64,000 bases of DNA from Tsukamurella pulmonis (lineage in GTDB: Bacteria; Actinomycetota; Actinomycetes; Mycobacteriales; Mycobacteriaceae): assembly GCF_900103175.1 (NCBI RefSeq), contig NZ_FNLF01000002.1, positions 2,370,136-2,434,135 of the forward strand, in the 5' to 3' direction. Below the pieces are notes generated by a model that was not told the origin of the DNA, did not search any database, and saw only the letters and a program-made list of their open reading frames with translations. The position numbers and the translations under genes were made by a program. Positions 1 to 64,000 of this stretch are shown one piece after another. Within the stretch, counting starts at the first letter, position 1, and the number at the start of each line of letters is the position of its first letter.

Positions 1-918
1 GGGGACGAGCAGATCGTCTTCCGCGCGTCGAAGGCGCTCGGCGCGGATCGGGCGGACACGACCGTCGGGCCGCTGCGGCTGGAGGTCCTCGACGGGCTCT
101 CCCGCCTGCGCGTGGTGCTCGCCGCCGGCGACGACTACGACCTCGCCTTCGATCTCACCTTCGACGCCACCGGTCCGGCGCACCTCGAACCGCGGCACTT
201 CCACCGCCAGATCGAGCGCGTCACCTTCGACACCCAGCGCTTCGTCCAGGTCGGCGACTGGTCGGGGGAACTGACCGTCGCCGGTGAGCGGTTCGATGTG
301 AGCACCTGGCGCGGCAACCGCGACCGCTCGTGGGGCGTGCGTCCCGTCGGGGAGGCGGAGCCGCCCGGGCGCCGCGTCACCGAGGCCGGGAACTTCTTCT
401 GGATCTACTCGGTGCTCCGCCTGCCGGAGGCCACGGTCTGCGTGGTCCTCCAGGAGGACGCGACGGGGCGGCCGGTCGTCGAGGACGCCACCTGGATCCC
501 GCACGACGGTGCCGAGCCCCGCTGGCTCGGGCACGTCGCGCACGAGATCGACTTCGTCTCGGGCACCCGGCAGGCCCGGGCCGCACGGCTCGCGTTCACG
601 GGGGCCGACGGTGCGCGCACCGAGGTCGACATCGCGATCCTCACCGCCAACCACTTCGGATTCGGCACCGGCTACGGCCTCGACCAGGACTGGCGGCACG
701 GCATGTGGCAGGGCGAGGAGAAGGTCGAGGGGCGGCGCTTCCGAGTGTCCGAGCTCGACGTGAACCTCACCATGCTGGTGCCGGTCGAGTACCTCGCCAC
801 CTGCACCGTCCGCCACCCCGACGGCCGCACCGAGCGGGGCGAGGGGCTCTTCGAGTTCGGCGCCATCGGCCCGCACGAGCGCTACGGCTTCACGCACTAC
901 GTCGACCCGGCGCCGTAG
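1..918 (+). CDS. Hypothetical protein, AttH/lipocalin-like (5' truncated by window)
   Basis: The reading frame is open from base 1 and ends at TAG 916-918, so about 305 residues of a longer protein are present and the true start lies upstream. I do not recognise a specific function. Visible features are a beta-rich, aromatic-rich sequence with motifs such as GNFFWIYSVL, GYGLDQDWRHGMWQGEE and a C-terminal FEFGAIGPHERYGF. These resemble actinobacterial proteins with paired AttH/CrtC-like lipocalin folds (DUF7064/7065 type), often found near acyl-CoA metabolism genes. No signal peptide can be judged because the N-terminus is missing. The coding frame is strongly supported by GC3; the functional label is tentative. 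Confidence 0.75.
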   Translation, partial: GDEQIVFRASKALGADRADTTVGPLRLEVLDGLSRLRVVLAAGDDYDLAFDLTFDATGPAHLEPRHFHRQIERVTFDTQRFVQVGDWSGELTVAGERFDVSTWRGNRDRSWGVRPVGEAEPPGRRVTEAGNFFWIYSVLRLPEATVCVVLQEDATGRPVVEDATWIPHDGAEPRWLGHVAHEIDFVSGTRQARAARLAFTGADGARTEVDIAILTANHFGFGTGYGLDQDWRHGMWQGEEKVEGRRFRVSELDVNLTMLVPVEYLATCTVRHPDGRTERGEGLFEFGAIGPHERYGFTHYVDPAP

Positions 919-959
919 ATCCCCGGATCGGGGTCGCTTCTCGGCTACCGTGGATCGCC

Positions 960-1781
960 GTGGCGAACAGCTATGGAGACATCTACGCCGGGCACGCGAG
1001 CAAGAAGGCGCGCGTGATCCCCGAGGTTCCGGCCGACCGCGACCTCGTCGTCGAGGACGCGGCGACGGGCTTCTGCGGGGCGGTCGTCGGCTTCGACAAG
1101 AGCTACGACGGCGACTTCGTCAAGCTCGAGGACGCCCGCGGCGCGGTCCGCGTGTTCGCGATGCGCAAAGCCGCCTTCCTCATCGACGGGAAGCCGGTCA
1201 CCCTCGTGAAGCCGCGGGCGAAGGCACCGTCGGGCCCGCAGCGCAGCGCGTCGGGCTCGACCCGCGTCGAGGGGGTGAAGGCGCGCGTCGCGCTGCCCAG
1301 CCGGATCTGGGTGGAGGGCATCCACGACGCGGCGCTCGTCGAGCGGGTCTGGGGCCACGACCTGCGGGTCGAGGGCGTCGTCGTCGAGCAGCTCGAGGGG
1401 CTCGACCACCTGGGCGCGCGGCTCGCCGAGTTCCAGCCGGGGCCGGGCCGGAAGGTGGGCGTGCTCGCCGATCACCTGGTGGAGGGCTCGAAGGAGTCCC
1501 GGATGACGCAGGCGCTCGGCAAGTACGTCATGGTCACCGGCCACCCGTTCATCGACATCTGGGCCGCCGTCAAGCCCGCGTCGGTCGGCATCGACGCCTG
1601 GCCCGCCGTTCCGCGGGGCGAGGACTGGAAGACCGGCACCTGCCGTCGCCTGGGCTGGGGCACGCCGCAGGACGGCTGGCGCCGGGTCCAGGGCGCGGTC
1701 ACCTCGTTCCGCGACCTGGACGCCTCGCTGATCGGGGCGGTCGAGCGACTCGTCGATTTCGTCACCGAGCCGGAGGACTGA
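960..1781 (+). CDS. DUF3097 domain protein
   Basis: 273 residues from GTG 960. Open sequence continues upstream in this frame but it is a shadow of the preceding gene, and the family begins near this GTG (VANSYGDIYAGHASKKARVIP). The protein matches the actinobacterial DUF3097 family: a short N-terminal SYGDI segment, an alkaline K/R patch, then a globular part with a LPSRIWVEGIHDAALVERVW stretch. That stretch and the following VLADHLVEGSKE and GHPFIDIWAAVKP recall a TOPRIM-like fold; this fold assignment is my inference. The family is widespread in actinobacteria but has no established biochemical role that I know of. It is followed after 35 bases by a TetR regulator on the same strand, with no sign of co-regulation. 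Confidence 0.85.
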   Translation: MANSYGDIYAGHASKKARVIPEVPADRDLVVEDAATGFCGAVVGFDKSYDGDFVKLEDARGAVRVFAMRKAAFLIDGKPVTLVKPRAKAPSGPQRSASGSTRVEGVKARVALPSRIWVEGIHDAALVERVWGHDLRVEGVVVEQLEGLDHLGARLAEFQPGPGRKVGVLADHLVEGSKESRMTQALGKYVMVTGHPFIDIWAAVKPASVGIDAWPAVPRGEDWKTGTCRRLGWGTPQDGWRRVQGAVTSFRDLDASLIGAVERLVDFVTEPED

Positions 1782-1816
1782 CGCCGGGAACCGGCTGGTC
1801 GGGCTAGAATCCGCAG

Positions 1817-2440
1817 GTGGCATCGACCCCGACGACGAAACCCGACACCCGGCAGCAGATCCTGCGAGCCGCGCTCGACTGGGTCGACGAAGCGGGGCTG
1901 ACGCGGATCTCTATGGGCGCGCTGGCCAAACGCGCCCGGCTCGCCCGGGCCACGCTCTATCAGCACTTCACCGGCAAGGACGCCCTGGTCGAAGCGGTGG
2001 TGACCAGTGAGCTGGACAAGTTCTACGGCCGAATCCACGACTACGCCGATCCGATCGAGGACAACGACGAGCGGCTCGCCGCCGGTTTCGCCTTCGCGTA
2101 CGCGTACCTGCGCGAGCACCGCGCGTTGCAGCGGGTGATGGCGATGAATCCTGCGCTGATCCTGCCCTACATCCACGGCGATTCCCCGCAGATCCAGCAG
2201 GGCCGGCGCTTCTTCCTGCAGGAGATCCGGCGCGGCGAGTACCGCGACGACGCGGACGTCGATGCCCTCGCCGACTTCTTCGTGCGGCAGTTGCACTCGC
2301 TCCTGCTCACGCCGCTGCCGCCGGTCCAGGGCGTGGAGGACGAGCCCGATCACCGCGGTCCCAGCGCCGCGAACGTCGAGGCGGGCCGACGGTACGCGCA
2401 GACGTTCGTCATCCCCGCCCGGGCGCAGTTCGTGGGGTAG
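1817..2440 (+). CDS. TetR/AcrR family transcriptional regulator
   Basis: 207 residues from GTG 1817. The N-terminal 60 residues carry a TetR helix-turn-helix (RQQILRAALDWVDEAGLTRI, then GALAKRARLARATLYQHFTG with the typical LYQHF recognition helix). The rest is an all-helical ligand-binding and dimerisation domain of unknown specificity. The next gene downstream is an AurF-type diiron oxygenase on the same strand, and a perfect 13-base palindrome lies in the gap between them. The simplest inference is that this regulator represses the oxygenase/DUF4873 pair. No comparable palindrome was found immediately upstream of the regulator itself, so autoregulation is not supported. Confidence 0.93.
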   Translation: MASTPTTKPDTRQQILRAALDWVDEAGLTRISMGALAKRARLARATLYQHFTGKDALVEAVVTSELDKFYGRIHDYADPIEDNDERLAAGFAFAYAYLREHRALQRVMAMNPALILPYIHGDSPQIQQGRRFFLQEIRRGEYRDDADVDALADFFVRQLHSLLLTPLPPVQGVEDEPDHRGPSAANVEAGRRYAQTFVIPARAQFVG

Positions 2441-2474
2441 TCACGCGGACACGCTGCGCGAATAGACAGAATGC

Positions 2475-2487
2475 TGGACAGTGTCCA
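2475..2487. promoter_or_regulatory. Candidate TetR operator TGGACA-G-TGTCCA
   Basis: A perfect inverted repeat TGGACAGTGTCCA lies 23-35 bases upstream of the AurF-like start at 2510 and 35 bases after the tetR stop. Its length and perfect symmetry fit a TetR-family operator. Repression of the oxygenase gene by the upstream regulator is inferred from position only. Confidence 0.6.
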
Positions 2488-2509
2488 TCGCTGGTGTTAC
2501 CTTCGCCAC

Positions 2510-3415
2510 ATGACCGATACGACACTGCCCGAACGCACCCGCGACAGCGTGGCCGATCGACTTCTCGGTGGTTCCGTCAAGCGTTCCTACGCGCCCGTCG
2601 TCGACATCGATTGGGACGCCCCGATCGACCCCGACAAGTTCTTCCTGCCCCCGCACATGTGCACCCTGTACGGCACGGACATCTGGAACGGCATGTCCCG
2701 CGCGGAGCAGATCGCCCTCTCCAAGCAGGAGATGGTGAACCTGCTCTCGATGGGCATCTGGTTCGAGAACCTGCTCAACCGGCTGCTGCTGCGTGACCTC
2801 CTCACCAAGGACCCCACCTCGCGCGACGCGTTCTACTCGCTCACCGAGATGGGGGACGAGTGCCGGCACATGGTGATGTTCGGCAAGGTCATCGACCGCA
2901 TCGGTGAGCGTCCTTACCGCCTGCGCGGCTGGCAGCTCGCGGTCGTGAAGTACGTCCTCGCGCCGGTGATCCGCGGCCAGGCCGTGTGGATCGCCGCGCT
3001 CGTCGGCGAGGAGATCTTCGACGCGCAGCAGCGCCAGATCAAGGACGATCCGGAGCTGCAGCCCATCGTCGCGCGACTGATGCAGATCCACGTCACCGAG
3101 GAGGCCCGGCACATCGGCTACGCCCGTGACGGTGCCCGCCGCGGCGTCGCCGATCGCAGCCGCCTGCAGACGCTGCTCGTCGGCAACCTGCACGCCGGGG
3201 CCGCGTTCGGCTTCCGCATGCTGTTCGCGAACCCGCGCATGTACGCCCGGGTCGGACTCGATCCCAAGGCCGCCTACCGCGCCGCCATCACCAACCCGGA
3301 GCACCGGCGGGCCAAGCAGGACGGCTTCCGCGACCTCGGCCGCTTCCTCGACTCCGTCGGTCTCATGGGCCCGCTCGCGCGGTGGTCGTGGAAGAAGGCC
3401 GGGTTCCTCGCGTGA
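2510..3415 (+). CDS. AurF-like diiron oxygenase (PABA N-oxygenase superfamily)
   Basis: 301 residues from ATG 2510. An in-frame ATG at 2471 is rejected because it would place the operator palindrome inside the gene. The protein is helical with diiron ligands in the AurF pattern: an E in the FENLLNRLL region, EMGDECRHMVMFGK (ExxH-type), GEEIFDAQQRQ, and HVTEEARHIGYARD near residue 200 (ExxRH). AurF enzymes use a carboxylate-bridged diiron centre to oxidise amines or C-H bonds. In mycobacteria and rhodococci this family is common, usually without a defined substrate. It overlaps by four bases (GTGA) with the DUF4873 gene, so the two are translationally coupled. No dedicated reductase is adjacent. 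Confidence 0.85.
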   Translation: MTDTTLPERTRDSVADRLLGGSVKRSYAPVVDIDWDAPIDPDKFFLPPHMCTLYGTDIWNGMSRAEQIALSKQEMVNLLSMGIWFENLLNRLLLRDLLTKDPTSRDAFYSLTEMGDECRHMVMFGKVIDRIGERPYRLRGWQLAVVKYVLAPVIRGQAVWIAALVGEEIFDAQQRQIKDDPELQPIVARLMQIHVTEEARHIGYARDGARRGVADRSRLQTLLVGNLHAGAAFGFRMLFANPRMYARVGLDPKAAYRAAITNPEHRRAKQDGFRDLGRFLDSVGLMGPLARWSWKKAGFLA

Positions 3416-4176
3416 GCCCGGAGGAGCAGCCGCGCATCGTCGTCGTCGGCTCCCGCCCGCCCGGCCTCGACGGGGCCGTGGTGGCACCGTCGGAGGTGGT
3501 GGGTCTGCGATTCCGGCCCGACCGCGACGCCTGGACCCTGTCCACGCACGCGGGGGAGACGGACTACGACCTGGTGGTCCTGCCCGGCACCACCGCCGAG
3601 ATCGCGGTCCCCGCGCTCGACCCGCGGGTCGAGGCGCCGAGCACCGTCGGGCCCGCCGACGCCGAGCGCGCGTACCTCGGCATGCTGGTCGACGGTGTGC
3701 CGAACCTCGTGCTCACCGACGGATCGAAGGCGCAACTGGACACGCTCCACACCTGGCTGCGCTGGATGTACGCCGAGGCCGCCACACGCATCGTGTCGCG
3801 GCCGCCGGTCACTGCGCGGTGGATCCAGCGCGGGCGCCGCCTCCCGTCGCGCCCGGACCGGGACGCGATCGACCTGTCCAACGACCACGTCCGCGACGAG
3901 GGCGTCTACGCCGGCGACGCCGTCCTCCGGTCGGGCGACTACGAGGCGGTCTCGCCGGTGCGGCTCGCGGGCCATCTCGAGCCGCTCGACGGCAACTACC
4001 ACTGGTACGGCACCGTCGACGACCTCGATATCGGTGCGGCGCTCAAGAAGATGCCGCGCGGCAGCGTCACGGTCTCGGTCGGCGGGGGAGACGCGTCGCC
4101 CGCCCTGGTGACCGATAAGACGGTGTGGGGCACCTACCGTCTCGTCGGTGTCGGCGCGCCGCCGTATCCGCTCTGA
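3412..4176 (+). CDS. DUF4873 domain-containing protein
   Basis: 254 residues from GTG 3412, chosen because it gives a GTGA overlap with the AurF-like stop; an earlier ATG at 3382 would overlap more. The N-terminal part (residues 1-160) contains VVVGSRPPGL, YDLVVLPGT and a short DTLHTWLRWMYAEA helix and looks like a remnant of a flavoprotein monooxygenase or nucleotide-binding fold. The C-terminal part (HVRDEGVYAGDAVLRSGDYEAV, then LDGNYHWYGTVDD) is the DUF4873 domain, which in other actinobacteria is often fused to flavin monooxygenases or placed beside AurF-like oxygenases. It may be an accessory subunit for the diiron enzyme; that role is inferred from coupling. Confidence 0.8.
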   Translation: MSPEEQPRIVVVGSRPPGLDGAVVAPSEVVGLRFRPDRDAWTLSTHAGETDYDLVVLPGTTAEIAVPALDPRVEAPSTVGPADAERAYLGMLVDGVPNLVLTDGSKAQLDTLHTWLRWMYAEAATRIVSRPPVTARWIQRGRRLPSRPDRDAIDLSNDHVRDEGVYAGDAVLRSGDYEAVSPVRLAGHLEPLDGNYHWYGTVDDLDIGAALKKMPRGSVTVSVGGGDASPALVTDKTVWGTYRLVGVGAPPYPL

Positions 4177-4177
4177 C

Positions 4178-5053
4178 TCAGGCGTTCTCGACCATCCGCC
4201 GGATCTCCGCCGCGACCAGCGCCGGCTCCGTCAGGGGCACCTGGTGGCCGGACTCCTCGGCGAGCACGTGCCGCCCGTGCGGGGACGCCGCGGCGCGGCG
4301 GGCGTGGGCCTCGTTGACCCGCAGTCGCACCTTCGCGCCGAGTCCGCCGCTCTTGACACCCGAGATCACGGTGACCGGAAGCCCGCCCAGGTCGGGTGCG
4401 CTCTGCCGCCAGGATGCGAGCTCGGTGTAGAAGGTCGCGAGCTCCTGTTCCATCGTCGCGACCGCCCGCGGCGTGGTCGCCTCGGCGGCGAGGTCGGCGC
4501 GCACGTCCGCGGGGAGGCGGCGGAAGGCGATGCCGCCGAGCAGGCGCAGGAGCCCGGTGCGCGCCAGCACCCGCATCACGACCTTCGAGATCGCTACGCG
4601 CCGTTCGGGGTTCCCACGGAAAACGTCCTCAGCGCCCTCCTCCGACGGATCGACGAGAACCAGCCCGGCGATGCGCTCGGGCCGCCGGGACGCGGCCAGG
4701 CGCGAGATCACCCCGCCCAGGCTGTGGCCGGCGAGGACGAATCGCCGGTCCGGATCGCCGGCGGCGAGGCCGTCGAGGAGGTCGTTGAGGTCGTCGGCCA
4801 TCCGTCCGAAGGTGCGGTCCGCGGCATCCGGCTCGCTGCGACCGAGCCCCGAACGGTCGTACGCGACCGTCGTCGTGGCGTCGCGCAGGAGTGGTTGCGT
4901 TGTGCCCCAGGTGGATCGGGTGCCGCCCGCGCCGGCTTCGAAGACCACGAGCGGCCTGCCCGCCGGGGCGTCGACCGGCCCCGGTAGGACCGCGGCGTGC
5001 AGCTGCCGGCCGTCGCGGGTCGGAAGGTACGTGCTGTCGCCCTGCGTGTGCAT
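4178..5053 (-). CDS. Alpha/beta-fold hydrolase
   Basis: 291 residues from ATG 5053. This is a typical alpha/beta hydrolase: an oxyanion-hole segment in VVFEAGAGGTRSTW, a nucleophile elbow GHSLGG near residue 109, YDRSGLGRSEP after strand beta-4, a probable acid in the GLVLVDPSE/SGVKSG region and a C-terminal His in ESGHQVPLTEP. There is no signal peptide or membrane segment, so it is cytosolic. The substrate is unknown; the family includes esterases, haloperoxidase-like enzymes and lactonases. It ends one base after the convergent DUF4873 gene and is divergent from nfeD, so it appears monocistronic. Confidence 0.9.
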   Translation of the reverse strand: MHTQGDSTYLPTRDGRQLHAAVLPGPVDAPAGRPLVVFEAGAGGTRSTWGTTQPLLRDATTTVAYDRSGLGRSEPDAADRTFGRMADDLNDLLDGLAAGDPDRRFVLAGHSLGGVISRLAASRRPERIAGLVLVDPSEEGAEDVFRGNPERRVAISKVVMRVLARTGLLRLLGGIAFRRLPADVRADLAAEATTPRAVATMEQELATFYTELASWRQSAPDLGGLPVTVISGVKSGGLGAKVRLRVNEAHARRAAASPHGRHVLAEESGHQVPLTEPALVAAEIRRMVENA

Positions 5054-5135
5054 GAGGTCCCCGTCGTCGGTGTCCGGGCGAACCTAACACGGTGGGGGCC
5101 TCGCCGGGGATGTCCGGTTCTGGCAGGATCGGGGT

Positions 5136-5567
5136 ATGGCGGCAGCGCTCTGGCTCATCGGCGCGATCCTGCTGGCCGTCGCGGAAACGGCGGCCGGCGA
5201 GTTCACTCTGCTCATGCTCGGCGGCGGCGCACTCGTCACGGCGGGCGCGACGGGAGCGTTCGACCTGCCGCTGTGGGCGCAGGGCGTGGTCTTCGCCGTC
5301 TCCTCGGTGCTGTTGCTGCTGGTGGCGCGCCCGCCGCTGCGCCGGTACGTCGAGAAGAGGCGGGGCGATGCGCCGTCCTATCTGGAATCGCTCCCCGGCA
5401 TGAAAGTCCCCGTCCTCGAATCCGTTTCGGGTGACGGCGGTCGCGTCCTGATCGGGGGCGAGGAGTGGTCCGCGCGGACGCCGTACGACGGTGCGGCGAT
5501 CCCCGTGGGAGTGGAGGTGACCATCGTCGAGATCGACGGCGCGGTCGCCGTCGTGGTCGACAGTTGA
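5136..5567 (+). CDS. NfeD family membrane protein
   Basis: 143 residues from ATG 5136. Three hydrophobic segments occupy roughly residues 1-70 (AALWLIGAILLAVAETAAG, the LMLGGGALVTAG region, and a VVFAVSSVLLLLVA segment). A soluble C-terminal OB-fold follows (VLESVSGDGGRVLIGGEEWSA to VEVTIVEIDGAVAVV). This is the short NfeD1b type, without the serine protease domain. NfeD proteins pair with SPFH/flotillin-like proteins in membranes. Here the SPFH gene follows after 22 bases, an arrangement also found at Rv1487-Rv1488, so a common operon and complex is likely. Confidence 0.93.
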   Translation: MAAALWLIGAILLAVAETAAGEFTLLMLGGGALVTAGATGAFDLPLWAQGVVFAVSSVLLLLVARPPLRRYVEKRRGDAPSYLESLPGMKVPVLESVSGDGGRVLIGGEEWSARTPYDGAAIPVGVEVTIVEIDGAVAVVVDS

Positions 5568-5589
5568 GCCGACAAGGAGAGGAACATCC

Positions 5590-6846
5590 ATGGAGGGCAT
5601 TGGAATCGGACTGGTCGTACTGATCGTCCTGATCCTCGCGGCGGTGGTGGTGCTGGTGAAGGCGCTGGTGCTGGTGCCGCAGGCGCAGGCCGCGGTGATC
5701 GAACGGCTGGGCCGCTACACCCGCACCGTGTCGGGGCAACTGGCACTGCTGATTCCGTTCATCGACAAGGTCCGAGCGCGGGTGGACCTGCGCGAGCAGG
5801 TCGTCTCGTTCCCACCGCAGCCCGTCATCACGCAGGACAACCTGACCGTCAACATCGACACGGTCGTCTACTTCCAGGTCACGCGCCCCGAGGCCGCGGT
5901 CTACGAGATCAGTGACTACGTCGTGGGCGTCGAGCAGATCACCACGACCACGCTGCGCAACGTGGTCGGCGGCATGACGTTGGAGGAGACGCTGACCTCG
6001 CGCGAGAAGATCAACGGCCAGCTGCGCGGCGTGCTCGACGAGGCGACGTCGCGGTGGGGCCTGCGCGTCGCGCGGGTCGAGCTCAAATCGATCTTCCCGC
6101 CCCCGTCGATCCAGGAGTCGATGGAGAAGCAGATGAAGGCGGACCGCGAGAAGCGCGCCACCATCCTCTCCGCCGAGGGACACCGCGAAGCCGCGATCAA
6201 GTCGGCCGAGGGCGACAAGGCCAGCCGGATCCTGCTGGCCGAAGGTGAGCGCCAGGCCGCGATCCTCTCCGCCGAGGCCGACCGGCAGGCCGAGATCCTG
6301 CGCGCCGAGGGCCGGCGGGCCGCCTCCTACCTCGAGGCGCAGGGTGAGGCCAAGGCCATCGAGACCACGTTCTCCGCGATCAAGTCGGGCCGGCCCACGC
6401 CGGAGCTGCTCGCCTACCAGTACCTGCAGACCCTGCCCGAGATGGCGCAGGGCGATGCGAACAAGGTCTGGGTGGTGCCGAGCGATTTCAACGCCGCGCT
6501 GCAGGGGTTCATGCGCAATCTCGGGACGCCGGGCTCCGACGGCGTGTTCCGGTTCGAGGCCTCGGAGGACGCGCCCGGCACGGCACCGGACATCGACACC
6601 GAGGGCTGGTTCGACACGCCCGAACCGGTGGCCCCGGTGGTCGTGACCAAGGACGAGGTGCCGGACGCGCCCATCGCGGCGGCGCGTGCCGCTGCCAGGG
6701 CCCGAGCCGCCGAGTCCGAGGAGGATGCCGAGTCGGACGTCCCGTCGGACGCCACGGCGCAGCTGCCGCTCGGCCGGGGTGACGAGCCCTCGCCGTACGA
6801 GGTGCAGCAGCCCGGCTACGCGCCGCCGCCGCAGCACGAGGCCTGA
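5590..6846 (+). CDS. SPFH domain (band 7/stomatin-like, QmcA-type) protein
   Basis: 418 residues from ATG 5590, with a good upstream GGAGAGGA ribosome site. A single N-terminal transmembrane helix (about 5-28) is followed by the SPFH domain (GRYTRTVSGQLALLIPFIDK, VDLREQVVSFPPQPVITQDN, about 30-200). Next comes an Ala/Glu-rich coiled coil with near-repeats of the form AEGDKASRILLAEGERQAAILSAE (about 200-260). The last 120 residues are acidic and low complexity. Such proteins form ring or lattice assemblies that organise membrane microdomains with NfeD partners. The organisation matches mycobacterial Rv1488; the extended acidic tail is longer than in compact family members. Confidence 0.94.
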   Translation: MEGIGIGLVVLIVLILAAVVVLVKALVLVPQAQAAVIERLGRYTRTVSGQLALLIPFIDKVRARVDLREQVVSFPPQPVITQDNLTVNIDTVVYFQVTRPEAAVYEISDYVVGVEQITTTTLRNVVGGMTLEETLTSREKINGQLRGVLDEATSRWGLRVARVELKSIFPPPSIQESMEKQMKADREKRATILSAEGHREAAIKSAEGDKASRILLAEGERQAAILSAEADRQAEILRAEGRRAASYLEAQGEAKAIETTFSAIKSGRPTPELLAYQYLQTLPEMAQGDANKVWVVPSDFNAALQGFMRNLGTPGSDGVFRFEASEDAPGTAPDIDTEGWFDTPEPVAPVVVTKDEVPDAPIAAARAAARARAAESEEDAESDVPSDATAQLPLGRGDEPSPYEVQQPGYAPPPQHEA

Positions 6847-6884
6847 CGAGGCGCGGCACTCCATGTGGCGGTGATTCCCCGGGC

Positions 6885-7472
6885 TCACCGGCCCAGGGCC
6901 ACCGCCACGCCGGCGCAGGCGCAGGCCCACAGGACCGAGACGAAGGTGCCGATGATGAACTGCTCAGCGGCGCCGGGATGGCGCAGTTCCGGGTAGCGGG
7001 CGAGTCCCTTCGCGGCGACGATCACGGCGAGGCCGCCACCGAAGTTCGCCAGCACGCAGACCGCGATCGCGGCGCGTTCGAGCACGCCGATGGAGAGCCC
7101 GCCGCGCAACGGTGAGGCGGGCACCGGATCCTCCGCCGCACCGTCGGGCTCGTCCGTGGGTGGTGCGGTGGCGCCGTCGCCGTCGTTCTGCGGCGAGGGA
7201 TCGTCCTCCCCGGTGGCGCCCGCGAGTGCGAAGGCCGAGGTGACCAGGGCGCTGCCGCCCGTCATCGCGGCGAGCACCGCGGCGGCGCGGACGGCGGCGA
7301 GAGCGGCCCCGTGCGCGGCGGGCGCCGCCAGCGCGACGATCGCCGCGGCCCCCACGAGGACCGCCGGGATCGCTGCCCACAGCATGCCGGCCGGGCCCGC
7401 CGAGGCGCGACGAGCGGCGAGCACGCCCACGACGGTCGCGGCGAGGAGGAGTGCGATGACGGCGGCGATCAC
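6885..7472 (-). CDS. Membrane protein co-translated with SatD-like regulator
   Basis: 195 residues from GTG 7472, chosen because it gives a GTGA overlap with the upstream gene; the frame is open further upstream but that part is a shadow. I see about five hydrophobic helices: residues 1-20, a GMLWAAIPAVLVGAAAIVAL segment, an AALAAVRAAAVLAA segment, one after the acidic linker (GVLERAAIAVCVLANFGGGL) and a C-terminal FIIGTFVSVLWACACAGVAV. A Pro/Asp-rich loop occupies about residues 85-120. I cannot name a function. Strict coupling to a SatD-like protein suggests a two-component membrane/cytosol unit similar in layout to satD/satE pairs. Confidence 0.75.
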   Translation of the reverse strand: MIAAVIALLLAATVVGVLAARRASAGPAGMLWAAIPAVLVGAAAIVALAAPAAHGAALAAVRAAAVLAAMTGGSALVTSAFALAGATGEDDPSPQNDGDGATAPPTDEPDGAAEDPVPASPLRGGLSIGVLERAAIAVCVLANFGGGLAVIVAAKGLARYPELRHPGAAEQFIIGTFVSVLWACACAGVAVALGR

Positions 7473-8074
7473 GCGTCTGCCCCCGCAGTGGCCGCGGCGT
7501 CGGCCGCGGTGAGCAACTCCACCGCCAACGCGCGGCCCGCCGGCTCGACCGACCAGCCCGCCGCCGCCGCGCGCTGGGACGCCGCCTGGCGCGAGACGCC
7601 GAGCTCCGCCGCCGCCGCGGTGATCGTCATCCCCGTGTTCAGCAACGCCGCCACCTCCTGTCCCTCCCGCGATCTGCGGCTCACGATAAGCCCGAGCACC
7701 GACAGGATCGCCTCGGCGCGCGTCGCCGCCGCGCCGTCGGCCCCGCGGACCTGCACGGGAACGGCGGTGCCCTTCGCGGCCTCGACGGCCTCCCGCGCCG
7801 ATTCGAATGCGCGGCCGCGGCCGGCGCGGGTCTGCTCGGGAAGCGGTCGCTCCACCGGCCCGACGCCGATCCCGACGCTCCAGTGCCCGTCGGCGAGCAG
7901 CGCAAGCGCCGCGTCGACGGCGACCGCGGCGTCGTCGGTGACGGCCTGCAACTCGTCGCCGGCGGTCCGGTCGGGCGCGCGCAGCCACCCGAGCGGCGTC
8001 AGGAGCGCGCGCGCGGCCTCCACGCGGTCCGAGTCGGAACGGCTACCCCGCTGGTCGACGGTGAGAACGATCAT
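7469..8074 (-). CDS. SatD-like protein with C-terminal helix-turn-helix
   Basis: 201 residues from ATG 8074. The N-terminus (IVLTVDQRGSRSDSDRV) resembles the start of SatD-family proteins, where a D..GSR motif opens a cyclase-like alpha/beta fold. The middle keeps GDELQAV and WSVGIGVG segments in the expected order. The C-terminal third has a clear helix-turn-helix (MTITAAAAELGVSRQAASQRA), so the protein probably binds DNA. The gene is coupled to the following membrane protein. Two GCAAG-N8-CTTGC inverted repeats lie directly upstream of its start, which makes it the prime candidate for binding them; that is inference. Confidence 0.7.
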   Translation of the reverse strand: MIVLTVDQRGSRSDSDRVEAARALLTPLGWLRAPDRTAGDELQAVTDDAAVAVDAALALLADGHWSVGIGVGPVERPLPEQTRAGRGRAFESAREAVEAAKGTAVPVQVRGADGAAATRAEAILSVLGLIVSRRSREGQEVAALLNTGMTITAAAAELGVSRQAASQRAAAAGWSVEPAGRALAVELLTAADAAATAGADA

Positions 8075-8076
8075 GG

Positions 8077-8126
8077 TGCAAGTGTAAGGACTTGCATATG
8101 GCTAAAGCAAGGCTATTGGCTTGCTT
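8077..8126. promoter_or_regulatory. Two GCAAG-N8-CTTGC inverted repeats
   Basis: Box 1 is TGCAAGT-N6-ACTTGCA (8077-8096) and box 2 is AAGCAAG-N8-CTTGCTT (8105-8126). Both share the core GCAAG-N8-CTTGC with core starts 29 bases apart. They fill the whole gap between the SatD-like gene start (8074, minus) and the TDT stop (8128, minus), so they sit over the probable promoter of the SatD-like operon. No good Shine-Dalgarno precedes the 8074 ATG, so the message may be leaderless or nearly so. The same core recurs at 16836. Confidence 0.55.
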
Positions 8127-8127
8127 C

Positions 8128-9306
8128 TCACGAGGCGGTTCGCGGCGCGAGCTCCGGATGCCGGAGCAGTGCCCCGCTGCAGAGGGCGCGCGGCACGGTG
8201 CCCCGGGCGGCGACGATCCAACCGAGCACCAGCCCGCCGAAGTACGCGAGCGCGAGCGCGGTGTAGCCCGCGGCGCCCGTGGCGCCGGCCATGGCACTGA
8301 AACCGGTGACACACGTCCCGACGGGGAAGGTGAACGACCACCAGGTCAAGGCGTACGGCAGCCCGTGGGTCGTTCCCATCGCGGTGTGTGCGGTCAGGGT
8401 GAGGGCCACGGCGGTCCACATCAGCACCGGCACCGTCACGGCCCAGCCGTAATCCGTGCCGAAGTGCTCGAGTCCCGCCGCCAGGTCCGCGCCCACGGCC
8501 AGGTGGGCGGTCGATCCCAGACCGTTCGCGGCGGTGATCGACTGGCCGAGGGGCCCGAGGACGATCCACGCGGTGGGGATCATCGCCGGTGCCCACGCGG
8601 GCCCCCGCAGGAGCCGCAGGATCACCGGCGGCAGCACGATCAGCGACGTGAGCAGGGTGAACGCGAAGCAGCCGTAGCTGATCCACAGCAGCGAGGTCCG
8701 GATCACGCCGGCGGGGGCGTACGGCAGCAGGACCGCTCCGCCGGCGGCGGTCACCATGGGGGAGACCACGGGCATCAGCCAGCCCGCGAACGCCGCGTCC
8801 CCGCGGTAGTGGCCGCCGCGGAGCATCAGGACGGGGATCACCACGGCGAACACCAGCCCCAGGACCGATCCGATCACCCACAGAGCCGTTCCCAGAGTCA
8901 GCGCCGCGGTCGGGCCGATCCAATCCCGCCCCACCAGCACGGCGCCGATGCCGACGGTGAGGAAGGCCATCGCCATCGCGCCGTAGAAGTTGCCGATGAC
9001 GGGGTCGCGATGGTGCCGGCGTGCATACGCGGGGTACCGGACCCAGTGTGCGACGGTGGCAGCCGTCAGCACGGCGAGCAGTATCGTCGCCAGTGCCCAC
9101 ACCGCGGCGGCGACGGTGCGCTGGCCGGGGATCTGCACGGGCAGGCCGACGGCGGCGTTGGCGATGATCCCGGTGCCCATCACCGAGGCGAACCAGTTCG
9201 GCGTGAGGTTGGACAGGGCCTCACCGGGGCTGCGGAGCTCGCGCAGGAGTGAGCGGGGGGCTCGACCGGTGCGGGTATCGGTGCTCGTCGCGTGCATACC
9301 GATCAC
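8128..9306 (-). CDS. TDT family transporter (TehA / C4-dicarboxylate / malic acid type)
   Basis: 392 residues from ATG 9306; the ATG at 9297 is an alternative. About ten transmembrane helices follow a hydrophilic N-terminus of about 30 residues. The first helix opens with the TDT signature LTPNWFASVMGTGIIANAA, and the TWWSFTFPVGTCVTGF segment near the end is typical of TehA/SLAC1 folds. Family members export or exchange sulfite, malate, tellurite or anions. The gene is divergent from a LysR regulator 62 bases away, which probably controls it. The actual substrate cannot be read from sequence. Confidence 0.9.
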   Translation of the reverse strand: MIGMHATSTDTRTGRAPRSLLRELRSPGEALSNLTPNWFASVMGTGIIANAAVGLPVQIPGQRTVAAAVWALATILLAVLTAATVAHWVRYPAYARRHHRDPVIGNFYGAMAMAFLTVGIGAVLVGRDWIGPTAALTLGTALWVIGSVLGLVFAVVIPVLMLRGGHYRGDAAFAGWLMPVVSPMVTAAGGAVLLPYAPAGVIRTSLLWISYGCFAFTLLTSLIVLPPVILRLLRGPAWAPAMIPTAWIVLGPLGQSITAANGLGSTAHLAVGADLAAGLEHFGTDYGWAVTVPVLMWTAVALTLTAHTAMGTTHGLPYALTWWSFTFPVGTCVTGFSAMAGATGAAGYTALALAYFGGLVLGWIVAARGTVPRALCSGALLRHPELAPRTAS

Positions 9307-9368
9307 TCTGTCGACACCGTGGTCCGATCAGAACCCACAGCTCGCCTATCTACCCATAGGGTGGGGCT

Positions 9369-10277
9369 ATGGAAATGCCGTCGGTGGAATCCCTCCGCCT
9401 GCTCGTGGCCGTCGCGGATCTGGGCTCGATCTCGGCCGCGGCCCGTGAGTGCGCCATCTCCCAGCCCAGCGCCAGCTCCCGCCTGCGGCACCTCGAGCGT
9501 CAACTGCGCCTCGATCTGCTCGATCGCCGCACCCGAGGTGCCGAGCTCACTCCCGAGGGAGCCGCCGTGACGGAGTGGGCGCGCACCGTCGTCGCCGCGA
9601 TGGCGGCCCTGCAGACCGGCGCGGAGGCGCTCCGGTCCGATCACACCGTGCGGATCGCCTGCAGCCAGACCATCGCCGAGTACCTGATGCCGGCCTGGCT
9701 GGCCCGGCTGCGCGAGCGCACCGACGAGCCGGTGCACCTCACCGTCGGGAACTCGGCCGCCGTCATCGCCGACGTGCGGGGCCACATCGCCGATCTGGGC
9801 TTCATCGAGGGACCGACGGTGCCCGACGACCTCGCCTCCCGCACGGTGCGCACCGACCGGATGCTCCTGGTCGCCGCCCCCGGTGACCGACTGACCCGTC
9901 GCCGGGAGGATCGGCCGGTCGGCGCCGCCGAACTCGCCGATCTCCCGCTGGTGACCCGGGAACCGGGAGCCGGGACACGGGACGCCCTGGGCGCCGCCCT
10001 CCGCCGGGCCGGGATCCAGCGGGAGCCGGACTCGATCGCGCTCGGCACCAACGCCGCCGTGAAGATCATGGTCGCCGCGGGCGGCCGGGCCGCGGTACTG
10101 AGCGAGCTCGCGGTGGCGGCGGAACTCCGCGACGGCCGGCTGGTCGAGATCCCCACCGAGGGGATCGACCTGCATCGACGGCTGCGCGCGGTGCGGCGCA
10201 AGGACGCCGCACCGCGCGCGGTGGTCGAGACCCTCATGGCGGTCGCCAGCGGCCGCGCCGCGGGGCCGCCGCGCTGA
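9369..10277 (+). CDS. LysR family transcriptional regulator
   Basis: 302 residues from ATG 9369; the ATG at 9375 is equally possible. The N-terminal winged helix-turn-helix spans about residues 5-65 (LGSISAAARECAISQPSASS, then RHLERQLRLDLLDRRTRGAE). A periplasmic-binding-like effector domain begins near residue 95 (VRIACSQTIAEYLMPAW). The 62-base gap to the divergent TDT transporter contains CTATCTACCCATAG, a small dyad of the LysR T-N11-A kind, just before the start. Control of the transporter, and probably itself, is inferred from divergence. It is convergent with the phosphonate ABC permease and is not obviously part of that module. Confidence 0.93.
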   Translation: MEMPSVESLRLLVAVADLGSISAAARECAISQPSASSRLRHLERQLRLDLLDRRTRGAELTPEGAAVTEWARTVVAAMAALQTGAEALRSDHTVRIACSQTIAEYLMPAWLARLRERTDEPVHLTVGNSAAVIADVRGHIADLGFIEGPTVPDDLASRTVRTDRMLLVAAPGDRLTRRREDRPVGAAELADLPLVTREPGAGTRDALGAALRRAGIQREPDSIALGTNAAVKIMVAAGGRAAVLSELAVAAELRDGRLVEIPTEGIDLHRRLRAVRRKDAAPRAVVETLMAVASGRAAGPPR

Positions 10278-10292
10278 CGACCGGGCGTCGGC

Positions 10293-11084
10293 TCAGGCGC
10301 GGCGGCGGCGGAACGCCGAGAGCACGCCGAGGATGACGACCGTGACCAGCACGAGGAACATCGTGTTCGCGGCCGCGCCGAACAGGTCGCCGCGGTCCGA
10401 CTGAGTGAACACCGTGACCGGCAGCGTGCGCCACGAGGCCGGATAGACCATGATCGTCGCGCCCAGTTCGCCCATGCACAACGCGATCGACAGGCCCGCG
10501 GCCGCCGCGATGGACGGAAGCAGCAGCGGCAGGCGAACGGTCACGAGCAGCCGCAGCGGCGATGCGCCGAGCGAGCCGCCGACCTTGTCGAGCATCGGGT
10601 CCAGTTGGGAGACCGCGGCCGAGACCATCGAGTACGCGAACGCGAACACCAGGATCGCCTGCACGAGGATCACGATCGACGGGGTTCCGCCGAGCACGAT
10701 CGGCGGCGCCGAGAAGGCCACCAGCACACCGAGACCCACCACTACCGACGGCACCGCCACGGGCAGGTGGAAGAACGCGTCGACGATCCCGCGCAGTCGC
10801 GCGGGCAGTGACGGCACGGCCAACGCCGCCCAGGTGCCGGCGACGACGGAGATCGCCGAGGCGAGCACCGCGGTCTGCACCGAGACGCCGATACTCGCCG
10901 CGTTCTCCGGCGTGAAGACCTCCGCGACGTGGGCGGTGGTCAGGGCCGAGGGCAGTACGGAGGTCCAGCTCGCGCTGAACGCCGTGACCACCGTGACGGC
11001 GATCGGGGTGATCACCAGGCCGAGCAGGACGACGGCGAAGACGGCCCAGACGGTCAGGCGCGCCACCGGATTGCGGACCAGCAT
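10293..11084 (-). CDS. 2-Aminoethylphosphonate ABC transporter permease (second)
   Basis: 263 residues from ATG 11084, overlapping the preceding permease stop by four bases (ATGA). It has six transmembrane helices and the inner-membrane permease EAA-type loop near QLDPMLDKVGGSLGASPLRL, which contacts the ATPase. It belongs to the Fe3+/AEP-type binding-protein-dependent permeases that come as a pair. As last gene of the operon it completes the importer with the adjacent permease, ATPase and lipoprotein. The substrate assignment rests on the operon (phosphonatase-like hydrolase, FAD oxidase), not on the permease alone. Confidence 0.9.
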   Translation of the reverse strand: MLVRNPVARLTVWAVFAVVLLGLVITPIAVTVVTAFSASWTSVLPSALTTAHVAEVFTPENAASIGVSVQTAVLASAISVVAGTWAALAVPSLPARLRGIVDAFFHLPVAVPSVVVGLGVLVAFSAPPIVLGGTPSIVILVQAILVFAFAYSMVSAAVSQLDPMLDKVGGSLGASPLRLLVTVRLPLLLPSIAAAAGLSIALCMGELGATIMVYPASWRTLPVTVFTQSDRGDLFGAAANTMFLVLVTVVILGVLSAFRRRRA

Positions 11085-11944
11085 CAGCGCATTCCCTTCT
11101 TCATGAGCAGGCGGTACGCCGCGTACGCGCCGATGGAGATGAGCAGCTGCACCGTCGCCAGCACCGCCGCCGAGGCGAAGTCCTGGCCCACGATCGAGCG
11201 GGTGTAGATGAGCATCGGCACCGTGATCACGTCCTTGGCTCCGGTGAAGAGCACGATCCCGAACTCGTTGAGCGTGAGGAGGAACGTGAGCGATCCCGCC
11301 GCCGCGAGCGCGGGCAGCGCGGCGGGCAGGATCACTCGCGCGATGATTCGCAACGGGCCGGCGCCGAGCGAGGACGCGACGTCGATCTGCACGGTCGGGA
11401 ACTGCCCGAAGGCCGCGAGCATCGGGCGCACCACGAACGGTGTGTAGAAGGCGATCTCGGCGAGCACCACGCCCCAGAGCGAGGAGGTGAACGAGCCGGT
11501 CGGCACGCCGAGGGACTGCGCGACGCCCACGGGGCCGAGCAGGACGCCCAGCGCCAGCGGGATGAGGAAGCTGGGGAACGACACGACGACCTCGATCAGC
11601 CGGGACACGGCCGCCGCACCGGGGAACGGCACGAAGGCGAGCACCAGGGCGAGGAACGTCCCGGCGATCAGGCAGCCCGCGGTGGAGAGCGCCGCGACCT
11701 TGACGGTGGTGCCCAGGGCGGCGAGGACCGCACCGTCGGTGAGGGTTTCACGCCACGTGGAGAGCCCGGCGGGTTGCTCGGCCTTGTCGGTGAACGTCCG
11801 CGCGACGATCCCGACCAGGGGGTAGACCACGGCGACGAGGATGAACGCGACCGGCGGCAGCACCCACACCCACCGGGGTACCGACCGGGACGATCCCGCG
11901 GACTGCTCCGGGGGCGCGGGGGGCGCGTCCAGCACGGCGGTCAC
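11084..11944 (-). CDS. 2-Aminoethylphosphonate ABC transporter permease (first)
   Basis: 286 residues from GTG 11944, chosen for the GTGA overlap with the ATPase stop. After a Pro-rich N-terminal tail of about 40 residues come six membrane helices. The coupling-loop sequence DVASSLGAGPLRIIARVILP is the EAA motif of permeases. It belongs to the same fold as the partner permease, and the pair form the membrane channel of the importer. Both ends overlap neighbours by four bases, so the five-gene run is one translationally linked operon. Confidence 0.9.
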   Translation of the reverse strand: MTAVLDAPPAPPEQSAGSSRSVPRWVWVLPPVAFILVAVVYPLVGIVARTFTDKAEQPAGLSTWRETLTDGAVLAALGTTVKVAALSTAGCLIAGTFLALVLAFVPFPGAAAVSRLIEVVVSFPSFLIPLALGVLLGPVGVAQSLGVPTGSFTSSLWGVVLAEIAFYTPFVVRPMLAAFGQFPTVQIDVASSLGAGPLRIIARVILPAALPALAAAGSLTFLLTLNEFGIVLFTGAKDVITVPMLIYTRSIVGQDFASAAVLATVQLLISIGAYAAYRLLMKKGMR

Positions 11945-13023
11945 GCCGGCACCACCATCACGTCGGCGGGGTCGACCTCGACCCACAGGCTCTCCGCCCG
12001 CAGCGGTGCGTCGGTCAGCACGGGCACGTCGACGCCGATGCTCTCGCCGGTCCCGGTGACCCTTGCCGTCACGTGCCGGACGGCCCCGCGCCACTGCTCC
12101 TGCTCGACGGTCACCCGGAGCCCGTTCGACGGTGCGGTGCGGGTGAACCGCCAGGCCCATGGCCGTACGGCGAGCACGTGGTCCCCGTCGGGCAGCGGGC
12201 GGGAGGTGCGCAGCGCGCCGGCGGGAAGGAGGTCGGCGCCGCCGAGGAAGGTGGCAGTGAACCGGGTGGGAGGTCGGTGGAAGAGCGCGTCGGTCGTATC
12301 GATGGCCTTGAGCCGGGCGTCGCGCATGATGGCGATCCGGTCGGCCAGCGCGAGCGCCTCGCTCTGATCGTGCGTCACGTAGACCATCGCGACGTCGGGC
12401 AGTTCGGCGCGCAGGCGCTGGAGCTCGCCGAGCATGTCCTTGCGCATCCCGGCGTCGAGGGCCGAGAGGGGCTCGTCGAGGAGGACGACGTCCGGGCGGG
12501 TGGCGAGTGCTCGCGCGATCGCCACGCGCTGCTGCTGGCCACCGGAGAGCTGGCGAGGCAGCCGATCCGTGTACTCGCCCATGCCGACCATCCCCAGCAC
12601 CTCGGCGACGCGGGGCGCGATCGTCGCGCGGTCCGCGCCACGCGAGCGGAGCCCGAAGGCCACGTTCTTCGCGACGGTCATGTGCGGGAACAGGGCGTAG
12701 CTCTGCACCACGATGCCGATGCCCCGCTTGGCGGGCGAGAGGTGCGTGACATCGCGGCCGTCGATGGTGACGGTGCCGGAGGAGACCCGTTCGAAGCCGG
12801 CGATCGCCTTCAGGGCCGTGGACTTGCCCGACCCCGACGGCCCGAGCAGGGCGACGGTCTCGCCGCGCGCGACCTCGAAGCTGCAGTCCTGCAGCGCGAC
12901 GGTGTCGCCGTAGGTGACGCCCACGTCGCGCAGCCCGACGGCGACGGTGCGGCGGACGGTCCGGTCGACGGCGTCGTCGTCGAGGCCCTTCGGCGCGGTG
13001 ACGCTCCGCTTCGGCGCGGTCAC
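11941..13023 (-). CDS. 2-Aminoethylphosphonate ABC transporter ATP-binding protein
   Basis: 360 residues from GTG 13023 (GTGA overlap with the binding-protein stop). It has a complete ATPase: Walker A LLGPSGSGKSTALKAIAGF, Q-loop in VVQSYALFPHMTV, ABC signature LSGGQQQRVAIARAL, Walker B VVLLDEPLSALD and the switch His in YVTHDQSEA. A C-terminal TOBE-like regulatory domain (about 250-360) places it in the PotA/FbpC/PhnT subgroup. It energises the two permeases downstream. An N-terminal extension of about 30 residues before the first strand contains a duplicated SVTAPK-type stretch and has no assigned role. Confidence 0.93.
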   Translation of the reverse strand: MTAPKRSVTAPKGLDDDAVDRTVRRTVAVGLRDVGVTYGDTVALQDCSFEVARGETVALLGPSGSGKSTALKAIAGFERVSSGTVTIDGRDVTHLSPAKRGIGIVVQSYALFPHMTVAKNVAFGLRSRGADRATIAPRVAEVLGMVGMGEYTDRLPRQLSGGQQQRVAIARALATRPDVVLLDEPLSALDAGMRKDMLGELQRLRAELPDVAMVYVTHDQSEALALADRIAIMRDARLKAIDTTDALFHRPPTRFTATFLGGADLLPAGALRTSRPLPDGDHVLAVRPWAWRFTRTAPSNGLRVTVEQEQWRGAVRHVTARVTGTGESIGVDVPVLTDAPLRAESLWVEVDPADVMVVPA

Positions 13024-14051
13024 TGCCCCGTCACCTTCTCGTACTCCTTGATGTCGGCGTCGAGGTCGCTGAGCACCTCGTCCCAGTTCGGGTACCAGAT
13101 CTCGACGCCCTCGATGGCCTTGCCGAAGGCGTCCCACTGCGGACCCGACGGTGTCACGTCGCTACGGACGGGCGCGCCCCACGCCCGGGCCGGAACGTTC
13201 TGCTGCACGTCCTTCGACAGCAGGTGCTCCATCAGCTTCGTGCCGTTGGCCGCGTGCGGGGCCTTGTCGGCCAGGCCCATGTAGTACGGCAGCGGCAGCG
13301 TGGTCCGCTTGCCGTTGAACGTCGGGTAGAAGACCTCGTAGGCCACCTTGTCGGCGGCGATCGCGGCGAGCGCCATCTGGACGTCGGAGTTGGCCACCGT
13401 CAGTTCGCCCTTGGAGGTCTTGGGCCCGAGCTTGCCGGTGGAGGTCGACGGGCCGACGTTGTTGGGCTGCAAGTCCTTCAGGTAGCCCAGCGCACCCTCC
13501 TTGCCCATGATCTGCTGCAGGAGCAGCAGCAGCGCGGTGCCGTCGCCGGCCTTCCCGGGCGTGGAGTACTGGATCTTCTGCTGGTACGCGGGACCGGTGA
13601 ACTCGGCCCAGTCGGCGGGCTTCGGCTGCGCCGCGGTGTTGCGGATCATCGCGAAGTAATTGTTGACGACCGCCACGTAGGTGCCGTCCGCGGACTTGAG
13701 CGGCGCGGGCACCGCGGAGGTGTCGATGCCGGACTTCGCGAGCGAGCCCTGCTGCTGCGCCTGCTGGATGAACGGCGGCAGGGTGACCAGCACGTCGACC
13801 TGGGGGTTCGCCTTCTCCTTCTGGGCGCGCGAGACCACCTCGCCCGAGCCGGCCTCGACGAGGGCGACCTTGATGCCGGTGGCCTTGGTGAAGTCCTCGA
13901 ACTCGGCCTTGTACCAGTCGCCGAGACCGTCGGCGCTGTAGACGGTGACGGTGTCCGACGAGCCGGTGCCGCCGCCGGTACCGCCGCACGCGGCGACGGC
14001 GAAGACCGCGGCGACGGCGGTGATCGCGCTGAGGGAACGGGTGATGCGCAT
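13020..14051 (-). CDS. 2-Aminoethylphosphonate-binding lipoprotein (ABC substrate-binding protein)
   Basis: 343 residues from ATG 14051. A lipoprotein signal ends in the lipobox VAAC with Cys22, followed by a Gly/Ser-rich spacer, so the mature protein is anchored outside the membrane. The body is a two-lobe family-1-type binding protein (VTVYSADGLGDWYKAEFEDF, VVSRAQKEKANPQVDVLVTL, and a TTLPLPYYMGLADKAPH region), as in AEP/Fe3+ binding proteins. It stands second in the operon, 61 bases after the FAD oxidase, and overlaps the ATPase gene. Aminoethylphosphonate or an N-methyl derivative is the likely ligand by context. Confidence 0.9.
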   Translation of the reverse strand: MRITRSLSAITAVAAVFAVAACGGTGGGTGSSDTVTVYSADGLGDWYKAEFEDFTKATGIKVALVEAGSGEVVSRAQKEKANPQVDVLVTLPPFIQQAQQQGSLAKSGIDTSAVPAPLKSADGTYVAVVNNYFAMIRNTAAQPKPADWAEFTGPAYQQKIQYSTPGKAGDGTALLLLLQQIMGKEGALGYLKDLQPNNVGPSTSTGKLGPKTSKGELTVANSDVQMALAAIAADKVAYEVFYPTFNGKRTTLPLPYYMGLADKAPHAANGTKLMEHLLSKDVQQNVPARAWGAPVRSDVTPSGPQWDAFGKAIEGVEIWYPNWDEVLSDLDADIKEYEKVTGQ

Positions 14052-14112
14052 GGGGGATTGCCCTTCGTTCGGGAAGCGGGAGGGAGGTGGTGTGGGAGGG
14101 GTGTCGGTCGGA

Positions 14113-15219
14113 TCAGGTGGGGAAGTGGCGGCGTGCGAGGCCGTGGGCGATGGTCATGCCGACACCGGAGGTGACGACGCGAACGCTCACCCGGTCCTCC
14201 GGCTCGGCGGCGAGGTAGGGGTGCAGCGGGCTCGAGGCGTAGACGCCCTGCCAGCGCTCGATGATGCGCAGCTCGCGCAGGCCCATGACGCGCGCGGACT
14301 CGGCGCGCAGCGTCTCGGTGACGGCATCGTCGAGGAAGGGCTCGACGGTCCGCTCGGTGTGGTGCGAGTCGCCGATCAGTAGCGTGCCGTCGGGGCGCTG
14401 GGTGAACATCACGTTCGCGTCGATGCCGAGCAGGTCCGGGCGCTCGCGCTCCATCCGCTCGCGGAGGGCGACGGCCGCCTCGGTCTCGGCGAAGGCGGGA
14501 TAGCGCAGCAGCGAGGTGGCGGTCAGGACCGCGGGCGTGACGACGGCGCCCGGGTCGGCGGTGCGGGCCATCTGCAGGGCGCACCGCTGCACGCGCTGCC
14601 GCTCGGCGAGCTCGGGCAGGAGGTGGTCGAGATCGTGGCCGACGCAGACGATCACGCGGCCGGCCTCGACGGTGCCGCGCGAGGTGTGGGCGCGGCTGCC
14701 GTCGAAACCGAGGTAGGCGGTGCCGAAACGGACCTCGGCGCCGTCCTGCGCGTCGAGCCAGGCGGCGAGGCGCGCGACGGTCACCCGCGGATCCACCCGC
14801 AGGTCCGCGAGCAGCGCGGCGCCGCCGATGACGTCGTCCGCGCCGCCGCCGGGGAGCTCGGCCCGGACCTGGTCGGCGGTGCGCAGGGCGACCTCGCCGG
14901 GCCGTGCCGCGGCGAGCTCCTCGAGGACGGCGAGTTCGGTGGCGTGACGGGCGACCGCGAGGCCGCCGGTGGCGCGGGCGCCGAGGCCGGCACGGCCGTC
15001 CAGATCGAGCCAGCGCTCGCGGGCCAGGTGGGCCAGCTCGGCGAGGTCCCCGGACTGTCCGGTGACGCAGGCGTGCCCGAAATTGCGGACGGAGGCACCG
15101 ACGGCCCGGGTGTCGCGCTCGACGACGGTGACCGTCAGGCCGCGGGCGAGCGCCTCGACGGCATGGGCCAGGCCCACGACGCCGGCGCCGACGACGAGGA
15201 CGTCCGTAGCGGTGTTCAT
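14113..15219 (-). CDS. FAD-dependent aminoethylphosphonate-type oxidoreductase (TIGR03364 family)
   Basis: 368 residues from ATG 15219. The N-terminal FAD-binding site is VLVVGAGVVGLAHAVEAL, with VVERDTRAVGASVRNFGHAC following. The C-terminus closes with a GVYASSPLHPYL and TSGVGMTIAHGLA pair, as in DadA/GlyOx-type amine oxidases. TIGR03364 proteins occur beside phosphonatase-like hydrolases, and recent work (from memory) describes such enzymes as oxidases that convert aminoethylphosphonate or its N-methyl form to phosphonoacetaldehyde. No PhnW transaminase is present here, which fits this oxidative route. It is first gene of the operon and divergent from the GntR regulator. Confidence 0.88.
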   Translation of the reverse strand: MNTATDVLVVGAGVVGLAHAVEALARGLTVTVVERDTRAVGASVRNFGHACVTGQSGDLAELAHLARERWLDLDGRAGLGARATGGLAVARHATELAVLEELAAARPGEVALRTADQVRAELPGGGADDVIGGAALLADLRVDPRVTVARLAAWLDAQDGAEVRFGTAYLGFDGSRAHTSRGTVEAGRVIVCVGHDLDHLLPELAERQRVQRCALQMARTADPGAVVTPAVLTATSLLRYPAFAETEAAVALRERMERERPDLLGIDANVMFTQRPDGTLLIGDSHHTERTVEPFLDDAVTETLRAESARVMGLRELRIIERWQGVYASSPLHPYLAAEPEDRVSVRVVTSGVGMTIAHGLARRHFPT

Positions 15220-15271
15220 GGCACTGAGCGTGGCGGCTCGTCGTACGCCTTGGCAAGGCCTAGCGCAGGAT

Positions 15272-15283
15272 GTCTATACAAGT
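15272..15283. promoter_or_regulatory. GntR operator box 1 (GTCTATACAAGT) over the FAD-operon promoter
   Basis: GTCTATACAAGT on the plus strand reads ACTTGTATAGAC on the minus strand, nearly the same as box 2 (ACTTGTATACTC). The minus-strand TATAGA could be the -10 of the FAD oxidase operon, about 55 bases upstream of its ATG. A second small palindrome, GCCTTGGCAAGGC, lies at 15247-15259 between this box and the gene. Repression by the adjacent GntR protein is inferred. Confidence 0.6.
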
Positions 15284-15356
15284 TGTTCGTCTGTACATCC
15301 AGGTAAGGCGCGCGTTCACCCAGTGTTCATCGACAGTGCAGGCGTGAGAGCTGTTC

Positions 15357-15368
15357 ACTTGTATACTC
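15357..15368. promoter_or_regulatory. GntR operator box 2 (ACTTGTATACTC) over the regulator promoter
   Basis: ACTTGTATACTC matches box 1 in inverted orientation at 9 of 10 leading positions. It contains TATACT at 15362-15367, a good -10 hexamer. The GTG start of the regulator is only seven bases further on, which suggests a leaderless transcript. A bound regulator would cover the -10, so negative autoregulation is expected. Confidence 0.6.
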
Positions 15369-15374
15369 AATGGC

Positions 15375-16139
15375 GTGGTCGCAGCTCAGCCCCTCCATCA
15401 CCGTCTCGCCGCGGAGTTCCGCGCGCGCATCGCCTCCGGTCGCTGGCCGGAAGGCGAACAGGCCCCCAGTGAGGCGCAGCTGTGCGAGGAGTTCGGCACG
15501 TCCCGCGGCCCGGTGCGGCAGGCGCTCGCGACGCTGCGCGCGGAGGGCCTGATCGTGGGCGGGCAGGGACGCTCGCCCGTCGTGCGCCGCAACGTTCCCA
15601 GCCACAGCGCCAGCGCTCTCGGCTCCTTCACCGCGTGGGCTCGCGCGCAGGGGCGCGAGCCCGGCCAGCGGACCGTGCTGCAGGCGCGCGTCCCGGCGAC
15701 TTCGGACATCGCCGAGCGGCTCCAGGTCGAGGTGGGGGAGCCGGTGCTGGAGCTGCGGCGCGTCCGCACGCTCGACGGAGCGCCCGCCCTCGGCGAGACG
15801 ATGTACTTCGTGTGGGCGCTCGGCAGGCGCCTGATGGAGTTCGATCCCGATTCCGGCTCGGTGAACCGGTTCCTGCTGGACGCCGGGGCGGACTTGTACG
15901 CGTCCACCCACCAGATCGACGCCGTCGCCGCGACCGCCGAGGACGCCGCGCAACTCGGCCTGCCCGACGGCGCCCCGCTGCTGCGGGTGCGCCGCACCAC
16001 GACCGACGCCGCCGGCGACGTCGTCGAATACGGCGAGGACCGCTACGTCCCCGGTGTGACCACCGTGATCGTCGAGAACCGACTCTTCGCGGCGCCGAGC
16101 CAGGCGCTGCGATCCGTACCCGTCAGGAGAGACGCATGA
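15375..16139 (+). CDS. GntR/HutC family regulator of the phosphonate module
   Basis: 254 residues from GTG 15375. An N-terminal GntR winged helix spans about residues 5-75 (LHHRLAAEFRARIASGRWPE, SEAQLCEEFGTSRGPVRQAL). It is followed by a UTRA ligand-binding domain (about 95-240) containing the usual EPVLELRRVRTLDG and DVVEYGEDRYVPG segments. HutC/PhnF-type regulators of phosphonate genes have this architecture. The stop overlaps the phosphonatase-like start (ATGA), and operator boxes cover both divergent promoters. An aminoethylphosphonate-related effector is a reasonable guess. Confidence 0.92.
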   Translation: MVAAQPLHHRLAAEFRARIASGRWPEGEQAPSEAQLCEEFGTSRGPVRQALATLRAEGLIVGGQGRSPVVRRNVPSHSASALGSFTAWARAQGREPGQRTVLQARVPATSDIAERLQVEVGEPVLELRRVRTLDGAPALGETMYFVWALGRRLMEFDPDSGSVNRFLLDAGADLYASTHQIDAVAATAEDAAQLGLPDGAPLLRVRRTTTDAAGDVVEYGEDRYVPGVTTVIVENRLFAAPSQALRSVPVRRDA

Positions 16140-16834
16140 CCGCAACCACCATCGAACTCGTCGCGCTGGACATGGCCGGCACGACGATCGACGACGGCGG
16201 TGCCGTTTACGAGGCGCTGCGCGGCGCGGTCGAGGACGGCGGGGCCACCGTCGACCAGGGCGACCTGCAGGTGTGGATGGGGACGGACAAGGTCGAGGCG
16301 ATCACCAATCTGCTGCGCCTCGGCGGAGTCGAGCCCACGCAGGAGCGGATCGCGGCCGGATTCGCGCGATTCCGTGAGCGGCTGCAGGAGGCCTACGCCG
16401 CGACGCCGCCCACCGCGATCGCCGGTGTGCCCGAGGCGCTCCGGGAGATCCGCGCGCTCGGGGTGAAGGTCGCTCTGACCACGGGCTTCGACGACGCAGT
16501 CGCGCTGCCGCTGCTCGCGGCCCTCGGCTGGGGGATCGGCGGGGGTCGGGGAACGGTCGTCGACGCGGTCGTGACCACCTCCGACGTGGCGGCCGGGCGC
16601 CCCGCGCCGTACATGATCCATCGGGCCATGGAGCGCACCGGCGTCCGCGACGTGCGCCGCGTGCTCGCCGCCGGGGACACCGCCGTCGACGTGCAGGCCG
16701 GGAACAACGCCGGCGCGGTGTCGGTGGGCGTGCTCACCGGGAAGGCCGACGGCCGGGTGCTCGCCGAGGCGGGCGCGGATCACGTGCTCGGCGGCGTCGT
16801 GGACATTCCCGGCCTCCTGCACGTCCGCGCCTAA
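16136..16834 (+). CDS. Phosphonatase-like HAD hydrolase (TIGR03351 family)
   Basis: 232 residues from ATG 16136. The HAD nucleophile motif is LDMAGTTID with Asp12, the DxAGT form that separates phosphonatases from ordinary HAD enzymes. In the cap, MGTDKVEAI places Lys52 at the position of the Schiff-base Lys of PhnX (MGLLK in the classical enzyme). Later motifs are ALTTGFD and VLAAGDTAVDVQAG. The expected reaction is hydrolysis of phosphonoacetaldehyde to acetaldehyde and phosphate, completing the path that starts with the FAD oxidase. It is coupled to the gntR gene. TIGR03351 is a sister clade of PhnX, so a related aldehyde substrate remains possible. Confidence 0.9.
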   Translation: MTATTIELVALDMAGTTIDDGGAVYEALRGAVEDGGATVDQGDLQVWMGTDKVEAITNLLRLGGVEPTQERIAAGFARFRERLQEAYAATPPTAIAGVPEALREIRALGVKVALTTGFDDAVALPLLAALGWGIGGGRGTVVDAVVTTSDVAAGRPAPYMIHRAMERTGVRDVRRVLAAGDTAVDVQAGNNAGAVSVGVLTGKADGRVLAEAGADHVLGGVVDIPGLLHVRA

Positions 16835-16835
16835 A

Positions 16836-16882
16836 GCAAGCCTTCATCCTTGCGAGCGCTTATGTCAAGCTTTTTCACTTGC
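16836..16882. repeat. Two further GCAAG-N8-CTTGC boxes (one imperfect)
   Basis: GCAAG-ccttcatc-CTTGC at 16836-16853 has the same core and spacing as the boxes at 8078 and 8107, and the ten bases CTAAAGCAAG are identical to 8102-8111. A second copy, TCAAG-ctttttca-CTTGC (16865-16882), has one mismatch and overlaps the end of the TVP38 gene. They lie between convergent stops, so they may be weak hairpins rather than operators; the exact spacing match is what makes them notable. Confidence 0.45.
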
Positions 16883-17551
16883 GGGCAGGCGCGCATCCAC
16901 GAGCAGGCCGGCGATGCCGACGGCCATGAGGGCGCCGCTGACCACGACGAGCCACGGCGAGGATTCGCCCGTGAGCGCATCCCCCAGGAGCACGACGGCG
17001 ATCGTGCCGGGGGCGAGACCGGCGACCGTCGCCGCGAGGTAGGGCCACAGGCACACCGGCGAGAGCGCCGACGCGTAGTTCACCAAGGAGAACGGTGCCA
17101 CGGCGATGAGCCGTAGCGAGCCGACGGCCAACCAGCCCCGCGCGCGCAGCCGGGCCGCGACCGGGACGTACGCGCGGTGCTCGCGGATCCGGGCGAGCAC
17201 CGCGGACGGATGCCGTTCGTCGACCGCGCGGACCGCGACGAACGCGATCACCGCCGCCGCGGTGGACGCCACCATGCACAGCAGGATGCCCATCGGCCCG
17301 AACAGCACCCCCGCGGACACGGTGAAGAAGGTGCGGGGGATGGGGAAGACCGTCACCACCGTGTGGGCGACGAGGAACAGCACGACGAACCAGGTCCCGG
17401 TCGACTCCGCCCAGCCGCGGACCGTCGCGATGCCCGGATGCGGCAGCATCAGTCCGGCGACGACGAGAGCGAGCACGACGACCCCGCCGATCGCCGCGCG
17501 CACGACGAGGGCGCGGTCGCCGGGGCGCAGCCGGGATTCGTTGTCGCTCAC
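16865..17551 (-). CDS. TVP38/TMEM64 family (VTT domain) membrane protein
   Basis: 228 residues from ATG 17551. Around five to six hydrophobic helices enclose the VTT (SNARE-associated) core: VFPIPRTFFTVSAGVLFGP near residues 67-87, then a GWLAVGSLRLIAVAPFSLVN segment near 140-160 that carries the conserved RL..P.. turn. DedA/TVP38 relatives are implicated in lipid scrambling and membrane homeostasis; the precise role here is unknown. The gene is divergent from mutA with a 124-base gap, the same neighbourhood as Rv1491c next to mutA in M. tuberculosis. Confidence 0.9.
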   Translation of the reverse strand: MSDNESRLRPGDRALVVRAAIGGVVVLALVVAGLMLPHPGIATVRGWAESTGTWFVVLFLVAHTVVTVFPIPRTFFTVSAGVLFGPMGILLCMVASTAAAVIAFVAVRAVDERHPSAVLARIREHRAYVPVAARLRARGWLAVGSLRLIAVAPFSLVNYASALSPVCLWPYLAATVAGLAPGTIAVVLLGDALTGESSPWLVVVSGALMAVGIAGLLVDARLPASEKA

Positions 17552-17675
17552 GTCGAGCCAAGATACGCGGTGCGCGCGCGGAGTGCCGTGACCCTACTGG
17601 GGCGTAGCAAGCGCAATCGGTTAACGTGGATTCTCATCGACCCGGCGTGTGCTGGGCCACAGGTGAGGAGGTCTC

Positions 17676-19469
17676 GTGGCGGACAACCCCTACGAAGCGT
17701 GGCGTGAGTCAGTCGGCGCCGTGCTCGCGAAGTCGCGCGGCGGAACGCCGCCGGAGGATCCGATCGCCGCATTGACCACCCCCACCGAGGACGACGGCGT
17801 GCAGATCGCGCCGCTGTACTCCCAGCGCGACGAGCTGCCCGAGGCCCCGCTGCCCGGCGCGTTCCCGTTCGTGCGCGGCGGCAACCCGACGCCCGACGTG
17901 CGCCTGGGCTGGAAGGTCGCCGAGCGCTTCGACGCGACGACCGACTCCGCCGACGTGCTCGGCGCGCTCGAGTCCGGCGCGAGCGCGCTGTGGCTCACCC
18001 GTCCCGATCCCGCGCCGCTGCTCGAGGGCGTCTACCCGGACATGGCGCCGATCCTGCTCACCGCGGGCGGTCGGGCCGCCGAAGCGGCCGCGCAGGTCCA
18101 CGCCGCACTCGACGAGGCCGCCGGTTCCGACGCCTACCGCGCCGACCTCGTCCGCGTCAGCCTCGGCGCAGCGCCGCTCACCTCGCAGGTCGTCGGCCGC
18201 GCCGACGTCTCCCTGGACGAGGCGAGCGAGCTCGCCCGTGCCGCCGATGCCCGCGCGGAGGACGTGCGCGCGATCGTCGTCGACGGTGCCGACCTGCACA
18301 ACGCGGGTGCCACCGCTGCGCAGGAGCTGGGCCTGGCCGCCGCCGCCGGGCTCGACCACGTGCGTACGCTCACCGCCGCGGGCCTGACCACCGCCGCCGC
18401 GCTGCGCCAGCTCACGATCCGCCTGGCCGCCACCGACGACCAGTTCCTCACCCTCGCCAAGATCCGCGCCTGGCGCACGGTCTGGGCCCGCGTCGCGCAG
18501 CACCTCGGCGCCCCGGAGGCGGGGAACGCCCCCGTGCACGCCGTGACCTCGCTGGCCGCGACCACGCAGCGCGACCCCTGGGTGAACCTGCTCCGCACCA
18601 CCATCGCCGCCTTCGGGGCGGGCCTCGGCGGCGCCGACTACGTCACCACTCTCGATTACGACGAGGCGCTGCCCGCCGGCGTCGAGGGGTACTCGCCCGG
18701 CTTCACCCGGCGCATCGCCCGCAACACCCAGCTCCTGCTGCTCGAGGAGTCCAACCTCGGACGCGTCGTCGACCCGGGAGCCGGCTCGTGGCACGTCGAG
18801 TCGCTCACCGACGACCTCGCCCGCGCCGCCTGGAGCGTGCTGCAGGACGTGGAGCGCGACGGCGGCTTCGCCCGCGGCGCCGCGGAGGAGAGCATCGCGA
18901 CGCGGCTCGGCGAGTCCGCCGACCGGCGCGACGCCGCCGTGGCCCGTCGCGCCCGCAAACTCACCGGCGTCAACGAGTTCCCGAACCTCGCCGAGCCGCC
19001 CGTGGCACCGTCGGCGGCGACGAACGGCCCCGTCGTCCGGTCCTACGCCGCGCCCTTCGAGGCCCTGCGCGCCCGGTCCGACGCGTTCCTGCGGGAGCAC
19101 GGTGTGCGGCCGCGGGTGCGGATGGTCACCATCGGCAGCGTCGCCCAGCACAACGGCCGGTCGACCTTCCTGACCAACCTGCTGGCCTCCGGCGGCATCG
19201 AGACCGTGCTCGACGCCGACGCGCAGGCCGCGGGCACCGCGACGCGCGACGGCTCGCCGGGCGCGCGGATCGCCGTGCTGGCCGGGTCGGACGCGGGCTA
19301 CGCCGAGGAGGGCGAGGCGCTGGCGCGCACCCTGCGCGACGAGGGGAACCTCGTGCTGCTCGCGGGCGCGCCCGGCACCGTCGACGACGGCCTGATCGAC
19401 ATCTACCTGCACGCGAAGATCGACGCGGCCGCCGCGCTCGACGATCTGCTGACCCGACTGGGGGCATGA
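17676..19469 (+). CDS. mutA: Methylmalonyl-CoA mutase small subunit
   Basis: 597 residues from GTG 17676 with a strong GAGGAGG site upstream. It has the TIM-barrel mutase fold ([20 protein letters not shown] start, [40 protein letters not shown]). The C-terminal cobalamin-type domain is degenerate: the DxHxxG base is replaced by SVAQHNGR near residue 485, so this subunit should not bind B12 itself. It is the structural partner of MutB in the heterodimer that interconverts methylmalonyl-CoA and succinyl-CoA in propionate, odd-chain and sterol catabolism. mutB follows after one base. Confidence 0.96.
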
Positions 19470-19470
19470 G

Positions 19471-21695
<2,225 letters not shown>

Positions 21696-21699
<4 letters not shown>

Positions 21700-22682
21700 T
21701 CACCGTCGCCGAGCTCGCGGAAGGGGTCAGGGCCGACAAGCGCGCCGTGCTGGCGCGCGCCATCACGATGGTCGAGTCCCGCCGGCCCGACCACCAGGCA
21801 CTGGCACAGGAGCTGCTGCTGGAGGTGACCCCGCCACCGGATGCGCCGCTCGCGACCCGGGTGGGGATCACCGGCGTGCCCGGGGTGGGCAAGTCGACCA
21901 CGATCGAGGCGCTGGGCAACCACCTGATCTCGTTGGGGCACAAGGTCGCCGTGCTCGCGGTGGACCCGTCCTCCACGCGCACCGGCGGTTCGATCCTCGG
22001 TGACAAGACCAGGATGGGCACCCTCGCCGTGAACCCGCGCGCCTACATCCGGCCCTCGCCCACCTCCGGGACGCTCGGCGGCGTCGCGAAGGCCACTCGC
22101 GAAACGATCGTGCTCCTCGAGGCGGCGGGCTTCGACGTGGTGCTCGTCGAGACCGTCGGCGTGGGCCAGTCCGAGGTCACCGTCGCCAACATGGTGGACA
22201 CGTTCACCTTCCTCACCCTGGCGCGCACCGGCGATCAGCTGCAGGGCATCAAGAAGGGCGTGCTCGAGCTCGCCGACGTCGTGGCGGTCAACAAGGCCGA
22301 CGGGGACCACGTCGTGGAGGCCCGCGTCGCCGCGCGCGAGCTCTCCGGTGCGCTGCGCCTGATCCACCCGCGCGGTTCGCTGTGGCGGCCGCCCGTGCTC
22401 ACCCAGAGCGCCGTCGAGGGAACCGGCATCCCCGAGTTCTGGGAGGCGGTGCTGCGGCACCGCAGCACGCTGCAGGAGGCGGGGGAGTTCGACCGGCGCC
22501 GCCGGCAGCAGCAGGTCGACTGGACCTGGACGATGGTCCGGGACGCGGTGCTGTCCCGGGTCGAGCAGTCCGACGGCGTCCGTTCCGTCCGCGCCGAGGT
22601 GGAGGCCGGCGTGCAGGACGGATCGCTCACCCCCGCCCTCGCCGCGCAGCGGATCCTCGACGCGTTCGACGCGCCCTCCTGA
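21696..22682 (+). CDS. meaB: Methylmalonyl-CoA mutase-associated GTPase MeaB
   Basis: 328 residues from GTG 21696 (GTGA overlap with mutB). The SIMIBI-class G3E GTPase motifs are GVPGVGKST at residues 60-68, [19 protein letters not shown] (switch region), ETVGVGQSE (Walker B) and VNKAD (base recognition). C-terminal helices mediate dimerisation. MeaB protects and gates loading of adenosylcobalamin onto the mutase, which explains the tight coupling. Older annotations call this family ArgK; no arginine transport role is expected. It ends three bases before a convergent lipase gene. Confidence 0.97.
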
Positions 22683-22685
22683 CGA

Positions 22686-23675
22686 TCAGTTGGTGAGCTG
22701 CTCGATCATGCTCATGTCGTAGGCCCACGGCTGCGGTTCCGAACCGAAGTACGGTGCCACGGCCTCGCAAGCGACGGGCTTCGCGTTCGCCGGATCGAGC
22801 GCGTTGAGCACATGGTTCCACGCGCGCCGGCTGTAGGCGGTCGACAGGTGCTCGGACCAGTCCTTCAGGCATCCCTCCTGCAGCGTGATGTTGGTGACCT
22901 TCTGCCCCTTGAGGTACTGGCGCGGGTAGGGCGTCACGACCTGATCGTGAACGGTCACGATGGTGGTGTACGTGACTCCCGGGCGGGTGTCCCCGCCCGC
23001 GTAGACCTCCTTGGCCACCTCCGATCCGATCGCCTGCTGGCTGAGAGCGGGGGCCACCACGCCGAGGAGCTTCATCACGCCCGGACCGATCGGGCCCAGC
23101 GTGGGCTGCAGTAGCGCCACGGTCGACAGGGTCGTTCCGTGGTTGCTGGGCGAGATCCCGACGAACTTGTCCACGTACCGCGCGCCGCCGAGCACGTTCA
23201 CGTAGTAGGCGGGCATGATGCCGCCGCCCTGCGAGTGACCCACCAGATCCACTTTCCGCGCGCCGGTCTCGGCGAGCACGGCGCGCACCTTGTCCGCGAG
23301 CTTGCGGCCACCCTCGCGGACGTCGCCCAGCGCCTGCAACGGCGTTTCGGGGAGGTACGCGGGGTTGCCGTAGTTGAACGAGTAGACGCAGTACCCGGCG
23401 TTCTTGAGATACGGCGATCCCGCCTGATACGCGGTCGCCTGGTTTGCGAAGGTCGGATTGACCAGGACGACGGGGTTCGGGTGCGCCGCAGTGGGCTTGC
23501 ACGGAACGTTCGCGCCCGGCGGTGGGGTCTCGGGGAACAACGCCGGTCCGATCGCGGAGAGGGCGTCCCACCGGACGGGCAGCGGAGCCGCGAATGCGGC
23601 ACCTCCGCCCGGCACGGACAGCACCGCCGCCGAGAGCATCGCCAGGAGAGTCGCCAGGGCCTTCTTCGTCATCAC
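22686..23675 (-). CDS. Secreted lipase/esterase (lipase class 2 type)
   Basis: 329 residues from ATG 23675. A Sec signal peptide ends near residue 29 (AAFAAP). The mature enzyme is an alpha/beta hydrolase with nucleophile elbow VDLVGHSQGGGIM near residue 147 and a likely catalytic His in the KDWSEHLSTAYS segment, with an Asp in VTVHDQVVTPY. Cysteines at the start and near the end (CKPT, EGCLKDW, VACEAV) suggest disulfides. This is the EstA/EstB/LipA-class extracellular lipase pattern common in mycolata. It is transcribed alone, divergent from the flavodoxin gene with a 152-base gap that has only AT-rich promoter-like DNA. Confidence 0.9.
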   Translation of the reverse strand: MMTKKALATLLAMLSAAVLSVPGGGAAFAAPLPVRWDALSAIGPALFPETPPPGANVPCKPTAAHPNPVVLVNPTFANQATAYQAGSPYLKNAGYCVYSFNYGNPAYLPETPLQALGDVREGGRKLADKVRAVLAETGARKVDLVGHSQGGGIMPAYYVNVLGGARYVDKFVGISPSNHGTTLSTVALLQPTLGPIGPGVMKLLGVVAPALSQQAIGSEVAKEVYAGGDTRPGVTYTTIVTVHDQVVTPYPRQYLKGQKVTNITLQEGCLKDWSEHLSTAYSRRAWNHVLNALDPANAKPVACEAVAPYFGSEPQPWAYDMSMIEQLTN

Positions 23676-23827
23676 CGTTCACTTCCGTCGACAAATGATA
23701 TTGCGATTGCAACACTAGGTATCGATCGTTCGTCTCGCGCCGGATCGGGCGACGTGGCCTCCGCGTCCGACGGGCGGCGGGCCGCCGGCGCCGGGCGTGG
23801 CCCGCTCGCTCGTGTCACCATGAGGTC

Positions 23828-24295
23828 ATGTCGGCACTGGTGATCTGCGCGTCCAAGCATCACGGCAACACGCGGCGGGTGGCCGATCGGATCGGCGGGG
23901 TGCTGGGCGCGCCGGTGATGACGCCCGGTGAGGTCACGGTGGAGCAGATCGATGCCGCCGACCTGGTCGGATTCGGCTCAGGGGTGTACTGGATGGCCTT
24001 CGATCCCGACGTGATCCGGCTCGTGAGTGGCCTCAGCGCGAAACCCCGCGGTACCGCGTTCGTCTACGCGACCAGCGGCCTGCCCGAGACGCCGCTGCGG
24101 CGGTACACCCTCGACCTCGCCGATCGGCTCACCGAATGCGGCTTCCAGCTCGCGCCCGAGGCCTTCCTCTGTCGCGGGCTCGACACCATGGGTCCGCTGC
24201 GGTTGATCGGCGGCGTGAACAAGGGGCGTCCCGACGACACGGACCTCCTGCGCGCGGAGGCGTTCGCGCAGCGCCTGGCGGCGCAGTGCGCCTAA
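23828..24295 (+). CDS. Flavodoxin family protein
   Basis: 155 residues from ATG 23828. The FMN phosphate-binding loop is ICASKHHGNTRRVADRI at residues 6-22, close to the flavodoxin S/T-x-T-G-N-T pattern. GFGSGVYWMAF and VYATSGLP correspond to the isoalloxazine-contacting loops. The length is typical of a short-chain flavodoxin. It could supply electrons to flavin or B12 enzymes nearby, but no partner is indicated. A 58-base gap containing a CRP-type palindrome separates it from the ThDP enzyme gene. Confidence 0.88.
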   Translation: MSALVICASKHHGNTRRVADRIGGVLGAPVMTPGEVTVEQIDAADLVGFGSGVYWMAFDPDVIRLVSGLSAKPRGTAFVYATSGLPETPLRRYTLDLADRLTECGFQLAPEAFLCRGLDTMGPLRLIGGVNKGRPDDTDLLRAEAFAQRLAAQCA

Positions 24296-24319
24296 GCGGA
24301 CGGCGTTCGCCTGGTCGGT

Positions 24320-24335
24320 TGTGATCGACATCACA
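24320..24335. promoter_or_regulatory. CRP/GlxR-type palindrome TGTGA-N6-TCACA
   Basis: TGTGATCGACATCACA is a perfect match to the TGTGA-N6-TCACA arms recognised by CRP/GlxR-family regulators. It ends 18 bases before the GTG of the ThDP operon, a position that would overlap core promoter elements, so repression or class II-type activation are both possible. Confidence 0.7.
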
Positions 24336-24353
24336 CCGGCTTAGGGTGAATCC

Positions 24354-26000
24354 GTGTCCCCGGCCGTCGCGGATCGTATTGCAAATGCTTTGTATGCGTA
24401 TGGATTTCGCAACGCATACGGTATCCACGGGGCCAATCCCGAGGATCTGTTCGCGGCGCTGCTGCGGCGGCCGCCGCACCGTCGACTGACGGTGACGATC
24501 GCGAAACACGAGTTCGGGGCCGGCGCCATGGCCGACGGCGCCACCCGCATGACGGGCCGTCCCGCCTGCCTCATCGCGACCTCGGGTGGCGCGGCCATGA
24601 ACTGCGTCCCCGCGCTCGCCGAGTCGTACCAGTCGCGCGTGCCGATCCTGGCCCTGATCGGCAGCCCGCCCACCGGAGCCGAGGGCCGCGGCGCGTTCCA
24701 GGACATGTGCGCCGCGCCGCGCACCGTCGACCTGTTGGGCGTCCTGCGCGGGGTCACGGGGTTCTCGGCGAAGGTGTCGGGCCCGGACGACCTGCGCCCC
24801 GCGCTCGACGGTGCGCTCGACTGTCTCGAGCGCGGGTTGCCCGCGGCGCTGCTCCTGCCCAAGGACGTGCAGTGCGCCGAGTGCGTCGAGCCGCCGCCCC
24901 GGACGCCGGTCCGTCCGGTGGCCCCGGCCCCGTCGGACGAGGTGATCCGCCTGCTTCGCGCCGCGCGCCGGCCGTTGGTCCTCCTCGGAGAAGGTGCGTC
25001 GCGGGCACGGCTGGCCGGCCCGGTGTCCGAGCTCTCGGCTGCGACGGGCGCGGTGGTCGCCGCCGGACCCAACGGGCGCGACGCCGTACCGTCGCGCGGG
25101 GGCGTCGGGATCGCCGGGGTCATGGGGCATCCCGTGGTGCCGCGCGTCGCGGCCGAGGCCGACTTGATCGTGGCGCTGGGGACCGAGCTCGACCTCATGG
25201 ATCGCAGCGGGCTCGACGCGGCGATGGACGTCACGTGCACCGTCCACGCCGGGGCCGAGCCGCCGCTCCGCGCGGTCACCGTGCACGAGCCGGTGCGGGA
25301 TCTCGCCGCGTACACCCGGGCCCTCGCCGCGGCCGCCGGCCCCTGCCGGAGACGGCCGTGGACGCGGGCCGTGCCGGAGCCGATCGTGGTGCCTCGGAAC
25401 GGGTCCGGTGTGATGACCTGTGCGGACGGTGTGGACGCGCTGGCCGAGGTGATACCGCGCGGCGCCCTGGTCTTCGCGGACGCCGGGAACGCCGGAGCCG
25501 CGGCGGTGCACCGGCTTCCGCTGGGTACGGGGGAGCGGTTCCTCGTCGCGCTCGGGATGGGCGGCATGGGGCACGGGATCGCGGCCGGGATCGGCGCCGC
25601 GATCGCCACCCGGCGTCCCACGGTGATCCTCGCGGGCGACGGCGCGTTCTTCATGCACGGCATGGAGATCCACACCGCGATCGAGGCGCGAGCGCCGGTC
25701 CTGCTCGTGGTCCTCAACAACGACGCGCACGGCATGTGCGTCGCGCGCGAGGACAAGTTCTTCCCGGACCTGCCCGGTATCAATCGGTTCCGTCCCAGCC
25801 GGATCGCCGAGGGTCTCGCCGCCATGTTCCCGACGCTGCCCGTCCGCGCGGTCACCACGCCGGACGGTGCGCGGTCCGCGTGCGAGGACCTGCTGGCCGG
25901 ACTCGGGGGCGGACCGTCGTGCCTGGAGATCGGGACCGACCCGGCCGAGATCCCACCGTTCGCCGCACTGTTGCCCGACACCGCGAAGGAGCACCGATGA
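24354..26000 (+). CDS. Thiamine diphosphate-dependent enzyme (acetolactate synthase/decarboxylase fold)
   Basis: 548 residues from GTG 24354. All three ThDP-fold domains are present: PYR domain (1-165) with the cofactor-activating Glu53 in AKHEFGAGAMADGATR, a central domain (190-330), and a PP domain (355-530) with GDGAFFMHGMEIHTA at 428-442 and NN at 455-456, giving the GDG-N24-26-NN cofactor motif. Residues such as GMGGMGHGIAAGIG are typical. The central domain has no evident FAD site, so a carboligase or 2-oxoacid decarboxylase is more likely than a true acetolactate synthase. It overlaps the next gene by ATGA. Codons 8-24 are unusually AT-rich. Confidence 0.9.
   Translation: MSPAVADRIANALYAYGFRNAYGIHGANPEDLFAALLRRPPHRRLTVTIAKHEFGAGAMADGATRMTGRPACLIATSGGAAMNCVPALAESYQSRVPILALIGSPPTGAEGRGAFQDMCAAPRTVDLLGVLRGVTGFSAKVSGPDDLRPALDGALDCLERGLPAALLLPKDVQCAECVEPPPRTPVRPVAPAPSDEVIRLLRAARRPLVLLGEGASRARLAGPVSELSAATGAVVAAGPNGRDAVPSRGGVGIAGVMGHPVVPRVAAEADLIVALGTELDLMDRSGLDAAMDVTCTVHAGAEPPLRAVTVHEPVRDLAAYTRALAAAAGPCRRRPWTRAVPEPIVVPRNGSGVMTCADGVDALAEVIPRGALVFADAGNAGAAAVHRLPLGTGERFLVALGMGGMGHGIAAGIGAAIATRRPTVILAGDGAFFMHGMEIHTAIEARAPVLLVVLNNDAHGMCVAREDKFFPDLPGINRFRPSRIAEGLAAMFPTLPVRAVTTPDGARSACEDLLAGLGGGPSCLEIGTDPAEIPPFAALLPDTAKEHR
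24393..24418. promoter_or_regulatory. Inverted repeat TATGCGT-N12-ACGCATA inside the ThDP gene start
   Basis: The arms TATGCGT and ACGCATA are perfect complements 12 bases apart, at codons 14-22 of the ThDP gene. A shifted alternative CGTATG/CATACG overlaps it. The region uses A/T-ending codons unlike the remainder of the gene, as if the DNA or RNA structure were selected. It could be an operator downstream of the promoter or an RNA hairpin affecting translation. Confidence 0.4.
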
Positions 26001-26629
26001 TCCCGACGATCGACATCGAGGGAACGATCCGGATCGAGAGCCACCCCCGTCCGGTGGCACAGCCGATCCTCGTGGACCGCATGCGCTCGGTGTACCCGCA
26101 CCAGCAGATATACGGCGACTTCTGCCCCGTGCAGTCCTATGTCAACGCCCCGCCCGACGAGCTGTACGACTGGCTCTCCGACACCCGCTCGCTCGAGGAG
26201 TGGACGTACAGCCTGCGCGGCTTCCGCGAGACCGACGAGCCGGGCCTGTGGGTGGCCCGCGACATGCTGGGCTCCGAGACGGAGATCTACACGCGCACCG
26301 TCGCCCAGCCCGACGCGCGGACCGTCGACTACCACTGCGCCTGGGACCAGGGAAAGCACCTCTGGATGATCTACCTGATGCGGGTCGTCGACGCGCAGCT
26401 CGTGCTGAACCGCCCCGGCTCGGTGGTGCTGTGGGTCAACTGCCATCACCCGTTCTACGACGAGAACCCGTACCCCGAGACCGCCCCGCCCGACCGCCCG
26501 GTGTGGGTCGGCGACCTGTGGGACACCTTCGGCGCCGGCCACCAGATGGAGCTCGAGAATCTCAAGGCCATCGCCGAGCACCGGCACGCGCACGGCGAAC
26601 CCGTCCGGCCCGAATGGATGGACCGGTGA
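25997..26629 (+). CDS. SRPBCC-like (START/aromatase fold) protein
   Basis: 210 residues from ATG 25997. The centre contains FCPVQSYVNAPPDELYDWLSDTRSLEEWTY, which is the typical entry to a SRPBCC helix-grip fold (strand, V.APP..VW..L.D...). It is followed by alternating strands (EIYTRTVAQPDARTVDYHC) and an unusually His/Asp-rich region (VNCHHPFYDENPYP). A long C-terminal helix reads HQMELENLKAIAEHRHAH. SRPBCC proteins act as cyclases, aromatases or lipid carriers. It is coupled at both ends to the ThDP and KAS III genes, so a role in processing their product is likely. The fold call is by pattern only. Confidence 0.7.
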   Translation: MIPTIDIEGTIRIESHPRPVAQPILVDRMRSVYPHQQIYGDFCPVQSYVNAPPDELYDWLSDTRSLEEWTYSLRGFRETDEPGLWVARDMLGSETEIYTRTVAQPDARTVDYHCAWDQGKHLWMIYLMRVVDAQLVLNRPGSVVLWVNCHHPFYDENPYPETAPPDRPVWVGDLWDTFGAGHQMELENLKAIAEHRHAHGEPVRPEWMDR

Positions 26630-27636
26630 ACCCGCGGATCGTCGGGCTCGCGTCGTACCTGCCCGAGAACCGCGTCTCCGCCGACTACTTCCGCGAGTAC
26701 GCCGACGCCGACAGCCGCACGCTCACCTCGAACCCGATGTTCGCTCCGCCCGCGTACCGGCACCACGCGGCGGCGGGGGAGTCGAACGTCGACCTGATGT
26801 GCGCGGCGATCGACCGGCTGCGGGAGCAGGTGGGCGAGGAGGCCCTGCAGGCCGACGTCGTGCTCAGCCACTCCCAGCTGCCCGACCTGCCCGTCGTCGG
26901 CTGCGGCGGCGACGTCGCGCGGCGGCTCGGCACGCGGCCGTCGCTGGTACTGGACTTGCACAACGGAGGCTGCGCGGCCTTCCTCCTCATGCTGCAGCTC
27001 GCGCGCACCGTGTTCACCGCCGGCACCGCCCGCTCGGCGCTGCTGCTCACCGCCACCAACGCCGCCGGGAACGTCTTCACCCAGGACCGGGTGCGGAACC
27101 TGCCGCAGGCCGCCATCCCGGGCGACGGTGCCGCCGCGGCCCTCGTCGTCGCCGATCCGCAGGCCGGCGGGCTCGAGGTGCGCGAGGTGGCGTGCGCGCA
27201 GCACAGCGAGTACGCGGGCGACATGACCGCCGCGGTCGATCCGCCGCGCAAGTACTGGGAGGCCGGTGAGGGGCAACTCCACGTCGGCTTCACCGAGGCC
27301 AAGATCGCCAAGGTCCTCGCCCGCGGCAACCGGCTGGTCCCGGAGGTCGCGCTCGCCGCCGCGGCCGCCGGCGGGCTGACCGGCCCGCAGGTGGGGCACC
27401 TCGTCACCAACCAGCCCAACCGCACCTTCCTGCGGAACTGGCGCGAGGCGCTCGAGCTCCCGCCCGAGCGGCACCCGGACACCTTCGACGAGTGCGGCAA
27501 CCTGTTCGCCGTCGGTGTTCCGCACACCTTCGCCACGGCCCGTGCGGACGGCCGGATCGGGCCCGGGGAGGACGTGGTCCTCGCGGCGTTCGCCCACGCC
27601 GGGGACTTCGCCGCCTCGGCGCTCGTGCGGACCTGA
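26626..27636 (+). CDS. KAS III-like (thiolase fold) acyl-condensing or acyl-transfer enzyme
   Basis: 336 residues from GTG 26626 (GTGA overlap). The thiolase fold is clear from GLASYLPENRVS and DVVLSHSQLPDLP, with the active-site Cys116 in DLHNGGCAAFLLML, a second-half helix before GHLVTNQPNRTFLRNW, and Asn292 in DECGNLFAVG. Classical FabH has His-Gln-Ala-Asn where this protein has Asn262-Gln-Pro-Asn. The Cys-His-Asn triad is therefore Cys-Asn-Asn. This argues against ordinary malonyl-ACP decarboxylative condensation and for an acyltransferase or a different condensation. It belongs with the preceding two genes in one operon. Confidence 0.85.
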   Translation: MNPRIVGLASYLPENRVSADYFREYADADSRTLTSNPMFAPPAYRHHAAAGESNVDLMCAAIDRLREQVGEEALQADVVLSHSQLPDLPVVGCGGDVARRLGTRPSLVLDLHNGGCAAFLLMLQLARTVFTAGTARSALLLTATNAAGNVFTQDRVRNLPQAAIPGDGAAAALVVADPQAGGLEVREVACAQHSEYAGDMTAAVDPPRKYWEAGEGQLHVGFTEAKIAKVLARGNRLVPEVALAAAAAGGLTGPQVGHLVTNQPNRTFLRNWREALELPPERHPDTFDECGNLFAVGVPHTFATARADGRIGPGEDVVLAAFAHAGDFAASALVRT

Positions 27637-27703
27637 CGGGGGTCGCGGCCGGGAGGACGGACCCCGCGCAGGAGTGCGGAGCCGGCGCTCTAGTCTGTGA
27701 TCC

Positions 27704-29002
27704 ATGACACGCTCGGACGCCGCACCGCACCAGGACATCACCTCGATCGACGTTCCCACCCATTGGTACAACCTGGCCGCGGAGCTGGAGACGCCGATCC
27801 CGCCGCACCTGCACCCCGGCACCAAGGAGCCCGTGCAGCCCGAGGACCTGGCGCCGCTCTTCGCGTCCGGACTCATCGCGCAGGAGGCGTCCACCGAGGC
27901 GTACCACGAGATCCCCGAGCCGGTCCGCGAGATCCTCGCGATGTGGCGGCCGTCGCCGCTGATCCGTGCGCGCAAGTTCGAGGAGGCACTCGGTACCACC
28001 TGCCGGATCTACGTCAAGTACGAGGGCGTGAGCCCCGTCGGTTCTCACAAGACCAATTCGGCGGTGGCGCAGGCCTATTACAACTCCGTCGACGGGGTGC
28101 GGAAGCTGACCACCGAGACGGGGGCGGGCCAGTGGGGCAGCGCGCTCTCGTTCGCGGGCGCGCAGTTCGGCATCGATGTCGAGGTGTGGCAGGTGCGGGC
28201 CTCCTACGACTCCAAGCCCTATCGCGGTCATCTCATGCGCACCTACGGCGGCACCGTGCACCCCAGCCCGTCCGACCTCACCGAGGCGGGGCGCGCGATG
28301 CTGGCGAAGGACCCGAACACCACGGGCAGCCTCGGCATGGCGGTCTCCGAGGCGGTCGAGGTCGCGGCGCAGGACCCCGAGGCCCGCTACGCCCTCGGCA
28401 GCGTGCTCAACCACGTGGTGCTGCACCAGTCCGTGATCGGCCTCGAGGCCGTCGACCAGCTGAACCTCCACGAGAACGGGGCCGACGTCGTCTTCGGTTG
28501 CGCCGGTGGCGGATCCAACCTCGCCGGCCTCGCGTTCCCGTTCCTGCGGGAGAAGATCCACGGCCGTCAGGACCCGAGGATCGTCGCCGCCGAGCCCGCC
28601 GCGTGCCCGTCGATCACGAAGGGCGAGTACCGCTACGACCACGGCGACGTCGCGGGCCTCACGCCGCTGCTCAAGATGCACACGCTCGGCATGGATTTCG
28701 TGCCCGACCCGATCCACGCCGGCGGCCTGCGCTATCACGGGATGGCGCCGGCGCTGAGTCACACCGTGGAGCTGGGCCTGGTGGAGGGGATCGCGATCGA
28801 GCAGAACGACGCGTTCGCCGCCGGTGTGCTGTTCGCGCGCACCCAGGGGATCGTCCCGGCACCGGAGTCCACGCACGCCATCGCGGCCGCGGCCGACTAC
28901 GCCCGCGAGCACTCCGACGAGGTCCTGATCATCGGCCTCTCCGGCCACGGCCAGCTCGACCTGCCCGCCTACGCCGAGTACCTCTCGGGCGGCCTGGCCT
29001 GA
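27704..29002 (+). CDS. trpB2: Tryptophan synthase beta-like protein TrpB2
   Basis: 432 residues from ATG 27704. It is longer than TrpB1 and opens with the TrpB2-type THWYNLAAELETPIPPHLHP. The PLP lysine is in VGSHKTNSAVAQAYY, the catalytic Glu region reads TTETGAGQWGSALS, and the phosphate cup is FGCAGGGSNLAGL. TrpB2 enzymes make tryptophan from indole and serine without depending on a TrpA partner. No other trp gene is adjacent, so it may salvage indole or serve another pathway. It starts 67 bases after the KAS III gene with its own TAGTCT-like -10, so membership of that operon is uncertain. Confidence 0.93.
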   Translation: MTRSDAAPHQDITSIDVPTHWYNLAAELETPIPPHLHPGTKEPVQPEDLAPLFASGLIAQEASTEAYHEIPEPVREILAMWRPSPLIRARKFEEALGTTCRIYVKYEGVSPVGSHKTNSAVAQAYYNSVDGVRKLTTETGAGQWGSALSFAGAQFGIDVEVWQVRASYDSKPYRGHLMRTYGGTVHPSPSDLTEAGRAMLAKDPNTTGSLGMAVSEAVEVAAQDPEARYALGSVLNHVVLHQSVIGLEAVDQLNLHENGADVVFGCAGGGSNLAGLAFPFLREKIHGRQDPRIVAAEPAACPSITKGEYRYDHGDVAGLTPLLKMHTLGMDFVPDPIHAGGLRYHGMAPALSHTVELGLVEGIAIEQNDAFAAGVLFARTQGIVPAPESTHAIAAAADYAREHSDEVLIIGLSGHGQLDLPAYAEYLSGGLA

Positions 29003-29021
29003 GCACCGCGGGGTCCGGTGG

Positions 29022-29348
29022 TCAGGAGCCCATCGACCGGCGGATCTCCTCGAGCTTGGCCTTCGCCGCCTTGTCGCGGTCGGCGAAGGCGCGCTCGGCG
29101 TCCTGCCCGGCCGCGGTCCCGTGTGCCAGTTCCTCGGCGCCGAGCGCGGTGGTCGTGCGCCGCTCGATCTTGTCGCGGATGTGGTCGAAGGTGGGCACGC
29201 CCGCCGGCGTGTAGCCCGTGACGTCCTCGTACGACGGCGCCGTGCTCTCGGCCGGGGGCAGGTCGACGAGCTCCGCGTCGATCGGTTCCGTCGGGGGCGT
29301 CGTCGGCGCGCTGGTCGGGGGCTGCTGGTCGTCGCCGGGCTGCGTCAT
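29022..29348 (-). CDS. Small acidic hypothetical protein
   Basis: 108 residues from ATG 29348. The first 45 residues are Pro/Thr/Asp-rich and disordered-looking (PPTSAPTTPPTEPIDAELVD). The C-terminal half is helical and charged (TFDHIRDKIERRTTTALG, then DAERAFADRDKAAKAKLEEI). No signal peptide, membrane segment or cysteines are visible. It faces the trpB2 stop convergently and lies 51 bases from the GGDEF-EAL stop on the same strand. The gap holds a small GCACGA-N7-TCGTGC dyad. Its function is unknown; the sequence has the look of conserved mycolata proteins of this size. Confidence 0.75.
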   Translation of the reverse strand: MTQPGDDQQPPTSAPTTPPTEPIDAELVDLPPAESTAPSYEDVTGYTPAGVPTFDHIRDKIERRTTTALGAEELAHGTAAGQDAERAFADRDKAAKAKLEEIRRSMGS

Positions 29349-29399
29349 GCCTCCAGCGTAGCGCTGCGGCGCCGGGCACGACGGGAGCTCGTGCGCAGG

Positions 29400-31952
29400 T
29401 CAGCCCGCGTCGACGCGGTGTCTCGTCCAGTCGCGCAGTTCGTCGAACGGGATCGGGTACGACCACAGGTATCCCTGGGCGTAGTGGGCGCCGGCACCGG
29501 CCAGCGCGGCGGCCTCCGCCGGGCACTCGATGCCCTCGGCGATGACGTCGAGGTCGAGGGCGCGCGCCATCGCGACCGCCGCGTCGAGCATGGCTTCGAG
29601 CTGCGGATCGTCGTGTCCGGTCGAGGCGGTGACCACCGAGCGATCGATCTTCACCAGCGCGAGATCGAGGTCGCGCAGCTGCGCGAGGCTGGACCAGCCG
29701 GTGCCGAAGTCGTCGAGTGCGATCCGGGTGCCCAGTTCGATCAGCCGGTGGGTCGCCGCGAGGACGTGTCGCTCCGGCACCACCCGCTCGTTGATCTCCA
29801 GGATCAGGCGCGACGGGTCGAGACCCGAGCGCTCCACCGTGCTCTCGACCACGTGCGGCAGCTGCGGATCGGCGAGATCCTCCGAGGCGAGGTTGACCGA
29901 CACCCAGCCGAGGTCCGGGGAGCCCGCGAAGTCCGCGCAGGCGCGGCGCAGCACGAGCCGGGCGAGGTCGGGGAGCATCCCCAGGGCCTCGAGGTGCGGC
30001 AGGAAGTCGGCGGGCGTCAGTTCCTCGCCGTCCGGTCCGGCGATCCGGGTGAGCGCCTCCGCGCCCACCATCGCACCGGTGGCGAGGTCGAGCACGGGCT
30101 GGTAGCGCACCTCGATGTTCCCACCGTCGATCATCGAGCGGATGTGCCGGGCGAGCGCGACCCGCTGCTGCTGGGGCGCGCGCAGGCCCGCCGAATGCGC
30201 GACGGTGCGGTTACGGCCGTCGCGTTTGGCCTGGAGCAGCGCGAGATCGCCATCGATGAGCAACTGCGTGATCCCGTCGTCGGTGGCGCCGGACTCGACC
30301 AGCCCGATCGAACAGGTCACCGTGACGTGCAGGCCGTCGACCTCGACGCCCTCGGCGAGCGCTGCGCGCACCCGCTCGGCCCACTCCTCGGTGGGGTCGG
30401 ACGCGTCGACGTGGGGGCGCAGCACGACGAACTCGTCGCCGCCCAGGCGGGCGACGAGATCGGTGCGCAGGCTCGCCGCCTGCAACCGGCGGGAGACCAC
30501 CTGCAGGACCTGATCGCCGAGTTTGTGCCCGAGGGAGTCGTTGATCCGCTTGAAGGAGTCGAGGTCGATCCAGAGCACGGCGAGCACCGCACCGTCGGCG
30601 CGGCGCTGCTCGACGACGGCCGTGGCGCGTTCGATGAAGCCGGCGCGACCCAGGAGGCCGGTGAGGTCGTCGTGATCCGCGCGCCAGCGCAGTCGCCGGT
30701 TGAGCTCCCGGATCTCCGATTCCGCATGCCGTCGCGCGGTGATGTCGGTGTGGGTCCCGATGACCCGGGTCGGCGTTCCGTCCGGCCCCGTCTCCACCGC
30801 ACGGCCGCGATCGAGCACCCAGACCCATTCGCCGGAGCGCGTCCGCATGCGGTGCTCGGTGGAGAACTCGCGGGCGCGGCCGTCGGCGACCTCCCGGATC
30901 GACTGCCACGAGGTCGCGAGGTCGTCCGGGTGGACGCGGTGCATCCATTCGCCGACCGTGGAGCCGATGTCGTCGTGGCCGTAGCCCAGCATGGCCTTCC
31001 ACTGGTCGGAGTAGAACACGACGCCGGTGGTGAGGTCCCAGTCCCACATGCCGTCGCCGGCGCCGTCGATCGCGAACTGCCACCGTTCCTCGGCGCGCCG
31101 GAGCAGGGCCTGATCGCGGCGGGCGTCGGTGACGTCGCGCGAGATGCCGATCAGGCCGACGATCTCGCCGTCGGCGTTGCGGTAGGGCGCCTTGTTCGCC
31201 ACGAAGGTGCGCGGCTCCTGGTCCGGCCCCGCGACCATGATCTCCTCGACCTCCCGGCCGACGCCGCTGTCCATGATCGCGCGGTCCGTGGCCATGAGCT
31301 GGTCGGCCACGGCGGGGAAGACGAGAGTGTCGTCGGAGCCGATCGCGAGCGCCTCCGGAACGCCGGCGAGTTCGGCCACCGGCGTGTTGAAGTACAGGTA
31401 CCGGCCCAGCCGATCCTTGATGAAGATGTGGAACGGCGCCGTGTCCATCACGGCCTGGAGCAGACCCGACACCCGTTCGGACCGCACTGCCGACTCTTCG
31501 GCCCGGGCGCGGAGCCGGTACTGCGCCTCGCTCATCGCGCGCACGGAGGCCACCCGCTCGGAGATGTCGCGGGTCAGGCCGGCGATGTAACGACGACCGT
31601 CGATCACGTGGAAGTACAGATGCGCCTCGACGGGGAACGTGCTGCCGTCCTTGCGGCGGTGCATGGCTGGGATCACCAGCATCGTGCCTGCCATGGCGAG
31701 CTCCCAGTTGTGGCGGGCCTCGCCGACCGTGACCTGGACGATGTCGAGCGCGTTCATGCGGAGCAACTCGGCACGGGTGTAGCCGGTGCTCGTGCACGCG
31801 GCGTCGTTCACCATGACCAGCCGCCCGTCCTCGTCATGGACGAAGAACCCGTCCAGCGAGTGCTCGACGAAGGCTCGGCTCATCTCCCCGATCACCGGGG
31901 GAGCGTTCGGCGGTGCCGGAGGGTGCGGTGTCGCATCCGGGGTGGTACTCAT
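29400..31952 (-). CDS. PAS-PAS-PAS-GGDEF-EAL cyclic-di-GMP signalling protein
   Basis: 850 residues from ATG 31952, chosen for the ATGA overlap with the upstream gene. Three PAS domains lie at about 18-135, 160-280 and 285-410, with no membrane segment. The GGDEF domain follows, with an intact GGDEF at 504-508. The inhibitory RxxD site is absent (LRTD at that place). The EAL domain starts near 605 with EALTR at 632-636. It keeps NLAS, LEINERV, LDDFGTG, VKIDRSV, AEGIE and QGYLWSYP, so the phosphodiesterase should be active too. The protein is a cytosolic sensor that may both make and degrade c-di-GMP. It is coupled to an oxidoreductase and a permease. Confidence 0.94.
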   Translation of the reverse strand: MSTTPDATPHPPAPPNAPPVIGEMSRAFVEHSLDGFFVHDEDGRLVMVNDAACTSTGYTRAELLRMNALDIVQVTVGEARHNWELAMAGTMLVIPAMHRRKDGSTFPVEAHLYFHVIDGRRYIAGLTRDISERVASVRAMSEAQYRLRARAEESAVRSERVSGLLQAVMDTAPFHIFIKDRLGRYLYFNTPVAELAGVPEALAIGSDDTLVFPAVADQLMATDRAIMDSGVGREVEEIMVAGPDQEPRTFVANKAPYRNADGEIVGLIGISRDVTDARRDQALLRRAEERWQFAIDGAGDGMWDWDLTTGVVFYSDQWKAMLGYGHDDIGSTVGEWMHRVHPDDLATSWQSIREVADGRAREFSTEHRMRTRSGEWVWVLDRGRAVETGPDGTPTRVIGTHTDITARRHAESEIRELNRRLRWRADHDDLTGLLGRAGFIERATAVVEQRRADGAVLAVLWIDLDSFKRINDSLGHKLGDQVLQVVSRRLQAASLRTDLVARLGGDEFVVLRPHVDASDPTEEWAERVRAALAEGVEVDGLHVTVTCSIGLVESGATDDGITQLLIDGDLALLQAKRDGRNRTVAHSAGLRAPQQQRVALARHIRSMIDGGNIEVRYQPVLDLATGAMVGAEALTRIAGPDGEELTPADFLPHLEALGMLPDLARLVLRRACADFAGSPDLGWVSVNLASEDLADPQLPHVVESTVERSGLDPSRLILEINERVVPERHVLAATHRLIELGTRIALDDFGTGWSSLAQLRDLDLALVKIDRSVVTASTGHDDPQLEAMLDAAVAMARALDLDVIAEGIECPAEAAALAGAGAHYAQGYLWSYPIPFDELRDWTRHRVDAG

Positions 31953-32827
31953 CGTCTCGCCGGGGCCGCTCCGGCACGGATGCGGTCGATCACCCGCTGT
32001 ATGCGCAGTCCGTGCTGCACGTCGAGTGGGTGGTCCTCGCCGGTGGCGATCGCACCGAGGAACTCGTCGAGCAAAACCCGGAAGCACTCCGTCGACGGGG
32101 TGTCGCGGCGGTCGAGCAAGGCGAGGCCCTGCTGCGAGTGCGCGGACACCCGCATCACCGTCGGCACGACGGGGGTGCGCAGCGACAGTGAGACGGACGA
32201 TGCGGCGCCGTCGGCGTGGGTCAGCTGCGCCGCCCAGGTATCGCTGGGAGCGTCGTAGCGCGCCGCCTCGACGGTCGCGATGGGGCCCGCGGCCGCGTCG
32301 AGCAGATCCAGGATGTGCGGGCCCACGTCGAAGAGCGCGCCCTCCTCCTGCCGCCACGCGGACGCGGCGAACTTCCCGGCGAGCGCGGCACCGGAGAGCC
32401 ACTGCGCCTGCGCCGCGACCGGGCGCAGTTCGGCTGCGGCGGCGAGGAACTCCCGGGTCTCGGGGGCGAACCGTCGGGTGAAGGCGACGATCGACCGGAC
32501 GCCGGCCTCCGCGACGCTCTCCGCGAGCGCAACGGCGCCGTCGAGGTCGAGGGCGATCGGCTTGTCGAGGATCAGGTGCCGACCCGCCCGCGCGGCCTGC
32601 GCGGCGAGCGGAGCCTGCACGTTCGGCGGTACGGCGAAGGCCACGGCGTCGACGGCGCCGAACAGCGCGTCGGGGGTCTCGAAGGACCGGGGGAAGACCT
32701 CGGCCGCGGCCGCGGGATCGCGGGCCCACCCGCCCACGAAGTCGACGCCGGGATGGGCGGCGAGGGAGGGCGCGTGCGTCTCCCGTGCCCATGGCCCCGC
32801 GCCGACCAGACCGATACGCACACTCAC
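31949..32827 (-). CDS. Gfo/Idh/MocA family oxidoreductase
   Basis: 292 residues from GTG 32827 (GTGA overlap with the permease stop). The Rossmann start is RIGLVGAGPWARETHAPSLA at residues 4-23. The family EKP motif appears as DKPIALDLDGA near residue 94 (Asp replacing Glu). The substrate-domain motif EGALFDVGPHILDLLDAA keeps the G..D.G.H.hD pattern. Such enzymes oxidise or reduce sugars, inositols and related polyols with NAD(P). The length is short for the family (usually 330-390). Coupling to a permease suggests it acts on the transported compound or a derivative. Confidence 0.88.
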   Translation of the reverse strand: MSVRIGLVGAGPWARETHAPSLAAHPGVDFVGGWARDPAAAAEVFPRSFETPDALFGAVDAVAFAVPPNVQAPLAAQAARAGRHLILDKPIALDLDGAVALAESVAEAGVRSIVAFTRRFAPETREFLAAAAELRPVAAQAQWLSGAALAGKFAASAWRQEEGALFDVGPHILDLLDAAAGPIATVEAARYDAPSDTWAAQLTHADGAASSVSLSLRTPVVPTVMRVSAHSQQGLALLDRRDTPSTECFRVLLDEFLGAIATGEDHPLDVQHGLRIQRVIDRIRAGAAPARR

Positions 32828-34287
32828 CCGCCTGAGTCTGCCATGGAGCCCTCGCGACCGAGCACCGAGTGGCGGCGACCGTAGAGGAGGTAGATCGCAA
32901 CGCCCAGGGCGAACCAGATCAGGAAACGCAGCCACGTCGCCACCGCGAGATTGAGCATGAGGTAGACGCAGGCCAATCCGGACAGAACAGGGATCAGTGG
33001 CGAGAAGGGGACCCGGAACGGCCGGGCGAGGTCGGGCTTGGTCCGGCGCAGGATCGGCACGGCGAGCGACACCAGCAGGAAGGCGAACAGCGCGCCGATG
33101 CTGACCATCTCGGAGAGCGCCTCGATCGGGATGAAGCCGCCCATCAGGGCGCACACGATCACGACGATGACGGTGAGCCGCGTGGGCGTGCCGAACCGCG
33201 GCGAGACCTTCGCGACCGAGGGCGGGATCAGGCCGTCGCGCCCCATGGCGTAGCCGATCCGCCCCATCGTCACCAGTTCGACAAGGATCACCGAGGTCAG
33301 GCCGGCGACGGCGGCGATGGCGACGAGATCGCCCGCCCAGGATGCGCCGACCACGTCGAAGGCCTTCGACAGCGGTGCACTGGAATCGATGTCGGTGTAC
33401 TTGACCATGCCGGTGAGCACCACCGAGACGAGCACGTAGAGCAGCGTGCACGCGACGAGCGTGCCGATCAGTGCCCGAGGCATGTCGCGGCCGGGCCGGC
33501 GGGCCTCCTCACCGAGGTTGGCGACGGCCTCGAAGCCCGTGTAGGCGAAGAAGACCACGGCCGCGGCGGTGAGGATGCCCGCGACGCCGAAGTGCGACGG
33601 TGCGCCCCCGAGGATCGTCTCGATCAGCGGCCGGTCGAGTGCTTCTCCACCGGACTCCGCCGGCACGGACTCGGGGATGAACGGAACCAGGTTGGACCGC
33701 GTGATGAAGAAGGCACCCACGATGACGACGAAGACAGAGATCGCCACCTTGACCAGGACCAACATGTTGGTCACCCGGGCCGACTCCCTGATCCCGACGG
33801 TGGCGACGACGCCGAGCACGACGATGATCACGATCGCGCCGACGTTCACGGGCGCCTCCTCCGTGAACCACTGCGGAGGCAGGTGGAACAGATCCGCCAG
33901 GTACCCGGACCAACTGCGCGAGACGACGGCCGCGCCCAGCCCGAACTCCAGCAGCAGGTCCCAGCCGATGATCCATGCGAAGACCTCACCGATCGTGGCG
34001 TACGCGTAGGTGTACGCGCTGCCGGCTGTGGGCACCGCCGCCGCCAGTTCGGCGTAACAGAGCGCGGCGAACAGGCTGACCACGCCGGCGACGATGAACG
34101 AGATCGCGATGCCGGGACCGGCGTTCACCTTGGCCTGGACGCCGGTCAAGGTGAAGATGCCCGTCCCGATCACGATGCCGACACCGAAACCGATGAGGTC
34201 GAACAGGCGCAGGTCCCGTCGCAGTCCGCCGTCGGCGGCGCCGTCGGCCTTGATCCTGGCGAGAGGTTTCGTCCGCAGGAGGTCCAT
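32824..34287 (-). CDS. APC superfamily amino acid permease
   Basis: 487 residues from ATG 34287. Twelve or more hydrophobic helices; the first carries the APC substrate-backbone motif GFGVGIVIGTGIFTLTGVQA. FFAYTGFEAVANLGEEARRP is the conserved TM6-loop and marks the cationic amino acid transporter (CAT/YfnA-like) branch. The C-terminal helix pair ends in a short basic tail. Probable substrates are neutral or cationic amino acids. It is first gene of a three-gene coupled operon with the oxidoreductase and c-di-GMP protein. Confidence 0.93.
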   Translation of the reverse strand: MDLLRTKPLARIKADGAADGGLRRDLRLFDLIGFGVGIVIGTGIFTLTGVQAKVNAGPGIAISFIVAGVVSLFAALCYAELAAAVPTAGSAYTYAYATIGEVFAWIIGWDLLLEFGLGAAVVSRSWSGYLADLFHLPPQWFTEEAPVNVGAIVIIVVLGVVATVGIRESARVTNMLVLVKVAISVFVVIVGAFFITRSNLVPFIPESVPAESGGEALDRPLIETILGGAPSHFGVAGILTAAAVVFFAYTGFEAVANLGEEARRPGRDMPRALIGTLVACTLLYVLVSVVLTGMVKYTDIDSSAPLSKAFDVVGASWAGDLVAIAAVAGLTSVILVELVTMGRIGYAMGRDGLIPPSVAKVSPRFGTPTRLTVIVVIVCALMGGFIPIEALSEMVSIGALFAFLLVSLAVPILRRTKPDLARPFRVPFSPLIPVLSGLACVYLMLNLAVATWLRFLIWFALGVAIYLLYGRRHSVLGREGSMADSGG

Positions 34288-34352
34288 TCCGCGGGACGCT
34301 ACTCCGTCACTGATCCGTTCGCACCGCTATCGGATCGGCGGCGCGCCGCCCG

Positions 34353-35657
34353 TCACGCCGAGGCGAACGCGGCCTTCGCCTCGACGATGAACCGCTCGAC
34401 GTCCTCCTCGGTGTGGAGATCGAGGATCGGCGCGGGCTCCGAGAGCAGGCCGAACAGCGCGGCGCCCACGGCGTCGTCGGCGACCGCACCGGCGAAGAGC
34501 AGGCCGGCGGCGAAGGCGTAGTCCGGGTCGCCCAGGAACAGGCGGGTGACCTCCGCGGCCGCATGACCGCGTTCCTCCCAGTGCCGGTCGAACTGGTCCG
34601 TGATCCACTCGGCGGTGAAGGCTCCGCCGTCCGCGCCTCGGTGTTCGAGGGCCTTGGCCAGCGCCGCCACCTGGATCAACCCGGTCTGCGCGCCCTGCCC
34701 GGCGATCGGATCGAAGGCGATCGCGGAGTCGCCGAGGGCGAGGACCGGGCGGCCGCCGCGGGTGTGGCCGACGCCCTGGCGCACCGTCGGGGTCACGGCG
34801 CCGCGCAGCCACGAGTGCGGGTCCTGCTCGATCACGCGCAGCTTCTCGATGTCCGGCAGATCGTCGGGGAAGTAGTCCCGGTAGATGCTCACGACCACGT
34901 CGAGCGCGCTCTGCGCATCGGTCACCTCGCCCCACCGCTGGACCCAGTCCCCGTCGGGCTTGGCGAACCCGAGCACGCTCCACGACGGGCCCGCGTCCTT
35001 GTGCCAGTACGGGCCGATCCAGATCTCGCCGTGGTCGGTGTGCAGGTTGAACACGTTGTGCGCGCCGGCACCGTGCCCGCGGGCGGTGAAGACGTCCGCG
35101 CCGTGGCCGAGACCGGTGAAGGCGGCGGCCAGCAGGTGGCGCTGCGGGGAGCGGTAGACGGTGCGCGACTCGTCGACCGGGAACAGGCTCGACAGTCCGC
35201 CCTTGCCGGTCGAGACGATGGTGAGATCGTGCGCCGCCGCGATGGCGTCGAGATTCTCGGGCGTGACCGTTTCGACATGGAAGGCGCCACCGGCCTGCTC
35301 GAACAGGCGAATGCGGTCGTGGGCGCGCAGCCGCACGTCGATGCCCGCCGCGGTGTAGGTGAAGTCGGGGTCGAAGGCGAGCACCTGCTCCAGTGCGCCC
35401 GGCTCGCCCGTGTTCAGGCGGGTGTTCATGCCGGTGGAGAGCGGCGCGTCGGGGTAGAGCTCCTCGACGAGCGTGTGGTCGACGTCCCGCGAGTGCCCGA
35501 ACAGGACGGCGGTGCCGGTGGCGGGCACGGCGTCGCGCAGTTGCTCCGCGGTGCGGTCGCTGTAGAGGTCTACCGGGTGCCCGGCGCGGGCGAGGACGAG
35601 CGCGGCGGTGGCTCCCACCACTCCGGCGCCGATGATGGCGATGCGTGCCTGGGTCAT
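34353..35657 (-). CDS. StyA-like FAD-dependent (styrene/indole-type) monooxygenase
   Basis: 434 residues from ATG 35657; the frame stays open upstream but only as a shadow. It has the FAD motif IAIIGAGVVGATAALVLARA at residues 6-25, a DG-type segment LTIVSTGKGGLSSLF, and the second FAD motif ALGDSAIAFDPIAGQGAQTG. This is the StyA/IndA arrangement of single-domain external flavoprotein monooxygenases that receive reduced FAD from a StyB reductase. They epoxidise styrenes or indole and sulfoxidise thioethers. It lies 35 bases after the SfnC/DszC-like gene. No styB is present in this window, and the protein is too short to be a StyA2B fusion. Confidence 0.88.
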   Translation of the reverse strand: MTQARIAIIGAGVVGATAALVLARAGHPVDLYSDRTAEQLRDAVPATGTAVLFGHSRDVDHTLVEELYPDAPLSTGMNTRLNTGEPGALEQVLAFDPDFTYTAAGIDVRLRAHDRIRLFEQAGGAFHVETVTPENLDAIAAAHDLTIVSTGKGGLSSLFPVDESRTVYRSPQRHLLAAAFTGLGHGADVFTARGHGAGAHNVFNLHTDHGEIWIGPYWHKDAGPSWSVLGFAKPDGDWVQRWGEVTDAQSALDVVVSIYRDYFPDDLPDIEKLRVIEQDPHSWLRGAVTPTVRQGVGHTRGGRPVLALGDSAIAFDPIAGQGAQTGLIQVAALAKALEHRGADGGAFTAEWITDQFDRHWEERGHAAAEVTRLFLGDPDYAFAAGLLFAGAVADDAVGAALFGLLSEPAPILDLHTEEDVERFIVEAKAAFASA

Positions 35658-35692
35658 GGTCGTGCCTTTCGGTGGTCGGACTGTTCGGGTGT

Positions 35693-36922
35693 CTACTTCT
35701 GCGAAGGGGAGTCGGTGGTCGGGGTGCGGGCGCCCGCGTTCCAGGCGTAGGGCAGGTCGGCGCCGTTGAGCAGCAGATCGCCGATCGCCCGGGCCTTCTG
35801 GATGGCGGGGTTGTGCACGGCGAGGGTGCGGGCGTTGCGCCAGTGCCGGTCCAGCCGCAGGTCGGCGTCGACGATGGACGCGCCGCCGACCTCGAAGAGG
35901 TCGTTGGTGGCCTTGAGCACGGTGTCGATCACCGCCAGCTGGGCGTGCGCCGCGGCCAGCTCGGCCTCGGGCAGCAGGTCCTCGTGCACATGCCGGTCGG
36001 CGAGGGTGGCGTCGAGTACGTCCGCGACGGCGAGCACGGACTGCTTCGCCGACCACGCCGCGCTCGAGAGCCGGCCGATCACCTGCTGGACCAGCGGATC
36101 GTGGCGCTGCAGATCCGCGGCGGCGTGCGAGAAGGTGCGGGTGCGGGCCCGCACCCAGGCGACGGTGTCGTCGGTGGCGCGCTGCGCGATCCCCGCGAGG
36201 CCCGCGAGTTGCACCAGCTGCAGGTACGAGGTGGCGTACGTCGCGCCGGGCGCGCCGTAGCCGGGGCCGAGCAGCCGGTCCGCGGGGACGGTCACGTCGG
36301 TGAAGACGGTGGTGCCGCTGGCGGTGAGGCGCTGCCCGAAGCCGTTCCAGTCGTCCACCCGCTCGACGCCCTCGGCGGTCGCGTCGACGAGCACGCCGAC
36401 GCGCTCCCCGTCGAGGTCCGCCGCGACCACGATCTGGTCGGCGTACAGGGTGCCGGTCGAGTAGAACTTGGTGCCGTTGAGCCGGTAGCCCCCGTCGTCC
36501 TGCTTCGTCAGGGTGGTGGCGTACCCGCCGACGGACCCGGTGCCCGGCTCGGTGATCGCGTTGCCGACGACTGTGCCGTCCACCACCGCGCGGAGCCACT
36601 CGTCGCCGGCCGGGGTGTTCGCCAGGCGCTGGTCCTCGACGAAGTTGACGTGCACGCGCAGCGCCTGCGGGATGTTCGAGTCCGCGGCCGCCAGGTTGAT
36701 CACCTGCCGGAAGAGCTGGCGCAGGGTCACGCCGCCGCCACCGAGTTCGACCGGGACGCGCAGGGCCGTGAAGCCCGCGGCCCTGAGCTCGGCGATGGGC
36801 TCGTGTACGAGCTCACGGTCGCGTTCACGGGCGACGGCGCCCTCTGCGATCCGGGCGTAGACGGGACCGAGTCGCGCATCGAGCTCGGCGTCGGAGGTGG
36901 GCGTGGTGAGCGAGGTGGTCAT
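35693..36922 (-). CDS. SfnC/DszC-like flavin-dependent monooxygenase (acyl-CoA dehydrogenase fold)
   Basis: 409 residues from ATG 36922. It has the acyl-CoA dehydrogenase fold: helical N-domain with RVPVELGGGGVTLRQLFRQV, beta-domain ITEPGTGSVGGYATTLTKQD and GGYRLNGTKFYSTGTLYADQ, and a C-terminal helical bundle with LFEVGGASIVDADLRLDRHW. The catalytic Glu of dehydrogenases is not evident, and the sequence follows the DszC/SfnC/NcnH class that uses reduced FMN to oxygenate sulfides, sulfones or aromatics. It heads a two-gene operon with the StyA-like gene. The 101-base gap to the divergent secreted protein gene has no clear operator. Confidence 0.87.
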   Translation of the reverse strand: MTTSLTTPTSDAELDARLGPVYARIAEGAVARERDRELVHEPIAELRAAGFTALRVPVELGGGGVTLRQLFRQVINLAAADSNIPQALRVHVNFVEDQRLANTPAGDEWLRAVVDGTVVGNAITEPGTGSVGGYATTLTKQDDGGYRLNGTKFYSTGTLYADQIVVAADLDGERVGVLVDATAEGVERVDDWNGFGQRLTASGTTVFTDVTVPADRLLGPGYGAPGATYATSYLQLVQLAGLAGIAQRATDDTVAWVRARTRTFSHAAADLQRHDPLVQQVIGRLSSAAWSAKQSVLAVADVLDATLADRHVHEDLLPEAELAAAHAQLAVIDTVLKATNDLFEVGGASIVDADLRLDRHWRNARTLAVHNPAIQKARAIGDLLLNGADLPYAWNAGARTPTTDSPSQK

Positions 36923-37023
36923 GGCCGACAACTGTGGTCGGCGAACGATCTGCTGGCGAGGGTTCGCCGCGCGGTGAACGTATTCCGGCGCATCGATACG
37001 GCGGGGTGGCCTAGGTTCGACGC

Positions 37024-38268
37024 ATGGCACGCCGGTTCGCGCACGCACTGTCCCTGTCCGTCCTGGGAGCGCTCGTCGCCGGATCGGTCCTCGCCGCCCC
37101 GGCGAACGCGACGGATCCGTCGACGGTGCCCACCGCCGAGGAGCGCCTCTACTCCGCCGGCGACGTCCCCGAGCGACTGGTGACCGGCGCCGGGTTCGAG
37201 CGTTTCGCGCGCGATCTCGACCGGGCGTTGGACCGGGCGCGCACCGTCGACGAGGCGGAGCGCGCCGCCGACCGGCTCGCGCGGGAGCTGTGGAGCGCCG
37301 CGGTGCGCCGCGCCCGCAGTGGCACAGGTGGTTTCGCGTCCGACGATCGCCCGCTGTACTGGGCGCGGCTGGCGATGATCCGCTCCGTGCGCGACTGGCG
37401 GCCGGGCTTCGCGGTGCCCGCCGCCCGCCGGTCCGCGATCGTGACCGCCATCGACGAGGTCTCGCGCGGGCAGCGCCGCGCACCCTCGGGCCGGACCGTG
37501 CTCGTCACCGGGTTCGACCCGTTCCGCCTCACCCGGGACATCCGCCAGGGCAACCCGTCCGGCGCCATCGCGCTCGCTCTCGACGGCACCCGGATCGACA
37601 CCCCGGAGGGACCGGTCACCGTGGTGGCGATGACGTTCCCCGTGCGGTGGCGCGACTTCGGCGCGGGCATGGTCGAACGCGCCGTGACGCCGTTCCTGCG
37701 CCCCGCACCCGCACGCGCCGTCGGTTTCACGACGGTCAGCCAGGGCCGGCCGGGCAAGTTCGATCTCGAGGCGATCAACGGCGTGTGGCGCGGCGGCGCG
37801 GTGGACAACGAGGCCGCGTGCTTCCGCGGTCGCGCGCCCGTCGCCGGTGACGCGCCGGAGTGGACGCGCAGCACCCTGCCGATGGCGGCGATCACCGCAG
37901 CGGCGCAGGGCCGGTACCCGGTGGTCCGCAACCCCGAGATCGCCTACGCCACCGGGGCGAATCCGCCGACCACGACCGCGTGCGACCTCCCGCCGCTGCC
38001 GTCCACGACCACCTCGGCCGAACCGCCCGCGGGCGGTCTCGCCCGGCAGGGCGCCGGCGGTGACTACCTCTCCAACGAGATCGGTTACCGCGTCACCCTG
38101 GTGCGCGACCGGCTCGCGGCGCCGGTGCCCGGCGGGCATCTGCACACCCCGGTCCTCGACGGGCTTCCGGCCGACCGTGCGATCACGGAATCCGCGGCCT
38201 ACCGCGCGAACCTGGCGGCGATCATCGCACAGGCGCGCGCCGTGGTGGGGGTCGTCGCGCAGGGCTGA
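37024..38268 (+). CDS. Secreted pyroglutamyl-peptidase-like (C15 fold) protein
   Basis: 414 residues from ATG 37024. A Sec signal peptide ends near residue 30 (LAAPANA). Residues 31-150 form a helical charged domain with no known match. The C15 peptidase core starts at VLVTGFDPFRLTRDIRQGNP (159-178). The family's catalytic Cys (in G-x-Y-x-C-N) is Ser350 in GGDYLSNEIG, while the His (GGHLHTP, His374) and a candidate Glu249 remain. It is therefore either a serine variant or a non-peptidase. Cysteines at 266 and 320 could form a disulfide outside the cell. Confidence 0.82.
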   Translation: MARRFAHALSLSVLGALVAGSVLAAPANATDPSTVPTAEERLYSAGDVPERLVTGAGFERFARDLDRALDRARTVDEAERAADRLARELWSAAVRRARSGTGGFASDDRPLYWARLAMIRSVRDWRPGFAVPAARRSAIVTAIDEVSRGQRRAPSGRTVLVTGFDPFRLTRDIRQGNPSGAIALALDGTRIDTPEGPVTVVAMTFPVRWRDFGAGMVERAVTPFLRPAPARAVGFTTVSQGRPGKFDLEAINGVWRGGAVDNEAACFRGRAPVAGDAPEWTRSTLPMAAITAAAQGRYPVVRNPEIAYATGANPPTTTACDLPPLPSTTTSAEPPAGGLARQGAGGDYLSNEIGYRVTLVRDRLAAPVPGGHLHTPVLDGLPADRAITESAAYRANLAAIIAQARAVVGVVAQG

Positions 38269-38314
38269 CGGCGGCTTCCGGCGTGTTCGTGCGCGAATCC
38301 ACCCCGCCGCGCGG

Positions 38315-38344
38315 TAGAACCTGTTACAACTAGAACACGTTCTG
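38315..38344. promoter_or_regulatory. Two tandem KstR-like boxes upstream of fadD
   Basis: TAGAACCTGTTACA (38315-38328) fits the TNNAACNNGTTNNA pattern fully. TAGAACACGTTCTG (38331-38344) fits with one mismatch and contains the perfect dyad AGAAC-AC-GTTCT. KstR represses sterol catabolism genes in mycolata through this pattern. The boxes lie 41-70 bases before the acyl-CoA ligase ATG, covering its probable promoter. Confidence 0.7.
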
Positions 38345-38384
38345 CCGAGCTGGATGGGTTCGCAGGTCAGGAACAGGAGTGCGC

Positions 38385-40016
38385 ATGAAGTTCAACCTCG
38401 CCGATGTCTTCGAGGCGGTCGTCGACGCGGTGCCGGAGCGGATCGTCTTGAGCTACGAGGGGGCGCAGACCTCCTACGCCGAGATGGACTCGCAGGCCAA
38501 CCAGGTGGCGCATCTGTTCGCCGCGAACGGGATCGGCGCCTTCGATCACGTCGCGCTGTTCCTCAAGAACAGCGTCGAGCACGTGCAGTCCCTGGTCGCC
38601 CTCATCAAGATCCGCGCCGTGCCGGTCAACGTCAACTACCGGTACACCGGCTCCGAGCTGGAGTACATCTTCACCAATTCCGATGCGCGCGGCATCGTGG
38701 TCGAGATGGCCGAGCACCAGCGCACTCTCGCCGATCTGGTGGGCAAGCTGCCGGACCTGCGCACGGTGTTCGTGGTGGGGGAGATCGTGCCCGAGCTCGC
38801 CGCCGCCGTCGACGGTCTGCCCGACGTCGCGCTGGTGCCCTTCGCCGACGCGGCCGCCCAGCCCACCTCGCGCGACTTCGAGGAGCGCACCGGCGAGGAG
38901 CACTACATCATCTACACGGGCGGCACCACGGGCTACCCGAAGGGCGTCGTCTGGCAGCACGACGACTTCTTCCGCAAGCCGCTCTCGGCCGGCGTGCCCT
39001 ACGGCGGCGAGCCGCGGCAGAACCTCGCGGAGGTCGGGCAGGGCGCCAAGGACTTCCCGCCGTTGGCCTTCCTCATCGCGGCGCCCCTCATGCACGGCGC
39101 CGCGGCGTACTCGCTGTTCACGTTCTTCGTGCTCGGCTCCCGCATCATTCTCGAGCGCGATTTCAAGGCCGCCGAGATCGTCCGCAACATCGGTCGCGAC
39201 CAGACCCAGACCATCCTCATCGTGGGTGACGCCATGGGCATCCCGCTGGTGGAGGAGATGGAGAAGCAGAAGGACACCGCGGACTTCTCGTCGCTGTTCT
39301 CGATCACCTCGGGTGGCGCCATCTGGTCCAAGCACGTCCGCGACCGGATGGCCGCCATCAAGCCGGAACTGATCCTGCGCGACAACTTCGGCGCCTCCGA
39401 ATCCGGCAACGACGGCGTGATGACCCTCGACGAGAACGGCAACCTCAAGGCGCCGCCCACCGAGAAGATGATGGTCGTCGACGAGTCCTTCGCGCAGATC
39501 ACCACGCCCGGGGAAGTCGGCTACATCGCCCGCGTGGGCAACGTGCCGCTCGGCTACTACAACGATCCCGAGAAGTCGGCGCGCACCTTCCCGACGCTCG
39601 CCGACGGCCGGCGGATCTCGGTGCTCGGCGACATGGGCTACCCCGCCGACGACGGCGGCATCGTCTTCCTCGGCCGCGGCAGCCAGTGCATCAACACCGG
39701 CGGCGAGAAGGTCTACGCCGAGGAGGTCGAGGCCACGCTGCACGGACATCCCGCGATCTCCGACGCACTCGTGGTGCCGGTCCCCGACGCCCGCTACGGG
39801 CAGCGCGTGGCCGCGGTCGTCTCCGTCGCGGAGGGCAAGGAGCGGCCGTCGATCGAGGACGTGCAGACCTTCGCCCGCGGCGAGCTGGCGGGCTACAAGG
39901 TGCCGCGCACCATCGTCTTCGTCGACCAGGTCAAGCGCACGCCCGCAGGCAAGGCCGACTACCGCTGGGCGAAGTCGACCGCCGAGGTGGCCGCGCAGTC
40001 CGAGCAGCCCGCCTAG
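38385..40016 (+). CDS. fadD: Acyl-CoA synthetase (FadD, FadD19-like)
   Basis: 543 residues from ATG 38385, preceded by AGGAG at optimal distance; the GTG at 38379 is less likely. Adenylating-enzyme motifs are complete: P-loop YTGGTTGYPKGVVW near 180-195, FGASESGNDG, GDMGYPADDGGIVFLGRG, the hinge-region INTGGEKVYAEEVE, and the catalytic Lys in TPAGKADYRWAK. The sequence style, with YRYTGSELEYIFTNSDARG, resembles FadD19/FadD17-type ligases that activate sterol side chains. The KstR-like boxes support that class. Propionyl-CoA from sterols would feed the mut operon earlier in the window. Confidence 0.92.
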   Translation: MKFNLADVFEAVVDAVPERIVLSYEGAQTSYAEMDSQANQVAHLFAANGIGAFDHVALFLKNSVEHVQSLVALIKIRAVPVNVNYRYTGSELEYIFTNSDARGIVVEMAEHQRTLADLVGKLPDLRTVFVVGEIVPELAAAVDGLPDVALVPFADAAAQPTSRDFEERTGEEHYIIYTGGTTGYPKGVVWQHDDFFRKPLSAGVPYGGEPRQNLAEVGQGAKDFPPLAFLIAAPLMHGAAAYSLFTFFVLGSRIILERDFKAAEIVRNIGRDQTQTILIVGDAMGIPLVEEMEKQKDTADFSSLFSITSGGAIWSKHVRDRMAAIKPELILRDNFGASESGNDGVMTLDENGNLKAPPTEKMMVVDESFAQITTPGEVGYIARVGNVPLGYYNDPEKSARTFPTLADGRRISVLGDMGYPADDGGIVFLGRGSQCINTGGEKVYAEEVEATLHGHPAISDALVVPVPDARYGQRVAAVVSVAEGKERPSIEDVQTFARGELAGYKVPRTIVFVDQVKRTPAGKADYRWAKSTAEVAAQSEQPA

Positions 40017-40026
40017 GCGGCCGCGG

Positions 40027-40644
40027 TCAGCGCGACCGCACCCAGTCCAGGTACGCGGCGCCGCGCGGCGAGAGCTCGTAGCCGACCTCGTGGCTGATCG
40101 TCAGTCCCATGCCTTTGAGCGTGCGGATGTCGGCCTTCATGGGCAGCAGCTCGACGCCGCGCTGCGCGGCGAGCTCCTTGGAGACCACCCGCGGGTGATC
40201 GCGGATCCAGGTGAGGATCTCGCGCGTCCACGGACCGCTCTCGCGGGCGTCGAGCCGGGCGAGACGCTGCGCGATGGCTTCCAGCGCGGCGTCGTCCGGC
40301 AGTTCCTCCCGCAGCGCGATTCGAGGGTCCTCACCGGCCCATTCGAGGTGGATGCGGTACACGTGCTCGCCGCCCCGCCCGGAACGCTCTCGACGGGGTG
40401 CGCCGGGATCGCGGGGCCGCAGCGCCCGGCGCAGGGCGGCCGCGTCCTTCATGCCCGCGGCGCGGGCCGCGCGATCGGAGATCTTCTCGACGTCCGGCAC
40501 CCGGGTGACGCGGGTGAACCGCAGCAGGCCCGCCGGTGTGAGCTGGGTGCCGCCGACCTTGACCCGTGGGGCGTCCCAGCGGCGGTACTGCGTGGTGACG
40601 CGGCCGTCGCGGACGCCCTCGGCGGTCGCCTTCGGAATGAGCAT
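40027..40644 (-). CDS. ASCH-like domain plus winged-helix protein
   Basis: 205 residues from ATG 40644. Residues 1-60 (MLIPKATAEGVRDGRVTTQY, then APRVKVGGTQLTPAGLLRFT) look like an ASCH/PUA-like RNA-binding fold. The C-terminal 80 residues form a winged-helix pattern (TREILTWIRDHPRVVSKELA, then KADIRTLKGMGLTISHEVGY ending in a wing). A nucleic acid-binding regulatory role is likely, with unknown target. It closes a four-gene minus-strand group and ends ten bases after the convergent fadD. Similar proteins are annotated as hypothetical in actinobacteria. Confidence 0.75.
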   Translation of the reverse strand: MLIPKATAEGVRDGRVTTQYRRWDAPRVKVGGTQLTPAGLLRFTRVTRVPDVEKISDRAARAAGMKDAAALRRALRPRDPGAPRRERSGRGGEHVYRIHLEWAGEDPRIALREELPDDAALEAIAQRLARLDARESGPWTREILTWIRDHPRVVSKELAAQRGVELLPMKADIRTLKGMGLTISHEVGYELSPRGAAYLDWVRSR

Positions 40645-40648
40645 GGCT

Positions 40649-41122
40649 TCAGTCTGCGCGTCGTGCGACCACGTCGCGGCAGATCTCCATGTGCCCGGTG
40701 TGCTGCGTGAGTTCACGCAGCATGTGCGTGAGCACCCACTCCGGCGTCGCCTCGGCGGCGTTGCGCCGAGTGGTCCCGGTGGCGGTGGGATTGCGGATCC
40801 CGGTCGCCGCCACCGCTGCCCAGCGCGGGAGGTCCGTGCGCAGCCGCGCGACGATCGCGCGCGCCTCGTCGACGGTGCCGCGCGCGTGGAACTCCGCGGC
40901 ACGGTCGCGGGGGATGTCCTCGCCGGCCATGAGCGATCCGCCCCAGTAGCCGAGCGCTCCGCCGACGTGCGTGATCAGCGCGAACACCGAGTTCACCCCG
41001 GGCACGGGAGGGGCGGCGTTGACGGTCTCGTCGTCCAGATCGCCCAGGACGCGCTCGACGGTGTCCAGCGTCTCGGCGGCGACGTCGAGGAACGCCGCGA
41101 TCTGCCCCTCAGTCGCGGCCAC
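40649..41122 (-). CDS. DinB/mycothiol-transferase-like helical protein
   Basis: 157 residues from GTG 41122, overlapping the nucleoside hydrolase end by 14 bases. It is a four-helix bundle of DinB type (DUF664/MDMPI-like). The candidate metal-binding His residues are in FALITHVGGALGYW near residue 50 and in a LTHMLRELTQHTGHMEICRD segment near 145, giving the H...H..H triad. Actinobacterial members often use mycothiol as cofactor, and mshC later in this window shows that mycothiol is made. The transferred group is unknown. Confidence 0.87.
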   Translation of the reverse strand: MAATEGQIAAFLDVAAETLDTVERVLGDLDDETVNAAPPVPGVNSVFALITHVGGALGYWGGSLMAGEDIPRDRAAEFHARGTVDEARAIVARLRTDLPRWAAVAATGIRNPTATGTTRRNAAEATPEWVLTHMLRELTQHTGHMEICRDVVARRAD

Positions 41123-42146
41123 GCGCGAACCCCGCGATCGAATCGAGCAGATCGTCGAAGAAGGCCGCCTGATCGGTGGCGACCGCGATCTGCGCGGTAT
41201 CGGGCCGGTTCCATGCCCCGTGCACGTCGGCGAGCGTGGTGCCGCGCGTGAGTGAGCCGGTGAGCTCCACGTCCACCGGGTAGGTGCGGGTGCGCACGAT
41301 GCCCGGGTCGAGCGCGACGGCGGCGGCGAACGGATCGTGCATGTGGGCGATGTACCCGAGGTCGTGGTCGCGGTGGAACTCGAAGTAGAACCGCACGGCG
41401 TCCGACAGCGCCCGGACCACGGGATCGCTCGCGGCCGACCGCGTCCCGTCGGCGTCCTCGGGATCGAGGCACTCGGCGGGGGTGCTGCCCGCGGCGTCCG
41501 CGAGGCGCAGGACGTGATCGGGGGTGAGCTCGATGGTCTCGGTGAGATCGAGTGGGCACAGGATCGGCAGCGGGGTGCCGGTGCCGTCGAGTTCGCCGTA
41601 GGCGCGCAGCACCTCCCACAGCGATTCGGGGTCCACCGCGACGTTCCACTCGGAGGTGGGCGTGGTGTTGCCGGGGTGCCAGAAGACGCCGCCCATGATG
41701 ACGAGCCGGCGCAGCCGGGTGAGGATCCCCGGATCATCGCGCAGGGCCAGCGCGAGATTGGTGCACGGCCCGGTCACGAGCGCGACCACCTCACCCGGGT
41801 GGGCGCGAGTGAGGTCGGACCACGCCTGGGCGCCCGAGATCTCCGACGGCGCGCGAGTCGGCGTCGGCAGCGCGGCGTATCCGACGCCGAACGGGCCGTG
41901 CGTCTCCTCCGTGGTCATCAGCGGCGTGGACAGCGGGGCGTCCGAACCGGGGAAGACGTCGATATCGGTGCGCCCCAGCAGCTCGAGCCAGCCGAGATTG
42001 TTCTCCACCACCTGCGGCGCGGGCACGTTGCCGGCCGTGGAGACGATGCCGAGCAGGTTCACCTCGGGCTTGCTCAGCAGGTACAGCAGGGCCAGGGAGT
42101 CGTCGACGCCGGTGTCGCAGTCGAACAGGACCTTCGTTTCCGCCAC
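41109..42146 (-). CDS. Nucleoside hydrolase (IUNH family)
   Basis: 345 residues from GTG 42146. The N-terminal Ca2+/ribose site is LFDCDTGVDDSLALLYLL (D10, D14, D15-type cluster). The central motifs LVTGPCTNLALAL and MGGVFWHPGNTTPTSEWNVAVDP are typical, and HMHDPFAAAVALDP provides the late metal-binding Asp. It hydrolyses the N-glycosidic bond of ribonucleosides to base and ribose for salvage. No signal peptide is seen. It sits 43 bases after the SDR gene on the same strand. Confidence 0.94.
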   Translation of the reverse strand: MAETKVLFDCDTGVDDSLALLYLLSKPEVNLLGIVSTAGNVPAPQVVENNLGWLELLGRTDIDVFPGSDAPLSTPLMTTEETHGPFGVGYAALPTPTRAPSEISGAQAWSDLTRAHPGEVVALVTGPCTNLALALRDDPGILTRLRRLVIMGGVFWHPGNTTPTSEWNVAVDPESLWEVLRAYGELDGTGTPLPILCPLDLTETIELTPDHVLRLADAAGSTPAECLDPEDADGTRSAASDPVVRALSDAVRFYFEFHRDHDLGYIAHMHDPFAAAVALDPGIVRTRTYPVDVELTGSLTRGTTLADVHGAWNRPDTAQIAVATDQAAFFDDLLDSIAGFARGRD

Positions 42147-42189
42147 GCCGTCGACCCTAGCGCCCGGTCCCGGCGAGCGGGGCGGCCCG

Positions 42190-43656
42190 TCACCACGGCG
42201 AGGGCTTGTAGTCCTTGAGGAAGCAGCCGTAGAGGTCGACGCCGTTCTCGCCCTGAACGATCGGGTCGTAGACGCGGGCGGCACCGTCGACGAGGTCGAG
42301 CGGCGCCCGGAAGCCCTCCTCGGCCAGGCGCATCTTCGTGTGGTGCGGCCGTTCGTCGGTGATCCACCCGGTGTCGACGGCGGTCATGAGAATGCCGTCC
42401 TGTTCGAGCATCTCGAGGCTCGAGGTGCGGGTGAGCATGTTGAGCGCCGCCTTGGCCATGTTGGTGTGCGGGTGGCCGGGCCCCTTGTAGCCGCGGCCGA
42501 ACTGGCCCTCCATCGCGGAGACGTTGACCACGTACTTGCGGCGGGCGGGGGAGGCCGCCAGCGCGGGGCGCAGCTTCGAGATCAGGATGAAGGGCGCCAC
42601 CGAGTTGCACAGCTGCACCTCGAGCAGTTCGAGCGGCTCCACCTCCTCGACGGTCTGCACCCACGAGTTGGTGTGCACGAGGTCGGGGAGCAGCCCGCCG
42701 GCGTCGATCGCCGTGCCGTCCTCGATCCGGGCGGCCGACGAGGACCCACCGCGCAGGGCGAGGGCGGTGAGGGCGGCGGGGTCGAGCGCGGCGAGATCGC
42801 CGGAGACGCCGCCGGTGTGCCCGTCGAGCGCCTCGGTGAGCGCTGCGGGATGCGCGGAACTGGCCCGCCCGAAGCGGATGATCCGGCCGGCGAGCTCCGG
42901 CGGGACGTCGCCCGCCTCGGCGTCGACCAGCGCCGAGTACGCGCCTGGCGAGCGGCGCACCGTCTGCGCGGCGTTGTTGATGATGATGTCCAGCGGACCG
43001 CGGGCGGCGACGGCGTCGGCGAGGGCGCTCACCTGCGACGGATCGCGTAGGTCGATGCCCACGATGTGCAGGCGGTCGAGCCATTCGGCGCTGTCGGCGA
43101 GCTCGGCGAAGCGGCGGGCGGCGTCGGTGGGGAATCGGGTCGTGATGGTGAGGTCGGCGCCGTCGCGCAGCAGGCGCAGCGCGATGTACATGCCGATCTT
43201 GGCGCGGCCGCCCGTGAGCAGCGCCCGGCGGCCGGTCAGGTCGGTCGTGGCGTCGCGCTTGGCGTGACTGAACGCGGCGCACTCCGGGCACAGCTGGTGG
43301 TAGAAGGCGTCGATGCGGGTGTACGGCTGCTTGCAGATGTAGCAGCTCTGCGGTCGCGAGAGTTCGCCGGCGCTGTCGCCGGCGGTGGGGGTGGTCAGCA
43401 GGATCCCCGCGGTCTCGTCGTCGATCCGCTCCGCGTTGCCGGTGGCGGTGCGCTCGAGCACGTCGCGGTCGGCCGCCTTGACCTTCGCGCGCGCGGTCTT
43501 GCGGCGCTCGCGCTTGAGCAGCTTGAACATGTGTCCGACGGCGCGCTGCACCTCGACGGACTGGGGATCGCCGTCATCGAGGTGCGCGGCGGCCTCGAGC
43601 ACGCGGTGGAACGCGGCGAGGTCCTCGGCGGAGATCGGGGCGGTGGGTTCGGGCAT
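42190..43656 (-). CDS. SDR-fold protein with N-terminal zinc ribbon and altered catalytic motif
   Basis: 488 residues from ATG 43656. Residues 1-100 are helical and basic. A zinc ribbon follows with C105-x2-C108 and C123-x2-C126 (CYICKQPY ... LCPEC). The Rossmann SDR domain begins at ALLTGGRAKIGMYIALRL (145-162) with INNAA at 226-230. Ser380 (NVSAMEG) and Lys402 are in place, but the catalytic Tyr of YxxxK is Thr398 (TNMAK). A 100-residue insertion lies between NNAA and the Ser. Related proteins occur in actinobacteria as plain SDRs. Classical dehydrogenase activity is doubtful. Confidence 0.88.
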   Translation of the reverse strand: MPEPTAPISAEDLAAFHRVLEAAAHLDDGDPQSVEVQRAVGHMFKLLKRERRKTARAKVKAADRDVLERTATGNAERIDDETAGILLTTPTAGDSAGELSRPQSCYICKQPYTRIDAFYHQLCPECAAFSHAKRDATTDLTGRRALLTGGRAKIGMYIALRLLRDGADLTITTRFPTDAARRFAELADSAEWLDRLHIVGIDLRDPSQVSALADAVAARGPLDIIINNAAQTVRRSPGAYSALVDAEAGDVPPELAGRIIRFGRASSAHPAALTEALDGHTGGVSGDLAALDPAALTALALRGGSSSAARIEDGTAIDAGGLLPDLVHTNSWVQTVEEVEPLELLEVQLCNSVAPFILISKLRPALAASPARRKYVVNVSAMEGQFGRGYKGPGHPHTNMAKAALNMLTRTSSLEMLEQDGILMTAVDTGWITDERPHHTKMRLAEEGFRAPLDLVDGAARVYDPIVQGENGVDLYGCFLKDYKPSPW

Positions 43657-43740
43657 GGGGATGATTGTCCCTCATCGCCGGCCCGGCCCGTCGCACCCGC
43701 TTCGCGCCCGAGCGGTCCGTGCGCGTGGTCTACTCGGTGG

Positions 43741-44265
43741 GTGTCCACGATCCAGATCTGCGTGATGGGGGTGTCCGGCTCCGGGAAGTCGACGGTGGGG
43801 GCCGAACTGGCCGCCCGGCTGGGCCGGAGCTTCGCCGACGGTGACGACTTCCACAGCGAGGCCAACCGCGCCAAGATGGGTGCCGGTCATCCGCTCACGG
43901 ATGAGGACCGGTGGCCCTGGCTGGCGACGATCGGCGCCTACCTGCGCGACGAGATGATCGCCGGGAGACCCACGGTCGTGGCGTGCTCCGCACTCAAACG
44001 TGTGTACCGGGATCGTATCCGCGCGGCCGGAGCCAGTGTCTACTTCGTGTTCCTGACCGGTAACGAGGAACTGCTGCAGGAGCGGATGAGCGAGCGGGCC
44101 GGGCACTTCATGAAGGCGGGCATGCTCGCCTCGCAGCTGGAGATCCTCGAGCCGCTCGAACCCGACGAGTTCGGCGTCACGGTCAACGTCTCGGGTGACA
44201 TACCGCAGATCGTGCACGAGGCACTCGCGGATTTCGCCGCCACCGAGGTCCCCGGCATCGCCTGA
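43741..44265 (+). CDS. gntK: Gluconokinase (GntK)
   Basis: 174 residues from GTG 43741. The P-loop GVSGSGKSTVG is at residues 9-19. The gluconate kinase signature follows in order: FADGDDFHSEANRAKMGAGH, PLTDEDRWPWL, VVACSALKRVYRDRIR and the GHFMKAGMLASQLEILEPLE lid. The enzyme phosphorylates gluconate to 6-phosphogluconate, feeding the pentose phosphate pathway. No gluconate permease or GntR is adjacent. The 84-base gap to the divergent SDR gene has no recognisable element. Confidence 0.96.
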   Translation: MSTIQICVMGVSGSGKSTVGAELAARLGRSFADGDDFHSEANRAKMGAGHPLTDEDRWPWLATIGAYLRDEMIAGRPTVVACSALKRVYRDRIRAAGASVYFVFLTGNEELLQERMSERAGHFMKAGMLASQLEILEPLEPDEFGVTVNVSGDIPQIVHEALADFAATEVPGIA

Positions 44266-44358
44266 GCGACGTGTTCTCGCGATGTCGTGTTCTGCGGTGG
44301 TACGTGTGCGCCCGCGCATCCGTACCGACGGAAACCGCGAGATCGTGAAGCGATCCTG

Positions 44359-45522
44359 TCAGTCGCGGGTCGCGATCGCGGCCGCGAGCCCGCCCGCCGC
44401 GAGCACGGCGGCGCCGCCGACCGCGACGGTGGTCAGCCCGCCGCCGAACAGCGCGTCGAGCGGTGCCCCGAGGCTCGCTCCACCGAAGATCGACACGGTG
44501 TAGAGCGAGGCGGCGGCGCCGATCGCCGGTGCCCCGAGCCGGGTCACCTCCGCGACCACCGACGGCGCAGCCAGTGCCACCGCGCCCACGAAGACGAGCA
44601 GTCCCGCACCGACCGCAAGGGTGGCGCCGGTCGCGCACAGCAGGGTTCCGGCGACCGCGAGGGTCACCGCGCCCAGGATCCGGGTGCGTGCGGGCACCTC
44701 GCCCAGGCGCAGCGTGAGCACTCCGGCCACGACCACCGCCGGCAGCGAGCTCGCGCGCAGGATCAGCAGGGTGGTCGCCGACCAGCGGCCGTCGGCGCCG
44801 AGCGCCGTGTAGAGCGCGACCAGCACGCTGAGGAAGGTCAGGCCCGTGCCGTAGAGCAGGACGAGTCGCGGCCGTCGGAGCAGCCCGGGGATGGCGCGGT
44901 GGACGGCGGTCGCCGACGGGCCCCCGCCCCGCGGAGCGGCGTCGCCCGGAAGCAGCGTGCCGATCGCGGCGGCCGCGAGTGCCGCGGCACCAGCGGCGGT
45001 GAGGAAGACCCCGGTGAGGCCGGCCGCGGGCGCGATCACTTGCGCCGCCACCTGGCTGACCACGGCGGAGGCCAGACCGGCGCCGATCGCGGCGGTGTTG
45101 AGCGGCACCCGCGCCGACACCGGCGCGGTACGGGCGATGTAGGCGAGCGCGGCCGGCGTGAACGCCGCTGCGGCCACGCCCTGGGCGACGCGCCCCAGGA
45201 GGAACCACGACGCCGACGGCGCCAGCGCGGTGAGCGCGGTGACCGCGGCGGTCGCCGCGGCGCTCGCCACCATCAGCCGGCGTGCACCGAGGCTGTCGGC
45301 GAGAGGCCCGAGCGCCAGGATGCCGACGGCGTACGCCAGGGCGAAGACCGTGCCGGCGAAGGCGTGCGTCGACGTGGAAGCTCCGGGGAGCGCGCCGATC
45401 TCGGCGGCGAGCGGCAGCACGATGTAGAGCTGTCCCACCATCGGCAGGGCCCCGAGGGCGGCGAGCACGCCGGTGCGGATCAGGGCGGGACGGGCGGTCG
45501 CGGGTGGGGTGGTCGTCGGCAT
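44359..45522 (-). CDS. MFS transporter (drug-efflux type)
   Basis: 387 residues from ATG 45522. Twelve hydrophobic helices; the loop between TM2 and TM3 reads ALGPLADSLGARRLMVAS, the MFS motif A (GxLaDrxGrr). There are no long loops. Compact Ala/Leu-rich exporters of this type remove drugs or metabolites. The gene is divergent from a TetR regulator and twin palindromic boxes fill the gap, which is the classical repressor/efflux arrangement. The 93 bases beyond its stop, towards gntK, contain nothing recognisable. Confidence 0.92.
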   Translation of the reverse strand: MPTTTPPATARPALIRTGVLAALGALPMVGQLYIVLPLAAEIGALPGASTSTHAFAGTVFALAYAVGILALGPLADSLGARRLMVASAAATAAVTALTALAPSASWFLLGRVAQGVAAAAFTPAALAYIARTAPVSARVPLNTAAIGAGLASAVVSQVAAQVIAPAAGLTGVFLTAAGAAALAAAAIGTLLPGDAAPRGGGPSATAVHRAIPGLLRRPRLVLLYGTGLTFLSVLVALYTALGADGRWSATTLLILRASSLPAVVVAGVLTLRLGEVPARTRILGAVTLAVAGTLLCATGATLAVGAGLLVFVGAVALAAPSVVAEVTRLGAPAIGAAASLYTVSIFGGASLGAPLDALFGGGLTTVAVGGAAVLAAGGLAAAIATRD

Positions 45523-45536
45523 GCGGCGAACGTAGC

Positions 45537-45568
45537 AACCGTACGGTTGGCGCGTCAACCGAACGGTT
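45537..45568. promoter_or_regulatory. Twin TetR operators AACCG(T/A)ACGGTT
   Basis: AACCGTACGGTT (45537-45548, perfect palindrome) and AACCGAACGGTT (45557-45568, one asymmetric centre base) are 20 bases apart, about two helical turns. They lie between the MFS start (45522) and the TetR start (45587). Cooperative binding by two TetR dimers, controlling both genes, is inferred. Confidence 0.8.
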
Positions 45569-45586
45569 GGCGGTAGTCTGTCGGGC

Positions 45587-46201
45587 GTGACCGACGACGC
45601 CGGATACGAATCGACTCCCACCAGCGAGGCACTCATCGCCGCCGCCCGCACGGAGTTCACCCGGCGCGGTTTCGACGGTGCCCGCGTGGCGCGGATCGCC
45701 GCCGAGGCCGGCGTCAACAAGGAGCGCATCTACGGCTACTTCGGCAGCAAGGAGGGCCTGTTCGAGGTGGTGATGGCCAAGGCGCTCACCGAGCACGTCG
45801 AGCACAGCCCGTTCCTCGAGGGGCAGACCCTCACCGAGCACGTCATGGCGGCCTACGACCACCATCGCCGCGACCCCGAGCTCGTGCGGCTGCTGATGTG
45901 GGAATCGCTGCACTACGACGCGGACGAGGGGCGGACGCCGCCGTTCAGCGACGGTCGCCGGGAGTTCTACCGCCGCAAGGTCGAGCGGCTACGGGCCGTG
46001 ACCGGCGGCACCGACGATCTGCGTGCCGCGGTCGCGCTGTACGCGGCCATCGGCCTGCAGGCGGCGCCCTTCATGATCCCGCAGCTCGGCGCGATCATCC
46101 TCGACCGGCCGATCTCGGACGACGAGGTGCAGCAGATGCTCCGCCCGCTGATCGAGCAGACCGTCCGCTTCATCGAGCAGCGCCTGACCGAGCAGGCCTG
46201 A
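45587..46201 (+). CDS. TetR family repressor of the MFS gene
   Basis: 204 residues from GTG 45587. The DNA-binding domain is IAAARTEFTRRGFDGARVAR, then IAAEAGVNKERIYGYFGSKE with the TetR recognition helix ending in YGYFGSK (residues 15-60). The C-terminal domain contains MAAYDHHRRDPELVRLLMWE and a final helix LIEQTVRFIEQRL, as in AcrR-like repressors with a TetR_C domain. Two palindromes upstream of its start are the probable targets. It ends three bases before the convergent LIP lipase stop. Confidence 0.94.
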   Translation: MTDDAGYESTPTSEALIAAARTEFTRRGFDGARVARIAAEAGVNKERIYGYFGSKEGLFEVVMAKALTEHVEHSPFLEGQTLTEHVMAAYDHHRRDPELVRLLMWESLHYDADEGRTPPFSDGRREFYRRKVERLRAVTGGTDDLRAAVALYAAIGLQAAPFMIPQLGAIILDRPISDDEVQQMLRPLIEQTVRFIEQRLTEQA

Positions 46202-46204
46202 ACC

Positions 46205-47335
46205 TCACCCGGAGCAGGTGCTGCGCGCCGGCCGTCCGGCGAACCGGTCCTCGATCCACCGCCCGACGGTGCCCATGTCCGCCGTACTGGTGTGGCCGCC
46301 CGCACGGGGGGCCAGCTCGAGCGGCACTCCCGCCCGGCACAGGTCGGCGCTCGCGCGCAACGTCCACGCCGGGTCGACGAGATCGTCCGACCTGCCATAG
46401 ACCACCAGTGCGGGGATCCCGCGGTTCGGCGTGCGCGGCAGCTGATTGCGGTCGAAGAACGCGGCGAACCGCGCGCGGACGCCGGGCTCGGGCCGCACGT
46501 CGTCGGGCACCACGCTGGACAGGTTCACCGTCGCGGGCATGCGCGCCGTGCACGAGAGCAGCGCGTCGCGCTGCGCCAGGATCGGGCCGCGCAGCACCGC
46601 CTCGGTCCGGATGCTCGGGTCGACGGCCTGCGCGCCGCGCACCAGCATCGGCGCGATCGCGTACTGCGTCGGCGAGAGCCGTCCCGCGTCGACGGCGGGC
46701 AGGTAGTCGATGCGCAGCGCGGGCGAGACCATCGCGTTGCCGGCGAAGCGCAGTTCCGGCGTCCTGGTCGGCGCGAGCTCGGCGGCCGCCTCGGTGGCCC
46801 TGCCGCCCTGGGAGTTTCCGTAGAGCACCGTCTGCGGCGTGAACCGCACGGGGAGGGTCCGCGCCGCGCGGACCGACCCGAGCATGTCCAACCCGTGCGA
46901 GGTGGAGTCGAGATACGGGTGCACGCCCTCCCCGCCGAGGCCCTGGTAGTCGGTGAGTACGACGGCGAAGCCCCGGCGCAGCAGGTCGGCGAGGTAGGGG
47001 GCGTTGCCGAACTGGTCGGGCACCGTCGTCGGGGCGCACTGCCGGTTCACGCCCGACGTTCCGTGTCCCATCGCCACCAGCGGCCGGCCGCCGGCCGGTT
47101 CGGGGCCGCGGGGCACGTACACCCCGGCGGTGACGGTGATCGGTGCGCCGGACGGGGTCCGGGAGACGTACTGGATACGGGTCGCCGTGGTGTCGCGGAC
47201 ACCGTCGGGCAGCGCGAGCGGCCCCTGACCGACGACGGTGCCGAGCGCGGGCGCGGGGGCCGGCGTCGCGGTCGCGGGCGATGCCGGGGCGAGCAGCGCC
47301 GTCGCGGCGAGCACCGCGAGCAGCGGGCGCCTCAT
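46205..47335 (-). CDS. Secreted lipase of the LIP family
   Basis: 376 residues from ATG 47335 (ATGA overlap with the DUF4185 gene). The signal peptide ends near residue 24 (ATATPAPAPA). The secretory lipase fold shows LVAMGHGTSGVNRQCAPT, VVLTDYQGLGGEGVHPYL, a nucleophile elbow VLYGNSQGGRATEAA, an acid in VYGRSDDLVDP and His in GGHTSTAD near residue 345. Cysteines near 110, 258, 328 and the C-terminus suggest disulfides. LIP enzymes hydrolyse triacylglycerols and esters outside the cell. It is the downstream gene of a two-gene unit. Confidence 0.93.
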   Translation of the reverse strand: MRRPLLAVLAATALLAPASPATATPAPAPALGTVVGQGPLALPDGVRDTTATRIQYVSRTPSGAPITVTAGVYVPRGPEPAGGRPLVAMGHGTSGVNRQCAPTTVPDQFGNAPYLADLLRRGFAVVLTDYQGLGGEGVHPYLDSTSHGLDMLGSVRAARTLPVRFTPQTVLYGNSQGGRATEAAAELAPTRTPELRFAGNAMVSPALRIDYLPAVDAGRLSPTQYAIAPMLVRGAQAVDPSIRTEAVLRGPILAQRDALLSCTARMPATVNLSSVVPDDVRPEPGVRARFAAFFDRNQLPRTPNRGIPALVVYGRSDDLVDPAWTLRASADLCRAGVPLELAPRAGGHTSTADMGTVGRWIEDRFAGRPARSTCSG

Positions 47336-48327
47336 GACCGCGCCTTCCGCAGGGCGCCGGTGAACATCATCGACTTGTACGGGTGGCCCACCGCGGTGTT
47401 CCACTGCGAGACCACCAGCCGCGCGGAGGCGAGCGTCGAACCGGGGACGAGGTAGCCGCCGTAGAGCTGGGCGACCCGCCCCGCGGCGTGGTCCTCGTCC
47501 TGCCAGGAGGAGCCCTGCAGCAGCGTCACGGGCTCGGACCAGCGGCCGTCGATGCGGTCGGCGAAGCGCGCCGCGATCCGGTATCCGGCGGCGTCGAAGT
47601 ACGTCAGCACCCAGATTCCTTCCACGAGTGAGAGTGAGAGTTCGCCGTAGCCCCGGCCGAGTGCGAGATCGGTGGGCGGATTGCCCCAGGCCCAGCCCGT
47701 CTCCCGGGTCCAGCCCCAGGGCTCCCATTCGACGTTGAGGCCGTCGCGGAGCGTCGGCAGGGTCTTCGTCGGCATCCGGTGCAGCCGCAGCCCCTTGTCG
47801 CGGCTGAGCCCGCCGGTGGAGACGTTGTAGGTGTATCCGTCGGGTGCGGGGCACAGCGCCCACATGCACCAGGCACCGTCCGCGTGCCCGGCGTTGTACT
47901 GCGCGACCTCGCGCCAGGTGGCGGCACCGTCGTCGCTGCGCCACAGGCCCGTCTGCACCACGGTGTCGAGGCTCTGCATCGTCATGGTGTGCAGGTACAG
48001 CGACCCGTCGACCTCGATGCAGGTGGTGGGCAGGATCGTGGTGAAGCGACCGGTGTCGTGCGAGTAGTCGAGGAGCTGCCGCGCCCGCTGCGGATCGGGC
48101 CCCGCGGCGCGGCGCATGACGCCGTTGCGATCACCGAACAGGCCGACGGGGGAGCGCCAGTCGCCCGCGCCGATGCTCAGCCCCTCGAAGGTGTCGCCGA
48201 AGACGTAGAGCACCTCGTCGCCCACCCGGCAGGCGATTCCGAGGTCGGTGCCGCCGACGGCGAAGCGCGTGACCGGGGTGACGTCCCGCAACTTGTGCAG
48301 GCGTCCGGTTCCGATCGACTGGGCCAC
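47332..48327 (-). CDS. DUF4185 domain protein (beta-propeller, sialidase-like)
   Basis: 331 residues from GTG 48327; longer upstream options extend into poorly coding DNA. The sequence shows propeller-like repeats: YVFGDTFEGLSIGAGDWRSP, GLWRSDDGAATWREVAQYNA (an Asp-box-like motif), GYGELSLSLVEGIWVLTYFD, GRVAQLYGGYLVPGSTLASA. DUF4185 proteins are usually exported carbohydrate-active or surface proteins, but this one has no clear signal peptide from this start. Coupling to a secreted lipase suggests a joint extracellular or envelope role. Confidence 0.85.
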   Translation of the reverse strand: MAQSIGTGRLHKLRDVTPVTRFAVGGTDLGIACRVGDEVLYVFGDTFEGLSIGAGDWRSPVGLFGDRNGVMRRAAGPDPQRARQLLDYSHDTGRFTTILPTTCIEVDGSLYLHTMTMQSLDTVVQTGLWRSDDGAATWREVAQYNAGHADGAWCMWALCPAPDGYTYNVSTGGLSRDKGLRLHRMPTKTLPTLRDGLNVEWEPWGWTRETGWAWGNPPTDLALGRGYGELSLSLVEGIWVLTYFDAAGYRIAARFADRIDGRWSEPVTLLQGSSWQDEDHAAGRVAQLYGGYLVPGSTLASARLVVSQWNTAVGHPYKSMMFTGALRKARS

Positions 48328-48426
48328 GTCGGTCAGCCTGCCAGACGACGGGCCCGTGCGCGCGCCGGAAACGCGAGGGCCGTGAAAACGGCTGTGCGCG
48401 CGGCCCCGCGGGCGCACCATGGAGGC

Positions 48427-48672
48427 ATGGACACGTTCACGGGACGCGAACTCTACGAGGCCTTCCACGCGGATTACGACGCCGTGACCGACCGGGACGC
48501 GCGGATCTACGACGCGCAGGGCCGGCTGCTCGCGGCGGGGAGGCTGGCCGGCTTGCGGCTCGACGAGTCGAGCGGCGCGGAGGTCGTCGAGTACAGCTTC
48601 ACGTCACTGCACCCGGACCTGCCCTGGGACGCCGCGCATCGCATCGAACTCGCGCCGCAGCCCGTGCAGTGA
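48427..48672 (+). CDS. Small hypothetical protein (81 aa)
   Basis: 81 residues from ATG 48427, with GGAGG five to six bases upstream as a convincing ribosome site. It reads as a compact alpha/beta domain: MDTFTGRELYEAFHADYDAV, a strand-turn DARIYDAQGRLLAAGRLAG, and EVVEYSFTSLHPDLPWDAAH. I do not recognise the family. It lies between divergent DUF4185 and convergent DUF417 genes, three bases from the latter's stop. Good codon positions and the Shine-Dalgarno support a real gene. Confidence 0.6.
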   Translation: MDTFTGRELYEAFHADYDAVTDRDARIYDAQGRLLAAGRLAGLRLDESSGAEVVEYSFTSLHPDLPWDAAHRIELAPQPVQ

Positions 48673-48675
48673 ACG

Positions 48676-49146
48676 TCAGGCCGCGATCGCGCCGGTCGTG
48701 ACCGGATCACCCTTCTTCTCGAACGCGGGCGTGCCGACCGCCAGCGCGAGTGCGGCGCCCAGCAGCACGACGTCCTTGAGGATGAAGGGATCGGGAGGCA
48801 TCGCCCCGAGGTCGTAGTCGATCGAGGTGAACAGGAACGACGACGTGCCGACGAACATGCCGGCCGATCCGAGCACCGCCAGGTCGTTGGCGCGCTGGGA
48901 GGCCGTGCCGGCGACGAGCAGCGCGGTGACGCCCAACTCGACGACACCGATGGCGGAGGACACCGTGCGCAGCGGCGCGACGTCCAGGAGCCACGACATC
49001 AGCGGGCTGCGACTGATCAGCGGCTCGATCGCGTTGGCCTCCTCGGCGGTGAACTTGGCCACGCCGTTCCAGCCGATGTTGATGACCAGGCCGGCGCGGA
49101 TGACGTGCAGGCCCAGGATGCTGACGTTCTTCCTTGTGATCTTCAC
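48676..49146 (-). CDS. DUF417 (YkgB/RclC-like) membrane protein
   Basis: 156 residues from GTG 49146. Four hydrophobic helices. The family signature near the first helix is VINIGWNGVAKFTAEEANAI followed by EPLISRSPLMSWL, matching the wiG..KFt..EA..I.PlI..SP pattern of DUF417. Relatives such as E. coli RclC are induced by reactive chlorine species; the biochemical function is unknown. It is monocistronic, with the tRNA-Leu and its terminator about 100 bases upstream on the same strand. Confidence 0.87.
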   Translation of the reverse strand: MKITRKNVSILGLHVIRAGLVINIGWNGVAKFTAEEANAIEPLISRSPLMSWLLDVAPLRTVSSAIGVVELGVTALLVAGTASQRANDLAVLGSAGMFVGTSSFLFTSIDYDLGAMPPDPFILKDVVLLGAALALAVGTPAFEKKGDPVTTGAIAA

Positions 49147-49245
49147 GATGCGAGCGTAGGAGCGCGCATCCGCCCGGACGGTCGAATGGGCCGCCGGCCG
49201 TTGCGATGTCACCGTTCCGTAAGAACATCCGACGGCCCGGATACA

Positions 49246-49275
49246 CGAAAACCCCGGCCGGAGCCGGGGTTTTCG
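49246..49275 (-). terminator. Rho-independent terminator after tRNA-Leu
   Basis: A 13-bp perfect stem (CGAAAACCCCGGC / GCCGGGGTTTTCG) with a 4-base loop lies six bases beyond the tRNA 3' end. The T run forms part of the stem on the minus strand. No plus-strand gene ends just upstream, so it serves the tRNA. Confidence 0.85.
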
Positions 49276-49280
49276 TTCTG

Positions 49281-49366
49281 TGCGCGGAGGGGGACTTGAA
49301 CCCCCACGTCCGTTAATAGGACACTAGCACCTCAAGCTAGCGCGTCTGCCATTCCGCCACCCGCGC
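49281..49366 (-). tRNA. tRNA-Leu (anticodon GAG)
   Basis: Read on the minus strand, the 86-base gene has acceptor arm GCGCGGG/TCCGCGC with discriminator A and anticodon stem CTAGC/GCTAG around loop TTGAGGT. The anticodon GAG reads CUC/CUU. The long variable arm (TGTCCTATTAACGGACG) is typical of class II tRNA-Leu, and the T arm is GGGGG-TTCAAGT-CCCCC. CCA is not encoded. A tRNA-Leu beside the M20 gene also occurs in related genomes, as far as I recall. Confidence 0.96.
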
Positions 49367-49469
49367 TGGGAAGCTCGTTCACAGTAATCCACGCGCGCCC
49401 GCGAATCCAAATCGGCACGTCGGACCCCCTGCGGTGGCCGCCGCGGTGTCGGTGCTCCGTGATAGTCAT

Positions 49470-50810
49470 ATGGGTGTGTCTACTCCAGTGAACGCACTCG
49501 ACGAGGTCGTCGAGACGGTGAGCGCCCTCATCCGCTTCGACACCACCAACACCGGTGAGCTCGAGACCACCCGGGGCGAGGCCGACTGCGCCCGCTGGGT
49601 GCAGGCCCGCCTGGAGGAGGTGGGGTACGAGACCGTGTACGTCGAGTCCGGGCAGCCCGGCCGCGGCAACGTCTTCGCCACCCTGCGCGGCGCCGATCCG
49701 AAGCGTGGCAGCCTACTCGTGCACGGTCATCTCGACGTGGTTCCCGCCGAGCCGGCCGACTGGAGCGTGCACCCCTTCTCCGGCGCCGTCGAGGACGGCT
49801 ACGTCTGGGGCCGCGGCGCGGTCGACATGAAGGACATGTGCGGGATCATGCTGGCGCTCGCGCGCCAGCTCAAGTCCAGCGGCACCGTCCCGCCCCGCGA
49901 CATCACCTTCGCCTTCCTGGCGGACGAGGAGGCCGGCGGTACGTGGGGCTCGCACTGGTTGGTGCAGCACCGCCCCGAGCTGTTCGCCGGTGTCACCGAG
50001 GCCGTCGGCGAGGTCGGCGGCTTCTCGCTGACCGTCGACACCCCGTCGGGCGACAAGAAGCGCCTCTACCTGGTCGAGTCGGCCGAGAAGAGCATGTGCT
50101 GGATGCGGTTGACGGCGAAGGCCCGGGCCGGGCACGGCTCGTTCGTCCACGAGGACAACGCCGTCACCCTGCTCTCCGAGGCCGTCGCGCGGCTCGGACG
50201 GCACAAGTTCCCGCTCGTGCTCACCGACAGCGTGATCGCCTTCCTGCGCGCGCTCGACCGGGAGTCCACGATCGACATCGATCTCGACGCCCCGGACCTG
50301 GAGGGGCAGCTCGCCAAGATCGGCGGTCTCGCCCGCATCGTCGGAGCCACTCTGCGGGACACGGCGAACCCGACGATGCTCAACGCCGGCTACAAGGCCA
50401 ACGTGATCCCGCAGACGGCCGAGGCCGTGGTCGACTGCCGAGTGCTGCCGGGCCGCCAGGCCGCGTTCGAGCGCGAGCTCGACGAGATCCTCGGGCCGGA
50501 CATCGAACGCGAGTGGATCACCAAGCTCGACTCGTACGAGACCCAGTTCGACGGTGCCCTCGTGGACGCCATGAACGAGGCGATCCTGGCGTTCGACCCC
50601 GACGGCCGCACCGTCCCGTACATGCTGTCGGGCGGGACCGACGCGAAGGCCTTCGCCAAGCTCGGCATCCGCTGCTTCGGGTTCGCGCCGCTCCAGCTGC
50701 CCGAGGACCTGGACTTCGCGTCCCTGTTCCACGGCGTCGACGAGCGCGTGCCCGTCGACGCACTGCTGTTCGGCACCAAGGTGTTCGAGCACTTCCTGAT
50801 GAACTCCTGA
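49470..50810 (+). CDS. M20/M28 family zinc peptidase (dipeptidase-like)
   Basis: 446 residues from ATG 49470; the GTG at 49476 is possible. M20 metal ligands are in LLVHGHLDVVPAE (His), WGRGAVDMKDMCG (Asp), LADEEAGGTWGS (Glu-Glu) and the late SLFHGVDERVP (His). A dimerisation lid domain occupies about residues 200-320. Actinobacterial members act on dipeptides or acylated amino acids in the cytosol. Orthologue position matches Rv2141c, next to the PEBP gene. The stop is 21 bases before ybhB. Confidence 0.94.
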   Translation: MGVSTPVNALDEVVETVSALIRFDTTNTGELETTRGEADCARWVQARLEEVGYETVYVESGQPGRGNVFATLRGADPKRGSLLVHGHLDVVPAEPADWSVHPFSGAVEDGYVWGRGAVDMKDMCGIMLALARQLKSSGTVPPRDITFAFLADEEAGGTWGSHWLVQHRPELFAGVTEAVGEVGGFSLTVDTPSGDKKRLYLVESAEKSMCWMRLTAKARAGHGSFVHEDNAVTLLSEAVARLGRHKFPLVLTDSVIAFLRALDRESTIDIDLDAPDLEGQLAKIGGLARIVGATLRDTANPTMLNAGYKANVIPQTAEAVVDCRVLPGRQAAFERELDEILGPDIEREWITKLDSYETQFDGALVDAMNEAILAFDPDGRTVPYMLSGGTDAKAFAKLGIRCFGFAPLQLPEDLDFASLFHGVDERVPVDALLFGTKVFEHFLMNS

Positions 50811-50831
50811 CCCACGACGAGAGGAAAGACG

Positions 50832-51368
50832 ATGACCGCACCGTTCGATCCGTACGCCGGCCTGCCCGCGCTCCCGCAGCTGACCGTCACGTCCGCGGAC
50901 TTCACCGACGGCGCCGAGCTGCCCGTCGCCCAGCGCAGCGGCATCATGGGCGCGGGCGGCGAGGACGTCTCGCCCCAGTTGTCCTGGACCGGCGCGCCCG
51001 AGGGCACCAAGTCCTACGCCGTCACCTGCTACGACCCCGACGCCCCCACCGCCTCCGGGTTCTGGCACTGGGCCGTCGCGAACATCCCCGCCTCCGTCAC
51101 CTCGCTCGCCGCCGGCGCGGGCGACGGTGCGCCGGGCTCGCTCCCGGAGGGCGCCCTCACGCTGGGCAACGACGCGAGCCTGCCCCGCTACGTCGGCGCG
51201 GCGCCGCCCGCCGGACACGGCCCGCACCGGTACATCTTCGTCGTGCACGCGCTCGGCGTGGAGAAGCTGGACCTACCGGCCACCGCCACGCCCGCGTACC
51301 TGGGCTTCAACCTCTTCGGCGCCGCGATCGCCCGCGGCGCGATCACGGCCACGTACGCACAGCAGTAG
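50832..51368 (+). CDS. YbhB/YbcL (PEBP) family protein
   Basis: 178 residues from ATG 50832 with GAGAGGAAAG upstream. The phosphatidylethanolamine-binding-protein fold shows the two family motifs: [20 protein letters not shown] (DPDxP) and [14 protein letters not shown] (GxHR) that line the anion pocket. No signal peptide. The mycobacterial orthologue Rv2140c is known as a PEBP-like protein of unclear ligand. It is probably co-transcribed with the M20 peptidase and ends in front of a bidirectional terminator. Confidence 0.95.
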
Positions 51369-51373
51369 CCCGT

Positions 51374-51420
51374 ACGACGAAGGCCGCGCCCCCGGACATC
51401 GGGAGCGCGGCCTTCGTCGT
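51374..51420. terminator. Bidirectional terminator between ybhB and pyrD
   Basis: A 16-bp perfect stem (ACGACGAAGGCCGCGC / GCGCGGCCTTCGTCGT) with a 15-base loop lies between the convergent stops at 51368 and 51432. It lacks a strong T tract, as is common in high-GC actinobacteria. Confidence 0.85.
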
Positions 51421-51431
51421 CGAACGGCGCG

Positions 51432-52535
51432 TCAGCGATCCACGCCGACGGCCTCGGAGATCGACGCGAAGCCGTCGGCGCGCAGCCGCGCCGCCAGCTC
51501 CTTGTGCACGGAACGCGTCCACGCCGGACCGCCGTAGATGAACTGCGTGTACACCTGCACGAGCGAGGCGCCGGCGCGGATGCGCTCGTAGACGTCGTCG
51601 GCGCTGTCGATGCCGCCGACCGAGATCAGCACCAGGTCGTCGCCCACGCGGGCGGCGAGGCGCCGCAGGACCTCCAGCGAGCGGGCCTTGACCGGCAGGC
51701 CGGAGAGGCCGCCCGCGCCGATCGCCTCGACCTCGGCCGCCGGAGTGGACAGGCCCTCCCGGCTGATCGTGGTGTTCGTCGCGACGATGCCGGCGAGGCC
51801 GAGCTCCAGCGCGAGGTCGGCGACCGCGTCGACGTCCCCGTCGGCGAGGTCGGGTGCGATCTTCACCAGCACGGGCACGCTGACGGTGTCGAGCACCGCC
51901 TGCAGGACGGGGCGCAGCGACTCGGTCGCCTGCAGATCGCGGAGACCGGGGGTGTTGGGGGAGGAGACGTTGACCACGATGAAGTCGGCGAGCGGGCCGA
52001 GCAGCATGGCGCTGATCCGGTAGTCGTCGGCGGCGCCCTCGAGCGGCGTGACCTTCGTCTTGCCGATGTTCGCGCCGATGGGGACGGCGGTCGGGCCCGC
52101 GTCGCGCTTGCGCAGTTCGTTGGCGGCGGCGCCCGAGCCGTAGTTGTTGAACCCCATCCGGTTGATCAGGGCGTGGTCGTCGGGCAGCCGGAACAGGCGC
52201 GGCGTGGGGTTACCGGGCTGCGGGTGCGCGGTCACGGTGCCGATCTCGGCGAAACCGAAGCCGAGCGCGCCCCAGCCGTTGACGGCGCGGGCGTTCTTGT
52301 CGAATCCGGCGGCCAGGCCCACGGGCGCGGGGAAGCGGACGCCGAACACCGTCTGCTCGAGGATCGGATCACGATGCGCCAGGGCCCGTCGAATACCGGC
52401 GCGCACCGGCGGGACCGCCGTCGTGCCGCGGATCAGGCCGAACACCAGGTGGTGGATGCGTTCGGGCGAGACGAGGAACATCACCTGCAACAACGACCGG
52501 TAGATCGCCTGGGACATCGCCGACATGGTGCTCAC
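51432..52535 (-). CDS. pyrD: Dihydroorotate dehydrogenase (quinone), class 2
   Basis: 367 residues from GTG 52535, which gives a GTGA overlap with the DUF5703 gene; ATG 52526 is the alternative. An N-terminal membrane-associating helical region ([20 protein letters not shown]) marks the class 2 quinone-linked type. FMN-barrel motifs are [45 protein letters not shown] with the catalytic Ser, and [10 protein letters not shown]. It oxidises dihydroorotate to orotate in pyrimidine synthesis. The position next to DUF5703 and lppL matches mycobacterial gene order. Confidence 0.97.
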
Positions 52536-52771
52536 AACCCCTTCGTGGCGTCCGGCGGCAGCATGCCGGACGTTTTCGTGCGTTTGCGGCGCAGCAGGAC
52601 CCGCCGCGAACCGTCGGTGTACAGCCGCACACGAGAGAGCTCCCACCCGCCGAATTCGGCCTCGATGGCGAGCCGCATCGCTGCGGTCACACGCGAGACC
52701 TCCCGCGGCAATCGCAACGGCAGGAAATCGTACTCGTCCTCATCGGGGGCACTCCGGGTGCTGCTGGTCAA
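52532..52771 (-). CDS. DUF5703 family protein
   Basis: 79 residues from ATG 52771. It matches the small actinobacterial DUF5703 family found immediately upstream of pyrD: acidic N-terminus [20 protein letters not shown], then a [19 protein letters not shown] beta/basic segment. No enzymatic motif. The stop overlaps the pyrD start by four bases, so translation is coupled. The function is unknown. Confidence 0.9.
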
Positions 52772-52781
52772 TGTCCGTTCC

Positions 52782-53795
52782 CTACCGAGTGGGGATCGCC
52801 TGGATGCCGGCGCCCGTGGCCGACTGGACGTAGAGCGTCCCCGTCGTGGAGTCCACCGCGATGGCGTTCGGCTGGCGCACCGTCGGGAACAGCTTGCGCT
52901 GCTCGGGGATGCCGGTGTTGAGCGCGTAGCCGACGACCTCGTTCGTGGCGGTGCGGCTGACCCACATCAGTTCGTCGCTCTCGTCGTAGCCCACCGCCCA
53001 CGGCGAGCCGGCCACCGGGTAGAGGAACTTCTGCATCAGCGGCGCGACGGTGTAGCCGATCACCTGGTTCTTGCCCGTGTCGATCGCGAACAGCCGTCCG
53101 TAGGGGTCGACGGCGGCGTTGGTGATGCCGCGCCCCACCCGCAGGCCCTTGCCGAGCTTGCCGCCCGGCACGTCGACCTCGGACAGGGAGGACTGCAGGC
53201 GGTCGACGACCGCCACGTCGCCGTCGTGCACCAGGATCCGGCTCGCCTCGACGGGGCCGGTGATGGTCTTCGGCTCGGAGGAGTCGCCGAGAACGACGAT
53301 GCGGCCGTCGGACGTCCCGGCGAGGACCGAGGCACCGTCGACGCGGTACGGGGCGACGGTGAGGACCTCCCCGTCGACGTCGTAGGTCTTCCGCCCCTCC
53401 GACACCGCACCATCGGAGTCCGACGGCAGCGCGACGACCTGCTTGCCGGCCGCGACCAGGAAGCCGCCGTCCTGGTCGGGCACGACCTGACTCGGTCGAG
53501 CGGGCAATGTCGACCGCCCGGCCACCGTCAGGCCGCCGTCGACCCGGTACCGCACCACCTCGGTTCCCTCGATGGCGGCCAGCTGCCGGCTGACGGGGTC
53601 GAAGGCCAGTCCTTCGCCCGCAGCGGCGGGTGCGACCACTCCGGCCGGCGGGGTCGCCGGCTCCGGCGCGACGGCGGGCGTGGCCGGGACGATCGTGGGG
53701 CGGTCCTCGCGGGCGGGCGTCGTGGAGCAACCGGCGAGCGCGACCGTCGCGACGACGGCGAGAGCGGCGATCCGGGAGGCGAATGTGCGGGTCAT
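52782..53795 (-). CDS. lppL: Lipoprotein with beta-propeller, LppL-like
   Basis: 337 residues from ATG 53795. A signal peptide ends in the lipobox LAGC with Cys23. A Pro-rich linker (AVAPEPATPPAG) is followed by YVTN/SMP-like propeller repeats, each with D-x-R/G turns (GLAFDPVSRQLAAIEGTEVV, NAAVDPYGRLFAIDTGKNQV, NAIAVDSTTGTLYVQSA). Such extracellular lipoproteins have no defined ligand. It lies ten bases upstream of the DUF5703 gene on the same strand and is probably the first gene of an lppL-DUF5703-pyrD unit. It is divergent from uppP. Confidence 0.9.
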   Translation of the reverse strand: MTRTFASRIAALAVVATVALAGCSTTPAREDRPTIVPATPAVAPEPATPPAGVVAPAAAGEGLAFDPVSRQLAAIEGTEVVRYRVDGGLTVAGRSTLPARPSQVVPDQDGGFLVAAGKQVVALPSDSDGAVSEGRKTYDVDGEVLTVAPYRVDGASVLAGTSDGRIVVLGDSSEPKTITGPVEASRILVHDGDVAVVDRLQSSLSEVDVPGGKLGKGLRVGRGITNAAVDPYGRLFAIDTGKNQVIGYTVAPLMQKFLYPVAGSPWAVGYDESDELMWVSRTATNEVVGYALNTGIPEQRKLFPTVRQPNAIAVDSTTGTLYVQSATGAGIQAIPTR

Positions 53796-53852
53796 GATCC
53801 CTCGAAACTACCGCCCCGGAGGCGACCCGGCTGCGGCCGGTAGCCTGCCCGG

Positions 53853-54704
53853 GTGGACATGACGTGGTTGCAGGCGATCGTGCTCGGCTTGGTGCAGGGA
53901 TTGACGGAGTTCCTCCCCGTCTCGTCCTCGGGGCACCTGCGGATCGTCTCGGAGCTCTGGTTCGGCGACGACGCGGGCGCCTCGTTCACCGCGGTCACCC
54001 AGTTGGGCACCGAGGCGGCGGTACTCATCTACTTCGCGCGCGACATCTACCGGATCGTCCTGGCCTGGTTCCGCGGCCTGTTCGACGCCGGCGAGCGGGG
54101 TGTCGACTACCGCATCGGCTGGTACGTGATCATCGGCACGATCCCGATCGGCGTGCTCGGCTACCTGTTCAAGGACGAGATCCGCACGGCGGCGCGGAAC
54201 CTGTACCTCGTCGCGACGATGCTCATCGTCTTCTCGATCGTCATCTTCGCCGCGGAGTACGTCAGCTCCAAGGTCTACGCGCACCGGCAGCGTCCGCTCG
54301 AGCAGGTCACCGCCCGCGACGGCATCCTCATGGGCCTGGCGCAGTGCCTGGCGCTGATCCCCGGCGTCTCCCGTTCCGGCGCCACGTCGAGCGCCGGCCT
54401 GTTCCTCGGCCTGAGTCGCGAGGCGGCGGTGCGCCTGTCCTTCCTGCTCGCGATCCCCGCCGTCACCGCATCGGGGCTGTTCAGCCTGCCGGACGCCTTC
54501 AAGCCCGCAGGCGAGGGACTCCACGCCTCGGGGCCGCAGCTGCTCGTGGCCACGGTGATCGCCTTCGTCGTGGGGTACGCGGCGATCGCGTGGCTGCTCA
54601 ACTTCGTGGCCAAGCACTCGCTGAACTGGTTCGTCGGGTACCGCATCGCGGTCGGCTTCCTGGTGCTCGGTCTGCTCTGGGGCGGGGTCATCAGCGCGAC
54701 CTGA
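53853..54704 (+). CDS. uppP: Undecaprenyl-diphosphatase UppP (BacA)
   Basis: 283 residues from GTG 53853; ATG 53859 is an alternative. About eight membrane helices. The two catalytic motifs are [20 protein letters not shown] (residues 14-33, Glu and Ser-rich loop) and [16 protein letters not shown] (about 168-183, Arg/Ser). It removes a phosphate from C55/C50 polyprenyl diphosphate at the outer membrane face so the lipid carrier for peptidoglycan and arabinogalactan is recycled. The 3' end overlaps the convergent lysR by 14 bases. Corresponds to Rv2136c by position. Confidence 0.96.
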
Positions 54705-55557
54705 GCGCCGCCCTCGCAGCCCCGATGAGCGGATCGCGACCGGCGCCGCGCCGGTAGGCCAGTGCGGTGTGCCGCGCCACCTCGAGTGGGGTGAGCCGCA
54801 CCGCCTCCGGCACGTCGACCGCGGCGAGGTCGGGGATCACCGCCACGCCCTGCCCGGCCTCGACCAGCGCCAGCACGGCGGCGAAATCGTCGGTGCGGTG
54901 CCGCACGCGGGGCGTGAAGCCGGCGTTCTCGCAGGTCCGGACCGTGGCGTCGTCGCACATCGTGCCCACGGTGCCGGAGATCCAGCGCGCCTCCGCGCAC
55001 TCGGCGAGCGTGCGCGGCCGGTCCCGGTGGGTCGCCAGGTGCACGGCCTCGTCGAAGAGGGGCTCGGTGTCGAGTCCGGGCTCGTCGCGCGCGGGCAGGC
55101 AGTCGTAGTGCTGGATCAGGGCGACGTCCAGCCGCCGGGATCGCAGTTCCTCCGGTGCCGTCGCCGGGTCGATCTCCGTCACGCGCACTCGCAGCAGGGG
55201 GTGCGCGCGGGAGAGCCGCAGCAGCGCCGGAGTGACGACGGTCCGCATCGCGGAACTGAACGTCCCGATCCGCAACTCGCCCGCCACCTCGGTGCCCAGC
55301 GCGTCGAGCTCCGCTTGCGCCTGCTCGAGGCGGGCGAGGACCGCGTCGGCGTGACCGACGAGGATGCGGCCGGCTTCGGTGAGTCGCACGCTGCGCCCGG
55401 TCCGCTCGAGCAGCGGCCGTCCGGCCTCGCGCTCCAGGGTCGCGAGCTGCTGCGAGACGGCGGACGGCGTGTAGTCCAGGGCCTGTGCGACCGCGGCGAT
55501 GGTGCCGCGATGCGAGAGCTCCCGCAGCAGGCGGAGGCGATGCACATCGAGCATCAC
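54691..55557 (-). CDS. LysR family regulator divergent from dapA-like gene
   Basis: 288 residues from ATG 55557; an ATG one codon later is also possible. The winged helix is at residues 5-65 ([40 protein letters not shown]). The effector domain starts at [20 protein letters not shown]. The 67-base gap to the divergent DapA-like gene would hold both promoters, which suggests control of that gene. This regulator with its two neighbours is inserted in an otherwise conserved uppP-phosphatase neighbourhood. Confidence 0.93.
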
Positions 55558-55624
55558 TTCACCTTACGCTCGACATCGAGATCTCGCGCTGGTGCTTGCG
55601 CTCGCCGGGGCGGAGCCTGATGGC

Positions 55625-56521
55625 ATGCAGCTCACCGGCCTCCACGTCCCGCTCGTCACGCCCTTCGCCGCGGACGGCACCGTCGACCTCGCCTCGCTCG
55701 AGCGCCTCGCGCACGACACCCTCGCCGACGGCGCCGACGGGCTCCTCGCGCTCGGCACCACCGGCGAACCCGCGACCCTCACGGGCGCCGAGCGCGCCGC
55801 GGTGATCGACCGCATCGGCGGGGTCTGCGCCGAGCACCGCGCCGTGTTCACCGTGGGCGCGGGCACCAACGCCACCGACGGGACCGCCGATGTTCTGCGG
55901 GGCGTCGATCCGCGCGCCGACTTCGCGCTGGTGGTCGTGCCGTACTACACGCGCCCCTCCGAGGAGGGAGTGGTCGAGCACTACCGCAGGGTCGCCGCGG
56001 CGAGCCCGGTTCCCGTCATCGTCTACGACGTGCCGCAGCGCACCGGGCGCACGCTCTCGGTGGACACCCTGCTCGAACTCGCCGCGCTCGACGGCGTGGC
56101 CGGGTTCAAGCACGCCGCCGGCGGTGTCACGGAGACGACGGTCCGCCTGCTCGCCGCGATCAACACCGCCACGCCGGGCGCGGTCTCGGTGCTCGCGGGC
56201 GACGATCCGTTCGTGGGCGCGGTGCTCGCGCTCGGCGGGCACGGCGCGATCTCGGCGTGCGCGAACGTCGCGGCGGGCGAGTTCGCCGCGCTCCTGGCCG
56301 CGTGGCGGGAGCACAGGCTCGAGGAGGCGCGCGTGATCGGCGGGGCCGTGGCGGATCTGGCCGCCGCTCTGTTCGCCGAGCCGAATCCGACGGTGATCAA
56401 GGGCGTCCTGGCTGCGCAGGGCCGCATCGCCACCCCCGCGGTGCGCCTGCCCTTGCTCCCCGCCGCCCCGGCCGCCGTCGCCGCCGCCGCGGCGCTGGTG
56501 CGGACCGCCATGGCCGCGTGA
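55625..56521 (+). CDS. DapA/NanA-family (dihydrodipicolinate synthase-like) aldolase
   Basis: 298 residues from ATG 55625. TIM-barrel class I aldolase: LLALGTTGEPATLTGAERAA (the GTTGE carboxylate loop), PVIVYDVPQRTG with the catalytic Tyr near 133, and Schiff-base Lys in VAGFKHAAGGV near residue 158. GDDPFVGAVLALGGHGAIS closes the site. Family members make tetrahydrodipicolinate or cleave 2-keto-3-deoxy acids. Because it lies outside a lysine gene cluster and is paired with LysR, a catabolic aldolase is as likely as true DapA. Confidence 0.9.
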   Translation: MQLTGLHVPLVTPFAADGTVDLASLERLAHDTLADGADGLLALGTTGEPATLTGAERAAVIDRIGGVCAEHRAVFTVGAGTNATDGTADVLRGVDPRADFALVVVPYYTRPSEEGVVEHYRRVAAASPVPVIVYDVPQRTGRTLSVDTLLELAALDGVAGFKHAAGGVTETTVRLLAAINTATPGAVSVLAGDDPFVGAVLALGGHGAISACANVAAGEFAALLAAWREHRLEEARVIGGAVADLAAALFAEPNPTVIKGVLAAQGRIATPAVRLPLLPAAPAAVAAAAALVRTAMAA

Positions 56522-56522
56522 C

Positions 56523-56552
56523 GAGGTGATCGCCTACGCTGGCGATCACCTC
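56523..56552. terminator. 12-bp perfect inverted repeat after the dapA-like gene
   Basis: GAGGTGATCGCC and GGCGATCACCTC flank a 6-base loop, directly after the TGA at 56519-56521 and 22 bases before the next ATG. It may be a terminator without a T tract, or an operator for the secreted hydrolase gene. Confidence 0.6.
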
Positions 56553-56573
56553 AGATCATTCGGGAAGGTAATT

Positions 56574-57650
56574 ATGTTTGCTGCGAAGCTTCTGCCGTAC
56601 GCCGCGGTGTTCGCCGTGGGGCTGGTGGCCACGGTCGCACCCGCGCACGCGGCGGCCCCGGTCGGTGGTCCACGGAGCGACACCGCGCAGCACCGGACAT
56701 GGGTCGACGAAGAAGTCGCCTTCGACAGCGCCGGGGTGACGGTGCACGGGACCTTGCACCGCCCGGAGTCAGGTAAGCCCGTGCCCGCCGCGCTGATCAT
56801 CGCGGGCAGTGGCCCCACCGATCGTGACGGCAACTCACCGTTGATCCCGGGATCGGTGAACACGCTCCGGTGGGTGGCGAACCGGCTCGCCGCAGCGGGC
56901 GTCGCGACGCTCCGGTACGACAAGCTCGGTTCCGGGCGAACCGGCATCGGTCGCTACGCGCAGGACCCGACCGCCCTCGGAGCGGACGTGTTCACCACCC
57001 AGGCGCGCGACGCGCTGGCGCGCCTGGCCGCCAGCCCGGCTGTCGATCGGTCGCGGCTCTCCGTCTACGGACACAGCGAAGGAGCACTGTTCGCGCTGCA
57101 GCTCGCCGCCACTCCCGGCGAGCACGCCATCGGCTCGGTGGGGCTGCTCGAGCCGCTGAGCCGCCGGTACCTCGATGTCCTGTGGCGTCAGATCACCGAG
57201 CTCACCGACCGCGCGGTGAGCGAAGGCACGATGACGCGGGCCGACGGCGATGCGCTGTCGGCGTCACTGTCCGCGGCGATCGATCAGGTGCGCGCGACGG
57301 GGACAGTGCCGAGCGATCTGCCCAGGGCGTTGCGCTCGACGCTCAACCCAGGCACCGCGAAGTTCCTCCAGCAGATGGACCGGATCGACCCGCAGGACCT
57401 CGCGCGCCGGCTGCCCGCCCACTACCCGGCGCTTCTGACCTGCAGTGATTCGGACGTCCAAGTCAGCTGCAGCGATGTCGCGCATATTGCCGCCGGCCTG
57501 AACCATGCCGATCCGACCTTCGTGCGACTGACGGGCGTGTCCCACGTGCTCAAGCAGGACCCGAGTCGGGATCAGGCGAAATACGGTGCGCCGTTGCCCT
57601 TCTCCGTTCAGGCAGGGGAGGCGATCACCGCGTTCGCGCGGGCGCGGTGA
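56574..57650 (+). CDS. Secreted alpha/beta hydrolase
   Basis: 358 residues from ATG 56574, preceded by GGAAGG; the open frame upstream (ATG-like start at 56526) runs through the inverted repeat and is rejected. A Sec signal peptide ends near residue 28 (APAHAAAP). Motifs: oxyanion region ALIIAGSGPTDRDGNSPLIP, nucleophile elbow VYGHSEGALFALQL near residue 168 and a late VSHVLKQDPS with the His. Cysteines in TCSDSDVQVSCSD could form a disulfide. It resembles extracellular esterase/dipeptidyl-like hydrolases (YqhD/BAAT-like) without defined substrate. Confidence 0.87.
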   Translation: MFAAKLLPYAAVFAVGLVATVAPAHAAAPVGGPRSDTAQHRTWVDEEVAFDSAGVTVHGTLHRPESGKPVPAALIIAGSGPTDRDGNSPLIPGSVNTLRWVANRLAAAGVATLRYDKLGSGRTGIGRYAQDPTALGADVFTTQARDALARLAASPAVDRSRLSVYGHSEGALFALQLAATPGEHAIGSVGLLEPLSRRYLDVLWRQITELTDRAVSEGTMTRADGDALSASLSAAIDQVRATGTVPSDLPRALRSTLNPGTAKFLQQMDRIDPQDLARRLPAHYPALLTCSDSDVQVSCSDVAHIAAGLNHADPTFVRLTGVSHVLKQDPSRDQAKYGAPLPFSVQAGEAITAFARAR

Positions 57651-57738
57651 AGTCAGGAGGCCCGAACACGCACCCCGCGCGCGACAGTGCGCCGCAGGCT
57701 CCGGGATCCCGGCGGACTCCGCGCCTAGACTCGGATGC

Positions 57739-58398
57739 ATGACCGTGATCCTGCTCCGCCACGGCCGCTCGACCGCGAACACCTCCGGGGTGCTCGCGGG
57801 CCGCAGCGAGGGTGTCGCGCTCGACGACGCCGGCCGCGCCCAGGCCGCCGATCTCGTGGGCCGGCTCGTCGACGTCGACCTGGTGGCCGCCGTGCGCTCC
57901 CCGCTGCTGCGCTGCGAGCAGACACTGGCGCCGCTCGCGGCCGCCCACGGACTGGTGCCCGAGGTCGACGAGCGGCTCGTCGAGGTCGATTACGGCACCT
58001 GGACCGGCCGCGCGATCTCCGACCTGCTGCAGGAGCCGCTGTGGAAGACCGTCCAGCAGCAGCCGTCGGCCGCGGTCTTCCCCGGCGGGGAGGGGCTGGC
58101 GGACGTGCAAGCGCGGGCCGTGACAGCGGTGCGGGAGGCGGACCGCCGGTTCACCGAGCAGTACGGTCCCGGTGCGGTGTGGGTGGCGTGCAGCCACGGC
58201 GACGTCATCAAGGCGGTCGTCGCCGACGCGCTCGGCACGCACCTCGATCAGTTCCAGCGCCTGTTCGTCGCACCGGCCTCGGTATCGATCGTGACGTACG
58301 GCCCGTCCCGCCCGCTCGTGCAGTGCGTCAACTCGTCCGGTAGCGTCACGCTGCCTAAACGTCCAGCCAAGGAGGCCACGGTGGGAGGCGAGGCATGA
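57739..58398 (+). CDS. Histidine phosphatase family protein
   Basis: 219 residues from ATG 57739. The catalytic RHG is in VILLRHGRSTANTSGV (His9), the second His in WVACSHGDVIKAV, and the acid in VDYGTWTGR. Phosphoglycerate-mutase-like phosphatases of this MSMEG/Rv2135c group have acid phosphatase activity on small phosphoesters; the exact substrate is uncertain. The stop overlaps the DUF3090 start (ATGA). Starts a plus-strand unit with DUF3090 and the SCO1664-like gene. Confidence 0.94.
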   Translation: MTVILLRHGRSTANTSGVLAGRSEGVALDDAGRAQAADLVGRLVDVDLVAAVRSPLLRCEQTLAPLAAAHGLVPEVDERLVEVDYGTWTGRAISDLLQEPLWKTVQQQPSAAVFPGGEGLADVQARAVTAVREADRRFTEQYGPGAVWVACSHGDVIKAVVADALGTHLDQFQRLFVAPASVSIVTYGPSRPLVQCVNSSGSVTLPKRPAKEATVGGEA

Positions 58399-58976
58399 GT
58401 CGCTCCGTCCATGTTTTCCGCACACCCGATCGGTTCGTCGTGGGCACCGTCGGCCAGCCCGGCGACCGCGCCTTCTACCTGCAGGCCGTGCACGATGCGC
58501 GCATCGTCTCAGTGCTGCTGGAGAAGCAGCAGGTCGAGGTCCTGGCCGAGCGCATCTCCGCCCTGCTCGACGAGGTCTCCCGCCGGTTCGGCATGAAGAT
58601 GCCCCCGGCGGGCACGCCCGTCACCGACCTGCAGCCGCTCACGATGCCCGTCGACGCCGAGTTCAGGGTCGGCACGATGGGCCTGGGCTGGGACTCGGAG
58701 GAGCGGGCCGTCGTGATCGAACTGCTGGCGATCACCGAGCAGGAACTCGACGAGTCCGTCGTGCTCGCCGACGACGCCGAGGAGGGCCCGGACGCGGTCC
58801 GCGTCTTCCTCACCCCGAAGGCGGCGCGCGAGTTCGCGGACCGCTCCGAGAAGGTGCTCGGCGCCGGCCGCCCCGCGTGCCCGCTGTGCGGCGAACCGCT
58901 CGACGCCGACGGGCACATGTGCGTACGCCTCAACGGGTACCGCCGCGGTGCCGCCTTCGGCGCCGAGGGCGAGTAG
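58395..58976 (+). CDS. DUF3090 family protein
   Basis: 193 residues from ATG 58395. It matches the actinobacterial DUF3090 family: RSVHVFRTPDRFVVGTVGQP, AFYLQAVHDARIVSVLLEKQ, a central acidic EEGPDAVRVFLTP, and a C-terminal zinc-knuckle CPLCGEPLDADGHMC. Corresponds to Rv2134c by position. The function is unknown; conserved linkage with the phosphatase and the PI3K-like SCO1664 protein suggests a shared pathway. The next start GTG follows the stop immediately. Confidence 0.94.
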   Translation: MSRSVHVFRTPDRFVVGTVGQPGDRAFYLQAVHDARIVSVLLEKQQVEVLAERISALLDEVSRRFGMKMPPAGTPVTDLQPLTMPVDAEFRVGTMGLGWDSEERAVVIELLAITEQELDESVVLADDAEEGPDAVRVFLTPKAAREFADRSEKVLGAGRPACPLCGEPLDADGHMCVRLNGYRRGAAFGAEGE

Positions 58977-59759
58977 GTGGACCTCACGGTGGACCTCGAG
59001 ACCGCCGACCTGACGATCCTCGGTCGGATCACCAGCGCCTCGAACGCCACCCTGCTGTGCGAGCTCGGCGAGACCGGCGAGCGCGCCGTCTACAAGCCGG
59101 TCCGCGGCGAGGTGCCGCTGTGGGACTTCCCCGACGGGACACTCGCCGGCCGCGAGGTGGCGTCCTATCGCGTCTCCGAGGCGCTCGGCTGGGGCCTGAT
59201 CCCCGAGACCGTCCTGCGCGACGGTCCGCTGGGGCCCGGCATGGTGCAGAGATGGGTCGTCGAGCCGGACGGCGACGAGGTGCCCGATCTCGTGGACCTG
59301 TTCCCGCTCGACGGGGTGCCCGACGGCTACCTCACGGTCTTCACCGGTTACGTCGAGGACGACGACGCGCCGGACGGCATCGCCGAAGTGGCCCTCGCGC
59401 ACGCCGATGATCCGCGACTGCGCCGTCTCGCGGTGCTCGACGTGCTCATCAACAACGCGGACCGCAAGGGCGGCCACGTCCTCACCGGACCCGATGGGAA
59501 CGTCCTCGGCGTCGATCACGGCATCTGCCTGCACAGCGCCCCGAAGCTGCGCACCGTGCTCTGGGGCTGGGCGGGGCGGCCCGTCGGCGACGAACTGCTC
59601 GCCGACGTCGAGGCGTTCCGCGCCGCGCCGCCCGACCTGACCGGGCTCATCACCGAGGAGGAGCAGGAGGCGCTCATCGAGCGCGCCGCGATCCTCCTCG
59701 AGCTCGGTGCGATGCCGCTGCCGACCCCGAGCCGACCGATTCCCTGGCCGCCGTTCTGA
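58977..59759 (+). CDS. SCO1664-family protein (PI3/4-kinase-like fold)
   Basis: 260 residues from GTG 58977, directly after the DUF3090 stop. Kinase-like features: a nucleotide-binding strand/Lys in GERAVYKPVRGEVPLWDFPD, a LAGREVASYRVSEALGWGLI helix, the catalytic-loop-like VLDVLINNADRKGGHVL and the metal-binding VLGVDHGICLHS. This is the HipA/PI3K-like pattern of the SCO1664 family. Substrate unknown. It is the last gene of the plus-strand unit and meets the minus-strand DUF692 operon four bases later. Confidence 0.92.
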   Translation: MDLTVDLETADLTILGRITSASNATLLCELGETGERAVYKPVRGEVPLWDFPDGTLAGREVASYRVSEALGWGLIPETVLRDGPLGPGMVQRWVVEPDGDEVPDLVDLFPLDGVPDGYLTVFTGYVEDDDAPDGIAEVALAHADDPRLRRLAVLDVLINNADRKGGHVLTGPDGNVLGVDHGICLHSAPKLRTVLWGWAGRPVGDELLADVEAFRAAPPDLTGLITEEEQEALIERAAILLELGAMPLPTPSRPIPWPPF

Positions 59760-59763
59760 CCGG

Positions 59764-59946
59764 TCAGGGCCGCGCCGGCCACCGTCGGCGACGGTCTGCG
59801 GCCCCCTCCTGCCCGGCATGGGCGTCACGCTTGTGCCGGCACACGACGCCGGCGGCCGCGATCTCGTCGGCGTCGAACCCGTGCGGCACCGGGCCGTCCT
59901 CGACCAGCGCTCGCACGAGCGCCTCCTGGCGTTCCCGCAGGCTCAT
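59764..59946 (-). CDS. SCO6045-like small partner protein of DUF692
   Basis: 60 residues from ATG 59946, which gives an ATGA overlap with the DUF692 stop; a longer reading from 59985 is a shadow. The sequence SLRERQEALVRALVEDGPVP, then GFDADEIAAAGVVCRHKRDA is the SCO6045 C-terminal-type domain that accompanies DUF692 enzymes in actinobacteria. By analogy with small partner proteins of other DUF692 systems it may present the substrate; this is inference. It is Arg-rich at the end (DRRRRWPARP) and has a single Cys. Confidence 0.75.
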   Translation of the reverse strand: MSLRERQEALVRALVEDGPVPHGFDADEIAAAGVVCRHKRDAHAGQEGAADRRRRWPARP

Positions 59947-60809
59947 GCCCACCTCCTCCTCGCGTCCCTGGTGATCGGCGCGCACCCCGCGGCCACGGCG
60001 ATCGCATCGAGCTCGTCGAACAGGGCGGCGGCGGGCGGATAGCGCCCGTCGCGTTCCAGCATGAACGGAACGTCCGCGCGGGCCCGTAGTGCCGTGACCA
60101 GCTCCAATACGCCCGCGCTCACCGGGTCCGTGTGCGTGTCGTGATAGCGGCCGCCCACCTCCGAACCGCCCGCGACGTGGCCGTAGGCGATCCGGTCAGC
60201 GGGGAGCCGGGCCAGTTCGCGCTGCGGGTCGAGGCCGCGGTTGCGCGCGTTCGCGTAGACGTTCGCCACGTCCAGCACGAGCAGTGCCCCCGTGCGGGCG
60301 AGCAGTTCGGTGAGGAACTGCGCCTCGGAGAACTCGTCCTCGGGCCAGCACAGGAATGCCGCGATGTTCTCCACGGCGACCGGCACCGGCAGCGACTGCT
60401 GCAGCCGAGTGATGTTGCGGACCAGCACGTCGAGCGCCTCCCGCGTGCGCGGCACCGGCAGCAGGTGCCCCGCCTCGATTCCGGAGGCGCGGACGAAGGC
60501 GACGTGCTCGCTGACCAGCGGAGCGCCGAAGGCCTCGGCGCACGCGGCGAGACGGTGCACGCGCGCCGGATCCAGCTCATCGACCCCGCCGAGCGAGAGC
60601 GCGACTCCGTGCGGAATCAGCGGCACTCCACGCTCGCGCAGATCGCGCTGGAGGGGATCGAGGCGCGCCCGGCCCCGCCGGAGCGGTACGGACTCGGCGA
60701 TCACCTCGCAGAACCCGGGCCGCAGGTCGGCGATGACGCCTGCGATCTCGCGTCGCCAGCCCAGGCCGAGCGGTCCGAGAGCGGGAACGGTCCGCGGTGC
60801 CGTGCTCAT
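59943..60809 (-). CDS. DUF692 multinuclear non-haem iron enzyme (MbnB/TglH/BufB family)
   Basis: 288 residues from ATG 60809 (overlaps the membrane-protein stop). TIM-barrel DUF692 signature with candidate iron ligands in order: VPLIPHGVALSLGG (His), LVSEHVAFVR (His), VAVENIAAFLCWP (Glu, Asn), LLVLDVANVYANARN (Asp, Asn), AYGHVAGG (His), HDTHTDPV (Asp, His) and FMLERDGRYP (Glu). Known relatives oxidise cysteine residues in peptides, e.g. MbnB in methanobactin and TglH in thiaglutamate synthesis. The upstream gene ends in a Cys/Gly repeat tail, the obvious candidate substrate. It sits between the two coupled partners. Confidence 0.93.
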   Translation of the reverse strand: MSTAPRTVPALGPLGLGWRREIAGVIADLRPGFCEVIAESVPLRRGRARLDPLQRDLRERGVPLIPHGVALSLGGVDELDPARVHRLAACAEAFGAPLVSEHVAFVRASGIEAGHLLPVPRTREALDVLVRNITRLQQSLPVPVAVENIAAFLCWPEDEFSEAQFLTELLARTGALLVLDVANVYANARNRGLDPQRELARLPADRIAYGHVAGGSEVGGRYHDTHTDPVSAGVLELVTALRARADVPFMLERDGRYPPAAALFDELDAIAVAAGCAPITRDARRRWA

Positions 60810-61711
60810 CCGCCGCACCCTCCGCAGCCGCCACAACCACCACACCCGCCGCTTCCGCCGCCGCCGTCACCCCCGCACGAGGCGCCGCAACCGCCCCCGT
60901 CGGCTCCGGCGTCCGCATTGCCTGCAAGGCCGATGCCGTTCGCGAAGCCCTCGTCGAGCTGCCACAGCGCCGCCGTCCCGAAGACCGCGACGGACAGGCC
61001 CGCGGCGGCGATTCCGTAGGTGGTGAAGGCCGGCCTGCGGGCGGGCGCGAGGTAGTCCAGACGCGTGCGCTCCGCCTTCAACAGCCGTTTGCCGGCGCGG
61101 GTGCCCCGGGCGACGGTCCACAGGCGCGGAAGGATCACGAAGCAGGACAGCAGTCCGGGCAGGAACAGCCCGAACGCCGAGGACAGCTCGTGACCGCGAA
61201 CGAACATCATCCGGGACCACCCGACGGCCACTGCGGCCACGCACACGGCGGTCACCGGGGCGGCGCCGAGCCGCATGCGCCACCGGTCGACGTCGTGCCG
61301 CAGGTAGCCGCGAGCGGCGAGGCGTTCCTCGAGCCGGTCCAGGTCGGCGTCGAGGGCCGCGATCAGGGCGGCGACCGTGGACTGCTCCGTTCGACCGGTC
61401 TCCCGGAGAACCGCGGCGGTGAACGCGTCCGCGTGCGGATCGAGGGGGCGCGCACCGTCGATCCGACCGCTGCCGGTCACCTGCCCACCGGCCCGCAGCA
61501 GCGCCAACGCCGCGACGACGGGCGCCTCCCGGGAGCGCAGGCAGGCCAGTTCGGGTGCCGTCAGCGGTGGCTCGGCGACGACGGTGCGTCGCGGCGCCGC
61601 CGCGAACCGCCAGATCAGAGCGAGGAGGATGCCCGCGGCGAGGGCCCGGAGGAACCACCGCGCCTCGTCGTGGGCGACGAATTCGTGGAGAAGACGGATG
61701 TGATCAGGCAT
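60806..61711 (-). CDS. TIGR04222-type membrane protein with Cys/Gly-rich C-terminal tail
   Basis: 301 residues from ATG 61711, preceded by GGGAGGTG at ideal distance; the GTG at 61720 lies inside that site. A membrane helix follows the N-terminus (FLRALAAGILLALIWRF). A cytosolic domain with LTAPELACLRSREAPVVAAL and VDRWRMRLGAAPV is the TIGR04222 (near_uncomplex) pattern. Two to three more helices follow around 155-195 and 235-255. The last 37 residues are almost only Gly with six Cys, ending in four GGC units. Such a tail is a plausible substrate of the coupled DUF692 enzyme. Confidence 0.85.
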   Translation of the reverse strand: MPDHIRLLHEFVAHDEARWFLRALAAGILLALIWRFAAAPRRTVVAEPPLTAPELACLRSREAPVVAALALLRAGGQVTGSGRIDGARPLDPHADAFTAAVLRETGRTEQSTVAALIAALDADLDRLEERLAARGYLRHDVDRWRMRLGAAPVTAVCVAAVAVGWSRMMFVRGHELSSAFGLFLPGLLSCFVILPRLWTVARGTRAGKRLLKAERTRLDYLAPARRPAFTTYGIAAAGLSVAVFGTAALWQLDEGFANGIGLAGNADAGADGGGCGASCGGDGGGGSGGCGGCGGCGGCGG

Positions 61712-61804
61712 GGCGAACACCTCCCGGTGAGCGGATAGCAGGACGTCCGCGCCCTCGTCGCTGAAGGCGCGTTCGGAGAACGGGATCGGGAAGAGCGGCG
61801 GGCT

Positions 61805-61870
61805 TCAGCGCCGCCGGACGGGCTCGGCGAACACCGGTTCGGGTCCGTGCGCAGAAGGATTGGGGGACAT
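61805..61870 (-). CDS. 21-codon ORF with strong Shine-Dalgarno, in frame with the membrane gene
   Basis: From ATG 61870, preceded by GGAGGTGA at optimal distance, it encodes a 21-residue Pro/Arg-rich peptide beginning MSPNPSAHGPEPVF and ending EPVRRR. TGA at 61805-61807 stops it, but the same frame continues open through 94 bases (with coding-like GC3) into the ATG of the TIGR04222 gene. It could be a leader peptide, a small protein, or the first exon-like part of an interrupted longer ORF. It contains no Cys. Confidence 0.45.
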   Translation of the reverse strand: MSPNPSAHGPEPVFAEPVRRR

Positions 61871-62118
61871 GATGTTCACCTCCGGTGGCGACGTTCTTTC
61901 AAGGTTCGGTAAAGCATGGCGACCGAACGCGCCGTTGACCAGCTTCGGGAGGCAAGAGTTTGCTGAGAGTTCTTGTGCCGCAGGGTCGCCCCAGCTCGAG
62001 GACGGTTCCCTCGTCCATTCGGCGTGGTGCACGACCGGGATCGCGGCGCGCGCAGGCCCGCCGATGCGGGCCTCCGGCCCGAAATCCACGGCCGGATGAG
62101 GCCGCATAGGGTGGGGGC

Positions 62119-63363
62119 ATGCGCTCCTGGCCGACTCCCACCGTCCCCAGCGTGCCCGGACCGTCGGTCCCGCTGCGCCTCTACGACACGTCCGACGCGG
62201 TGGTGCGTCCCGTCAACCCCGGCGCCGTGGCGGGCATGTACGTCTGCGGCATCACCCCCTACGACGCCACGCACCTGGGGCACGCCGCCACCTACCTCGC
62301 CTTCGACCTGGTCAATCGGGTGCTGCGGGACAACGGGCACGATGTGCACTACGTGCAGAACATCACCGACGTCGACGATCCGCTGTTCGAGCGCGCGGAG
62401 CGCGACGGCGTGGACTGGCGCGATCTGGGGGCCCGCGAGATCGAGCTGTTCCGGGAGGACATGGAGGCGCTGCGGGTCATCCCGCCGCGCGACTACATCG
62501 GCGCCGTGGAGTCGGTCGACGAGGTCGTCGAGTACGTCGGCAAGCTCCTCGACAACGGCTCGGCGTACGTCGTCGACGACGCGCAGTACCCGGACGTGTA
62601 CTACCGCGCCGACGCCACCGAGCAGTTCGGATACGAGTCCGGCTACGACCGCGCGACGATGGAGAAGTTCTTCGCCGAACGCGGCGGCGATCCCGACCGC
62701 CCGGGCAAGCGCGACGCCATCGACCCGATCCTGTGGCGCGCGGAGCGGCCCGGCGAGCCGTCCTGGCCCTCACCGCAGGGCCCCGGGCGGCCCGGCTGGC
62801 ACATCGAGTGCGCGGCGATCGCCGCGAACCGGATCGGCGCCAGCATCGACATCCAGGGCGGCGGCAGCGACCTGATCTTCCCGCACCACGAGTACTCGGC
62901 CGCCCACGTCGAGGCGGCGACGGGGGAGCGCCGGTTCGCGCGGCACTACGTGCACGCGGCGATGATCGGCCTGGACGGCGAGAAGATGTCCAAGAGCCGC
63001 GGCAATCTCGTCTTCGTCTCGAAGCTGCGGCGCTCGGGCGTCGACCCCGCGGCGATCCGCCTCGGCCTGTTCGAGGGGCACTACCGGCAGGATCGGCCGT
63101 GGTCCGACGAGGTCCTGCAGCGCGCGCAGGCGCGCCTGGGCCTGTGGCGGCGCGCCTTCCAGGCCTCGTCGGCCCCCGACGGCGACGAGCTGATCGCGCG
63201 GGTCCGCCGCTACCTGGCGGACGATCTGGACACGCCGCACGCCCTCGCGGCGATCGACGCCTGGGCCGAGAAGGCCGTCACCGTCGGCGGGCCCGACGCC
63301 GGCGCTCCGGCGGCCGTGGCGACCGCGATCGACGCGCTGCTCGGCGTACCTGCCGCGGTCTGA
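62119..63363 (+). CDS. mshC: Cysteine--1-D-myo-inosityl 2-amino-2-deoxy-alpha-D-glucopyranoside ligase
   Basis: 414 residues from ATG 62119. A class I CysRS paralogue: [18 protein letters not shown] contains the zinc Cys43 and the HIGH-like THLGH (51-55), [20 protein letters not shown] and PHHEYSAAH supply further zinc ligands, and [10 protein letters not shown] is the KMSKS loop. The protein is shorter than CysRS because it lacks the anticodon-binding domain. It joins cysteine to GlcN-Ins in mycothiol synthesis. In M. tuberculosis cysQ lies next to mshC (Rv2131c); here the DUF692 operon occupies that side. Confidence 0.98.
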
Positions 63364-63388
63364 GCGCCCGACACGATATATTGCGCCT

Positions 63389-63700
63389 GTGAGGACCGTC
63401 AGCGAGCTGGCCCCGGATCTGACCGAGGGCGTGTGGACCGTTCAGACCCGCACGTCCACGTACGTGGTGGATCTGGGGGAGATGACCCTGATGCGCGCCC
63501 CCGGCATCGGCGGCGAGGCCGAGGGCGAGCAGTGGAGCATCAGCTCGCTGCGCCGCGATTCGGAGGACATCCCCCTGCTCGGTATCAAGAGCTGCCGCGT
63601 CGGCGAATCGGCCCAGTTCTGGGTCCGCGCGGCCGACGATCCGGACGTGCGTACCTGGCGCATCACCACGCCGGTCGTCTCCATCGAGCGGATCGGCTAG
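63389..63700 (+). CDS. Small hypothetical protein (103 aa)
   Basis: 103 residues from GTG 63389, 25 bases after mshC, with a TATATT-like AT-rich stretch in front (acgatatattgcgc). Beta-rich: ELAPDLTEGVWTVQTRTSTY, then VVDLGEMTLMRAPG and a C-terminal VRTWRITTPVVSIERIG. No membrane segment or cofactor motif; one Cys (IKSCRVG). I do not recognise a family. It converges with the PAC2-family gene. Confidence 0.75.
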   Translation: MRTVSELAPDLTEGVWTVQTRTSTYVVDLGEMTLMRAPGIGGEAEGEQWSISSLRRDSEDIPLLGIKSCRVGESAQFWVRAADDPDVRTWRITTPVVSIERIG

Positions 63701-63716
63701 CGCCGACGGCTCCGTC

Positions 63717-64000
63717 CTACGGACCCGTGCCGGGATCCCGGCGCCGCAAGTACTTCTCGAACTCCTCCGCGATGGCGTCGGCGTCGATGTGCTGCTCGAC
63801 GTCCACCGCCTCCGCGTCGCCGCGCTCCTCCAGCCCGCGCACGTAGTCGGAGACGTCCTCGTCGTCCTCGGTCATCTCGTTGACCGACGCCTCCCACGCT
63901 TCGGCGCGGGCGGGCAGGTCGCCGAGCGGGACGGCCAGATCCAGGACCTGTTCCACCCGCTGCAGCAACGCGACGGTGGCCTTCGGGTTCGGCGGCTGCG
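63717..64000 (-). CDS. PAC2 family protein, C-terminal part (truncated by window)
   Basis: The frame is open to the window edge on the minus strand, so the start lies beyond 64000; 93 residues are visible. The C-terminal PAC2-type helical tail shows NPKATVALLQRVEQVLDLAV, DLPARAEAWEASVNEMTEDD and EDVSDYVRGLEERGDAE, ending in a short FEKYLRRR helix. PAC2 (proteasome assembly chaperone-like) proteins, e.g. Rv2125, lie in this neighbourhood in mycobacteria. Only the tail can be judged. Confidence 0.82.
   Translation of the reverse strand, partial: QPPNPKATVALLQRVEQVLDLAVPLGDLPARAEAWEASVNEMTEDDEDVSDYVRGLEERGDAEAVDVEQHIDADAIAEEFEKYLRRRDPGTGP

Follow-up and report, generated by a model that had tools for sequence, protein, structure and literature searches.

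A three-gene MNIO locus of Tsukamurella pulmonis with the Cys/Gly tail of a TIGR04222 membrane protein as its predicted substrate

Introduction

To our knowledge, the characterised products of MNIO (DUF692) enzymes are peptides or exported precursors. Enzymes of this family bind two or three iron ions and oxidise their substrates. The methanobactin enzyme MbnB works with a small partner, MbnC, on a free peptide, and the precursors of bufferins and oxazolins (BufA/BufB/BufC and HvfA/HvfB/HvfC) carry Sec signals and are served by DUF2063-RRE partners (PMC12452194). In EGKCG peptides, MNIO-partner pairs convert Lys-Cys sites to 5-thiooxazoles with a loss of 4 Da, and the products bind copper (PMC13097082); an absorbance near 305 nm is reported there for oxazolin.

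Antoine et al. 2025 (PMC12452194) described TIGR04222 proteins that precede MNIO genes and bear Ser/Gly-rich C-terminal tails with Cys. The tails were predicted to be exposed to the periplasm, and the TIGR04222 proteins were proposed to be, in part, MNIO substrates; partners of PME-type 2 were assigned to at least 10% of the TIGR04222 clusters, while many clusters appeared to lack a partner. A literature search gave no further paper on the TIGR04222-MNIO pairing among the matches listed; the word TIGR04222 occurs once in PMC5183585.

Here we analyse such a locus. An original prediction from its DNA had presented the system as a candidate novel one. The three-gene system is real and conserved, but PMC12452194 had already reported the pairing and proposed the substrate, so that the published prediction anticipates most of it. 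Our additions are a shrunken PME-type 2 partner, natural enzyme-partner fusions, a single-helix twin of the tail protein and a cytosolic placement of the tail; the MNIO-partner fusion, the CGG end of the tail and the twin were not found in the excerpts of PMC12452194. With these results on partner, fusions, twin and topology, the published prediction becomes a mechanism that can be tested.

Organisation of the locus and its MNIO

The window is the whole 64,000-nucleotide stretch of DNA that was analysed, from the soil bacterium Tsukamurella pulmonis. Reading of the open frames bore out the predicted three-gene operon on the minus strand, with ATGA overlaps at both junctions (the TIGR04222 stop with the MNIO ATG, and the MNIO stop with the ATG of the 60-aa gene). 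Its parts are as follows.

60806..61711, minus strand: TIGR04222-domain membrane protein, 301 aa, presumed substrate (ORF, TIGR04222 profile and AlphaFold model)
61598..61657, minus strand: N-terminal transmembrane helix (TM1), residues 19-38 (hydropathy and model)
61118..61261, minus strand: hydrophobic helical hairpin (TM2 and TM3), residues 151-198
60935..61030, minus strand: hydrophobic segment, residues 228-259, which could pass for a last TM but is modelled as short broken helices and probably lies in the cytosol
60809..60919, minus strand: C-terminal Gly/Cys tail, residues 265-301 (low-confidence and disordered in the model)
59943..60809, minus strand: MNIO (DUF692) enzyme, 288 aa (PF05114 E 1.5e-74, invariant ligand positions)
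59764..59946, minus strand: predicted minimal MNIO partner, 60 aa (SCO6045-like / PME-type 2), first two helices and basic end

With its Cys-tailed TIGR04222 gene immediately upstream of the MNIO gene, the locus falls into the TIGR04222-MNIO group of PMC12452194. We consider it fairly probable that the locus is a three-gene protein-modification unit, in which the MNIO and the 60-aa partner would act on the tail of the TIGR04222 protein.

The MNIO scores 251 bits against PF05114 (cut-off 25), and its expected ligand residues align with 3BWW. Specifically, H67, H102, E147, D180, N183, H211, D224 and H226, which we take to be metal ligands, are invariant in 15 aligned MNIOs; together with the PF05114 score, this confirms the DUF692 enzyme with its complete set of expected ligand residues. 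The N, D and H of site 3 are named as ligands in PMC13419390. The MNIOs of two named Tsukamurella relatives are 82-83% identical to that of the window.

The window MNIO scores 180.4 bits against the BufB maturase profile NF050167, which lies under the equivalog cut-off of 310. The locus resembles the bufferin and oxazolin systems in its BufB-nearest MNIO, its partner and its repeated Cys-Gly sites, but has a presumed membrane-protein substrate and a partner without a Pfam match where those systems have Sec-signal precursors and DUF2063-RRE partners. With MbnB/MbnC it shares an MNIO with a small partner whose full-length relative is modelled nearest to MbnC among the chains compared, but the presumed substrate is not a free peptide and the MbnB profile gives the window MNIO only 26 bits.

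The TIGR04222 protein and its tail

The membrane protein matches TIGR04222 at 93.1 bits (cut-off 43, E 1.9e-26) in the profile search. Its translation ends in GGGCGASCGGDGGGGSGGCGGCGGCGGCGG, with six Cys and four GGC units in a Gly-rich tail, as had been read at first. All six Cys stand in Cys-Gly context, and Cys is followed by Gly at 272 of 325 tail positions in a class-level sample of genomes and at 294 of 341 in the named loci (best 80 of 574). A DNA triplet or repeat expansion was considered as the origin of the tail and rejected, since synonymous codons are mixed (Gly: GGC 9, GGA 4, GGG 4, GGT 4; Cys: TGC 4, TGT 2) and the same tails recur across many genera.

Long proteins with weak TIGR04222 matches and Cys-less Gly-rich tails at their ends were also observed in distant lineages (L074, L076, L083 and L084). 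They are reminiscent of DUF2207 proteins; among the TIGR04222 copies, L006 shows a DUF2207_C match that stays below cut-off. A GOLPH3/GPP34-like fold of TIGR04222 is a weak lead. Neither the model of the TIGR04222 protein nor that of the full-length partner relative gave a Foldseek match at E 0.001.

A shrunken partner, often fused to the MNIO

The 60-aa protein has no Pfam or NCBIfam match in the profile search. We built a partner HMM from 47 longer sequences, excluding Tsukamurella and Mycolicibacterium and including a 158-aa partner of Micromonospora matsumotoense (L175), which agrees in organism and length with example B of PMC12452194. The 60-aa protein scores 45.2 bits against it (E 8e-13), and its gene is the sole match among 861 window frames. 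Lying directly after the MNIO, without the DUF2063 signature and homologous to the longer partners, the gene has the marks of PME-type 2. The match and the position uphold the suggestion of a small SCO6045-like MNIO partner, which we reassign as a truncated PME-type 2 protein.

A partner lies downstream of the MNIO in 80 of 80 named loci (best 80 of 574) and is present in 67 of 67 further sampled loci, in contrast to the at least 10% of clusters given in PMC12452194. It is naturally fused to the MNIO in 37 of these 67, while the two are unfused in the window; these fusions would support a physical complex. An engineered HvfB-HvfC fusion likewise joins both in one polypeptide, with an active mixed-valent diiron state (PMC13419390), but the fusions found here are natural. 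In the model of the 158-aa relative, MbnC is the closest among the chains compared (NGO1945, 3DEE, and TglI are not listed there), and a search of the partner sequence against solved structures returned a single chance match (E 1.3). On sequence homology, fusion and the MbnC-like model of the relative, the 60-aa protein is very probably the partner of the MNIO.

In Rhodococcoides fascians and a Rhodococcus (L168:5310-6851 and L173:5310-6866), one polypeptide joins a partner domain, a membrane part and a molybdopterin oxidoreductase domain. The last of these scores 75 bits against PF00174 in L168 and was read by eye in L173; the membrane part shows a weak cytochrome b561 match, below cut-off. 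The added domains perhaps supply electrons or carry out a second redox step.

A second MNIO with a single-helix tail protein

The genome holds a second MNIO at C2:1408000, and its only TIGR04222 match is the one in the window. This MNIO is followed by a 93-aa protein, made up of a single TM helix, a basic region and a tail of Ser, Gly and Cys, and then by a longer partner. The prediction that there is no free short precursor therefore stands at the window locus and falls for the genome, where this single-TM tail protein sits beside the second MNIO.

The second MNIO belongs to a clade of 14 (clade B, 182-200 bits) in a set of 61 relative genomes, comprising this genome and 13 relatives, all of which were read. 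A short single-TM tail protein lies beside the MNIO at 14 of 14 loci, at some of them two, and a partner match occurs at 14 of 14, the weakest (L056, 20 bits) inside the MNIO frame. Four more divergent MNIO loci (L060, L100, L101 and L364) show neither a tail protein nor a partner match. Thus the anchor varies while the tail and the MNIO-partner pair stay constant, which is the best argument from sequence for the tail as the likely target of the MNIO.

Side of the membrane

The AlphaFold model of the TIGR04222 protein has a pLDDT of 85.5. Across 62 Cys-tailed rows (two of them from the window), the mean positive charges are 13.6 in loop 1-2, 0.5 in loop 2-3 and 6.3 in loop 3-4; therefore TM1 would run out-to-in, TM2 in-to-out and TM3 out-to-in. 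The side of the tail then turns on residues 228-257. This segment is far less hydrophobic than TM2 and TM3, carries at least two charges in 40% of the 62 rows, falls below KD 1.2 in 45%, and is broken into short helices (pLDDT 93-96) in the model, so we place the tail in the cytosol. The homologous segment of Cys-less copies reads SVAVRG..EPDLRAAF. Additionally, the clade-B proteins carry an Arg/Lys stretch between their single TM and the tail, which by the positive-inside rule would put these tails in the cytosol too. From hydropathy, charge and model, we judge it likely that the tail faces the cytosol, in contrast to the periplasmic placement in PMC12452194.

The same enzyme and substrate would also fit a tail that receives its modification in the cytosol, prior to insertion of the last segment, and is then displayed outside, as in bufferins. 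Such an outward tail agrees with the published topology prediction (PMC12452194) and with a segment that is moderately hydrophobic (mean best-17 KD 1.19), preceded by a positive stretch and followed by acidic residues; TM1 likewise tolerates charges, with at least two in 29% of rows, although many of these matches lack the beginning of TM1. Against the charges and broken helices of the segment, its Cys-less homologues and the clade-B tails, we regard this route as unlikely.

Linkage of the Cys tail to the MNIO

The class-level sample of 394 genomes holds 137 TIGR04222 matches, and the tail counts cover the 119 with E at most 3.3e-13, the remaining 18 being weaker; since at most seven candidates were scored per genome, weaker copies may be missed. 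The expected joint conservation of the DUF692 and tail genes was borne out: 62 of 63 Cys-tailed copies lie in MNIO-containing genomes, versus 35 of 56 Cys-less ones. Counting a same-strand MNIO at up to 3.5 kb as local, we found 55 Cys-tailed copies with and 8 without a local MNIO, and 21 Cys-less copies with and 35 without. In the same order, the counts are 40, 7, 3 and 27 outside g47 (p 5e-11) and 15, 1, 18 and 8 within it (p 0.12).

The alternative that the MNIO acts on something else, with the Cys tail sharing the operon as an unmodified metal- or disulfide-binding element, draws on the exceptions. Seven of the eight Cys-tailed copies without a local MNIO are well removed from the MNIO that their genome encodes (the eighth, G419, has no MNIO match, its contig ending 140 bp past the gene), and Cys-less Gly-rich tails exist on paralogs without a nearby MNIO. 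In 13 g47 genomes (G221, G587, G242, G552, G460, G188, G305, G627, G642, G518, G526, G490 and G480; two read in detail), a fused MNIO-partner has a Cys-less TIGR04222 as its neighbour and the fetched stretch shows no Cys tail, so the substrate there is possibly elsewhere. A TIGR04222 lies within 3.5 kb of 68 of the 106 sampled MNIO matches; the other 38 include clade-B copies and other MNIO types. These 38 and the 13 genomes count against the tail as substrate. The near-complete confinement of Cys tails to MNIO genomes, the same tail style on an unrelated anchor at all 14 clade-B loci, and a neighbourhood in which no cluster beyond the triplet exceeds 16 of 80 loci (naive ORFs of the best 80 of 574 named loci, 40 largest clusters listed) speak the other way, and make another target decidedly improbable.

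Modification of the C-terminal Cys-Gly-Gly end only, in the manner of TglH, whose target is a C-terminal Cys, with the other Cys as metal ligands, is very unlikely. In its favour, CGG closes 66 of 76 copies in the named loci (L102-L181, best 80 of 574) and 27 of 63 sampled Cys tails; against it, other ends are common in the sample (GGG 13, SSS 7, GGS 5 of 63) and all six window Cys share the Cys-Gly context. The conserved triplet and the linkage of tail and MNIO support the tail as the most likely substrate, as originally proposed, and we hold this with good confidence from linkage.

Separately, the CGG end also occurs on some TIGR04222 copies without a local MNIO. In the Rhodococcus erythropolis group (L133, L138 and L141), the MNIO-partner pair has no adjacent TIGR04222, and Cys-tailed copies lie elsewhere in the genome; on the L141 contig they are about 6.7 kb upstream.

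Proposed mechanism

In the mechanism that we favour, the MNIO and its 60-aa partner would bind the TIGR04222 protein at the cytosolic membrane face, the enzyme would oxidise Cys of the flexible Gly tail in place, and the modified product would stay tethered to the membrane. By analogy with the nearest models, BufB and HvfB, a four-electron Cys oxidation such as 5-thiooxazole formation falls just short of an even call. A role in buffering copper or another soft metal at the membrane, also by analogy, is conceivable but doubtful. We take SCO6045 of Streptomyces coelicolor to be a member of this partner family. It rises 3-fold together with cysteine-synthesis genes after peroxide (PMC4991794), which hints at a redox link.

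Tentatively, and somewhat short of an even call, we propose a system, widespread in actinobacteria, that uses an MNIO with a minimal (about 60 aa) or fused partner to modify cytosolic tail Cys of a permanently membrane-bound protein, giving an inner-leaflet array of modified Cys for metal binding or redox sensing on interchangeable anchors (the TIGR04222 domain or a single helix). If true, a membrane-tethered, cytosol-facing substrate would extend MNIO chemistry to resident proteins of the cell. The natural fusions and 60-aa partners are ready-made minimal enzymes for study, and the revised topology changes which function to test.

Neighbouring genes and upstream region

No transporter, protease or further tailoring enzyme stands out as conserved among the 40 largest neighbour clusters listed for the 80 loci. 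The largest nameable outside cluster is phosphofructokinase-like, beside 16 loci of Actinomadura and relatives, and an ABC-transporter-like cluster occurs at 10 of 80 (8 Micromonospora/Paractinoplanes, L112 and L167); we take the latter as chance or local synteny. The divergent neighbour at 62119-63363 is mshC (TIGR03447, 721 bits). A general mycothiol link is not supported, since no outside cluster passes the 16 of 80 noted above.

Two further features lie upstream of the operon.

61954..61969, minus strand: conserved upstream element CTCTCAGCAAACTCTT (alignment and genome motif count)
61805..61870, minus strand: 21-codon ORF with a good ribosome site (upstream alignment, 10 same-genus loci)

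The CTCTCAGSAAACTCTT-like element recurs, with some substitutions, across the aligned upstream regions of 10 same-genus loci, has a single genome copy at up to one mismatch, and looks like a putative regulator site. It bears some resemblance to an MprA-type site, a reading for which a follow-up check gave no support. At the position of the 21-codon ORF, a conserved ATG appears to start a TIGR04222 gene in 8 of 10 aligned same-genus loci; in the window and L030 the same ATG opens a short ORF only, which is probably what remains of the start of a tandem TIGR04222 copy since lost.
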